Source of the DNA: Candidatus Bathyarchaeota archaeon
GTDB lineage: Archaea > Thermoproteota > Bathyarchaeia > TCS64
Direction: 5' to 3'
Length of the DNA stretch: 37,213 nt
Assembly: GCA_018396865.1 (NCBI GenBank)
Contig: JAGTRB010000016.1
Span: 1 to 37,213, forward strand
Part shown: positions 1 through 37,213 of the stretch, piece by piece
Layout of the letters: every line of letters begins with the position of its first letter
Numbering within the stretch: position 1 is the stretch's first letter
Translations under genes and position numbers: made by a program
The notes under the pieces: model-generated
The model's input: the letters and a program-made list of their open reading frames with translations, nothing else
Database searches by the model: none
Told to the model about the DNA's origin: nothing

Positions 1-251
1 TCTTCGGATATCTAACCTTGGCAAGCCTGGAGGAGAGGGATCTCTTGAAGACTTATGGAGAGAGATATGAGAGGTATCGTGAAATGGTCCCTTTCATGAT
101 ACCCCTATTTAATTTTAGGACTCCGCGGTGGCTCTCCCCAAGGGGTCCATATAGATATATACTGCTCCTAACTGTTTACATTTTCCTAACCTTGATGATG
201 ATGGCTTGTTTGAGGAGTTTTGTCTTCGCCTTAAGGACTACCTTTCAATGA
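1..251 (+). CDS. Isoprenylcysteine carboxyl methyltransferase-like membrane protein, C-terminal part (5' end outside window)
   Basis: The frame is open to the left edge of the window and closes at the TGA at 249-251, so only the last 82 or so residues are visible. The tail contains EERDLLKTYGERYERY followed by R-x-M-V-P-F-M-I-P. This matches the C-terminal signature of the ICMT/PEMT-like family (ER-x-L-x-x-x-F/Y-G-x-x-Y-x-x-Y-x-x-x-V-P), where these residues help bind S-adenosylmethionine. It ends with a hydrophobic segment (about YILLLTVYIFLTLMMMACL), a terminal membrane span. Family members methylate prenylated cysteines, lipids or small thiols at the membrane, and the substrate here cannot be told. 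The in-frame TTG at 18 is internal rather than the true start, because recognisable family sequence continues upstream of it. Confidence 0.7.
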   Translation, partial: FGYLTLASLEERDLLKTYGERYERYREMVPFMIPLFNFRTPRWLSPRGPYRYILLLTVYIFLTLMMMACLRSFVFALRTTFQ

Positions 252-426
252 ATAGAAACTTTGTATCTGAATAATTCATTTGGAGATTTTTATCAAGATT
301 CATCGATAGCCTAATCGGGTTTCTGGCTCAGTCTCACAGTGACCCAACCCTTTGCAGGTTCTTCTCCTCCTCGTTCTCCTAATATTCTTATATATCCAGC
401 TAGCAGGCTATTCTTCCATTTAGGCT

Positions 427-1053
427 CTATTTTTGTATGCCTGTCTGTCGCCTCTTATGGTTGGTGAATGCTTTCTTTCCGAGTATGAAAGCCTTCAGGT
501 TGACATCTAGATATCTTGCGGGCACAGATTCCCTCATTGTTTCCAGGAGGAGCTCCTCTTGGAAGGGGAGTATTCCGCTTGCGCATAATGCCCCGAGCAT
601 AACCACGTTCGTGGTAACTGGGTCTCCAGCCTCCTCTGCCAGGGCTGTTGCATCGAAAGAGACGATATTATCGGTCACTTCGGAGAGTAGAGCCATCAAC
701 GCATCTCTGCTTGGATATTCAGCCATCCCTGATATCACCTCTACGGGGTGGAGTCTGCGGGTGTTCACGATCGCCAATCCCCCCTCCTTCAGGTATACTG
801 CTCCTCTCCTAACGGCCTCCGCCTCCTCGAACCCCAGTAGGGCGTCGGCCTCTCCAGGGGGGATCTGGGGGCTCCTATCCTCCCCGCCGATCTGGAGATG
901 CCCCATGACCGGTCCTCCACGCTGAGCCATCCCGTAGGTCTCTCCTATGATGACATCTAGACCTGACCTTATGGCAGCCTCCGCCAGGAGCCTAGAGGCG
1001 AGAAGGGTTCCCTGGCCCCCCACCCCTGAGATAACCAGCTTGAAGGGTCTCAT
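427..1053 (-). CDS. iorB: Indolepyruvate:ferredoxin oxidoreductase, beta subunit
   Basis: 208 residues, the usual size for IorB. The N-terminus (FKLVISGVGGQGTLLASRLL) is the glycine-rich GVGGQG motif of the gamma-type domain of 2-oxoacid:ferredoxin oxidoreductases, followed by GETYGMAQRGGPVMGHL, also typical. With IorA it oxidatively decarboxylates aryl pyruvates (from Phe, Tyr, Trp) to aryl-acetyl-CoA and reduces ferredoxin, in the cytoplasm. It starts directly after the iorA stop codon with no gap, so the two are co-transcribed and probably translationally coupled. Downstream (252-426) an open frame of about 48 codons on the same strand lacks a start codon; I do not call it a gene. Confidence 0.93.
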   Translation of the reverse strand: MRPFKLVISGVGGQGTLLASRLLAEAAIRSGLDVIIGETYGMAQRGGPVMGHLQIGGEDRSPQIPPGEADALLGFEEAEAVRRGAVYLKEGGLAIVNTRRLHPVEVISGMAEYPSRDALMALLSEVTDNIVSFDATALAEEAGDPVTTNVVMLGALCASGILPFQEELLLETMRESVPARYLDVNLKAFILGKKAFTNHKRRQTGIQK

Positions 1054-2949
1054 CTACACCGCCCCAGCCCTGCCTATGGCTCCTTGAGGGCATATCTGGC
1101 TGCATACACCGCAGCCCATGCAGAGGGTCTCGTTGACACTGGCTAATCCCTTCTCGCCGTCCCACTCCAAGGCTGGGCATCCAAAGGTGTTTAGGCATAG
1201 CCTGCAACCAATGCATACATCTTCATCTACTCGATATGGTGTGGGGCGTCTGGGCCTCAGCATCCTCACGGCCTCCGTGGCGCAGATCCTCCGGGCTATC
1301 ACCACCGAGACCCCCTTCGACTCCAGCATCCTGATGAAGGCCTCCTCCGCCTCCCTCAAATTGTAGGGGTCTACAACCTCGACCTGGTCTACGCCGCAGG
1401 CCCTGGCTATGTCCTCTATCAATACGCGCCTCGTGGGCTTCCCGGTCGCAGTCTTACCTGAACCGGCGTGGGGCTGGAATCCCGTCATGGCGATGGTCTG
1501 ATTGTCGGCTATCACGACCTTTATGTCGGCCTGGTTGTAGACGGAGTTTATGAGGCCCGGTATCCCTGCGTGGAGGAAGGTTCCATCCCCTATCAGGGAT
1601 ATACAGTCCACGCCTACATGCCTCATCCCCTGTGACACCCCGATGCTCGCACCCATGCAGAAGTAGGTGTCCTCGAAGTTCAGCGGTGGTGTATGGGCCA
1701 ACCCGTAGCATCCAATATCTCCATTCACAACAACCCTCCTCGGGTCTCCTCTCACCTTTATCACTGCGCTCTTCAGGGCGTAGATGGTCGCCCTGTGGGG
1801 GCATCCAGCGCAGAAGGTAAGCATCCTTTCAAATATCGTCCCTCGAACCCTCTCCTCCAGCTCCGAGCGGCGTCTATAAGGATTTTCGAGGTTGAATATC
1901 CTGGCCAGGGCCTCCCCTAGGATTTGAGGGCTGAGCTCCCCCTCACCTGGGAGGTGCCCGCTCATCCTCCCGTAGACCTCGAGTTTGGGGTTCACCTCCT
2001 TCGCCAGGGCTCTGACGTGCAGCTCCACAAACGGGTCCACCTCCTCGACCACCAGGAGCCTATCAACACCTCCAATGAGCCTGGAGACGAGGCGCTGGGG
2101 AATCGGATGCGATGTCGCCAGCTTAAGGTATGCCGCCTCCTTCTCGATCCCAAGCCTTCGGACGGCATCATGGGCGTAGTTGAAGGATAAACCTGCGCCT
2201 ATGAATCCGAACCTCTCATCGCCGCCCATCTTTAGGAGGTTGAGGTTCAACTCCTCGAAGTCCTCCTGGATGAGTTTCAGTTTATCGTTCAATTCCTTCT
2301 CCCTCCTGAATAGCCTGTCGAACCCTGATACCCTGTAGCTGAAGCCCTCCCAATCGAACTCTGCCATCCGCTTCTCTCTGCTTATGGGGCCGAGGGTCAC
2401 TTTCCCCCTCATATGGCTGAGCCTTGTGACGGTTCGAACCATGACGGGCGTCCTGCGTCTCTCTGAGAGCTCAAAGGCGTAGCGAGTGTATTCCTTCGCC
2501 TCCTGAGGGGTTGAAGGCTCGAGAACCGGGACGCAGTTCATCTTAGCCAGCCAGCGATTATCCTGTTCCTGGCCGCTGCTGTGCTGTGAGGGATCATCGG
2601 CCGAGACCAGAACCAGGCCGCCTCTCACTCCCCGGAGGCTTATCAGGTTCAGGATGTCAAGGGCCACGTTGAGACCGACATGCTTCATCGAGACTATGCT
2701 ACGCTGATTGCACATGGAAGCCCCGAAGGCGACCTCTAGGGCGACCTTCTCATTCGTCGACCATTCGAAGTAAAAACCCAAAGCATCAGCAACCTGAGAG
2801 AGGGCGTCACCTATCTCCGATGAGGGGGTTCCAGGATACCCTGCCGCGACGGAGACACCAGCCTCGATAGCCCCCCTAGCTATGGCCTCATTACCCATGA
2901 GGAGGGCAACCCTCCCAGGCTCATCCATCATCATTACGCGGGCGGACAT
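1054..2949 (-). CDS. iorA: Indolepyruvate:ferredoxin oxidoreductase, alpha subunit
   Basis: 631 residues, normal for IorA. The N-terminal pyrimidine-binding domain carries GYPGTPSSEI. The thiamine-diphosphate domain carries GDIGCY and then GDGTFLHAGIPGL followed by ADNQTIAMTG (GDG...N motif, about residues 460-500). The C-terminal about 55 residues hold two 4Fe-4S motifs: C-x2-C-x2-C-x4-CP (CIGCRLCLNTFGCP) and C-x2-C-x2-C-x3-CP (CMGCGVCSQICP). This subunit binds TPP and passes electrons to ferredoxin in aromatic amino-acid fermentation. It is the first gene of an iorA-iorB operon. ATG at 2949 is preceded by a purine-rich stretch in the mRNA. Confidence 0.95.
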   Translation of the reverse strand: MSARVMMMDEPGRVALLMGNEAIARGAIEAGVSVAAGYPGTPSSEIGDALSQVADALGFYFEWSTNEKVALEVAFGASMCNQRSIVSMKHVGLNVALDILNLISLRGVRGGLVLVSADDPSQHSSGQEQDNRWLAKMNCVPVLEPSTPQEAKEYTRYAFELSERRRTPVMVRTVTRLSHMRGKVTLGPISREKRMAEFDWEGFSYRVSGFDRLFRREKELNDKLKLIQEDFEELNLNLLKMGGDERFGFIGAGLSFNYAHDAVRRLGIEKEAAYLKLATSHPIPQRLVSRLIGGVDRLLVVEEVDPFVELHVRALAKEVNPKLEVYGRMSGHLPGEGELSPQILGEALARIFNLENPYRRRSELEERVRGTIFERMLTFCAGCPHRATIYALKSAVIKVRGDPRRVVVNGDIGCYGLAHTPPLNFEDTYFCMGASIGVSQGMRHVGVDCISLIGDGTFLHAGIPGLINSVYNQADIKVVIADNQTIAMTGFQPHAGSGKTATGKPTRRVLIEDIARACGVDQVEVVDPYNLREAEEAFIRMLESKGVSVVIARRICATEAVRMLRPRRPTPYRVDEDVCIGCRLCLNTFGCPALEWDGEKGLASVNETLCMGCGVCSQICPQGAIGRAGAV

Positions 2950-3225
2950 CTCATCTCTAGACCTGCATCCTCATCTTAAGAGTTCCCCTAAAGGCTGAGG
3001 AAACGACTCCTCCTTTCATCTGCATGCCTCCCGAGGCTAATTGAACGAGATGGTTTGATCAGACTCAGCGGATGTTAGAGCCCCTTAAATTCAAAGTTAT
3101 CCCTCTATTTTTCCCTAATTAAATCGGAGCAGGCATCTAGTGTTGTTGCCTCTATTACATCCCATGAAACGGTGGTGGTTTATTTGGAGATTTTGAATCA
3201 GAGATTTAGAGTTATTTTTAGGCTT

Positions 3226-3963
3226 CTAGACGGGCCCGGCTGCGAACTCAACCCTGTCAAGGTTTCTCCCTTTAGAAGTTCTCTTTAGGAGTCTTATAGA
3301 TCCGAGCTCGCCGGTTCTTCTCACGTGTAGGCCCTTGCACGCCGAGATATCCCAACCCTCAATCTCAACTATACGGATCCATTCAGCATCTTTAGGAAGA
3401 TCAAAGGTGATCTTCCCATAACTCCTCAGCCTTGATATGGCCTCAATCCTATCCAGTATCTCTATCTTCACGGGGCGGTTCTCCACTACTATCCTGTTGG
3501 CCGTGAACTCTATTCTTGGGAGGCTCCTCTTCAGCTCATCCCTGTCGATTTCTAGGTCGAACCTGGTTTTATCTGCGGAGACGTGGGAGCCCATGATCCT
3601 GGCCCTTGGGAGCTCCCTCTCGAGGGTGGCCCAGAGGATATGGGAGGCTGTGTGGTTCCTCATCAGCCCATACCTATGGTTCCAGTCCACCTCTCCATCC
3701 ACCGGGTCTCCTGGGTTGAAGACTCCTTCAAGCCTGTCGCATAGGTGGTAGATGACCCCGTCCAACTCGACGGCTGAAGATACTACGGCTAAGCCGTGGG
3801 GTCCATGGATCTCCCCCATATCCGAGTCTTGGCCTCCCCCCTCTGGGTGGAAGGCTGTCTGGTCTAGGACTAGGGCGTTCCATCCATTTATTATGGATTG
3901 GGCGAGGACGGTGGCCTTGAACTCCTTAACATATGGGTCTTCGAGGGATAGGAGCCTGGTCAT
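3226..3963 (-). CDS. alaX: Alanyl-tRNA editing protein (AlaX type)
   Basis: Stand-alone editing protein that hydrolyses Ser/Gly mischarged on tRNA-Ala. Visible motifs are QTAFHPEGGGQDSD near the N-terminus and the four zinc ligands H104 and H108 (HTASH) and C209 and H213 (CKGLH), using the start chosen here. About 245 residues is the medium/AlaX-M class, without the alanyl-tRNA synthetase catalytic domain. The frame extends 11 codons upstream to a TTG at 3996, but ATG 3963 is preceded by a purine-rich AGAAGAGGAA ribosome-binding site and begins at family-like sequence (MTRLLSLEDPYVKEF), so I chose it. It lies 55 nt downstream of the metal ATPase on the same strand and may share its transcript. 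Confidence 0.9.
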   Translation of the reverse strand: MTRLLSLEDPYVKEFKATVLAQSIINGWNALVLDQTAFHPEGGGQDSDMGEIHGPHGLAVVSSAVELDGVIYHLCDRLEGVFNPGDPVDGEVDWNHRYGLMRNHTASHILWATLERELPRARIMGSHVSADKTRFDLEIDRDELKRSLPRIEFTANRIVVENRPVKIEILDRIEAISRLRSYGKITFDLPKDAEWIRIVEIEGWDISACKGLHVRRTGELGSIRLLKRTSKGRNLDRVEFAAGPV

Positions 3964-4018
3964 CGATATTCCTCTTCTCACAACTACCAATATCAACTAT
4001 GGTTTCATGTTTGGTCTT

Positions 4019-5950
4019 CTAGGCTGATGGTTTAACTCTTGTCACTCTTATCGTGTTTAGGATGAGGGTTAATGTAAGGCCGTCATCTCCCGCCGCCACG
4101 GCCGTCCATAGAGGGATCAGGCCCAGCATGCCCAGGATGCCTATGGTGATCTTCGCCGCTATCGATATGAGTATGTTCTGTCTCGCAATCTCAACGGTCT
4201 TCTTACTCAGTTTAATCATGTATGGTATCTTGATGAGCTCGTCCTTCACAAGGACTACGTCCGCAGACTCCAGAGCCATGTCGACCCTGCTCCCACCCAT
4301 GGCTATCCCGATGTCTGAGGCTGCTAGGGCTGGGGCGTCGTTCACCCCGTCCCCGACCATGGCGACCATCCCGTGCCTAATCCTCATCCTCTCGACTATG
4401 CCGAGTTTATCCTCCGGAAGGAGTCCAGCGTAGAACTCATCAACCCCGAGCCTCTCCGCAGTATCCAGGGCTATCTCTGAGCGGTCCCCCGTGAGCATGA
4501 CCGTCTTGATCCCCATCCCCCTTAGAACCTCTACCGCCCTTTTGGCATCCCTCCTGGCCTCATCCATGAGGCATATGGATGCGAGAGCCTCACCCCCTAT
4601 CGATATGCAGACGGCTGTGTGCCTGTCGTTCTTGTAGAGCCCCTCCATCCACCCGCAGTCGCACCCATAATGTTTCATCAGCTCCAGGCTTCCCACCGCC
4701 ACGAAGGAGTCCTCAACATAACCAGCGATCCCCATACCCGGGATCTCCTCGGGGTTGATGACCCTGAGCCCGGCGTAGTCGAGCCCCCTCTCAGAGGCCC
4801 ATCTGACTATGGCCTGGGCTGCCGGATGGTTGGAGTACTGCTCGAGGGCTGCGGCGTAGGCCAGAGCCTTATCCTCTTGAGTTCCCACCCATCTGGCCTC
4901 GTGGACTGAGGGCCTCCCCAGGGTGAGGGTTCCCGTCTTGTCGAAGAGGACGGCCCTGACCCTTGCCATCCTCTCGAGGTGCACACCTCCCTTTATTACG
5001 ACCCCCCTCCTCGCCGCCGTGGTTATCGCGGTGAAGATGGATGCAGGGACCGAGACTAGGAGGGCGCTGGGGCAGGAGATCACGATGAGGGTTAGGGCCC
5101 TGTATATCCAGGTCGATGGGGGGTCCCCCGTCAGCCGTGGCATGGCTGTGACCGAGGCAAGGGCTAGGAGTAAGACTATGGGCACATAGAACCTGGAGAA
5201 CCTCTCCACCACCCCCTCAACCCTGGCCTTCCTCCTCCTAGATTCCTCGACGAGCCTCCCGATCCTCGAGACAAGGGCCTCCTCGGCTCTCCTTCTAACC
5301 ATGACCTTGAGAACCCCGCTCGTGTTCAGGGTGCCCGCGTAGACCTCCTCCCCCCTACCCCTCAACACTGGGGTGGACTCCCCCGTAACCAGGGACTGGT
5401 CGATGTAGGAGGATCCCTCAACAATCTCGCCATCCAGGGGGATCCTCTCCCCAACCCTGACCAGGAGGGTCATCCCCGGCTCTACCTTGAGCAGGCTCAT
5501 CCTCCTCTCAACACCATCGACCAGCACGCTCGCCTCCTCAGGCATGTATGATGATAGCCCCTCAACCGCCCTCCTCGCCCTATACTCTATGAAGCCCTCT
5601 AGGTACTCGGAGATGGAGTAGAGGAGCAGGACGGTCGCGGCCTCGAGCAGATGGCCAAGGTACAGGGCCCCAAGGGAGGCAGCTGACATGAGGAACTCAA
5701 CTGAAAGCCTCCTCTCTAGGAGGAACTCTCTTAGACCGAGATACCCGATGTAGACCGCTATGGAGATGACTGAGATGTGGTATATGAGGCTCGAGGCGGT
5801 AACAGCCTCCTCCAGTAGTGGAGCGAGGTTTAGTGGGGGCCCTCCCAGAAACCAGTCTAGTATAGCGGAGATGGCGATGGTAAAACCTAGGAGAACTGCA
5901 AGGAGGAGCCCTATTTCATCATGATGATCCTCGCTTTCCCTCAAACTCAA
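4019..5950 (-). CDS. P1B-type heavy-metal-transporting ATPase (Zn/Cd/Co-like), without N-terminal HMA domain
   Basis: 643 residues. ATP-driven metal efflux pump of the inner membrane. Actuator TGES is at 189-192, the membrane metal motif CPS at 293-295 (ISCPSALLVSVP), the phosphorylation site D337 in DKTGTLT, the P1B hallmark HP at 375-376 (SNHPAAQ), and the hinge MVGDGVNDAP at about 531-540. The last membrane helix has a GDDG, comparable to the DxG aspartate used by ZntA-type Zn/Cd pumps. The protein begins with membrane helices (about residues 15-35 and 55-75), so there is no cysteine-rich HMA domain. CPS instead of CPC makes the metal uncertain. Start is a TTG; an AT-rich TATA-like stretch lies about 25-35 bp upstream. 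A NikR regulator is about 640 bp away, divergent; direct control is not shown. Confidence 0.93.
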   Translation of the reverse strand: MSLRESEDHHDEIGLLLAVLLGFTIAISAILDWFLGGPPLNLAPLLEEAVTASSLIYHISVISIAVYIGYLGLREFLLERRLSVEFLMSAASLGALYLGHLLEAATVLLLYSISEYLEGFIEYRARRAVEGLSSYMPEEASVLVDGVERRMSLLKVEPGMTLLVRVGERIPLDGEIVEGSSYIDQSLVTGESTPVLRGRGEEVYAGTLNTSGVLKVMVRRRAEEALVSRIGRLVEESRRRKARVEGVVERFSRFYVPIVLLLALASVTAMPRLTGDPPSTWIYRALTLIVISCPSALLVSVPASIFTAITTAARRGVVIKGGVHLERMARVRAVLFDKTGTLTLGRPSVHEARWVGTQEDKALAYAAALEQYSNHPAAQAIVRWASERGLDYAGLRVINPEEIPGMGIAGYVEDSFVAVGSLELMKHYGCDCGWMEGLYKNDRHTAVCISIGGEALASICLMDEARRDAKRAVEVLRGMGIKTVMLTGDRSEIALDTAERLGVDEFYAGLLPEDKLGIVERMRIRHGMVAMVGDGVNDAPALAASDIGIAMGGSRVDMALESADVVLVKDELIKIPYMIKLSKKTVEIARQNILISIAAKITIGILGMLGLIPLWTAVAAGDDGLTLTLILNTIRVTRVKPSA

Positions 5951-6095
5951 AAATGTACAGAAAACTCAATATTTTAAATTAGTGCTATTATTTTTCTTCA
6001 GAATATTAGCAAGATAATATTTAATTTAAATATTTTAATATCGTGAAAATTGAGGCAGTCCTTCTGCGGGTTGATCTAAAATGCATAACAAATAG

Positions 6096-6182
6096 TACTC
6101 TGAGGTTGATCAACTTGGCCGGAGCGCCACTTGAAATTTAAAGAAAAATAGCGGCTCTCAACCTTCATATAACCTCAGAGTA
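6096..6182. repeat. Inverted-repeat element (12-bp perfect arms) with internal palindrome
   Basis: TACTCTGAGGTT at 6096-6107 is the exact reverse complement of AACCTCAGAGTA at 6171-6182, with 63 nt between. Overlapping the left arm is a perfect 10-bp palindrome, GTTGATCAAC (6105-6114). A GGTTGA in the left part can also pair with TCAACC near 6158. This could be a transcribed structured element, a protein-binding site pair or the ends of a tiny MITE-like element. I saw no second copy in the window. Confidence 0.6.
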
Positions 6183-6544
6183 ACCCCCTTTAGGGTGATG
6201 AGAATCGGAAAGGTTCTCTACTTGGGACATCTCTATCGCGTAAAAAGGGCTGAGGGAGAGACCAGCTCTAGGGGTATTATCTCCACGCCCCCAGCATTAC
6301 CCAATCAGATCTCCATCTCCGAATTAACCCCACAGGGATATCGGCCCCGGATATCGAGCTTCTTAATTATGGATCCCTCTATTTCTCCTCATCTACTAAA
6401 CACAATTTTATAATGCTAATTCTATAAGCTTCTTTTATTTATGATTTGTCCCATAACCCTTATGTTATTGTTGCCATATCTATAGATATCTTGAATTGGG
6501 AGTTCTTGGTGAGGAATTTTTCCGGATTCACTGGTTTAAGGGAC

Positions 6545-6552
6545 ATATATAT
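6545..6552 (+). promoter_or_regulatory. TATA box of nikR
   Basis: ATATATAT lies about 36-43 bp upstream of the nikR ATG. This is the spacing expected for an archaeal promoter with a leader of roughly 10-15 nt. No strong Shine-Dalgarno follows, consistent with a very short leader. Confidence 0.5.
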
Positions 6553-6587
6553 CTAGCCTTAGCGGCTTTTTAAAATGAGCTGTTGAT

Positions 6588-6986
6588 ATGCCTGTCGTGA
6601 GCTTGACCCTCCCGGAGGAGCTTCTGGAGAGGTTGGATGAGTTCGTTAAATCGAGGGGGTATTATAGCAGGTCTGAGGCCTTTAGGGATGCTGTTAGGAA
6701 TCTCATATCGGAGTGGGAGTTCTCGAGGAGGGAATCAAACTATGTGGCTACAACGATAATGGTGACATCAGATTATAAGGATGAAGAGGTGGATTTAAGG
6801 ATCGGCGAGATAAGGCATGAATTTGATGATATTGTGGTAGAGAACATTCACAGGCACATCGGGCAGAGATACTGTCTTGAGATATTGCTGGCTGAGGGAG
6901 ACTACAAGAGGATTCTTGATCTCATTGGTAGGATCAGAGGCATTAGAGGGATAGACCAGGTAAGAACGATGTTTATACCAATATAA
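6588..6986 (+). CDS. nikR: Nickel-responsive regulator NikR (ribbon-helix-helix plus ACT-like domain)
   Basis: 132 residues, the standard NikR length. The N-terminus (VVSLTLPEELLERLDEFV...YSRSEAFRDAVR) is a ribbon-helix-helix DNA-binding domain. The C-terminal ACT-like domain keeps all four nickel ligands: H77, H88, H90 and C96 (RHEF, IHRHIG, YCLE), equivalent to H76/H87/H89/C95 of E. coli NikR. It should sense cytoplasmic nickel and repress uptake genes. No nickel transporter is in view. A LarA-fold protein, a family that can use a nickel-pincer cofactor, lies 1.4 kb downstream, and a metal ATPase is upstream in the opposite direction. I saw no GTATGA/TCATAC-type NikR operator nearby. Confidence 0.92.
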   Translation: MPVVSLTLPEELLERLDEFVKSRGYYSRSEAFRDAVRNLISEWEFSRRESNYVATTIMVTSDYKDEEVDLRIGEIRHEFDDIVVENIHRHIGQRYCLEILLAEGDYKRILDLIGRIRGIRGIDQVRTMFIPI

Positions 6987-7067
6987 TTCATGTTGCAATA
7001 ACAACTTCAAATGAAGCCTTATGAGATTTATTTAATTTTATAAGTTAAACATTATAATCGAAAAAGA

Positions 7068-7075
7068 TTTATATC
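7068..7075 (+). promoter_or_regulatory. TATA box of the S9 peptidase gene
   Basis: TTTATATC is about 31-38 bp upstream of the ATG at 7106, within a very AT-rich stretch. The spacing suits an archaeal TFB/TBP promoter. Confidence 0.45.
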
Positions 7076-7105
7076 TATTAAAAATTGATAAAATTGGTGA
7101 TTTTA

Positions 7106-8167
7106 ATGTTGAGTGACGAAGATATTGATAAGATCGCAAAAAGGGTCTTAGAAACTCTGGTGGTTAAGGGGTCAGAGTATGGCCCCTTGATGCACATGTT
7201 CTCAGCTATTGTGAAGACGGCTGATGATATTCTGATGTACAATAAGCTCAGCGATATAGCATATATAGAAAAGGTTCAGATCTATGGGCCACCTTCCCAG
7301 TACCAGCCGAACCCCACCGCACAGGGAGCTGGAAACTGCGTCCTCTTCCACGCATACACCTTTATCCCCAAGGATGTCGAGGGTAGGTCGCCTCTGCTGG
7401 TCTTCCCACATGGTGGGGTGCATGCGAACTTCAACTCTGGAGCTTCAAACGTTGTTAGAGAGTTGATATCTCAAGGTTATCTAGTTATCGCACCGGAGTA
7501 TCGTGGAAGTACTGGTTATGGTCAGGCCTTCTATGAGCTGATAGACTATGGGGGCTTGGAGGTTGAGGATACCTTTGCAGCTAGGAACTGGATGGTAGAG
7601 AACTGCGAACTGGTTGACCCTAAAAGGATAGGAATTATCGGATGGAGCCATGGAGGGCTACATACATTGATGAACGTTTTCAAGCATCCTGAGGCTTATT
7701 CGGCTGCATATGCCTGCGTCCCAGTGAGCGACCTTGTTGCGAGGATGGGATACAAAAGCCAGAATTATCGCGATCTTTTCGAGGCGAAGTACCATATAGG
7801 CAAGTCGGCCTTCGACAATGTCAATGAGTATAGGCGGAGGTCTCCAGCTTGGAACGTGCCCGAGTATAATCCCGACTTACATCCCCCGCTCCTTGTGCAT
7901 ACCACTGAGAATGATCAGGATGTGAACGTCCTAGAAGTTGAGCATCTCATAAGGTCGCTGAAGGAGAAAGGGTGGAAATTTGAGTACAAGGTATATCCGC
8001 CAACCCCTGGGGCCCACAGCTTCAACAGGCTGGATGACAAGTTCTCGAAGGGTGTTAGAGGAGAAATATACGAGTTCCTAGCGAAATATCTAAAACCACC
8101 AAGAGAAAACCCCCTAAAAGAGTTCATTGGCACACCTAACCCTCTTGAGCATAGTCGAGATAATTAA
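7106..8167 (+). CDS. Prolyl-oligopeptidase-family (S9) alpha/beta hydrolase
   Basis: 353 residues. The alpha/beta-hydrolase catalytic domain has an HGG oxyanion region (FPHGGVH), the nucleophile elbow GWSHGG (S181), an aspartate in ENDQDV (D270) and the catalytic histidine in PGAHSFNRL (H304). This order and the surrounding sequence (PEYRGSTGYGQAFYELIDYGG...D) are typical of S9 acylaminoacyl-peptidase/DPP-like enzymes. The usual N-terminal beta-propeller is missing; only about 90 residues precede the catalytic fold, so it is a stand-alone catalytic domain that may act on small peptides or esters. ATG 7106 is preceded by GGTGA at a good distance; the frame also allows a TTG at 7085. No signal peptide is seen, so it is probably cytoplasmic. 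Confidence 0.82.
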   Translation: MLSDEDIDKIAKRVLETLVVKGSEYGPLMHMFSAIVKTADDILMYNKLSDIAYIEKVQIYGPPSQYQPNPTAQGAGNCVLFHAYTFIPKDVEGRSPLLVFPHGGVHANFNSGASNVVRELISQGYLVIAPEYRGSTGYGQAFYELIDYGGLEVEDTFAARNWMVENCELVDPKRIGIIGWSHGGLHTLMNVFKHPEAYSAAYACVPVSDLVARMGYKSQNYRDLFEAKYHIGKSAFDNVNEYRRRSPAWNVPEYNPDLHPPLLVHTTENDQDVNVLEVEHLIRSLKEKGWKFEYKVYPPTPGAHSFNRLDDKFSKGVRGEIYEFLAKYLKPPRENPLKEFIGTPNPLEHSRDN

Positions 8168-8361
8168 AATCATTCCTATTTTTCCCCATTTTTTAATGTA
8201 CTCAGCATATCTCTATAAAATATATTCCTTCACGACTAATAAATTTCCAAGAAAAATCCACCTTTATTGGCAAGATCTCTATTATATCATATAAATAATG
8301 GATCGCTTAGGGCTGCTTGTTTAAAACATTATAAATCTTTTAAAGATATAACTAATAACCT

Positions 8362-9636
8362 TTATCTAGCGAGGGTACCAAGAACATCGAACTGCATCTC
8401 CCTTGGCTCGCTTAGGGCCTCGATTCTCTCCGAGAGCTCCTTGTCCATCCTCACATTCTCCATTAGGCTCTCGGATATCCAGAACCTCTCGAGTTCGAGG
8501 GTGTTCCTTATCCTCACGACCTTCGCCTCCCTTGTGTCGGCCAGCCAGCATGTCCTTAGGGCCATGGCTATAGCCTCCCTGTCGCTCGGAAGATGGATGG
8601 GGATTCTCGCCGTCTCCGGCGACCCGGCCGTTAGGGAGTTAACAAAGGTCTCGTGGAAGTCTATCTTGGAGAAGGCTCTCTGGGTCGTGAAGTCTGCCAG
8701 GCCTATCCCTATGGCGTTTCCATGGGTCTCCTCCGAGAGGTCTAGGACAACTATCCTCCTTATCCTTGGAGCCCTAGGTTCAGCCTCCCCCGGCAGCCAG
8801 AACCTCCCTATGACGTTCGTGTCCATGCCTGTTCCGCTTATATTCTTTCCGATCTCGTCGACTATGAGGACATCGATCTCCCTGAAGGGGAGCCTGGCCA
8901 GGAGCTCCTTAGCCTTAACGAGGAGCCTCTCCTCCTCTGCCTCTATCTCCTGTGGCTCCAGGGCCTTTACTATGGCTATCTCGTGGCGGGCGTTCTCCAC
9001 AATGGCCAGTCCCAGGATCACCGGGGCCCTCTCCATTATCATCCTGGCAGCCTCTGGTATGAGCCTGTGATACCCCTCAGGTCCACGCCCGTGGATGGTC
9101 TCAGCCCCCTTCTGCTTCCCCAACCCTATAGCCATCATCTTCATCAGCCCGCTCTCGATCCTCCCCTTGAAGTCTGTGTGGGGCTTCACCCTACCAACCA
9201 CTATTATCCCATCTGCCCTGAGGGCCATCCTATCGACGTAGACCGGGGTTCCATCATCCAATCTGCCGATCATATCGACCTCCATCGAGGCCTTTATAGG
9301 AGCCTTAACCGTCTCTGGGGTTATCCCCAGGCTTCTAAGAACCCTCAACTGCCCCTCAGGGGTTGCTCCCCCGTGGCTCCCCATCGCCGGTATGAGGAAG
9401 GGCTCTCCTCCGGCCCCCCTCACCTCCTCAACAACTGTGGAGAGGATCTCGGGATAGTGGGCTATGCCCCTGCTCCCGGCCGTTATGGCTATCTTAGACC
9501 CTGGTCGAACCTTCTCTCCTACACCCTTTTCCCTAAGCTCCTCCTTTATGGCGGAGACATAGTCATCGATTCTTGGAGCCTCGATCCTCTGCTGAACCTC
9601 AACCATCCTCGGAAGCATCATCAAGGGATTCATCAT
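8362..9636 (-). CDS. LarA-fold protein (DUF2088; nickel-dependent lactate racemase homologue)
   Basis: 424 residues, close to the LarA length. Recognisable segments are ITAGSRGIAHYPEIL, the conserved GSHGGATPEGQ (H88), VGRVKPHTDFKG (H153) and GLGKQKGAETIH (K174, H182), in positions resembling the catalytic histidines and lysine of LarA. True LarA racemises lactate using a nickel-pincer nucleotide. Many homologues act on other 2-hydroxyacids, and whether all use nickel is not known. LarB/LarC/LarE for cofactor synthesis are not in this window. It lies 134 nt downstream of an unrecognised gene on the same strand and converges with the S9 peptidase. Substrate unknown. Confidence 0.8.
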   Translation of the reverse strand: MMNPLMMLPRMVEVQQRIEAPRIDDYVSAIKEELREKGVGEKVRPGSKIAITAGSRGIAHYPEILSTVVEEVRGAGGEPFLIPAMGSHGGATPEGQLRVLRSLGITPETVKAPIKASMEVDMIGRLDDGTPVYVDRMALRADGIIVVGRVKPHTDFKGRIESGLMKMMAIGLGKQKGAETIHGRGPEGYHRLIPEAARMIMERAPVILGLAIVENARHEIAIVKALEPQEIEAEEERLLVKAKELLARLPFREIDVLIVDEIGKNISGTGMDTNVIGRFWLPGEAEPRAPRIRRIVVLDLSEETHGNAIGIGLADFTTQRAFSKIDFHETFVNSLTAGSPETARIPIHLPSDREAIAMALRTCWLADTREAKVVRIRNTLELERFWISESLMENVRMDKELSERIEALSEPREMQFDVLGTLAR

Positions 9637-9770
9637 TCAGAAGTTCTAGATAAAATGATGGGAAGGGCTTAATTGAAGGTTGGTGGATCTTCTATAAAGA
9701 GAAACTCATCTTGCTCATGTTATCTCCCGCTCCCTCTTTCAATTAACTCCATATTCAAAAATCATATTCT

Positions 9771-10598
9771 TCAATATGGATGCTCGACTATTCTGCTAAG
9801 GATCTCGAGTTCTTCCCTCTTCATTCTCCTTCTCAGCCAGGGTATTTTATCATATACCCATTCGTAATATGCTCTGTCTCTGTTCTCAAATCTATATATG
9901 TAATCTCTGATATACTCTATATGGCATCTGACAAGCCTCTCCAGCTCCTCCTCTCCGACACATCCAAGGGCCATTTTCCTCTTTCGGATTGCCATGGGCG
10001 CGAAGTGGAAGGATCCCTCAGCATAGTGGATCCTAATGTCCACTCCTCTCCCGGCCAGATATGGCTTTAGGGCCCTCCCCCCCATGTCTGCAAGGCATAT
10101 GGAGTCACCCAAGGCGGAGAGCTCCCCTATGACTCGCGCCTCCTCCTTGATGAGCTCCCTCTCCAGCGCTATGGAACGATTTAGGGCGTCCCTCCACTCA
10201 TCCACCTCCACAACCTGCCTCAGGGCGGTTCTAAGGGTGAGCTGGACTAGCCTAAGCGTCTCCTCCATCCTGGCGTGTTGCCCCTCTCTGCTCGCATAGC
10301 AGCGGATGGCCAGCCCCTTGGAGGCCCTGATGATCGAGGGTAGGGCCATCATAAGAGGCTTAAAGGTGTACTCCCAAGAGCCCTGGGTCTCGGGCATGAG
10401 CCGCTCCTCGAGGATCTCATCCAAGAGCTCCTCGTAGGAGATCTCCCCAGCCGCGAATTTGTTAATCAATCCCTCCAACTCTACTGGAAGGTCGAGGAGA
10501 AGGTAAGAGAACTTAATAGCCTCATCTCTAATTAGGGATATCACCTTCAGCGTCGACAACCTGAGGTCGGGATATAGGATGAGGAGGAGCCTCCTCAA
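9771..10598 (-). CDS. Hypothetical protein, 275 residues, mostly helical
   Basis: I do not recognise the family. The sequence is rich in Leu, Glu and Arg and appears largely alpha-helical, with no signal peptide or membrane span. A more conserved-looking middle (LGDSICLADMGGRALKPYLA...VDIRIHYAEGSFHFAPMA) is followed by a basic C-terminal part with many aromatic residues (YIRDYIYRFENRDRAYYEWVY). Codon use matches the neighbours, so it seems native. Start is a TTG preceded by GGAGA. It lies upstream of the LarA-fold gene on the same strand (134-nt gap) and could be co-transcribed with it. Confidence 0.75.
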   Translation of the reverse strand: MRRLLLILYPDLRLSTLKVISLIRDEAIKFSYLLLDLPVELEGLINKFAAGEISYEELLDEILEERLMPETQGSWEYTFKPLMMALPSIIRASKGLAIRCYASREGQHARMEETLRLVQLTLRTALRQVVEVDEWRDALNRSIALERELIKEEARVIGELSALGDSICLADMGGRALKPYLAGRGVDIRIHYAEGSFHFAPMAIRKRKMALGCVGEEELERLVRCHIEYIRDYIYRFENRDRAYYEWVYDKIPWLRRRMKREELEILSRIVEHPY

Positions 10599-10736
10599 GC
10601 TTAATCTCCATAAGCGGGGCAGAACCCGATAAAGCTTACACTCTATTGTGAGGTTCTCCCAGACTTCTTAAGCTTGTATGCTCCCTTCAGGATGGGTCTG
10701 CATTTCCTTCCTCACGCATTAAAATACTGGGGCTTT

Positions 10737-10856
10737 CTACTGTATCGAGTATCCCCCATCTGCGACCACGCATTGGCCTATGATGATACCTGCCTTACTT
10801 GCACAATGATGAGCTAGCTGATGGAATCCCATGATGCTACCAGCTATGGAAGACAT
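10737..10856 (-). pseudogene. Short-chain dehydrogenase/reductase remnant with large internal deletion
   Basis: A 39-codon open frame runs from ATG 10854-10856 to the TAG at 10737-10739. Its first half (SSIAG...HHCASKAG) matches the SDR strand ending in S-S-I-A-G and the Y-x-A-S-K catalytic motif. Its second half (IIGQCVVADGGYSIQ-stop) matches the SDR C-terminus (ITGQ-x-x-x-V-DGG). In intact SDRs about 80 residues separate these parts; here they are joined directly. The catalytic tyrosine position is histidine (H17, codon CAT, one change from TAT). The Rossmann half is absent upstream. A non-functional relic is the simplest reading, although the frame remains open. Confidence 0.72.
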
Positions 10857-10948
10857 TTTTATTTAAAAGGTTATATTTAATGGAATACTATTCAATAAAA
10901 TTGTGCAAAGTCCTAAGGAATCAAGGGTTTCGACTATGTTCTAGAAAA

Positions 10949-10957
10949 AATTATATA
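10949..10957 (+). promoter_or_regulatory. TATA box of the class V PLP-enzyme gene
   Basis: AAATTATATA-type sequence about 36-44 bp upstream of ATG 10993; no Shine-Dalgarno is seen before the start, which suggests a short-leader transcript. Confidence 0.45.
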
Positions 10958-10992
10958 GGCTTTATAGTCATATCTAGCAGAGCGGTCTTGCA

Positions 10993-12279
10993 ATGTTTAG
11001 TGATGAGCTTATAGAAAAAATAAGAGGGCATTTTTTAAGGGTAGATAGAGATGCGGATGGTCGGAAGAGAATATTCTTCGACAATGGTACGGGGACTCTG
11101 GTATTGAAGGGGGCGGCTGACGCTGAAGCTAAAGCACGCGTCGATTGGAGCGCCAATGTAGGATCTATTTTTTCTGAGTCTAAGAAGGCTGAGGAGGTGA
11201 TCTCTGAGGGTAGAGAGGCTGTGGCGGACCTATTGAACGCCCCCTCGCCAAGTACGATTGTTTCAGGGGAGTCGGCGACAAGCCTCCTCTTCGGTCTTAG
11301 CTATGCCATCGGTAAAGGTCTTGATGGATGCGAGAATATCGTCACAACAGAATATGAACATTATGCGAACATCAGCCCATGGCTGGAGTTGAAAAGGAGA
11401 GAGCTGGTTCACGATGTTCGGTTTGCACGCCTAAATAAGGATGAAGGGGTGCTAGACCTCGATCATCTAGAAACCTTGGTTGACGATAAGACAAGGGTTA
11501 TCGCGGTCACAGCCGCGTCCAATGTACTGGGCACGAAAAGCCCCTTGAAGGAGATAGGAAAGATCGCTCGAGACATAAACGCCTACTTTATAGTTGACGC
11601 CGTCCATCACATACCCCACGGTCCTATAGATGTAAAGGATATCGATTGCGATTTTCTTGTTTTTTCGGGTTACAAGTTCTTCACCTCTCATGGGAGCTTC
11701 TTATATGGCAAAGAGGAGCACTTGGAAACCCTGAGGCCATATAAGGTTGAACCTGCTCCAGATCATCCCCCATATAAATTTGAATTAGGAACAAGGGATC
11801 AATCAAAATTCGCAGCAATTAAGGCAGTCGTAGAATACTTGGTATGGATATCTGAACAATTAGTCGGCCATTATGAAGATCTGCTTGCTAAATATTCTGG
11901 ACGTGTACGCTCTCTTATGTTGGCGATGAGTGCAATAGAAAAATATGAAAAAGAGTTATCGAAGGCGATGCTTAAAGGGTACAAAGATGCGCCGGGATTG
12001 GTTGAAATTCCAAATTTAAAGGTTTATGGAATTAAAGATATAAATCGATTAGATGAAAGAGATCCGACATTTGCTTTTAAAGTTGAGAACATATCTGATG
12101 AGGAAGTTGTCGAGAAGCTCTGGATTAAACATGGCATAGCTTTAAGATCGGAGAACTACTATTCAAAAGTTCCTGAGGTGTATGGTGTTCCTTCAATGAT
12201 AAGAGCAACACTTGTACATTTCAACACATTAAATGAGGTCTATACTTTCCTGAAAGCTTTAAATGAAATAGTAAAGTAG
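10993..12279 (+). CDS. Class V aminotransferase-fold PLP enzyme (cysteine desulfurase-like, VC1184 type)
   Basis: 428 residues. The PLP lysine is K228 in FSGYKFF, with the cofactor-binding aspartate D202 in VDAVHH. The N-terminus (RIFFDNGTGTLV...NVGSIFSES) resembles the VC1184-like branch of SufS/CsdB-fold proteins. No cysteine is seen in the region where true desulfurases carry the catalytic Cys, so sulfur transfer is doubtful; a lyase or epimerase role is possible. Base composition changes within the gene: from about 11770 on it is clearly more AT-rich than the first 60 percent. Remnants of an SDR upstream and possibly a MaoC-like fold downstream suggest an eroded accessory locus. Confidence 0.8.
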   Translation: MFSDELIEKIRGHFLRVDRDADGRKRIFFDNGTGTLVLKGAADAEAKARVDWSANVGSIFSESKKAEEVISEGREAVADLLNAPSPSTIVSGESATSLLFGLSYAIGKGLDGCENIVTTEYEHYANISPWLELKRRELVHDVRFARLNKDEGVLDLDHLETLVDDKTRVIAVTAASNVLGTKSPLKEIGKIARDINAYFIVDAVHHIPHGPIDVKDIDCDFLVFSGYKFFTSHGSFLYGKEEHLETLRPYKVEPAPDHPPYKFELGTRDQSKFAAIKAVVEYLVWISEQLVGHYEDLLAKYSGRVRSLMLAMSAIEKYEKELSKAMLKGYKDAPGLVEIPNLKVYGIKDINRLDERDPTFAFKVENISDEEVVEKLWIKHGIALRSENYYSKVPEVYGVPSMIRATLVHFNTLNEVYTFLKALNEIVK

Positions 12280-12803
12280 ATATTTCTTAAATATGGTCAA
12301 TCAGCATTTCATTCTTCTATTGAAAGAAGATTAAAAACTCGATTAAAAGATGACTAAACGTGTGAGGCAGCCTTCTGGTGTGGATGACCATGACAATTAG
12401 GCTGAGGCCGTTAGCAGGCCCTCAAGGTTTATACTCCTAAATCGGATGGCGATATGTGGCCCCTCCTTGACAAGCTCCGTTATGATTCTCCCCCTTCCAA
12501 GGATGGTTTCCCGTCGAGGCCTATAGGTGGCTCATGACCCCCTTCGATGTCCACCTCACCTCTCAATGATATCCTGAGGGTGAGCTAGGCTATCATGCCC
12601 TCACCTTCAAATGTGTGATTTCGTTCCTCCTCCCCATGGTCAGCGTAACTATAAGGCGTATCTATTAACTGCCCCTCCCAACTCTAAGGGTAGGTTTAGG
12701 AGGATGGCCCTAAGCCCTTGAACTACTTAAGACCATGGAAATGTCTAATCTGCTCATGGAGGTCAGGGAGGGCGTCAAAGGGGTTTAATTCAAAACATTA
12801 TAA
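12280..12803. other. Intergenic region with degraded coding sequence
   Basis: No intact gene. GC content and codon-like periodicity rise between about 12360 and 12760, unlike the AT-rich true spacers, suggesting decayed coding DNA. One 45-codon stretch on the minus strand (12397-12531) looks like a protein fragment and is listed separately. Confidence 0.5.
12397..12531 (-). pseudogene. Possible hot-dog/MaoC-like dehydratase fragment
   Basis: A 44-residue open stretch without a start codon reads ...ETILGRGRIITELV...GPHIAIRFRSINLEG...TASA-stop. This pattern (GD-T-x-x-GRGRI, a strand, then N-x-x-G and a final strand) resembles the end of MaoC-like hot-dog acyl dehydratases. Upstream in all frames there are stops. 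Assignment is weak, since only general fold features support it. Confidence 0.3.
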
Positions 12804-13907
12804 TTAAGATACCCTTTCAGTCTCCAGATTCTTATACTCATTTTCGCATGGGGGGCCATTTGATATATGAATTGTTCTTTTATTTAGGTCCATTATCATG
12901 GATGCCAGAGTTTTAAGCTGTAGGTCTTGATGGAATCTCGAATCCTCATGCCGGCATATGGAGTTGGGCCAGTTGAAGTGGTCTCTAAGGGTCTCCTTTA
13001 ATGCCTCGACATCGATCTTTCCCATCCTACTCGAAAGGAGCCTCTTAGCCCTCTCAGCCCTGATTAGGGTATCCGGACATATGGTGATCACCCTATCTAT
13101 GATACCTCGCCCCCTGAGATCTATGAAGTGGTTTGAGTGGGTCAGGATGCCCCTCTCCGGGTAGATGAATCCGACATCCTCCGGGGTGATCTCGAGGTCG
13201 ATGATCTCCCCCTCCCCGTGTGCTATGAGGAAGTTGGCTGAGACCGATCTCTCAGCCGATATCACGGCCCCTATGGCGTCGCTCAAACTCCTCGAGTTCA
13301 GGATCCCACGGCATATGGCCAGGATGGGTGTTTTAGGAGCGAACCTGTCTCTATCCGAGACGAGGGCGTTGATGCATAGGCCTATGCCCTCGGAGTTTAA
13401 GCCCATCTTCGCAACCGTTCCAGCCTCGACATGTGTGACTATATTCGGCCCTCCATCCTGCGCTATATCCAGAATTATGCAGCGTCCGGATAGTTGGGGT
13501 TTATAGTCCCAGTTCTGCCCGATCAATGTATGCCCATTCGAGGTGGCATCCGGGGCCACGGCGATGGATGTACACCCTCCGGCCCTACCGTGCTCGACGG
13601 CCATCTTGGACCAGATGAATTCATATCTGCTGTTCAGGGCGACCACCTCCTCCAAGGAGACCCCAGCCCCATCGGCTATCCCACGGATCTCCTCCATGAT
13701 CTCGCTGTTATAGCCCTCGATCGCCGGTATGAACCTCCTAGCCTGATCTAAAACAAGGCCTCTATCCATTTTTGAGTAGACCTTCCACAGATGTAAATAG
13801 TATGATATGTTCTCCTGGATGAGCCCCTTCGCTTGGGAGCCGTGCCTCACCCCACGGGTGTATGCATCCCCACTCACAGAGATGAGGGGAAGAGACCTAT
13901 CCCGCAT
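12804..13907 (-). CDS. C45-type Ntn hydrolase (acyl-CoA:6-aminopenicillanic acid acyltransferase-like)
   Basis: 367 residues. The self-processing nucleophile is probably C112 in AGGCTSIAV, after which come the typical GHTLIGQNWDYKP, EAGTVAKMGLNSEGIGLCINAL and LTHSNHF segments. The family is made as a precursor that cleaves itself before the cysteine; members transfer or hydrolyse acyl groups on amides. N-terminal residues (GDAYTRGVRHGSQAKGLI) also match the family start. No signal peptide. ATG 13907 follows an excellent GGGTGA ribosome-binding site. It is divergent from the dehydrogenase-aminotransferase-amidohydrolase operon with a 20-bp palindrome between, suggesting joint regulation. Natural substrate unknown; an N-acyl amino acid or amide is a reasonable guess. 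Confidence 0.85.
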   Translation of the reverse strand: MRDRSLPLISVSGDAYTRGVRHGSQAKGLIQENISYYLHLWKVYSKMDRGLVLDQARRFIPAIEGYNSEIMEEIRGIADGAGVSLEEVVALNSRYEFIWSKMAVEHGRAGGCTSIAVAPDATSNGHTLIGQNWDYKPQLSGRCIILDIAQDGGPNIVTHVEAGTVAKMGLNSEGIGLCINALVSDRDRFAPKTPILAICRGILNSRSLSDAIGAVISAERSVSANFLIAHGEGEIIDLEITPEDVGFIYPERGILTHSNHFIDLRGRGIIDRVITICPDTLIRAERAKRLLSSRMGKIDVEALKETLRDHFNWPNSICRHEDSRFHQDLQLKTLASMIMDLNKRTIHISNGPPCENEYKNLETERVS

Positions 13908-13972
13908 TCTTTCACCCTCTAAAATGATACAATCCGAATTATAATGTAAAGTATAAAAATCAATCTCTCTAG

Positions 13973-13992
13973 GTTGTTAAGATCTTAACAAC
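13973..13992. promoter_or_regulatory. Perfect 20-bp palindrome (operator candidate)
   Basis: GTTGTTAAGATCTTAACAAC reads the same on both strands. It lies in the 216-bp spacer between the divergent C45-hydrolase gene and the dehydrogenase operon, about 13 bp upstream of the hydrolase TATA-like box (about 13951-13960) and about 100 bp upstream of the operon's TATA-like box. Size and place fit a dimeric regulator binding site. No regulator gene is adjacent. Confidence 0.65.
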
Positions 13993-14088
13993 GCCATCAG
14001 GAAGTCTATGTCTAAACAATTCTATTCATATCTTCCACCCTCCTAGATCTGGATAATGATTTGATCTCATTCAATTAATTACAAACAG

Positions 14089-14098
14089 ATAAATATGA
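14089..14098 (+). promoter_or_regulatory. TATA box of the catabolic operon
   Basis: GATAAATATG ends 25 bp before ATG 14124. This spacing places the transcription start at or near the A of the start codon, and no Shine-Dalgarno is seen, so a leaderless mRNA is likely. Confidence 0.45.
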
Positions 14099-14123
14099 AA
14101 TCCAAGTTTATAGTTGATCCGAA

Positions 14124-15611
14124 ATGACCTTGGAGATAAGGGGTTTTTCCCAGTTCTATGGCCGTCTACCCAACTTCCTAGAGAACAGGTATGTCGAGGC
14201 CGACTCGGGGGAGTATGCGCCCTGCTATGATCCCGGCATGGGTAAGGTGATAGCTGAGGTCCCCCTCTCGACTAGGGGTTTGGATGGCTTCGTCAGGTCG
14301 GCTCGTGAGGCATACGAGAAGTGGTCTGCCCTGCCGATATTTGACCGGGTTCAGTACCTCTTCAGGCTTAAGGTCTTGATGCAGGAGAGGGTTGACGAGC
14401 TTGCTAGGGTTATTGCCCAGAATGTTGGGAAGACTGTTAGGGAGGGGCGTGCCGAGGTCCTGAGGGGGGTTGAGGCGGTCGATGCAGCCTTGGGGATGCC
14501 CCACCTCTTCATGTCCGTCAGGAAGGTCATGAACCTAGCCGGGACGGTGCCTGAGATAGATATGGAGTGCGTACGGGAGCCCGTGGGCGTATTCGCTGTG
14601 ATCACGCCCTTCAACTTCCCGGTTATGATCCCTATGTGGTTCATCCCAATGGCTGTGACCCTCGGAAACACGGTTATCTTGAAGCCCAGCGAGCAGACCC
14701 CGGTCCCCACGACCATGTTCGTGGACCTCTTCAGGGAGGCCGGATATCCCCCAGGGGTTGTGAACCTAGTTCATGGCGGCCCCTCCGTGAGCAGGGAGCT
14801 GATAACCCATCCCGAGGTTTCTGGGGTCACCTTCGTAGGCTCCTCCGCCGTTGGGGAGAGGATATACTCCCTCGCCTCCGAGCATGGTAAGAGGGCCCTC
14901 TGCCAGTGTGGGGCGAAGAACCCCGTCCTTCTGATGCCTGACGCGGTTCCTGAGCCCTCCATTGAGAACATCGTAGGTGGCTTCTTCGACATGTGCGGCC
15001 AGCGCTGCCTGGCTCCGGGGCTTCTGATAACGGTGGGTGATGCCTACGATAGGTTCGTGGATGGGATAGTTAAAAGGGCTGAGGGGATGAGGGTTGGCTA
15101 CCAGCTCCTTGAAACCACCGAGATGGGGGCCATGGTCTCGAGCAGGGCCAAGGAACGAGTAGCAGAGATGGTGGAGAGGGCAATAGAGCAGGGGGCTAGA
15201 CCCCTACTAGACGGGAGGGGCTATAGGGTTGAGGATTATCCCGGGGGCTTCTACCTCAGGCCTACCATCCTGACAGATGTCTCGATGGATATGGATATAG
15301 CTAGGGAGGAGGTCTTCGGGCCGGTAATGCCGGTTGTCAGAGCCTCTAGCTTCGATGAGGCCTTGGAATTGGCCAACTCGGGGAGCTACGGCAACACTGG
15401 AACCATCTACACCTCGAGCGGGAGGTATGCGAGGGAGTTCGCGAGGAGGATGATGGCCGGCAACATCGCGGTGAACATGGCTGTGGCCCAGCCCCAGCAG
15501 TATTTCCCCTTCCCCGGGAGGAAGAGGAGCTTCTTCGGCGTCCTCCACGGGCAGATGGACGCAGTCGACTTCTTCACAGATAGGAAGGTGATAATGCAGA
15601 GGTGGTGGTGA
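14124..15611 (+). CDS. CoA-acylating aldehyde dehydrogenase, methylmalonate-semialdehyde dehydrogenase type
   Basis: 495 residues, the standard ALDH length. Catalytic C295 lies in DMCGQRCLA and the substrate-orienting N164 in TPFNFP. REPVGVFAVITPFNFPVMIPMWFIPMAVTLGNT is strongly MMSDH-like. The general-base glutamate of ordinary ALDHs (E-L-G-G-K) is replaced by Q261 in QCGAKN, as expected for CoA-acylating MMSDH enzymes. Likely reaction: (methyl)malonate semialdehyde or a similar semialdehyde plus CoA and NAD(+) to acyl-CoA plus CO2 and NADH. First gene of a three-gene operon; its stop is 5 nt before the preferred aminotransferase start. This pairing is typical of beta-alanine, beta-aminoisobutyrate or valine breakdown. 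Confidence 0.9.
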   Translation: MTLEIRGFSQFYGRLPNFLENRYVEADSGEYAPCYDPGMGKVIAEVPLSTRGLDGFVRSAREAYEKWSALPIFDRVQYLFRLKVLMQERVDELARVIAQNVGKTVREGRAEVLRGVEAVDAALGMPHLFMSVRKVMNLAGTVPEIDMECVREPVGVFAVITPFNFPVMIPMWFIPMAVTLGNTVILKPSEQTPVPTTMFVDLFREAGYPPGVVNLVHGGPSVSRELITHPEVSGVTFVGSSAVGERIYSLASEHGKRALCQCGAKNPVLLMPDAVPEPSIENIVGGFFDMCGQRCLAPGLLITVGDAYDRFVDGIVKRAEGMRVGYQLLETTEMGAMVSSRAKERVAEMVERAIEQGARPLLDGRGYRVEDYPGGFYLRPTILTDVSMDMDIAREEVFGPVMPVVRASSFDEALELANSGSYGNTGTIYTSSGRYAREFARRMMAGNIAVNMAVAQPQQYFPFPGRKRSFFGVLHGQMDAVDFFTDRKVIMQRWW

Positions 15612-15616
15612 ACCCC

Positions 15617-16909
15617 ATGAGGAGCCAGAGGGATGTTATAGAGGCGGCTGAGAGGTACAGGATCCTCAGCTTCGCGAGGCTTGAGCCCATCGTGATAGTC
15701 GAGGGGAGGGGGGCGTCCGTCTGGGATATGGATGGGAGGGAGTACATAGACTGCTACTCAGGCATATCCGTGGTTAACACGGGCCACTGCCCGGCGAGGG
15801 TTGTGGAGGCGGTTAAGAGGCAGGCTGAGAGGCTCATCCACTGCGGCCCCTACGTCTACCACAGCCTCCCAACGACGGAGCTGGCGGTGAAGCTCGCGGA
15901 GATAACACCTCCGGGGTTGAAAAGGGCCTTCTTCGGGAACAGCGGGGCCGAGGCGAACGAGTGCGCATTGAAGCTGGCCAAGAAGTTCACCAAGAGGCAT
16001 GAGATCATAGCCCTAGAGTGCTCCTTCCACGGCCGGACCATTGGAACCCTCAGCGTGACAGGCCAGTCCAGGAGGAGGAGGTACGACATGGGCCCATACC
16101 TATCAGGCGTCTCCTTCGCCCCAGCCCCCTACTGCTACAGGTGCCCCATGGGCAGAAGCTACCCTGAGTGCGACCTCCTCTGCGCGAGGAGGATAGAGGA
16201 GGTTATAGATTATCACACCTCGAACAACGTGGCCGCATTGATAGCCGAGCCCATACTTGGAGAGGGTGGGATAATAGTCCCACCCGACGACTACTTTAAG
16301 GTGGTGAAGGAACTCCTCGAGGCCCGAGATATACTGCTGATACTTGACGAGGTTCAGACGGGCTTCGCTAGGACTGGGAGGATGTTCGCAGTCGAGCATT
16401 ACGGAGTGGAGCCTGATATGATGACTTTGGGGAAGGCCATCGCCGCAGGCCTCCCCCTAGGAGCCTGCATAGCCAGGGAGGATGTGGGGATGGCCTTCGA
16501 GCCTGGGGACCACCTCTCAACCTTCGGGGGGAACCCAGTCTGCTGCGCAGCAGCCCTAGAGAACATCCGGATATTAGAGGAGGAGCACCTAGCCGAGGGG
16601 GCTGAGGAGAAGGGGAGATACCTGATGAGGAGGCTCGAGGAGATGAAGGAGTCTCAAAGCCTCATAGGAGATGTGAGGGGGAAGGGCCTCATGGTTGGAG
16701 TCGAACTGGTCAAGGATAGGAGGTCCAAGAGGCCTGCCGTGGAGGAGGCCTCAAGGGTGAGGGAGGAGATGAGGAACAGAGGCGTCCTAATAGGGGTTGG
16801 AGGGGTGAAGGGCTCAACCCTGAGATTCCAGCCGCCGCTTATAATCTCAAAGGAGCAGCTCGACAGGGTTCTAGAAGCCCTCGAGGGGTCCCTCTCAAGA
16901 ATAGGATGA
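15617..16909 (+). CDS. Class III pyridoxal-phosphate aminotransferase (omega/beta-amino acid:2-oxoacid type)
   Basis: 430 residues from ATG 15617, which is preceded by GGTGGTG; the frame also allows GTG codons from 15602 that overlap the upstream gene. The fold I class III signature is complete: GNSGAEANE, SFHGRTIGTLSVTG, LILDEVQTGFARTGRMFA and the PLP lysine (K273) in MTLGKAIAAGLPLGA. A cysteine-rich segment, CYRCPMGRSYPECDLLC, with four cysteines, occurs in many archaeal relatives. Probable role: removes the amino group of a beta- or omega-amino acid to give the semialdehyde used by the upstream dehydrogenase. Exact substrate (beta-alanine, GABA, 3-aminoisobutyrate) cannot be told from sequence. 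Its last bases overlap the frame of the next gene. Confidence 0.9.
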   Translation: MRSQRDVIEAAERYRILSFARLEPIVIVEGRGASVWDMDGREYIDCYSGISVVNTGHCPARVVEAVKRQAERLIHCGPYVYHSLPTTELAVKLAEITPPGLKRAFFGNSGAEANECALKLAKKFTKRHEIIALECSFHGRTIGTLSVTGQSRRRRYDMGPYLSGVSFAPAPYCYRCPMGRSYPECDLLCARRIEEVIDYHTSNNVAALIAEPILGEGGIIVPPDDYFKVVKELLEARDILLILDEVQTGFARTGRMFAVEHYGVEPDMMTLGKAIAAGLPLGACIAREDVGMAFEPGDHLSTFGGNPVCCAAALENIRILEEEHLAEGAEEKGRYLMRRLEEMKESQSLIGDVRGKGLMVGVELVKDRRSKRPAVEEASRVREEMRNRGVLIGVGGVKGSTLRFQPPLIISKEQLDRVLEALEGSLSRIG

Positions 16910-16926
16910 GAGGAGGATCCTTAGGA

Positions 16927-18528
16927 ATGTACGCAGACCTAGTGTTGATGAATGGTAAGATAGTCGCGGTGAACCCTGAGGAGAGGATCGCAGAGGCTGT
17001 GGCCGTGAAGTTCGGAAGGATCCTGGAGGTTGGATCCGATGGGGATGTCAAGCCACTGATAGGGAGCGGCACTGTGGTGGTAGACTTAGAAGGGATGACC
17101 GTCCTTCCAGGTTTCATAGACACCCACGGCCACCTATTCTCCTCGGGCATCGGCCTAGGCCACATAGACTGCAGCGAGGAGGCAGGAGTCAGGTCGATAA
17201 GGGACATACAGGAGAGGATTGCGGAGAGGGCGAAGAGGACCCCCAGGGGCGGATGGATTGTTGGAGACAAGTTTGACGAGTCTAAGCTGGCGGAGAGGAG
17301 GATCCCGAACAGGTGGGACCTCGACGCCGCAGCCCCCGAGCACCCCGTCCTCCTCTCCATGGTCGGGGGCCACGTCTACGTGGCCAACAGTAGGGCCCTA
17401 GAGGTGAGGGGCATAACCAAGGAGACTCCAGACCCCCTACCAGGGGGGAGGCTCGACAGGGATCCCATAACAGGTGAGCTGACCGGCATACTATACGAGA
17501 GGGCTGTTGACTTGGTTAGGCCTGAACCCAGCTACGAGGAGGTTTTGGAGGGGATCAGGAGGATGAGCAGGGAGTACGTCTCGGCTGGTATAACCTGCTT
17601 CTACGACTCCTACATAACCGGGAAGGAGGTGAGGGCCTATCTGGAGCTGAAGAGGAGGGGGGAGCTTCCCCTAAGGGTGAGGTGGGATATGCACCTCGAC
17701 ACCCTTCCTGAACTGGAGAAGATGGGCATAACGGTTCCCCCGGGCCTCGGGGATGATTGGCTCAAGATATGCGGGGTCAAGGTCTCCACAGACGGGGCCA
17801 TATCGGGCAGGACTGCGGCCCTCAGGAGGCCCTACCATCACAAGCCCGGATACTATGGGGAGCTCACGATGACCCGGGAGGAGGTGATCGAGGTGGTCAT
17901 GAGGATCCATAGGGCAGGCTTGAGGGCCTCGGTCCACGCCAATGGGGACCAGGCGATATCCAACTTCCTCGACGCTGTTGAGATAGCCTTGGAGAAGTAT
18001 CCCAGGGAGGATCACAGGCACAGGGATATCCACTGCTCCGTGGTGGATGAGGAGCTCATCCAGAGGATGGGGAGGCTCGGAGTCCTCCCAACCATCTTCG
18101 GGGCCTATGCATACTATCATGGTGATAAGATCCTACCGGCTTTCGGGGAGGAGAGGGCAGGATGGATGTTCGCGGCTAGGTCGATGATGGATGCAGGTCT
18201 GAAGGTGGCCGCCCACTCGGACCACAGCGCCTCGCCCTATCCACCCCTGATGGGGATACACTCCCTAGTCAACAGGATGACGAAGGGCGGCAAGCCCTAC
18301 GGGCTGAGGCAGAGGATCACAGTCATGGAGGCTATAAAGCTGTACACAATAAACGCGGCCTACCACACCTTCGAGGAGGATCAACTGGGGTCCATAGAGC
18401 CAGGGAAGCTCGCAGACATGGTTGTGCTGGGGGAGGACATCCTGGAGGTACCAAAAGAGTCGATTATAGATATACCTGTCGAGATGACGATAGTAGGAGG
18501 ACGAATAGTCTATAGGAGAAATGGATAA
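16927..18528 (+). CDS. YtcJ-type metal-dependent amidohydrolase
   Basis: 533 residues from ATG 16927; an in-frame ATG at 16906 overlaps the aminotransferase stop (ATGA), but the later start has GAGGAGG about 10 nt before it and begins with MYADLVLMNGKIV, the usual family start. The amidohydrolase-superfamily metal motif is GFIDTHGHLFSSG; later motifs are ASVHANGDQAISNFLDA and AHSDHSASPYPPL with the metal aspartate. The end SIEPGKLADMVVLGEDILEVP is the family's closing beta-sandwich. YtcJ/NfdA enzymes hydrolyse amides, formamides or cyclic amides. As the third gene of the operon it may open or deprotect the compound whose amine is then transaminated. Confidence 0.88.
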   Translation: MYADLVLMNGKIVAVNPEERIAEAVAVKFGRILEVGSDGDVKPLIGSGTVVVDLEGMTVLPGFIDTHGHLFSSGIGLGHIDCSEEAGVRSIRDIQERIAERAKRTPRGGWIVGDKFDESKLAERRIPNRWDLDAAAPEHPVLLSMVGGHVYVANSRALEVRGITKETPDPLPGGRLDRDPITGELTGILYERAVDLVRPEPSYEEVLEGIRRMSREYVSAGITCFYDSYITGKEVRAYLELKRRGELPLRVRWDMHLDTLPELEKMGITVPPGLGDDWLKICGVKVSTDGAISGRTAALRRPYHHKPGYYGELTMTREEVIEVVMRIHRAGLRASVHANGDQAISNFLDAVEIALEKYPREDHRHRDIHCSVVDEELIQRMGRLGVLPTIFGAYAYYHGDKILPAFGEERAGWMFAARSMMDAGLKVAAHSDHSASPYPPLMGIHSLVNRMTKGGKPYGLRQRITVMEAIKLYTINAAYHTFEEDQLGSIEPGKLADMVVLGEDILEVPKESIIDIPVEMTIVGGRIVYRRNG

Positions 18529-18760
18529 AAAGCGATCATCCATTTAAGACTTATGGATCTTGATTCAAGAAGACATTTCCAGGATTCTCATGGATAACCA
18601 TTTAACCTTCAAGATTTGTTGAGATTATGGTGATCACCTCTTAAACTTCTAAAAATACTACTTTAAGAATAAGCTTATTTTATCGATAAGTTTCTCTTTT
18701 CAGATTTTTCAGCCTTCATCACCTCAAATATTTCAGCGAGTGGGGTCATTAACATGGCTT

Positions 18761-20110
18761 TTACTCGCTCTTTATTTCACTTATCTTTTCCTTTATTGGT
18801 TCCACTATGAGGATGGGGCCCTCCTTCCCAACAACTTTAACCCTACCTCCATCCTTGATAATTGTCTCGCTTCTAGCCCTCCACATCTCGCCCCTAAGCC
18901 TCACGAACCCCTCCCCCTTTATCTCTCCAACTGCCTCCGCGGTCTCCCCCACTATACCCATCTCGAAAGGCCTCCTCCTCCTCGCAGTCACCACCTTGTA
19001 GGCCACGAAGATGAAGAAGGCTCCAAGGGATAGGGGGACCACTATCATGACCGTGTAGAGGGTGTTCAGCCACTCCGCCCCCACAGCCCACTCCCCTGGG
19101 AAGAGGAGTAGGCTCCCTAATAGGAGGCACACCAGCCCTCCCCCTCCAAGGATGCTGAATCCTGGGGTCAAGAACTCGGCTAGCAGTAGGGCGAACCCGA
19201 CCAATATGAGGAGGATCGCCCCAAGGTTTGCACCCATTAGGCCCAGGCCTATAAGGCCTAGGAGCAGGAGGAGGCCCCCAGCCATCTCGGCTCCCAGCCC
19301 CGGGGTGGAGAGGCCGAAGATGAGGGTCCAGAACCCTACTATGAAGAGGAGGTAGGCCAAGATGGGCTCGGAGATGAAGCCCAGCAGCCTCACCCTTAGG
19401 CTCGGACTCCACTCGATGATGCCCGCCTTCGAGGTCCTAAGGGTTATGGTTCTTCCACTGGCCTCCACCTCCCTTCCATCCACCTTCTCCAGGAGTTCCT
19501 CGACATTTTTAGCCCTGACCTCTATGACCCCCAAGCTCAGGGCGTCCTCGTCGTTTAAGTTCAGGTTCTCCCTCACGAACCTTTTTGCGACCTCCTCACT
19601 CCTCCCATGTGCCCTAGCCCTCTCCATCATATACTTTTCCAGTGCGTTCAGGGTTTTGGGGTCCTCTATCGGCCTTGATCCGCCTCCTAGGGGCTCGAAG
19701 GAGACGGGTTGGGCCGAGCCTATGAGCGTGTTGGGGGACATGGCAGCTATATGGGTGGCCATAAGGATGTAGGTTCCAGCGGACCAGGCCTTACCCCCAG
19801 GTGGATACACATAACCAATGACCGGAACCCTTGAGCGCTCTATAAGCTCCACTATGCCCATGGTGGCGTCCAGAAGGCCTCCAGGGGTATCTATTAACAA
19901 TAACACGGCCGAGAAGTCCCCCCTCTCCCCCGCCATTAGGGCCTCTCCAACGAGCTCGTAAGACATGCTGCTTATGGTTCCCTCAAGCCTTACCGACAAG
20001 ACCTTGTTCTCAGTCTGGCTTACCCCTCTAGATAACCCAAAAGTGGGGTAAAGGGAGGTTGTGAGGAGTAATAGGACCAGCAGTTGTCCAGCTCGTGTTG
20101 TTGGTGTCAT
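18761..20110 (-). CDS. nfeD: NfeD/1510-N-type membrane serine protease (ClpP-class)
   Basis: 449 residues, long-form NfeD. It has a signal/anchor at about 7-27 (LLVLLLLTTSL), then a ClpP-like domain with LLIDTPGGLLDATMGIVELI. The catalytic dyad is probably S110 (KAWSAGTYI) and K152 (DPKTLNAL), spaced as in the Pyrococcus 1510-N protease (S97-K138). Four or more membrane helices follow (about 230-370) and a C-terminal OB-like NfeD domain (MGIVGETAEAVGEIKGEGFVRLRGEMW). Known members cut the C-terminus of the partner stomatin. The start ATG overlaps the stomatin stop by 4 nt (ATGA), confirming an operon with the upstream stomatin gene. Confidence 0.93.
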   Translation of the reverse strand: MTPTTRAGQLLVLLLLTTSLYPTFGLSRGVSQTENKVLSVRLEGTISSMSYELVGEALMAGERGDFSAVLLLIDTPGGLLDATMGIVELIERSRVPVIGYVYPPGGKAWSAGTYILMATHIAAMSPNTLIGSAQPVSFEPLGGGSRPIEDPKTLNALEKYMMERARAHGRSEEVAKRFVRENLNLNDEDALSLGVIEVRAKNVEELLEKVDGREVEASGRTITLRTSKAGIIEWSPSLRVRLLGFISEPILAYLLFIVGFWTLIFGLSTPGLGAEMAGGLLLLLGLIGLGLMGANLGAILLILVGFALLLAEFLTPGFSILGGGGLVCLLLGSLLLFPGEWAVGAEWLNTLYTVMIVVPLSLGAFFIFVAYKVVTARRRRPFEMGIVGETAEAVGEIKGEGFVRLRGEMWRARSETIIKDGGRVKVVGKEGPILIVEPIKEKISEIKSE

Positions 20111-20895
20111 CTGCTCTCCTTGCTCTGCGTCCTCATAAGACCCAGCACGGTCGCTAGGTCAGAGCCCACCGATGTGGGGGTGACGACGACGAGGTTCTTC
20201 TCCCTGGCTATCTCAGTCAGGGTCTGGAGTTCCCTAAGCCTCACGGCTATAGGGCTCTCCAGGTACTGTTTAGCTGCCTCAGCCATCTTCGTTGCCGCCT
20301 GAAACTCACCATCCGCAATTATTATCCTCGACCGCCTCTCCCTCTCAGCCTCAGCCTGCTTAGCTATGGCCCTCTGCATCGCCTCCGGTAGGGAGACGTC
20401 CTTAATCGAGACGTTAACAACCTTTATACCCCAGGGATCCGTAGCGGTGTCCAAGATCTGTGTCAGGGTCTTACCAAGCTCCTCCCTCTTGGTTAGGAGG
20501 TCGTCGAGCTCCACCTGGCCTATGGTGTCCCTTAGAGCGGTCTGGGCCAAGAGGTTTGTGGCGTAGATGTAGTTCTCCACATTCATGACCGCCTTTATGG
20601 GGTCGAAGACCCTATAGTAGACCACTGCGTCCACGTCGACGGTGATGTTATCCTTCGTTATTATCTGCTGGTTCGGGACGTCGAAGGTCACCACCCTTAG
20701 GTCGACCTTCCTGAAGATGTCGGCCATGGGAATCCTGAAGAATATCCCAGGCCCCTTAGCCCCCACAAGCCTACCAAGCCTGAAGATGACGGCCCTCTCA
20801 TACTCCCTAACCACCCTTATCGAGGCTGAGAGGAGGCCCAGAACAACTATAGCCACAGCTATGATTCCCATCAACATGTTGAGAGGTATAATCAA
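20107..20895 (-). CDS. Stomatin/prohibitin-family (SPFH) membrane protein
   Basis: 262 residues. An N-terminal membrane anchor (about residues 7-27) is followed by an SPFH domain: REYERAVIFRLGRLVGAKGPGIFFRIP, VRVVTFDVPNQQIITKDNITVDVDAVVYYRVFDP, and LAQTALRDTIGQVELDDLLTKRE. A coiled coil rich in Ala, Glu and Arg follows (RAIAKQAEAERERRSRIIIADGEFQAA). It oligomerises in membranes and partners the NfeD protease encoded just downstream. The TTG start at 20895 is close to a TATA-like box; ATGs at 20877 and 20871 are alternatives. A 7-1-7 palindrome sits in the promoter. Confidence 0.92.
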   Translation of the reverse strand: MIIPLNMLMGIIAVAIVVLGLLSASIRVVREYERAVIFRLGRLVGAKGPGIFFRIPMADIFRKVDLRVVTFDVPNQQIITKDNITVDVDAVVYYRVFDPIKAVMNVENYIYATNLLAQTALRDTIGQVELDDLLTKREELGKTLTQILDTATDPWGIKVVNVSIKDVSLPEAMQRAIAKQAEAERERRSRIIIADGEFQAATKMAEAAKQYLESPIAVRLRELQTLTEIAREKNLVVVTPTSVGSDLATVLGLMRTQSKESR

Positions 20896-21273
20896 CTTCG
20901 CTCAAAATTGCTATTTCACCGTGAAATTTAAAGTATTCGATCAATAAGGAAATTAATGAGATCTCAAAAAACGAGTATTAATAAGATATGACGAAAGATA
21001 TGGAATTAAAAAATTTTAAAAAGTAAAGATATGGCTAAAGCTAGGTCTATTAAATATTAATATCTGAGAATATGATGAGATCAAAATCAAAAGTCATCAC
21101 ATTGTCTAGAACCAGATGCTAGATGATGAAGTTGATTCTTCCATGATCTAGAGCTAAATCCAAAATTCTTAGTCTAAATAGTCACACTTTCATACTCCTC
21201 TCTTCCAGAATTTTTCATGAGACTAAAAGGATGATGACCTTAGTAGCCATTAATATTAAAATTATTTAGAGTT
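20896..21273. other. AT-rich intergenic region with stomatin promoter
   Basis: 378 bp, strongly AT-rich, no open frame with recognisable content on either strand. It holds the promoter of the stomatin-nfeD operon (a TTTAAATT TATA-like box at about 20924-20934 on the minus strand) and a palindrome listed separately. The rest (about 20950-21250) shows nothing I can name. Confidence 0.55.
20913..20927. promoter_or_regulatory. 15-bp palindrome at the stomatin promoter
   Basis: ATTTCAC-C-GTGAAAT, a perfect 7-1-7 inverted repeat, located 18-32 bp upstream of the TTG start and touching the TATA-like TTTAAATT. A regulator bound here would probably block TBP/TFB or polymerase, so this looks like a repressor operator. 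Confidence 0.5.
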
Positions 21274-21678
21274 TCAGGATGATGAAGTCAACTTTTCTAT
21301 GAGTTCCTTCACCCTTCTCTCTATCTCGTCCCTTATCTTTCGAACCTCTTCTAGGGGTTTTCCCTTCGGGTCTTCTATCCCCCAGTCGATCACCTTATCT
21401 AGGAAGGTTGCTGGGCAGAATTCTTCGGCCCCGCATCCCATGGTCACTATCACGTCAGCCTCCTCCACGCTCTTTATGTCTAGGGGTTTGGGCCTGTTTT
21501 TGGAGATGTCTATTCCCTTCTCCATCATGGCCTGTACTACGACTGGGTTCACCCTCTCGGCCGGTCTCGTGCCTCCGCTATGAGCTTCAACCAATCCTCT
21601 GCCATAGTGGTTGGCTAAGGCCTCGGCCATCTGGCTCCTTCCAGCGTTCTCCACGCAGATGAATAGGATCTTCTTCAT
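21274..21678 (-). CDS. ArsC-type arsenate reductase / low-molecular-weight phosphatase fold protein
   Basis: 134 residues. The N-terminal P-loop is C8-V-E-N-A-G-R14-S, the C-x5-R phosphatase loop of LMW-PTPase-type arsenate reductases. Two further cysteines, C82 and C88 (MGCGAEEFCP), match the pair that forms the disulfide relay in thioredoxin-coupled ArsC, and WGIEDPKGKPLEEVRKIRDEI is the family C-terminal region. It would reduce arsenate to arsenite in the cytoplasm. No ArsB/Acr3 pump or ArsR is nearby. It lies 56 nt downstream of a GNAT gene on the same strand, and an AT-rich TATA-like stretch suggests its own promoter as well. Confidence 0.88.
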   Translation of the reverse strand: MKKILFICVENAGRSQMAEALANHYGRGLVEAHSGGTRPAERVNPVVVQAMMEKGIDISKNRPKPLDIKSVEEADVIVTMGCGAEEFCPATFLDKVIDWGIEDPKGKPLEEVRKIRDEIERRVKELIEKLTSSS

Positions 21679-21734
21679 CGTGTTGGCTTATTGGATCTCA
21701 GGAGTTTAAATATTTTAAATATGTTCTTTGATCT

Positions 21735-22529
21735 TTAAGTCCACCTTTTTCTTAAGGCCTCTAGCACCTCGTGGCTGAAGGCTTCTCTGTTCAGGAGGAA
21801 GCTGTTTATCGGGGTGGAGTTCACTATGAGCCAGTGGTTTCCCCTCTTCAAAGCCTCTTTGGGTCTTCTCCACGAGTCTATGAGTTCGACGGTGAGGCTC
21901 GGATCTATCTGGTTTAGGGCCTCCTTCACCCTCAGGGCGAAGGGGTAGGAGTACTCGCATATGGGGTTGTAGAGGGCTATGGCCCTGCCCCTGTCCTCTG
22001 GTAGGGGGGTGTACGGCCTCCGGCCTCTAGGCTGGTATGGTGAGGTTATCTCCATGTACATCTCCATTTGCGCCTCCTTAAACCCCATGTGGCTGTAGAA
22101 CCTCTCTAGGGGTATCCCCTCCCCCGTGTTGAAGGGTTTCGCCACTATGAACCTGCAGGGCCTTCCCCCCAGGCATTTGAGGCCCCTTGGAGATTCATGG
22201 ATTAGGCTCTTCACCAACCGCTTTCCGCATCCCATTCCCCGGGCCTCTTGGAAGGGGTTATACACGCAGTTGAGGACCACCACCCCCTCCCTTGGGTTCT
22301 CTATGTATGGGATGATATCCTCGGGATAGAACAGGATCTGGGCCACAGGTTTTCCATCTAGGTATGCCAGCTTGGTTGTGGGCCCATACCTATCGAGCAT
22401 CTCGAGCAGCCACCTCCTCTTGAGCTCCATCCCCTTCAGCTGGATGGGGTCCTCCAGCCTCCCGTGGCTGCAGACCCTGAACACGTCCTCTAAATTCTCC
22501 TCCTCAAGATCCCTGATCTCGATATTCAA
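21735..22529 (-). CDS. GNAT acetyltransferase fused to a YoaP-like C-terminal domain
   Basis: 264 residues. Residues about 1-155 form a GNAT domain: DLEEENLEDVF, LAYLDGKPVAQILFYPED, the acetyl-CoA loop region around ARGMGCGKRLVKSLI, and ERFYSHMGFKEA. The last 90 residues (IALYNPICEYSYPFALRVKEAL...VELIDSWRRPKEALKRG...LIVNSTPINSFLL) look like the YoaP-type, thioredoxin-related extension. Substrate unknown. Start is a TTG. It is upstream of the ArsC-like gene on the same strand and could be co-expressed; a link to arsenic is only a guess. The track of sequence around 21960 shows no frameshift. Confidence 0.78.
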   Translation of the reverse strand: MNIEIRDLEEENLEDVFRVCSHGRLEDPIQLKGMELKRRWLLEMLDRYGPTTKLAYLDGKPVAQILFYPEDIIPYIENPREGVVVLNCVYNPFQEARGMGCGKRLVKSLIHESPRGLKCLGGRPCRFIVAKPFNTGEGIPLERFYSHMGFKEAQMEMYMEITSPYQPRGRRPYTPLPEDRGRAIALYNPICEYSYPFALRVKEALNQIDPSLTVELIDSWRRPKEALKRGNHWLIVNSTPINSFLLNREAFSHEVLEALRKRWT

Positions 22530-22710
22530 CTTATGATTCTAGTCCTCCTTTTGCTTCATGTAATGGTCTGGATCCACATCCTATAAATAGATGCTGTATC
22601 ATAATTATTGGCCAGTCTAAGGGTTTAATTATCGGTCTGAATGGGCTGGGAGTTGGAGCTGGCTGATTGGAGGGGATGAGTTGAGGTGGGGGGTCTGAGG
22701 AGGGCTCGGG

Positions 22711-23346
22711 GTGGATTGGCTTAAGGAGTTTATGGACCTGATGATCGGGCTCGAGAGGGCCCTCGCAGGTTATGGATACCTCGGGGCCTTCCTCATCTCA
22801 TTCCTGGGCAACCTCACCATCTTCCTCCCCGTCCCCTTCGCCTTCTTCATAATAGCCCTTGGGGCCACCCTGAACCCATTCCTGGTTGGGGTTGCCTGCG
22901 GGCTGGGCTCCACCCTGGGCAAGCTCTTCGCCTATCTTGTGGGTTGGGCTGGGAGGAGGTTCATCGACGAGAGGTATGGGAGCAGGCTTGAGTCTGCGAA
23001 GGCGCTGTTGAGGAGGTATGGGGTCATCATGATCTTCCTATTCGCCCTTCTTCCCCTCCCAGACGACCTGATAATGATCCCTATGGGTGTTCTAAGATAC
23101 AGCTTCACGAACTTCTTCCTGGCGACCCTGATAGGCAAGCTCGCCATGGGCCTCATACTCGCCTACTCCGGCCACTATGGATTCAGGTTAATCCATTTCC
23201 TCCGGGAGACCACGGGTGTTCTAGCCAGTGTGGGGACAGTCATCCTGTTCATAGTCATCATGGTGATACTACTGAAGATAGACTGGGGCCGACTTCTCGA
23301 TAGAGCCAACAAAGAAAACCTAACGATGAAAAAACCCAGCATCTAA
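22711..23346 (+). CDS. VTT-domain (DedA/SNARE-associated-like) membrane protein
   Basis: 211 residues with about five hydrophobic helices. The central segment GNLTIFLPVPFAFFIIALG...GSTLGKLFAYLVGWAGRRFI matches the VTT/DedA signature (F-x-x-P-x-P....G-x-x-x-G-x-x-x-x-Y-x-x-G), and FLFALLPLPDDLIMIPMGVLRYSFTNFFLATLIGK is the second re-entrant half. DedA-like proteins move lipids across membranes or support proton-motive functions. GTG start at 22711 has AGGAGG 7 nt upstream. It is a single gene on the plus strand between opposing neighbours. Confidence 0.85.
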   Translation: MDWLKEFMDLMIGLERALAGYGYLGAFLISFLGNLTIFLPVPFAFFIIALGATLNPFLVGVACGLGSTLGKLFAYLVGWAGRRFIDERYGSRLESAKALLRRYGVIMIFLFALLPLPDDLIMIPMGVLRYSFTNFFLATLIGKLAMGLILAYSGHYGFRLIHFLRETTGVLASVGTVILFIVIMVILLKIDWGRLLDRANKENLTMKKPSI

Positions 23347-23454
23347 CATGTTAACCGCTAGATAACAATTAAAAGAAAGTATGAGTTCGTGAAATACTAT
23401 TTCTTATCTAATAGAGATGGTCAAATTAAAGGTATGGTTTTGTGTTATTGGGCT

Positions 23455-24543
23455 TTATATTTTTGTGAAGCTCTCCACTCTCTCCGAGTCTAGGCGTTTT
23501 ATCAGCTCCACTGTAAGCCTTATAGCGTTCTCCGTATCCCTAAGGCTGAGGAGGCCCACGTGGCTGTGGATGTGCCGGGTTGGGACGGTTATAACCGCTG
23601 TCGGGCATCCCGCCTTGTGGATGTGGATCCTACCCGCGTCGGTTCCTCCCCCGTACATCTGGCTGAGCTGTAGGGGTATCTGTGCCTGCTTTGCGACCTC
23701 TATTATGAACTCCTTGAAGGCCTGGTTCGGGATCATGCTCCTGTCGAAGGTGACCAGGCCGGGGCCCCTCCCCATCTTCGTGGGTGCCTCATGGGCCTTT
23801 ATCCCGGGCACATCTCCGGCGATGTCTACCTCTAGGACCACCGCCACGTCTGGGTCCACCACGTGGCTTATTGTTTGGGCTCCCCTGAGGCCCACCTCCT
23901 CCTGGACCGTGGCTGCGCCGTAGACGGTGTTAGGGTGGCTTATCCCCTGCTCCTTTATCCTCCTCATGGCCTCCATGATTATGAAGGCACCTATCCTGTC
24001 GTCGAAGGCCTTCCCCATAGCCACCCTCCCATCGTGCAGCAGCTGGAATGGGCTCCATGGGACGACGGGGTCTCCGATCTTGACGCCGGTGGCCTCGGCC
24101 TCCTCCCTGGAGGTAGCTCCGATGTCTATGAACATGTCCTTCATCTCCACTACCTTCTTCCTCTCCTCCTCTGGGAGGATGTGGGGGGGCTTGGCAGCTA
24201 TGGTGCCGTGGATATCCCCCTTGTTTGTTCTGATGACCACCCTCTGCCCGAGGAGGACCTGGCTCCACCAGCCCCCTAGAGGGTTGAAGGTCAGGAACCC
24301 CTCATCGGTTATCGATGAGACTATGAAGCCCACCTCATCCACATGCCCAGCCAGGAGGACCCTAGGCCTCTCAGCGCTCCCCTTCGATATGAAGGTGACA
24401 GAGCCCAGCTTGTCCGAGACCACCTCGTCAGAGTAGGGCTCCATAAAACTCTTCACAAGGGCTGTGACCTCCCTCTCAAACCCCGAGGGCCCGAAGGCCT
24501 CCATCATCCTCCTCATAAGGTCGAGGGACTTCTCATCCAGCAT
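23455..24543 (-). CDS. M42-family dinuclear-metal aminopeptidase (TET-like)
   Basis: 362 residues. M42 metal and catalytic residues are all visible: H67 (AGHVDEVGFIV), the bridging D181 (KAFDDRIGAFI), E214/E215 (TVQEEVGLRGA), D240 (LEVDIAGD) and H324 (TRHIHSHVG). The start is ATG 24543 (MLDEKSLDLMRRMMEAFGPSGFE, the usual M42 N-terminus). The frame stays open for about 99 more codons upstream, but that part lies over trmI in another frame and has no peptidase sequence. M42 enzymes trim peptides after proteasomal cleavage, as large cytoplasmic dodecamers. Third gene of an operon with the SCP2-cupin and trmI genes (53-nt gap to trmI). Confidence 0.93.
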   Translation of the reverse strand: MLDEKSLDLMRRMMEAFGPSGFEREVTALVKSFMEPYSDEVVSDKLGSVTFISKGSAERPRVLLAGHVDEVGFIVSSITDEGFLTFNPLGGWWSQVLLGQRVVIRTNKGDIHGTIAAKPPHILPEEERKKVVEMKDMFIDIGATSREEAEATGVKIGDPVVPWSPFQLLHDGRVAMGKAFDDRIGAFIIMEAMRRIKEQGISHPNTVYGAATVQEEVGLRGAQTISHVVDPDVAVVLEVDIAGDVPGIKAHEAPTKMGRGPGLVTFDRSMIPNQAFKEFIIEVAKQAQIPLQLSQMYGGGTDAGRIHIHKAGCPTAVITVPTRHIHSHVGLLSLRDTENAIRLTVELIKRLDSERVESFTKI

Positions 24544-24596
24544 GGCTATCGAGTATGGTTGTTGACATGTGGCATTTAGATTTATCTCATTTTCAG

Positions 24597-25394
24597 CTAG
24601 GTTAGGACCTTCCTGGCGGTTGTTATGTATCCTGAGTGGCCTATCATCAGGGTTTCGGGGCGGGTTCGGTTCTCCTCGACGTTTATCCTCCTCATAATAA
24701 GCTCCACAGTCTCCACCTCGACGAAGGGCTGACCCCTTAGGGAGGAGGTCGTCTTCATGACCTGCTCTATGGTGGGGCTGAAGGAGGCGAAGACCCCTCC
24801 CCCCTTCAGGGCCCTGTGGGCTAATGGGACCGCGAGCCATGGCGTGGCCATATCAAGAACCACAGCGTCCAACTCCTCCTCATCGATCCTCTCGGTGACA
24901 TCCCCTATCTTCAGCTCGACGTAGGGCTTCAGGCCGGCCCTCTCTATGTTCCCGGCTGCCACCCTCTGGAGCTCAGGCCTCACATCGTAGCTGTAGACCC
25001 TCCCATCGGGTCGAACGGCGTTGGCCAGGGCGCATGTGAGGGCTCCGCTCCCCGTCCCAGCCTCCAAGACTCTGCATCCGGGACCTATCCCAAGCCCCAC
25101 GAGCAGGTAGCCGATATCCTTTGGGTATAGGACCTGGGTCCTCCTGGCTGATTTATGGATCCTATCTCTTATCAGCGGCTTCAACGCGTAGAACTTGACC
25201 CCAAGGCTGCTCTTTATGGATGAGCCGTAGGGCTTGCCTACGAGTTCACCGAGGTTCAGGTACCCCTTATGGGTGTGGAACAGCTTCTCGGGCTCAGCCC
25301 TCACCAGGTAGGTTCTTCTCCCGTCGAGGTATAGTAGAACCTCCTCTCCGGCGTTGATTATCTCCATCCATTGGAACCTAGCGCCATTCGGCAT
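24597..25394 (-). CDS. trmI: tRNA (adenine-N1)-methyltransferase TrmI
   Basis: 265 residues. The N-terminal beta-domain (AGEEVLLYLDGRRTYLVRAEPEKLFHTHKGYLNLGELVGKPYGSSI) is typical of TrmI, followed by the conserved RRTQVLYPKD and the SAM motif VLEAGTGSGALT (about 109-120). VYSYDVRPELQRVAAGNIERAGL and AVVLDMATPWLAV complete the methyltransferase fold. Archaeal TrmI makes m1A at tRNA positions 57 and 58, stabilising the T-loop in thermophiles. It is in the middle of a three-gene minus-strand operon, 53 nt after the SCP2-cupin gene. Confidence 0.93.
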   Translation of the reverse strand: MPNGARFQWMEIINAGEEVLLYLDGRRTYLVRAEPEKLFHTHKGYLNLGELVGKPYGSSIKSSLGVKFYALKPLIRDRIHKSARRTQVLYPKDIGYLLVGLGIGPGCRVLEAGTGSGALTCALANAVRPDGRVYSYDVRPELQRVAAGNIERAGLKPYVELKIGDVTERIDEEELDAVVLDMATPWLAVPLAHRALKGGGVFASFSPTIEQVMKTTSSLRGQPFVEVETVELIMRRINVEENRTRPETLMIGHSGYITTARKVLT

Positions 25395-25447
25395 AAAATC
25401 CTTTACAGAGTTAGGATGACCAAAGGGGCCATCTCAATATTTCAAAT

Positions 25448-26134
25448 TTAATATGACTGCCAAGATATCCAGATAAGCTCAACATCCTCCATGGCAAAGA
25501 TTTGATGGATGCCGTCTTTTGGTATATAGATCGCTGTCTTGGGCTCTATTTCAAACTCTTCATCATGTACTTTTGCCCTTCCCCTTCCCTTAAGGACTAT
25601 GAACATCTGGGGCCAGGGGTCTGCCTCCCCCTCCCTGTTCAGGGTCTCTCCGGCCTTCACCAGGTACCAGCTCGACCTAAACCCGTCCCAGTAGGCCAAT
25701 GGGATAGGGTGGGCTCCGTGGGCCTCCCCGGCAAGCTCCTCACAAAGCCTCCTCATCTTCACCTTTCCGGCCTTCCCGGGGGCGAAGAGGTAGGTCAGCA
25801 GCGCCTTCCCGGATTCAAGGGCCTCCAGGTTGTTTATCTTGAACTCCACGGGGCGCACCTCATCGCCCCGCGCCCTCGCGGCGAGTGCAAAGGCATCTGC
25901 CTTACCTTGAAGGATCTTTTCTAGGATCTTGCTATCCATCTCTATTTCTATGTCAGGGCTGAAGCACCCCTCAACGATATCAGTTCCCTCTCCAAAAACA
26001 AGGGTTACAGCCTCATCCACATCCACGAGCCTGATGCATACCCTGACCTCGGGCATCTCCTCCCCTCTGATAAGGTCTATGTAGAGCGAGGAGTCCTCCA
26101 GGAGCTTCCTCACGCCATCCATCAACCCTTCCAT
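25448..26134 (-). CDS. SCP2-like domain fused to a cupin domain
   Basis: 228 residues from ATG 26134, which has GGTGG just upstream; the frame also runs to a TTG at 26152. Residues about 20-110 (VRVCIRLVDVDEAVTLVFGEGTDIVEG...SKILEKILQGKADAFALAARARGDEV) resemble the SCP2 sterol-carrier fold, a hydrophobic-ligand pocket. The last about 80 residues (YLVKAGETLNREGEADPWPQMFIVLKGRGRAKVHDEEFEIEPKTAIYIPKDGIHQIF) are a single cupin barrel. Only one of the usual cupin-1 histidines is evident (near the end), so metal binding is unsure. The combination suggests small-molecule binding or sensing. First gene of an operon with trmI and the M42 peptidase; function unknown. Confidence 0.75.
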   Translation of the reverse strand: MEGLMDGVRKLLEDSSLYIDLIRGEEMPEVRVCIRLVDVDEAVTLVFGEGTDIVEGCFSPDIEIEMDSKILEKILQGKADAFALAARARGDEVRPVEFKINNLEALESGKALLTYLFAPGKAGKVKMRRLCEELAGEAHGAHPIPLAYWDGFRSSWYLVKAGETLNREGEADPWPQMFIVLKGRGRAKVHDEEFEIEPKTAIYIPKDGIHQIFAMEDVELIWISWQSY

Positions 26135-26279
26135 AAAACCACCGACGGTCAAGGAGCCGTTAAATCGTTTAATAAACGGTGGTTACATCTTTTGAGCGTT
26201 ATGCCAGTCTCATCTGTTTGCTTCTTATCCGGTTCGGCGTGGGGATCATACTAATGAAGGTGGCCCGATTTTTAGAGGT

Positions 26280-27284
26280 ATGTGTAGGGCTGGATTGGGG
26301 TTCCATGCTTCTCGTCTTCCCTTTGATCCCTCTGGGCTAAGCAGGGGAATTCTAGAGGAGGTTTTGAGAAGGGTTAAGGAGCTCCTTGCCGGGGAGGCTG
26401 TCGAGTATGACCTCTGCCTGATCGGTAGCCGTGCGAGGGGGGATGCATCCCCCCTCAGCGATGTCGATCTCGCGATGTACTCTCTCGGGGAGCCCAATTT
26501 GAGGCGCACCGAGGTCTTCTGGGTTGATGGGCTGGAGGTCACCCTCTTCGCCGTCGACGCCGAGAGGCTGTTGGGGTCCGAGTCCCTGGAGTTCTACGCC
26601 GCGAACAACCCCTTCGAGGCTAGGCTCCTCCATGGTGATGGGGAGGTGCTGAGGAGGCTCAGGGAGGGGGTCTACGGCCGGAGGATAGACCTTGAGGCCA
26701 CGAGGGCTCTCCTGGGTAGAACCGTCTCTATGAGGCTCCTCTCAGCCCTCAGCGACGCAGTCACAGACATTGGGGAGGGGGTTAGGAACCTGCGTGTCTC
26801 CCTGGCCAAGGCCCATCTCTACTCTAAGCTCATGGTCGAGGGGGTCGACCCGTGGAGCCTTATACCCTACCATTACAGGCCCGAATCCCCTATAGAAACA
26901 ATGTTAGATGAGTTATATAGATCTGAGAATTATGATGAGCTTTCCTCGAGGATAATTGGGTTGAACTTGAATGGGCTCATGGAGGAGACATTCAAGGATA
27001 AATTAAAAATTTTGATTAATGCTGCTCGTATGATTGAGGAGCATGTCGGATTCGCCGGAGAACTTGTGGAAAACTATGTTAAACTTTACTTGATCGTTGA
27101 GGAGAGGGTTAGATCGATTATCTGGAGCAGGCTTCCAGGGAGGTGGAGAATAGAGGAGGAGTTCAGTTCAAAAATAGAACACTTCCATACAAACATAGTC
27201 TGCGATAATAAAAAGGTGTATTGGATATTATCATTGAAAGGGGGTGAGGGGAAGTTGGAAGACTATGGAATGACGACATTCTAA
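26280..27284 (+). CDS. Nucleotidyltransferase-fold protein with helical C-terminal domain
   Basis: 334 residues. The polymerase-beta-like motif GSRARGDASPLSDVDL (G49-S50, D61, D63) is intact, with a likely third acidic residue in GLEVTLF. The rest is mainly helical and could be a HEPN-like or sensor domain fused to the transferase, but I see no clear R-x4-6-H motif. Base composition switches sharply near 26880: the first 200 codons are GC-rich like the neighbours, the last 130 are AT-rich with AAA/ATA/TTA codons. That could mark a recombination joint or a replaced 3' part. Substrate unknown (possibly protein or tRNA AMPylation). Confidence 0.72.
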   Translation: MCRAGLGFHASRLPFDPSGLSRGILEEVLRRVKELLAGEAVEYDLCLIGSRARGDASPLSDVDLAMYSLGEPNLRRTEVFWVDGLEVTLFAVDAERLLGSESLEFYAANNPFEARLLHGDGEVLRRLREGVYGRRIDLEATRALLGRTVSMRLLSALSDAVTDIGEGVRNLRVSLAKAHLYSKLMVEGVDPWSLIPYHYRPESPIETMLDELYRSENYDELSSRIIGLNLNGLMEETFKDKLKILINAARMIEEHVGFAGELVENYVKLYLIVEERVRSIIWSRLPGRWRIEEEFSSKIEHFHTNIVCDNKKVYWILSLKGGEGKLEDYGMTTF

Positions 27285-27444
27285 AATATAGATTTTAATT
27301 CATAATTTTTAATATCTATGTTAATGCCTTAAGATTTTCATTCAATTAACAATCCGGTCTATAATGAATTAGTTTCCATTTTCATGGATTATTTATTATG
27401 AAAATCTTTTTCTTTCGGAGACCCGATCCAGCCTAGGTGGTTGG

Positions 27445-27816
27445 ATGAGCAGGTTGGAGCAGTTTGCCGAGTTTAGGAGGAGGATGAACGAGCGGATCAT
27501 GGGGTTCGGGAACCTCGATACCAAGAGGTTCTGGGCCCTCGACAGCAGCGTGTACAGGGCTGGGGCCCTGGATGAGAGGGTTAAGGAGCTGCTGGGGTTG
27601 GCCACCTCCCTGGTCCTTAGGTGTGACGACTGCGTCACCTACCACATAATCCGCTGCATACAGCTGGGGTTGAGGGATGAGGAGATCCTCGAGGCCCTCA
27701 ACGTGGCCCTGGTGGTCGGGGGCTCCATAACCATCCCCCACCTGAGAAGGGCCGTTGAAACCATAGACGAGTGCAGGAAGCTGACGGTTGAGGAGCTGAA
27801 CAGCCTATTAGCCTAG
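27445..27816 (+). CDS. AhpD-like / carboxymuconolactone decarboxylase family protein
   Basis: 123 residues, one CMD domain. The redox motif is C60-D-D-C63-x3-H67 (LVLRCDDCVTYHIIRC), typical of AhpD-like alkylhydroperoxidase or disulfide reductase members rather than the decarboxylase. The rest (ELLGLATSLV...LGLRDEEILEALNVALVVGGS) fits the family helix bundle. It probably acts in peroxide defence or thiol transfer. Single gene on the plus strand; a weak AT-rich promoter precedes it at about 27380-27410. Confidence 0.88.
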   Translation: MSRLEQFAEFRRRMNERIMGFGNLDTKRFWALDSSVYRAGALDERVKELLGLATSLVLRCDDCVTYHIIRCIQLGLRDEEILEALNVALVVGGSITIPHLRRAVETIDECRKLTVEELNSLLA

Positions 27817-27910
27817 CTAAGCTCCTGAGGTTTAAGTAGCGTAAGGTGTAATCTTTTGTCTGGTCTTGTTTTTATTCCTATGAGGTGGTGAGTAGTTTGA
27901 ATACTTAACC

Positions 27911-28276
27911 CTATATGTTGGTTTCTATCTCCTTCTTTTTATGATCCTTCAAAATTTTTTCGAATATTGGTTTTAAATTTGGTAGATCTTCTTTAACTGT
28001 TTTCCAAACTCTCTTTAAATCTACCCCAAAATATTCGTGAATAAGTTTGTCCCTCATTCCAGCTATATCTTTCCATGGTATTTGCGGATAAAGTTTTTTC
28101 ACAGAGTTGGGAATCTTCTTTACTGCCTCTCCAATTATTTCCAAGGCTCTAATGACCGCGTAAATCGTCCTTTTATCCTTTTCAAATTCATCATAGCTCA
28201 TTTCTTTCAAAAAATTTAATGCATTTTCCATCGCCTCTATAATATCCTCTATATAATCCAAAAATTCCCTTTTCAT
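27911..28276 (-). CDS. hepT: HepT-like toxin (HEPN RNase, DUF86)
   Basis: 121 residues. The HEPN active-site motif R-x4-H-x-Y is intact (R75, H80, Y82 in MRDKLIHEYFG). Y82 corresponds to the tyrosine AMPylated by the partner antitoxin in characterised MntA-HepT pairs, which inactivates the RNase. Strongly AT-rich and lysine-rich compared with the neighbours, as expected for a mobile module. Start overlaps the mntA stop by 4 nt (ATGA). mntA is upstream on the same strand. Confidence 0.9.
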   Translation of the reverse strand: MKREFLDYIEDIIEAMENALNFLKEMSYDEFEKDKRTIYAVIRALEIIGEAVKKIPNSVKKLYPQIPWKDIAGMRDKLIHEYFGVDLKRVWKTVKEDLPNLKPIFEKILKDHKKKEIETNI

Positions 28277-28578
28277 ATTATGATCACTTCTTCTAGGATC
28301 TTTTTTCCTATCCTTTTTTTTAAGGTGTTTTTTTCTACAAGGTCAACCTTAATTCCTAGCTCTTCGCTCAAATAGTTCTCCAGTCTGATAAAATCTAACA
28401 GACTCAATTTGTCTGAATCTTCAAACTCGACCAATATATCTAAATCACTTCCCTTTTTCTGTTGGCCTCTTACATATGATCCAAAAATACCAATCGATTT
28501 AACTTCAAATTTTTCCCTTAAGAATGGCTTTAATCCCTCTAATCTTATCTTTATCTCATCAATTTTTTCATCTTTCAT
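28273..28578 (-). CDS. mntA: MntA-like antitoxin (minimal nucleotidyltransferase)
   Basis: 101 residues from ATG 28578; a TTG at 28587 is also possible. Minimal nucleotidyltransferase motif GSYVRGQQKKGSDLD (G-S-x10-D-x-D; G33-S34, D45, D47) is complete, followed by ILVEF. In the known mechanism it transfers AMP to HepT tyrosine. AT-rich, lysine-rich, shares the composition of hepT and is unlike flanking genes, indicating they moved together. A TCTATATTG stretch just upstream suggests a short-leader promoter. Confidence 0.9.
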   Translation of the reverse strand: MKDEKIDEIKIRLEGLKPFLREKFEVKSIGIFGSYVRGQQKKGSDLDILVEFEDSDKLSLLDFIRLENYLSEELGIKVDLVEKNTLKKRIGKKILEEVIII

Positions 28579-28800
28579 ATCTAACAATATAGATTCAACT
28601 TCAAATTTTTAAAGGTTTTCGATCTTAAAGCCGTCCTTCATAGATTTCTAAGGTTTTATTTTTTCAGTCCTAGATTCTTTTTCAAGAGCCTCCTTCAATC
28701 TTCTCAGGTTTCATGGGGAAGTGCATAAGTCGGATGATTTAACGGCCTCTCCCAAAAGTCCAAAAGATAAAGGCCTATGAGCATGTATAAGGATGGGCTT

Positions 28801-29322
28801 CTAGGCCTTTGAGGCTGTTGGGAGCCTCAGGTTTCTTATCAGTGGCTGGGCCGATCTCAGGATTATTATTGAGATTATGGAGTCTATTGTGTGGTGGATG
28901 GTCCCTCCCACCATGTTTATGAGGGCTCCCCATGGGGGTATTCCGAAGGGGATGACCACAAGCCCCTCGGGTATGGAGTGGAGGGGGAGGGCGACTAGGA
29001 ATAGGGCCTTAGGATAGGAGAGGCCCCTCTTCACCGCCACGGCTGCTGTGACCCCGAAGAGGATGTGGGTCGCGGCCCTAGCCGCCACGACAGGGCCCAG
29101 GGTCAATAGGAATCCGAAGGTTGAGGCGAACCCCACTAGGGCCGCGACGGATGGCCCGGCGACTATGGAGAGCATCACGGGGACATGGGAGGCCAGGGTG
29201 GCTGAGTACCCTATCTCTGGGATGACGAACTGGAGGGTTCCCCTGAAGAGGAGGGGGATGGCGAGGGCGAGGGCGGTGAACACCCCTCCCAGGGCTATCT
29301 CGACGCTCCTCAACTGAATCAC
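28801..29322 (-). CDS. Small membrane protein, possibly an ECF transporter S component
   Basis: 173 residues, about 5-6 hydrophobic helices with little soluble sequence. The N-terminus (GVFTALALAIPLLF...GYSATLASHVPVMLSIVAGPSVAALVGFASTFGFLLTLGP) resembles substrate-binding S components of energy-coupling-factor transporters of the QueT/NiaX kind, and HIPVML-like motifs fit. No A-component ATPase or T component is nearby, so it would use shared ones. Starts with GTG. The substrate cannot be predicted. Confidence 0.6.
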   Translation of the reverse strand: MIQLRSVEIALGGVFTALALAIPLLFRGTLQFVIPEIGYSATLASHVPVMLSIVAGPSVAALVGFASTFGFLLTLGPVVAARAATHILFGVTAAVAVKRGLSYPKALFLVALPLHSIPEGLVVIPFGIPPWGALINMVGGTIHHTIDSIISIIILRSAQPLIRNLRLPTASKA

Positions 29323-29504
29323 TTAGCCACATAGTATGAGCAGAGGATATAAAAGAGATCATCGAGGGATAGAGGCTGAGGTTGAAGATCTGAGGCCTTT
29401 AGGCTCCCCAATTAGAGGGAATATGGCCAACTTTTGCGTCCTGTGGGGTTTTCAAAACTGATCGAATATAAGGAGTGATTAAGTGATGGCTTTGGCGGTA
29501 GGCT

Positions 29505-29663
29505 TTGGACGAGGAGGCAGCCCACAAACCTGAGGACCCCTTGAGGAGGCTCATGGAGCTCGTTGTTAAGGGAACAACCGATGTGGAGAAGGAGATCCAT
29601 CTCCTGCGAAGGTTAGCGGAGCTGGAGTTCCAGAAGCTCCAGAAGATCGAAGAAGGGGGATGA
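29505..29663 (+). CDS. Probable small protein, 52 residues, charged and helical
   Basis: A TTG-initiated frame lies between the ECF-like gene and the 3' end of rad50. Sequence runs DEEAAHKPEDPLRRLMELVV...VEKEIHLLRRLAELEFQKLQ. It is amphipathic, helical and rich in Glu, Leu and Arg, with codons like the neighbours. An in-frame stop directly precedes the TTG, so no longer start exists; ATG at codon 15 is the alternative. A CGAATATAAGG TATA-like box (29463-29473) lies about 32-42 bp upstream. I do not recognise a family. Opposite-strand frames here look like shadows. Confidence 0.45.
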   Translation: MDEEAAHKPEDPLRRLMELVVKGTTDVEKEIHLLRRLAELEFQKLQKIEEGG

Positions 29664-29735
29664 TTGTTGAGCAGGGTTTTCTGCATCGACTTATGGGGTC
29701 GAGGAGGGTAAGGTGGCCTATAAACTGGCCTGCTC

Positions 29736-32069
29736 TCAGTGTAGGCTGAGTCTCTCGGCCTTCGATGATCCATCTGGGTTCCTGCTGACCCTTATTATGT
29801 TGGCTGCCTCCTCCTCCCCTGCTCCGTGGTGGGTTACTAGGAGGACCTGGGGTATCCTTTTTGAGGCCTCTGATATCTGGCTCATCAGCTGGGGGAGGTT
29901 TTCTGAGTCCACCCCGTAGGTCGGCTCGTCCAGTATCAGGAGGTTCCTGTGCCCTAGGACGTTGAGGAGGGCTATCCTGAGGGAGAGGGCTATGAGGGTC
30001 TGGTGTCCTCCTCCGACCCTCTTGGCTGGTATGTATTCCTCCAGGCCTGTGGGCTGGACCTGGGCCTGGTAGGATTCGGGGTCTATCTTGAAGGCTTTGT
30101 AGATCCTCTGGTCTGTCAGGGAGTTGTATATCCTCAGGGCCTCCCCCGCCACCTCCCTCAAGGCTCTTCTCCTCCCCTCCTCTATCCCCATCCTCAGCTT
30201 CTGAACCATCTCTGAGGTTGTCTTGGCCCTCTCCAGCCTCCTCTCTATGGCCTCGACTTTTTCTTCTATTTCTTTCTTATCCTTTTTATGTTTATCATAA
30301 TCTTTAACCAATTTCTCCAATCTATTTTTCTTCTCTTCTAGTTCAATTCTTTTCTCTTCCATTTCTTCTATGCTTATTGGGAGTTTCGCTGCTATCTTCT
30401 CCTTTAGTTCAGGATCTTTCGGGTCTATTGGGAGTATCAGCCTTTTCAGATATTCAGAGATTTTCTCCGTTGCATTTTCTATATTTAATTGGAGTTCCCT
30501 CTTCCTCTCTTCTAGTTGTTTGACCCTTGAAACAGTGCCTTTGAGGTTTTTAAGATTTTCTTGGAGCACTGCCAGCTCCTTAGACTTCTCCAGGTGTGAA
30601 GACTCCAGTTTTACAAGGTTCTCGTTCATATTTGTGAGCGTCTCTGACAACTCCTTCTCTGAGGCCCCTTCCAGGTGGATCTTGAGCTCCGACTGGAAAC
30701 CTTGGAGCTGCTTTACCCTCGCGGCCGCCTCGTTCGAGTCCTTCCTCAGACCCTCTAGCCTGCTCCTGAGGTCGAGGTGCTCTCTCATGACCTCTTTAAG
30801 CTCTATCTCCAGCTCTCTCTGCATCTCACCCTTATCCTCTATTAGCCGAAGTAGGAGTTCTGGGGTTATCCTCTGCCCGCAGGTTGGGCACTCTGGGGCC
30901 CCCTTCATTAGGAGCTCCTCATGGTTTCTTATCTCCTCCTCCAGAGCGGACTTCCTACCCGATAGCTCGTTCCTCCTCTCCTCTATCGATGCTAGCCTAA
31001 CCTCCAGTTCCCTTATGGAGTTCATAAGCTCCTGCTCCCATGCCTTCTCAAGGCCTATGAGCTCATCGAGCTCCTCGGGTGTGGAGGCCCCAGCCACCTG
31101 GAGGATGTACCGGATCCTCTGGAGGCGTCCCTCGAGGCTCTCCCTCGTCCTCCTCAGCCTCTCCACCTCGCCCGCCAGCCTCCTGGCCTCTATCTCGGTC
31201 CTGGTCAGCCTCCCTGTGGCCTCCTCTAGCATCCTCTCCAGCTCGGTTGGGCTTCCGGACTTCCACTCTTCAAGGGTTCTCTTCAGGTGGAGCTCCGCCT
31301 CCCTGTGCTCCTCCATGTACTCTTCTCGGGCCCTCAAGGTTTCTAGGAGGCCTCTCAGCTCTTCAGACTCCGCCCTTGATAGGAGGTTCTCGAGCTGCTC
31401 CACCTCGTTTTTTAGGGGGTTGATCTGGGCCTCTAGGGTCTTTATGTAGCCCTCCAGCCTTGGAAGGTCCCCCACCCTATAGGCCTCTAATAGGGTCTTT
31501 GCATCCCTCCCCTCGTACCTCTCCAGCTCTCGTTCTAGGTCTGTGAGCTGGGCCTCCAGCTCCTTCATCAGGCTTATTCCCAGGATGGAGTCCATATCCT
31601 CCCTCTTGGGCTCAAGGATGTCTGTGAGCTCTCCCTGCCTAACGTAGACTAGGTTCAGGAACTTCTTCATGCTAAGGCCTGTAAGCTCTGTTATCCTCCT
31701 CCTAAGGTCCTCCTCCCCCTCCAGGTGGGCCTCCTCCCCGTTGATGGTCAGCCTCAGCCTCTCGGTTCTGAAGCCCTCCTCCTCCCCCCTCCTCATGGTT
31801 CTCCCCTCCCTCTCCACCTCCCTCTCCCTATTGTCTGGGGTTCTCAGGGAGAGCTTGACCGACAATCTCCTAGCCGTATCCTGGAGCCTCGAGACTAGTA
31901 GCCTCTTCTGGACCCCTGGAACCTCCCCGTACAGAGCCGTCAGTATGGCCTCCAGTATGGTGGTCTTCCCCGACGAGTTCCTCCCCGTTATCAGGTTGAG
32001 GCCTGGGGAGAACTCTATCCTAGCCTCCCTGTATCCCTCGAAGCCCCTGATCTCCAGGCTTCTGAGCAT
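29736..32069 (-). CDS. rad50: DNA double-strand break repair ATPase Rad50
   Basis: 777 residues, somewhat shorter than Pyrococcus Rad50. Walker A is G29-RNSSGKT36, Q-loop Q145 in VRQGEL, zinc hook C394-PTC397 in the middle of long coiled coils (about 170-380 and 400-640), Walker B LLILDEPT (about 710-717), D-loop YGVDSEN and the switch histidine in LLVTHHG. The ABC signature, normally LSGGE/Q, reads VGGGHQ (685-690), so the serine is glycine. Forms a complex with Mre11 that tethers and processes DNA ends. Adjacent to mre11 with no gap, mre11 being upstream. HerA and NurA, often next to it in archaea, are not in this window. Confidence 0.95.
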   Translation of the reverse strand: MLRSLEIRGFEGYREARIEFSPGLNLITGRNSSGKTTILEAILTALYGEVPGVQKRLLVSRLQDTARRLSVKLSLRTPDNREREVEREGRTMRRGEEEGFRTERLRLTINGEEAHLEGEEDLRRRITELTGLSMKKFLNLVYVRQGELTDILEPKREDMDSILGISLMKELEAQLTDLERELERYEGRDAKTLLEAYRVGDLPRLEGYIKTLEAQINPLKNEVEQLENLLSRAESEELRGLLETLRAREEYMEEHREAELHLKRTLEEWKSGSPTELERMLEEATGRLTRTEIEARRLAGEVERLRRTRESLEGRLQRIRYILQVAGASTPEELDELIGLEKAWEQELMNSIRELEVRLASIEERRNELSGRKSALEEEIRNHEELLMKGAPECPTCGQRITPELLLRLIEDKGEMQRELEIELKEVMREHLDLRSRLEGLRKDSNEAAARVKQLQGFQSELKIHLEGASEKELSETLTNMNENLVKLESSHLEKSKELAVLQENLKNLKGTVSRVKQLEERKRELQLNIENATEKISEYLKRLILPIDPKDPELKEKIAAKLPISIEEMEEKRIELEEKKNRLEKLVKDYDKHKKDKKEIEEKVEAIERRLERAKTTSEMVQKLRMGIEEGRRRALREVAGEALRIYNSLTDQRIYKAFKIDPESYQAQVQPTGLEEYIPAKRVGGGHQTLIALSLRIALLNVLGHRNLLILDEPTYGVDSENLPQLMSQISEASKRIPQVLLVTHHGAGEEEAANIIRVSRNPDGSSKAERLSLH

Positions 32070-33335
32070 CTATCCCTCCTCCCCCATCACTCTCTTCCAC
32101 CTCTCCACATACTCCCGGCGCCTTGACTCCGTCAGCAGCCCTGTCCTCGTGCTGGCCTCCTCCTCCAGGGCCAGTTCGACCTCGTTGACCAGCTCGAGGG
32201 CCTTGGCCCTAGCCTCCTCATCTAGAGGCTTGAAGAGCTCCATCAGGAGCTCCTCCCTGTTCAGGGTCCCTCGAAGGATTTGGGTTACCCCCTTCTCGTT
32301 GAGGCGGCTCTCCACCTCCACGTGGAGGAGGAGGGGCTCCTCCTCCTTCACCCTCCTGATCAGGTTCTCGAGCTCCAACTCAAGGTCGTATCTCCCCTCC
32401 TCCACCACCCCCTCAAGCGCTATCCTTAGGATCCCCTTCACCCCTTGCCCCTCCAGCTCCTCTGTGTAATCTCTGATCTGGTTTAGGGTGGCGTCCTTGA
32501 ACCACTCCCTCGGCCTCGGGGCCTCACCTCCCTCGACGGTGGCGCTCTTGATCCCGTATAGGGGTTTTATGGGCCTGAACTGGACTTTGACCCCCTCTTC
32601 GAGGTCTATGATGAGGGCTCCGTGCGGGCCTGTATCTGAGAGGTCTATGGCCTCCGTGGCTCCCGGTGTGAGGATCTTAACCCCGTCAAGGTCTGTGGTC
32701 GGGCTGTACTGGTGGTGGTGGCCAGAGATGACCAGGTCCGCCCCGAGCCTCCTGACGTTGTCTAGGCTTACGATCTGGTGGCCTGGGACGCCTGGTGGTA
32801 TATCCTGGTGGCCCTCTATAAACATGTGGGCTATGAAGAGCTTGACCTTGGACCTTGAGGCCTCTAGGGAGTTCCTTATGACCCCCTCAGCCTCCCTTAT
32901 CTTTGGGGATGGGTAGGGTGTATAGCCAAGCCCGACGGCTGCGACTATACCATCTTCATAGAGCTCTCTCTCCCCTCTTAGGGTCCCCTCTCCCAGGACC
33001 TCCAGGTACTTGGCCAAGGGGTGTTTCACATAGTCTAGGGCGTTGTTCTCAGGGGTTCCGTCGTGGTTCCCCCTCACCATGAGGATCTTCACCTCCCCAT
33101 CCAGCCCGTCGACGAGCCTCTGGAGCTCATCCTTCACCAGTATCGAGTCCCCTGGGGTCATGCTCCTCCTCTCGAAGAGGTCTCCAGCGTGGATGACATA
33201 GTCCACGTCCTCCCTGATGAAGAGGTCCACCGCCCTTGAGAAGGCATGTCTGAAGGCCCTCCTCCTATGCTCGGCCACGGTGTTCGGCACAGCCCGGCCT
33301 ATGTGGGTGTCGCTGAAGACCCCTATCCTAACCAT
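32070..33335 (-). CDS. mre11: DNA repair nuclease Mre11
   Basis: 421 residues. Phosphoesterase motifs are all present: DTHIG (D9, H11), HAGDLFE (D52), VRGNHD (N90, H91), FIAHMFIEGHQ (H170) and SGHHHQY (H206, H208). These bind two Mn ions and carry out the 3'-5' exonuclease and endonuclease activity. The C-terminal 180 residues form the capping domain and the Rad50-binding helices. First gene of an mre11-rad50 operon. A TTTATAAAG TATA-like box at about 33447-33456 would give a leader of roughly 90 nt. Confidence 0.95.
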   Translation of the reverse strand: MVRIGVFSDTHIGRAVPNTVAEHRRRAFRHAFSRAVDLFIREDVDYVIHAGDLFERRSMTPGDSILVKDELQRLVDGLDGEVKILMVRGNHDGTPENNALDYVKHPLAKYLEVLGEGTLRGERELYEDGIVAAVGLGYTPYPSPKIREAEGVIRNSLEASRSKVKLFIAHMFIEGHQDIPPGVPGHQIVSLDNVRRLGADLVISGHHHQYSPTTDLDGVKILTPGATEAIDLSDTGPHGALIIDLEEGVKVQFRPIKPLYGIKSATVEGGEAPRPREWFKDATLNQIRDYTEELEGQGVKGILRIALEGVVEEGRYDLELELENLIRRVKEEEPLLLHVEVESRLNEKGVTQILRGTLNREELLMELFKPLDEEARAKALELVNEVELALEEEASTRTGLLTESRRREYVERWKRVMGEEG

Positions 33336-33489
33336 CCCCCATTCACATCTCCCATCCTGCCATTAGAAGCCCATGAGAAAGCGCCCAAACCGGATGAGGA
33401 AGCTCCACAGAAAACCCTTAGGGGGAACCCTGTTTAACCTTATCGGCCTTTATAAATTTGGGCTTTTTTCCCTACGATCCCTCAAGATG

Positions 33490-33657
33490 TTAATGTTTAA
33501 ATGTTACAATCTTGATTGTTACAATCATGAATCTACAATTCTGTGAGACCCTTAAAAGCACCTTTTCATCCTCCCTCAGACCAAGGGCCTCAACCACAAC
33601 CTTAGGCTGATAGACCGCTTATTTCTTCCCGATACGAGCCTCAACCGTCAGACTCAT
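33490..33657 (-). pseudogene. AbrB/SpoVT-like antitoxin gene with a nonsense codon
   Basis: Starting at ATG 33655-33657 the frame reads SLTVEARIGKK, then TAA, then AVYQPKVVVEALGLREDEKVLLRVSQN..., ending at TAA 33490-33492. Without the stop this is an archaeal swapped-hairpin AbrB protein (V-E-A-R-I-G-K-K-x-A-V-Y-x-P-K-x-V-x-E-A-L-G-L-x-E-x-D-K-V-L-L-R-V). The nonsense codon (codon 13) sits where family members usually have an aromatic or basic residue, and one base change would explain it. The C-terminal codons also look degraded. No cognate PIN toxin remains beside it. Confidence 0.75.
33502..33526. repeat. Short direct repeat TGTTACAATC x2
   Basis: TGTTACAATC occurs at 33502-33511 and again at 33517-33526; the second copy forms part of a 6-1-6 palindrome (GATTGT-T-ACAATC, 33514-33526). 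Both lie inside the degraded 3' part of the AbrB pseudogene, so they may be a local duplication in decaying DNA or an operator. Confidence 0.5.
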
Positions 33658-33894
33658 AATTATTTATCAGGATTTTACTTTAAAAATCAGACTTAAAGTT
33701 TATTCTGAACATTTCTTTAGGTTTCCAGCTTCTCTATGAGCTATTCACTAGAGAGGTTAGACTGAAATGAGATGAAGAATAAATATGAATCAGATCTTTT
33801 TATCATAATACATGTTAAAAGATTAATATATCGATTCAATAAGAATGCGGCATCGTGGAGAATGATCTGGAGCTCGATAGTATAACATTCCGCC

Positions 33895-34134
33895 TCAGTC
33901 AAGGCGCCACCGCCTCCCCATCCTCCTTATGAAGCTCTCCGCCTTCTCCAGCTCCAGCTCTTTGCTGAATAGGCCCCTGACCTGTTCTAAGGGGTTTGCC
34001 GAGGGCCTTATGATAATCCCATTATCCGTCGGTATCGTTATGACCTCCACCCCCTTCTTGAGGTTAAACCTCTCCCCGAGCTCCTTGGGGATGGTTATCT
34101 GCCCCTTACTGGTCAAGGTGGACTTGTAATACAA
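33895..34134 (-). CDS. AbrB/SpoVT-domain DNA-binding protein (orphan antitoxin-like)
   Basis: 79 residues. The N-terminal part STLTSKGQITIPKELGERFNLKKGVEVI is a complete swapped-hairpin AbrB domain of VapB/MazE type. The C-terminal tail (FSKELELEKAESFIRRMGRRW) is charged and helical, as in antitoxins that wrap their toxin. Start is a TTG, the first possible start after an in-frame stop. The usual partner PIN-domain toxin should follow at once on the minus strand (below 33895), but there is no intact one. It may therefore be an orphan, or act with a distant toxin. Confidence 0.8.
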   Translation of the reverse strand: MYYKSTLTSKGQITIPKELGERFNLKKGVEVITIPTDNGIIIRPSANPLEQVRGLFSKELELEKAESFIRRMGRRWRLD

Positions 34135-34880
34135 TAATTCTTACCTTCTCACATTATGAATTACAAAAGATAAAAAACGTTCCGGCCTAGACTCCCTGGT
34201 CACAGTTGCCCTATGCCTGTTGGGATCTCTCGATATGAGTGATAATCATATAGCAAAAGCCCTTAGGATGTCGAGGCCTCAAAAAACGTGTACTCTCTAT
34301 TGCTAGCTCCCTCGTTATCAAAACTAGAAAAATTTCTTGACACCCATGCCTCCTTTATGTCTGTAAGTCCGCTAACAATTTAGAAGATAAGGGGTATGCG
34401 TGAAACTGTTGCAAAAACTTCTGTGATTTCTCTCATTTTATTTTTTACTTTTAAGTGTATATGATTTAATGTGATCATAGAGATTTTGAATCAGGGGGTT
34501 AATGTGTTTTTCACAGTTAAGTCATAGTTGCAGATTAATTTCGGCGGGAGTAGCGAATTCTATTTCTAACAGGTCTTTTAGATCTCCGCAACGCTTTAAA
34601 AGGTCATCATCCAAGAATATACGGACATAAAATAGACTACTGAGAAGTGGATGATGGAATTCCATTTTATAATTGTTGCTCGATAAGTTAGAATCAGAAG
34701 ATTCGGGCCTGCCTCTTGGCTGGGGATGTAGAAATCTTGCTGATGAGTGTCTCAATAGAGAATAGAGGATAAAATAACTAAGGAAGTTCTTTTATTCTCT
34801 ATTACCCCAGTTTAAGCGAGGCCAAGATTAAGGAGGATTGGGCTGGGCTGCCAGGGTCATCGTGGGCGAATTTTAATTTT
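34135..34880. other. Gene-poor stretch with possible remnants
   Basis: 746 bp without a convincing intact gene. A plus-strand stretch (34160-34306) looks like an HTH fragment (listed separately). A 47-codon minus-strand frame from ATG 34665 (MEFHHPLL...EINLQL, ending 34522) has plausible protein composition but no family I know. The remainder is AT-rich. Confidence 0.45.
34160..34306 (+). pseudogene. Possible helix-turn-helix protein fragment
   Basis: A start-less open stretch reads ITKDKKRSGLDSLVTVALCLLG, then SLDMSDNHIAKALRMSRPQK, ending at TAG 34304-34306. The pattern D-x-x-I-A-K-A-L-x-M-S-R-P resembles the first helices of a winged or plain HTH with the recognition helix cut short. An ATG-to-ATT change at codon 1 would explain the missing start. 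This reading is tentative. Confidence 0.3.
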
Positions 34881-35093
34881 CTATTGTTTGTTTAGTTCTT
34901 CCATGGCTATTAGATGGATTATTCTCTCACCATTCTCTCCCAACATGATAAGTGTAGCGAAATTGATTTCCGCAGAATCTCTAGTGGATGTGTTTATCTT
35001 TATATTTAGTTCCTTAAGTTTTCGAATAATCCGTCTAACTTTCATTTTTATCCCATGCCTCCTGATCTGGTATCCCCACGCTTTATAGCTCAT
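34881..35093 (-). CDS. Hypothetical small basic protein
   Basis: 70 residues from ATG 35093. N-terminal half is very basic (YQIRRHGIKMKVRRIIRKLKELNIKIN), the C-terminal half is mixed (INFATLIMLGENGERIIHLIAMEE). No family recognised. The basic helix could bind nucleic acid. It directly follows (18-nt gap) a start-less coding-looking stretch on the same strand, so it may be the surviving last gene of a broken module, or a random frame; composition is AT-rich like the region. Confidence 0.35.
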   Translation of the reverse strand: MSYKAWGYQIRRHGIKMKVRRIIRKLKELNIKINTSTRDSAEINFATLIMLGENGERIIHLIAMEELNKQ

Positions 35094-35108
35094 GTGTAGA
35101 ATTAAATA

Positions 35109-35264
35109 TTACCATAGCCACCGCTCGATCAAATCTTTCTCCTTAAACTCTAACTCTTCAGCTGGAGGCCCAGCCATGGCCTGGATTAGCCTTTCCACTA
35201 TAACACTATTATCAGGGTGCGAGACAAGCGCGAATATAGAGTTTGTGGGGGGTTCATATGTTCC
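35109..35264 (-). pseudogene. Start-less coding remnant (about 51 codons)
   Basis: An open stretch bounded upstream by TAA and ending at TAA 35109-35111 reads PPTNSIFALVSHPDNSVIVE, then RLIQAMAGPPAEELEFKEKD, then LIERWLW. The protein-like composition and lack of any ATG/GTG/TTG near its beginning suggest the 3' end of a gene whose 5' part is lost or frameshifted. Family not recognised. It lies between the VapC gene and the small basic ORF, all on the minus strand. Confidence 0.4.
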
Positions 35265-35311
35265 TTATAGGCATTTGTGGCTCGGGATATATTCGGATAT
35301 ATTCAATAAAT

Positions 35312-35749
35312 CTATAAGCTATCTCCCCGTAGCTCTTTGAGTATTTGGCTTGCCTTTACCGCGTTGTCGCTGAATCTGTTGAGGAGTTTGGTGTCGTAGG
35401 TTATAAGCTTGGAGCTTACGGCTCTGGCTAGGGCTATGTATAGGGCGTCATACACCGTTATGTCCTTGTCGAAGGCTATCTCCACCGCTTCTTGTAGCAG
35501 ATCGAGGTCGCTAATGGTTTTTAATTGTAGGTCCTTAAGGGCGTTTAAAGCCCTGACTACATCAATGGAGGTGAGGCCATGGATGTATCTCAGGGCGTTG
35601 GAGAACTCCGTGTAGAGTAGTGAGGGTATGTGGATCTCCAGCCTTCCCTCGAGGAATAGGTCTCTAAGTTCTCGCATCTCAGGGTGCTCATCTTCTTTGA
35701 TGAACCATTTGACGGCTGCGCTGGCGTCTAGGACTAGGCTTTGGGGCAT
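35312..35749 (-). CDS. vapC: PIN-domain toxin (VapC-type RNase)
   Basis: 145 residues. The PIN acidic residues are in place: D8 (VLDASAAVKWF), E48 (YTEFSNALR), D101 (TVYDALYIALA) and D119 (ITYDTKLLN). Such proteins are Mg-dependent RNases neutralised by a co-encoded antitoxin. Its start overlaps the upstream VapB gene by 16 nt, showing translational coupling. Codon use is closer to the chromosomal norm than that of mntA-hepT. Confidence 0.9.
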   Translation of the reverse strand: MPQSLVLDASAAVKWFIKEDEHPEMRELRDLFLEGRLEIHIPSLLYTEFSNALRYIHGLTSIDVVRALNALKDLQLKTISDLDLLQEAVEIAFDKDITVYDALYIALARAVSSKLITYDTKLLNRFSDNAVKASQILKELRGDSL

Positions 35750-35967
35750 CTTCTATCCCTGAACTCCCTTATAATCTCGGCTGTAGGCCTCTCGGGCTTG
35801 GCCTTGGATGAGATCTCCTCCATAACCTCCAGAGCCCTCTTGACCTCCTCCTCACGGGCCTTCTCCTCGATGGTTCTCCTAACAATCTCGCTCCAGTTGA
35901 TGTGAGCGAGTCTATCCATACGCTCCTTGAGAACCCTTGGAATCCTGACTGTTATCTTGACAGACAT
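35734..35967 (-). CDS. vapB: VapB-type antitoxin (ribbon-helix-helix)
   Basis: 77 residues from ATG 35967; the frame runs 10 codons further, but MSVKITVRIPRVLKERMDRL is the typical RHH start. The DNA-binding strand VKITVRIP and helices (LKERMDRLAHINWSEIVRRTIEEKA) are followed by a charged tail (EVMEEISSKAKPERPTAEIIREF) that should fold over VapC. Autoregulation is typical; ACAGACA direct repeats near the start may be its operator. Confidence 0.85.
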   Translation of the reverse strand: MSVKITVRIPRVLKERMDRLAHINWSEIVRRTIEEKAREEEVKRALEVMEEISSKAKPERPTAEIIREFRDRRCPKA

Positions 35968-35999
35968 ATTGATGCTGGACAAAATATGTACAGACAAAT
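35960..35999. promoter_or_regulatory. ACAGACA direct repeats at the vapBC promoter
   Basis: ACAGACATAT (35960-35969) and ACAGACAAAT (35990-35999) are 30 bp apart, about three helical turns, one overlapping the vapB start codon and the other about 25-30 bp upstream near the TATA-like ATATATTTG. The spacing suits cooperative binding by the RHH antitoxin dimer pair. Confidence 0.35.
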
Positions 36000-36070
36000 A
36001 TATAAGGCTTAAATGACGGCCTTCACAAGCTTACATAGAACATTGTGAGAGATAAATGTGTTGAGGGGTT

Positions 36071-36157
36071 ATGGAGTATAGGGTCTCATACGATCCCGTG
36101 GCCGGCGCCCTCTACATAAGAACTAGAGACGACAGCATCGTGGACTGCCTGGTATAG
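36071..36157 (+). pseudogene. DUF2283 gene stub, 28 codons
   Basis: ATG 36071 to TAG 36155-36157 encodes MEYRVSYDPVAGALYIRTRD then DSIVDCLV. This is the N-terminal half of DUF2283 (Y-D-P-x-x-D-A-L-Y-I-R-x-x), a family of about 60-80 residues. The second half (normally the D-Y-D-x-x-G-x-x-V-G-I-E-I-L part) is absent; two stop codons follow in tandem (TAGTAG). A GAGGGG ribosome-binding-like site precedes it. Truncated relic, though the short peptide could still be made. Confidence 0.65.
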
Positions 36158-36188
36158 TAGTTTGAAGGCTGTGATGCTTGTCATAAGG

Positions 36189-36221
36189 ATCTCAGCCCTC
36201 TCCACAGGAGAGGGCTGAGAT
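36189..36221. repeat. Perfect 15-bp-stem hairpin with 3-nt loop
   Basis: 36189-36203 (ATCTCAGCCCTCTCC) is the exact reverse complement of 36207-36221, with ACA as the loop. It lies between the DUF2283 stub (plus) and the 3' end of the coiled-coil gene (minus). There is no U-tract on either side, so it is not a classical intrinsic terminator; it could stabilise mRNA ends or be a REP-like or transposon-related palindrome. I saw no other copy in the window. Confidence 0.75.
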
Positions 36222-36246
36222 TGGCTGGCCTAAAATCCTTGAGGTG

Positions 36247-37164
36247 TTAAAGGTGCTCTTCGATCTCTTTTCCTAGGATTAGCCTGATGTTATGCTTCTC
36301 CGTAAGGTTCTCTAGTATTTCAACTATGTCTGGCGTTGTGTGGCTGACTGCGAGCACCGTTAATAGCGGCCTCTTCTTGAATATTCCCTCAACGACCCTT
36401 ACGCGCTCTAGGATTTTCTCGATCTCTCGCTCCGCCTCCACTATATCCCTGATGGTTAGTGTCGCCTCGCCGACGATTAGTGGCTCCTCGCAGAAGATGT
36501 TAATCTCTAGGAGCTTGCCCTCATGGATCAGAAACTTCCTCTCAACATTTGCTTCATGATATCCTATTTCATCCAGGTGGAACTCTATGAAGGATCTGGC
36601 GTAGTCATCAAATGCCATTCCGATGGCTCTCCTCAAGTCCTTAAAGCCATCCCTCACATATCTCCACAGCCTATCTTGGCTTATTCTTAACGCTCTCACC
36701 TCCTCCCAGATCTTGGTGAATTCCTCGTCATGTCTCCTGAATCCGGTTGTCATATCCTCCCTTAACTTTGCTATCTCCTCATGAATCCTGGCTATCTCAG
36801 TCCAGATCTTGGTGAATTCCTCGTCATGTCTCCTAAAACCTGTGATCATATCTTCCCTCAAATTTGCGATCTCCTTATGAAGCCCAGCTATCTCCCTCCA
36901 TATCTTTGTCTGCTCTTCCCTAAGCCCAGCCATCTCATTCCATATCTTTATCTGTTCTTCCCTAAGCCCAACGATCTCATTCCATATCTTTGTCTGTTCT
37001 TCCCTGAGTCTTAATTGCTCCTCGGTTATGCTGTCAAGCCTTTTCAGTATCTCGGATAGACCAATATGGCCGGCGACGGCGTAGCGAAACTCGACATCCC
37101 TATCTAGTAGCTCTAGAAACTCTCTCTTTAGAGACTCCATTGTCTTGTCACTGTCCGCTGACAT
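36247..37164 (-). CDS. Coiled-coil protein with degenerate PD-(D/E)XK-like domain (DUF3782-like)
   Basis: 305 residues. Residues 53-158 form a repeat-built coiled coil: three 14-residue units (LREEQTKIWNEIVG type, 53-94) and two 32-residue units (L/I-H-x-E-I-A-x-L-R-E-D-M-x-T-G-F-R-R..., 95-158). The C-terminal domain (160-305) resembles the nuclease-fold domain of archaeal DUF3782/DUF1626 proteins: LLEINIFCEEPLIVGEATLTI, then LLTVLAVSHTTPDIVE. The catalytic pattern expected there (D...E-x-K) reads N222 and E233-A-T235, so the fold may be inactive. Function unknown; such genes are often multi-copy in archaea. A TATA-like GATATTTAAG lies just upstream at the window edge. Confidence 0.72.
   Translation of the reverse strand: MSADSDKTMESLKREFLELLDRDVEFRYAVAGHIGLSEILKRLDSITEEQLRLREEQTKIWNEIVGLREEQIKIWNEMAGLREEQTKIWREIAGLHKEIANLREDMITGFRRHDEEFTKIWTEIARIHEEIAKLREDMTTGFRRHDEEFTKIWEEVRALRISQDRLWRYVRDGFKDLRRAIGMAFDDYARSFIEFHLDEIGYHEANVERKFLIHEGKLLEINIFCEEPLIVGEATLTIRDIVEAEREIEKILERVRVVEGIFKKRPLLTVLAVSHTTPDIVEILENLTEKHNIRLILGKEIEEHL
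36691..37008. repeat. In-frame tandem repeats: 3 x 42 bp and 2 x 96 bp
   Basis: Three 42-bp units (36883-37008) encode the 14-residue repeats; two 96-bp units (36691-36882) encode the 32-residue repeats, with over 30 identical consecutive bases between the two (around 36708 and 36804). High identity implies recent expansion by slippage or unequal crossover. Confidence 0.8.
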
Positions 37165-37213
37165 TCTTAAATGAGATGAAGATATTTAAGGGTTAACATA
37201 TCCTCAAGGGGTG

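Follow-up and report, generated by a model that had tools for sequence, protein, structure and literature searches.

The gene at 36247..37164 on the minus strand of the 37,213-nt window (the whole stretch of DNA analysed, which is contig C16 of a Candidatus Bathyarchaeota genome) belongs to a large and little-studied family of probably rod-shaped proteins, which join a constant head, a coil of variable length and a nuclease-like tip. In our preferred reading, to which we give about an even chance, the rod holds a nucleic-acid-binding tip, and cleavage is weakened in the members that carry Asn at the site of a metal-binding Asp. The ORF, stop included, encodes 305 aa. On the same strand, the conserved N-terminal head (37045..37140, about residues 9-40) is followed by the coiled-coil rod (36676..37044, about residues 41-163), in which DNA repeat comparison and TRF located three tandem 42-nt units of 14 residues or two heptads (36880..37008) and two tandem 96-nt units of 32 residues (36706..36897). 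The PD-(D/E)XK-like tip (36250..36672, residues 165-305) carries E220, N222 in place of the usual Asp, E233, T235 in place of the fold's usual Lys, and the helix lysine K250. The ORF, the repeat units and the nuclease-like tip, all described in an earlier sequence-only reading, were found to be real; that reading had remarked on neither the head nor K250.

The tip was modelled by AlphaFold on residues 151-305 with three relatives (an alignment of four sequences), and the five models had pLDDT values of 83, 79, 75, 67 and 55, the core blocks of the best one lying mostly at 88-95. The predicted elements were H-H-E-E-E-H-E-H-E-H, and DSSP gave H-E-E-E-H-E-H-E past the coil end. Foldseek alone returned nothing at E 0.001 for the tip model, its best value being 0.034 (Card1), and small GTPases were among its first rows. 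VIA-align 2 matched Cdn1 (Z 11.0), VC1899 (10.7), AF1548 (10.5), Card1 (10.0), Can2 (9.6), XisH (9.3) and EndoMS (9.1), with small GTPases at only about Z 5; these matches at Z 9-11 support the proposed PD-(D/E)XK-like fold. E220-I-N222 and G-E233-A-T235 sit on two strands of this predicted fold. The full-length model (pLDDT 80, pTM 0.42) contained a helix at residues 2-22, one long helix at 24-163 and the tip as before; residues 160-180 were poor, with pLDDT under 50, which weighs against our preferred reading, as do the four-sequence alignment and the spread of pLDDT among the five tip models. The window protein missed the cut-offs of PF12644 (DUF3782) and PF07788 (PDDEXK_10/DUF1626), neither of which was among the best 25 of 26 families, with E up to 1; in a Pfam scan of the genome, PF07788 was not found at the place of the window gene and PF12644 found only the C1 and C9 members. 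Both Pfam models do have matches in Sulfolobus acidocaldarius. Pfam coil matches (e.g. ABC_tran_CTD) and SMC matches were below cut-off and were set aside as effects of the coil.

The members of the family carry one of three tip classes, namely class 2 (that of the window gene), class 3 and a canonical class with PF12644 and PF07788. Residue states were counted in 81 of 83 class-2 tips, two with a score of 60 or less having been dropped, and in the 58 class-3 tips fetched from a longer set, some rows being near-duplicates from close genomes. In class 2, residue 220 is Glu in 71 tips, residue 222 is divided between Asp (52) and Asn (29) with no third state, residue 233 is Glu in 78, residue 235 is Thr in 73, Lys in 4, Ser in 3 and Ala in 1, and residue 250 is Lys in 69, Gln in 11 and Arg in 1. 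P228, G232, E233, T235 and K250 are among the most conserved residues of this class. In each of the four members with Lys at 235, position 250 is Gln, as would be expected if the lysine had moved between two places, and the motif III lysine appears to have moved to the next helix rather than vanished. Such a lysine migration was proposed for DUF1626 in the part of Knizewski 2007 (PMC1913061) that was available. The replacements of Asp by Asn and of E-x-K by E-A-T are as the sequence-only reading had described them, but its term 'dead' nuclease is too simple. The reading of E-A-T as the mark of a dead site was not supported, because Thr there pairs with the next-helix lysine in most relatives, and the Asp-to-Asn change is left as the sole likely disabling change in the tip of the window gene. 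The residues E233, T235 and K250 are all retained in 29/29 class-2 Asn members; among the Asp members, 7/52 are without lysine at either place and one has Arg, which weighs against our preferred reading.

In class 3, the position matching 222 is Asn in 34 tips and Asp in 24 and again nothing else, and 56 retain the second Glu. At motif III, 29 tips have Thr, 15 Lys, 12 Ser, 1 Ala and 1 Arg; at the helix position, 40 have Lys, 7 Arg and 11 another residue. Eight of the 34 with Asn carry something other than Lys or Arg on the helix, which also weighs against our preferred reading; two of these eight have the second Glu replaced by Asp as well, and two of the three class-3 tips of the source genome are among Asn members lacking helix Lys or Arg. 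The canonical class has Asp in 24/24 rows with a residue there, one row being gapped. The two-state position, occupied by Asp or Asn alone in 139 domains (81 of class 2 and 58 of class 3), was compared with other columns. Of 65 well-filled class-2 columns in which the second residue reaches at least 20%, it was the only one without a third residue, and of 67 such columns in class 3, two were without a third residue, namely the D/N column and one Glu/Asp column. Clustering at 80% identity gave 64 clusters in class 2 (41 D, 23 N) and 52 in class 3 (22 D, 30 N). A dependence of Asn on the loss of the motif-III Lys was considered but is not claimed. The raw count in class 3 is strong (Asn in 0/15 tips with this Lys vs 34/43 without) but depends on a handful of branches, with about 0.8 of 5 pairs when only independent ones are compared, and in class 2 the count of 0/4 members with motif-III Lys is not significant (p 0.29).

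As judged from quick trees built without the motif columns, in which many forks are weak, both tip classes need repeated D/N switches; parsimony counted 13 changes in class 2 and 10 in class 3, at least 4 and 5 of them on starred branches. Purifying selection acts on the Asn-type relatives, with dN/dS values of 0.10-0.18. The dN/dS of the Asn-type gene on contig C15 of the source genome (G000) was 0.18 against its G001 counterpart and 0.10 against that of G002, the class-3 gene at C10:45 kb gave 0.18 against its G001 relative, and the tip of the window gene gave 0.17 against L015, a protein of another assembly with the same architecture and motif. The recent C16/C10 pair had a dN/dS of 0.54 on nine changed codons, which weighs against our preferred reading. 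Because the position holds only D or N and the Asn types are under purifying selection, the Asp-to-Asn change does not look like decay.

The sequence-only reading had also noted 14- and 32-residue repeats with nearly identical DNA. The repeats are confirmed, with TRF scores of 203 and 290, whereas 'nearly identical' is a strong term for this gene. Its three 42-nt units match the reference copy at 87-89% identity, with a fourth at 64%, and the two 96-nt units share 84% identity; in some paralogues the units are 100% identical. The proposal of a coil whose length is probably still changing is supported, in that unit number differs between close relatives. At a locus where several flanking genes are shared by three species, the 42-bp unit is present in two copies in G000 C15, one in G001 C7 (a 225-residue frame) and four in G002 C97, each gene carrying one diverged unit in addition; the units are identical within each gene and 98-100% identical between the genes. 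The gene at G000 C10:45 kb has three units and its G001 relative two; for this second pair, a single neighbour was seen to be shared. A change of length by whole 42-bp units keeps the heptad phase. Head motif and tip lie 74-314 residues apart in class 2 and 70-231 residues apart in class 3, and one phase modulo 7 holds 37/65 class-2 and 32/48 class-3 coil lengths (20/46 and 17/30 when distinct lengths are counted). Moduli 5, 8 and 11 gave no significant departure in either class, and the modulo-7 bias is weaker in the canonical class (6/18). Left out of these counts are members in which no head motif was recognised or the anchor was gapped (16/81 in class 2, 10/58 in class 3 and 7/25 in the canonical class). 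The coil length of the window gene itself is 5 modulo 7, off the main phase, and each of its two 32-residue units contributes 4 modulo 7; this value and the weaker canonical bias weigh against our preferred reading. The bias shows the rod to be a true coil, altered in length mostly by whole heptads. It is no proof that head and tip are geometrically coupled, because any coiled coil requires heptad continuity in any case.

The window protein has the EFR head, the heptad coil and the C-terminal tip of the family. The head, of about 32 residues, was seen in eight members of the source genome, is common to all three tip classes and had no Pfam match over cut-off; its profile was found in 163/398 genomes of the phylum, with up to 13 matches in one genome. 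Class 2 (profile A1) occurs in at least 71/398 genomes and class 3 (profile A2) in at least 97/398, both tallies being lower bounds as at most ten candidates per genome were scored. Profile comparison related class 2 to the canonical members with a probability of 93% and to class 3 with 84%, and class 3 to the canonical members directly with only 3%. The source genome has about ten members, located at C16, C10 end, C15, C10:45 kb, C10:74 kb, C6:1.9 kb, C9 start, C9:3.6-4.0 kb, C28 end and C1:109 kb, of which that at C9:3.6-4.0 kb is broken. Its sampled tips comprise seven with Asn (four of class 2 and three of class 3) and one canonical tip with Asp, in a per-genome table in which many class-3 loci carry no genome name. 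The member at C1:109 kb has the canonical D...E-x-K motif; the sequence-only reading had suggested looking for active paralogues in the same genome.

Several relatives deserve mention in their own right. The broken canonical DUF3782/PDDEXK_10 member (G000 C9 3567-4027; L047, L052) is split over several frames. At L051 8419-9327 (G000 C6) lies a coiled-coil relative that lacks the head and in which seven almost identical units of 14 residues were counted by eye; it has no Pfam family over cut-off and an unusual pairing of a motif II Asn with an intact E-V-K. Tandem pairs at L124 4069-5993 and L125 3425-5313, in two genomes, each consist of an Asp-type class-2 protein and a short copy in which Lys replaces both conserved Glu residues, perhaps an inactive partner.

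The start of the window gene is 49 bp from the end of C16, and the assembly at this locus should therefore be regarded with caution. A second copy lies at the end of contig C10 of the same genome, where a 563-bp stretch is 96.8% identical. The similarity ends at 36202, inside a perfect hairpin with 15-bp arms and a 3-nt loop (36189..36221) about 25 bp beyond the stop codon of the gene, and no further similarity between the two copies was found beyond that point. No T run follows the hairpin on the strand of the gene, so no terminator is claimed. Four family members of the source genome, on C16, C10, C9 and C28, are at contig ends (L053 end, L052 start, L048 end, window end). The repeats thus seem to break this assembly, and coil counts from such genomes therefore need care.

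About 250 bp downstream of the gene, on the same strand, the window contains a VapBC-like pair (35312-35997), its VapB just under the NCBIfam cut-off and its VapC assigned by reading, with no NCBIfam match. Farther away are a HEPN/MNT (HepT-MntA-like) pair (27911-28587), both under NCBIfam cut-offs, and two adjacent genes that, as read from sequence, resemble Rad50 and Mre11 (29736-33335). Other members, too, repeatedly have genes read as HEPN, MNT, VapB and VapC in their vicinity, of which one HEPN and one MNT gene were confirmed by Pfam, and the accessible portion of PMC3710099 lists operons in which a HEPN group accompanies MNT and DUF1626 genes. A possible toxin-antitoxin link gained no support from five window-derived queries, any of which matched without excess near the family (4/65 family loci vs 4/40 other stretches of family-carrying genomes); this is a weak test, since its HEPN and MNT queries matched nothing in either set though such genes occur. 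Apart from syntenic orthologues, the largest clusters of neighbours were a set of nine genes spread over seven loci, which read as ABC-transporter-like, and TA-like genes; no conserved partner gene was recognised among the clustered neighbours, which weighs against our preferred reading. An origin in a mobile element was rejected, there being no match among viral contigs, plasmids or phages.

We regard the family of the window gene as a variant of the known DUF1626/DUF3782 coiled-coil nucleases. Among proteins with DUF1626/PDDEXK_10 (PF07788) and DUF3782 (PF12644), COG5493, L054 and L064 exceed the cut-offs and bear the family head; in contrast, the window protein matches neither model and has Asn for Asp, and the sampled class-2 and class-3 tips likewise matched neither. 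The nuclease domain of RmuC belongs to the PD-(D/E)XK fold. According to the excerpts available of Hartmann 2016 (PMC4786415), DUF3782 archaeal endonucleases have an N-terminal coiled coil and relatives have tandem coil repeats, and these alpha/beta coiled coils would fall in the same broad family as the window protein. The construct solved there, as far as the excerpts go, is bacterial and has nine-residue repeats with beta-layers, whereas the window coil is built of 14- and 32-residue units. The accessible text of PMC11090510 mentions the Shield protein ShdA, with a transmembrane helix, a long coil and an RmuC-like nuclease, which, together with RmuC, resembles our family in overall plan (an N-terminal anchor or head, a long coil and a C-terminal nuclease domain). 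It also describes CnuC of type II/III CoCoNuT systems, with coiled coils and an inactivated PD-(D/E)XK domain thought to bind nucleic acid; the catalytic motif of CnuC is reported there as lost, whereas most of the motif is kept in the window family, near which no McrB-like partner was noticed. In the excerpts of the open-licence literature that were available, we found no description of Asp/Asn switching, of the head or of heptad-step lengths, and no assigned function for a head-coil-tip family.

On our preferred reading, the protein would be an intracellular rod, in which the head and the long coiled coil may form a parallel oligomer and the coil would act as a spacer whose heptad count fixes how far out the PD-(D/E)XK-fold tip lies. 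The rod is read mechanically, as no recurrent partner, no toxin-antitoxin excess in a weak test and no viral, plasmid or phage match was recognised, and the Cas10 of the genome lies on another contig. The Asp-type members would be metal-dependent nucleases, most of them with a migrated lysine, as motif and fold suggest. In the Asn type, the metal-binding Asp would have become Asn while E220, E233, T235 and K250 stay, and such a tip would most likely still bind its nucleic-acid substrate and cut slowly or not at all; nucleic-acid binding by the window protein is plausible. Paralogues of differing rod length and tip state share the head within one genome, which perhaps indicates a common docking partner or a joint assembly. 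A decoy role, which the sequence-only reading had also entertained, found nothing in the analysis to support it.

The Asn-type tips might instead be working nucleases, in which Asn acts as an uncharged ligand of the metal and the site is completed by E220, E233 and the lysine of the helix. This would agree with the presence of E233, T235 and K250 in every class-2 Asn member, a stricter retention than in the class-2 Asp members, and the repeated D/N switching suggests that some function survives the change. However, the position is that of the fold's usual metal-binding Asp, and Asp-to-Asn changes are commonly engineered to inactivate PD-(D/E)XK enzymes; the fold matches include an entry for Card1 D294N, a residue not mapped onto N222. 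The canonical class, moreover, keeps Asp throughout, and Asn is absent from the 15 class-3 tips with motif-III Lys, a count that is phylogenetically non-independent, so we consider working Asn-type nucleases unlikely. A tip that is a purely structural cap, the protein being a spacer or scaffold for which the catalytic history is irrelevant, would account for a coil and head that form half of the protein and are common to all tip classes, and for the large length differences that are tolerated, but a cap would not need P228, G232, E233, T235 and K250 to be among the most conserved residues, and we see only a small chance of this.

It is very improbable that the tip is a decaying pseudo-enzyme nearing loss or that the gene is an artefact of assembly at the contig end. 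The 49-bp distance to that end, the 96.8% copy at the C10 end with its dN/dS of 0.54 and the broken canonical member on C9 would fit such a view, but the three between-species Asn-type pairs have dN/dS values of 0.10-0.18, that with L015 is 0.17, and L015 has the same architecture and motif in another assembly. An accessory effector of a type III CRISPR system was also considered. The PADLOC model PDLC01085 (C3a181), which has no curated cut-off, matches the window protein at E 8e-15 over residues 11-255 and, with positions 1-225 of its 226, the canonical relative L054, and the name C3a181 presumably refers to type III accessory clusters. Against this, coils inflate such profile matches, the label of diadenylate cyclase does not fit a PD-(D/E)XK fold, and the sole Cas10 of the source genome is on contig C21, on which, contigs being fragments, no family member was found; we give this role hardly any credence. 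As an observation on the model itself, PDLC01085 matches the nuclease-fold family including its head, and its label looks wrong.

Beyond our preferred reading of a rod with a binding tip, it is conceivable, if rather doubtful, that the whole family works as a switch, in which rods with a shared head would toggle between cutting (Asp) and holding (Asn) by one swap, with the length tuned in heptad steps, and cutters and holders with a common docking site could co-assemble or compete. In a bolder form, Asn would be a dormant Asp that becomes active when heat deamidates it. To our knowledge, accounts of PD-(D/E)XK pseudo-nucleases mostly present them as the outcome of loss in one lineage. The repeated switching between Asp and Asn in two tip classes offers a natural series for asking what a nuclease fold does once its cutting is off, and the heptad-step lengths offer a clean example of a molecular spacer that evolves in quantised steps.
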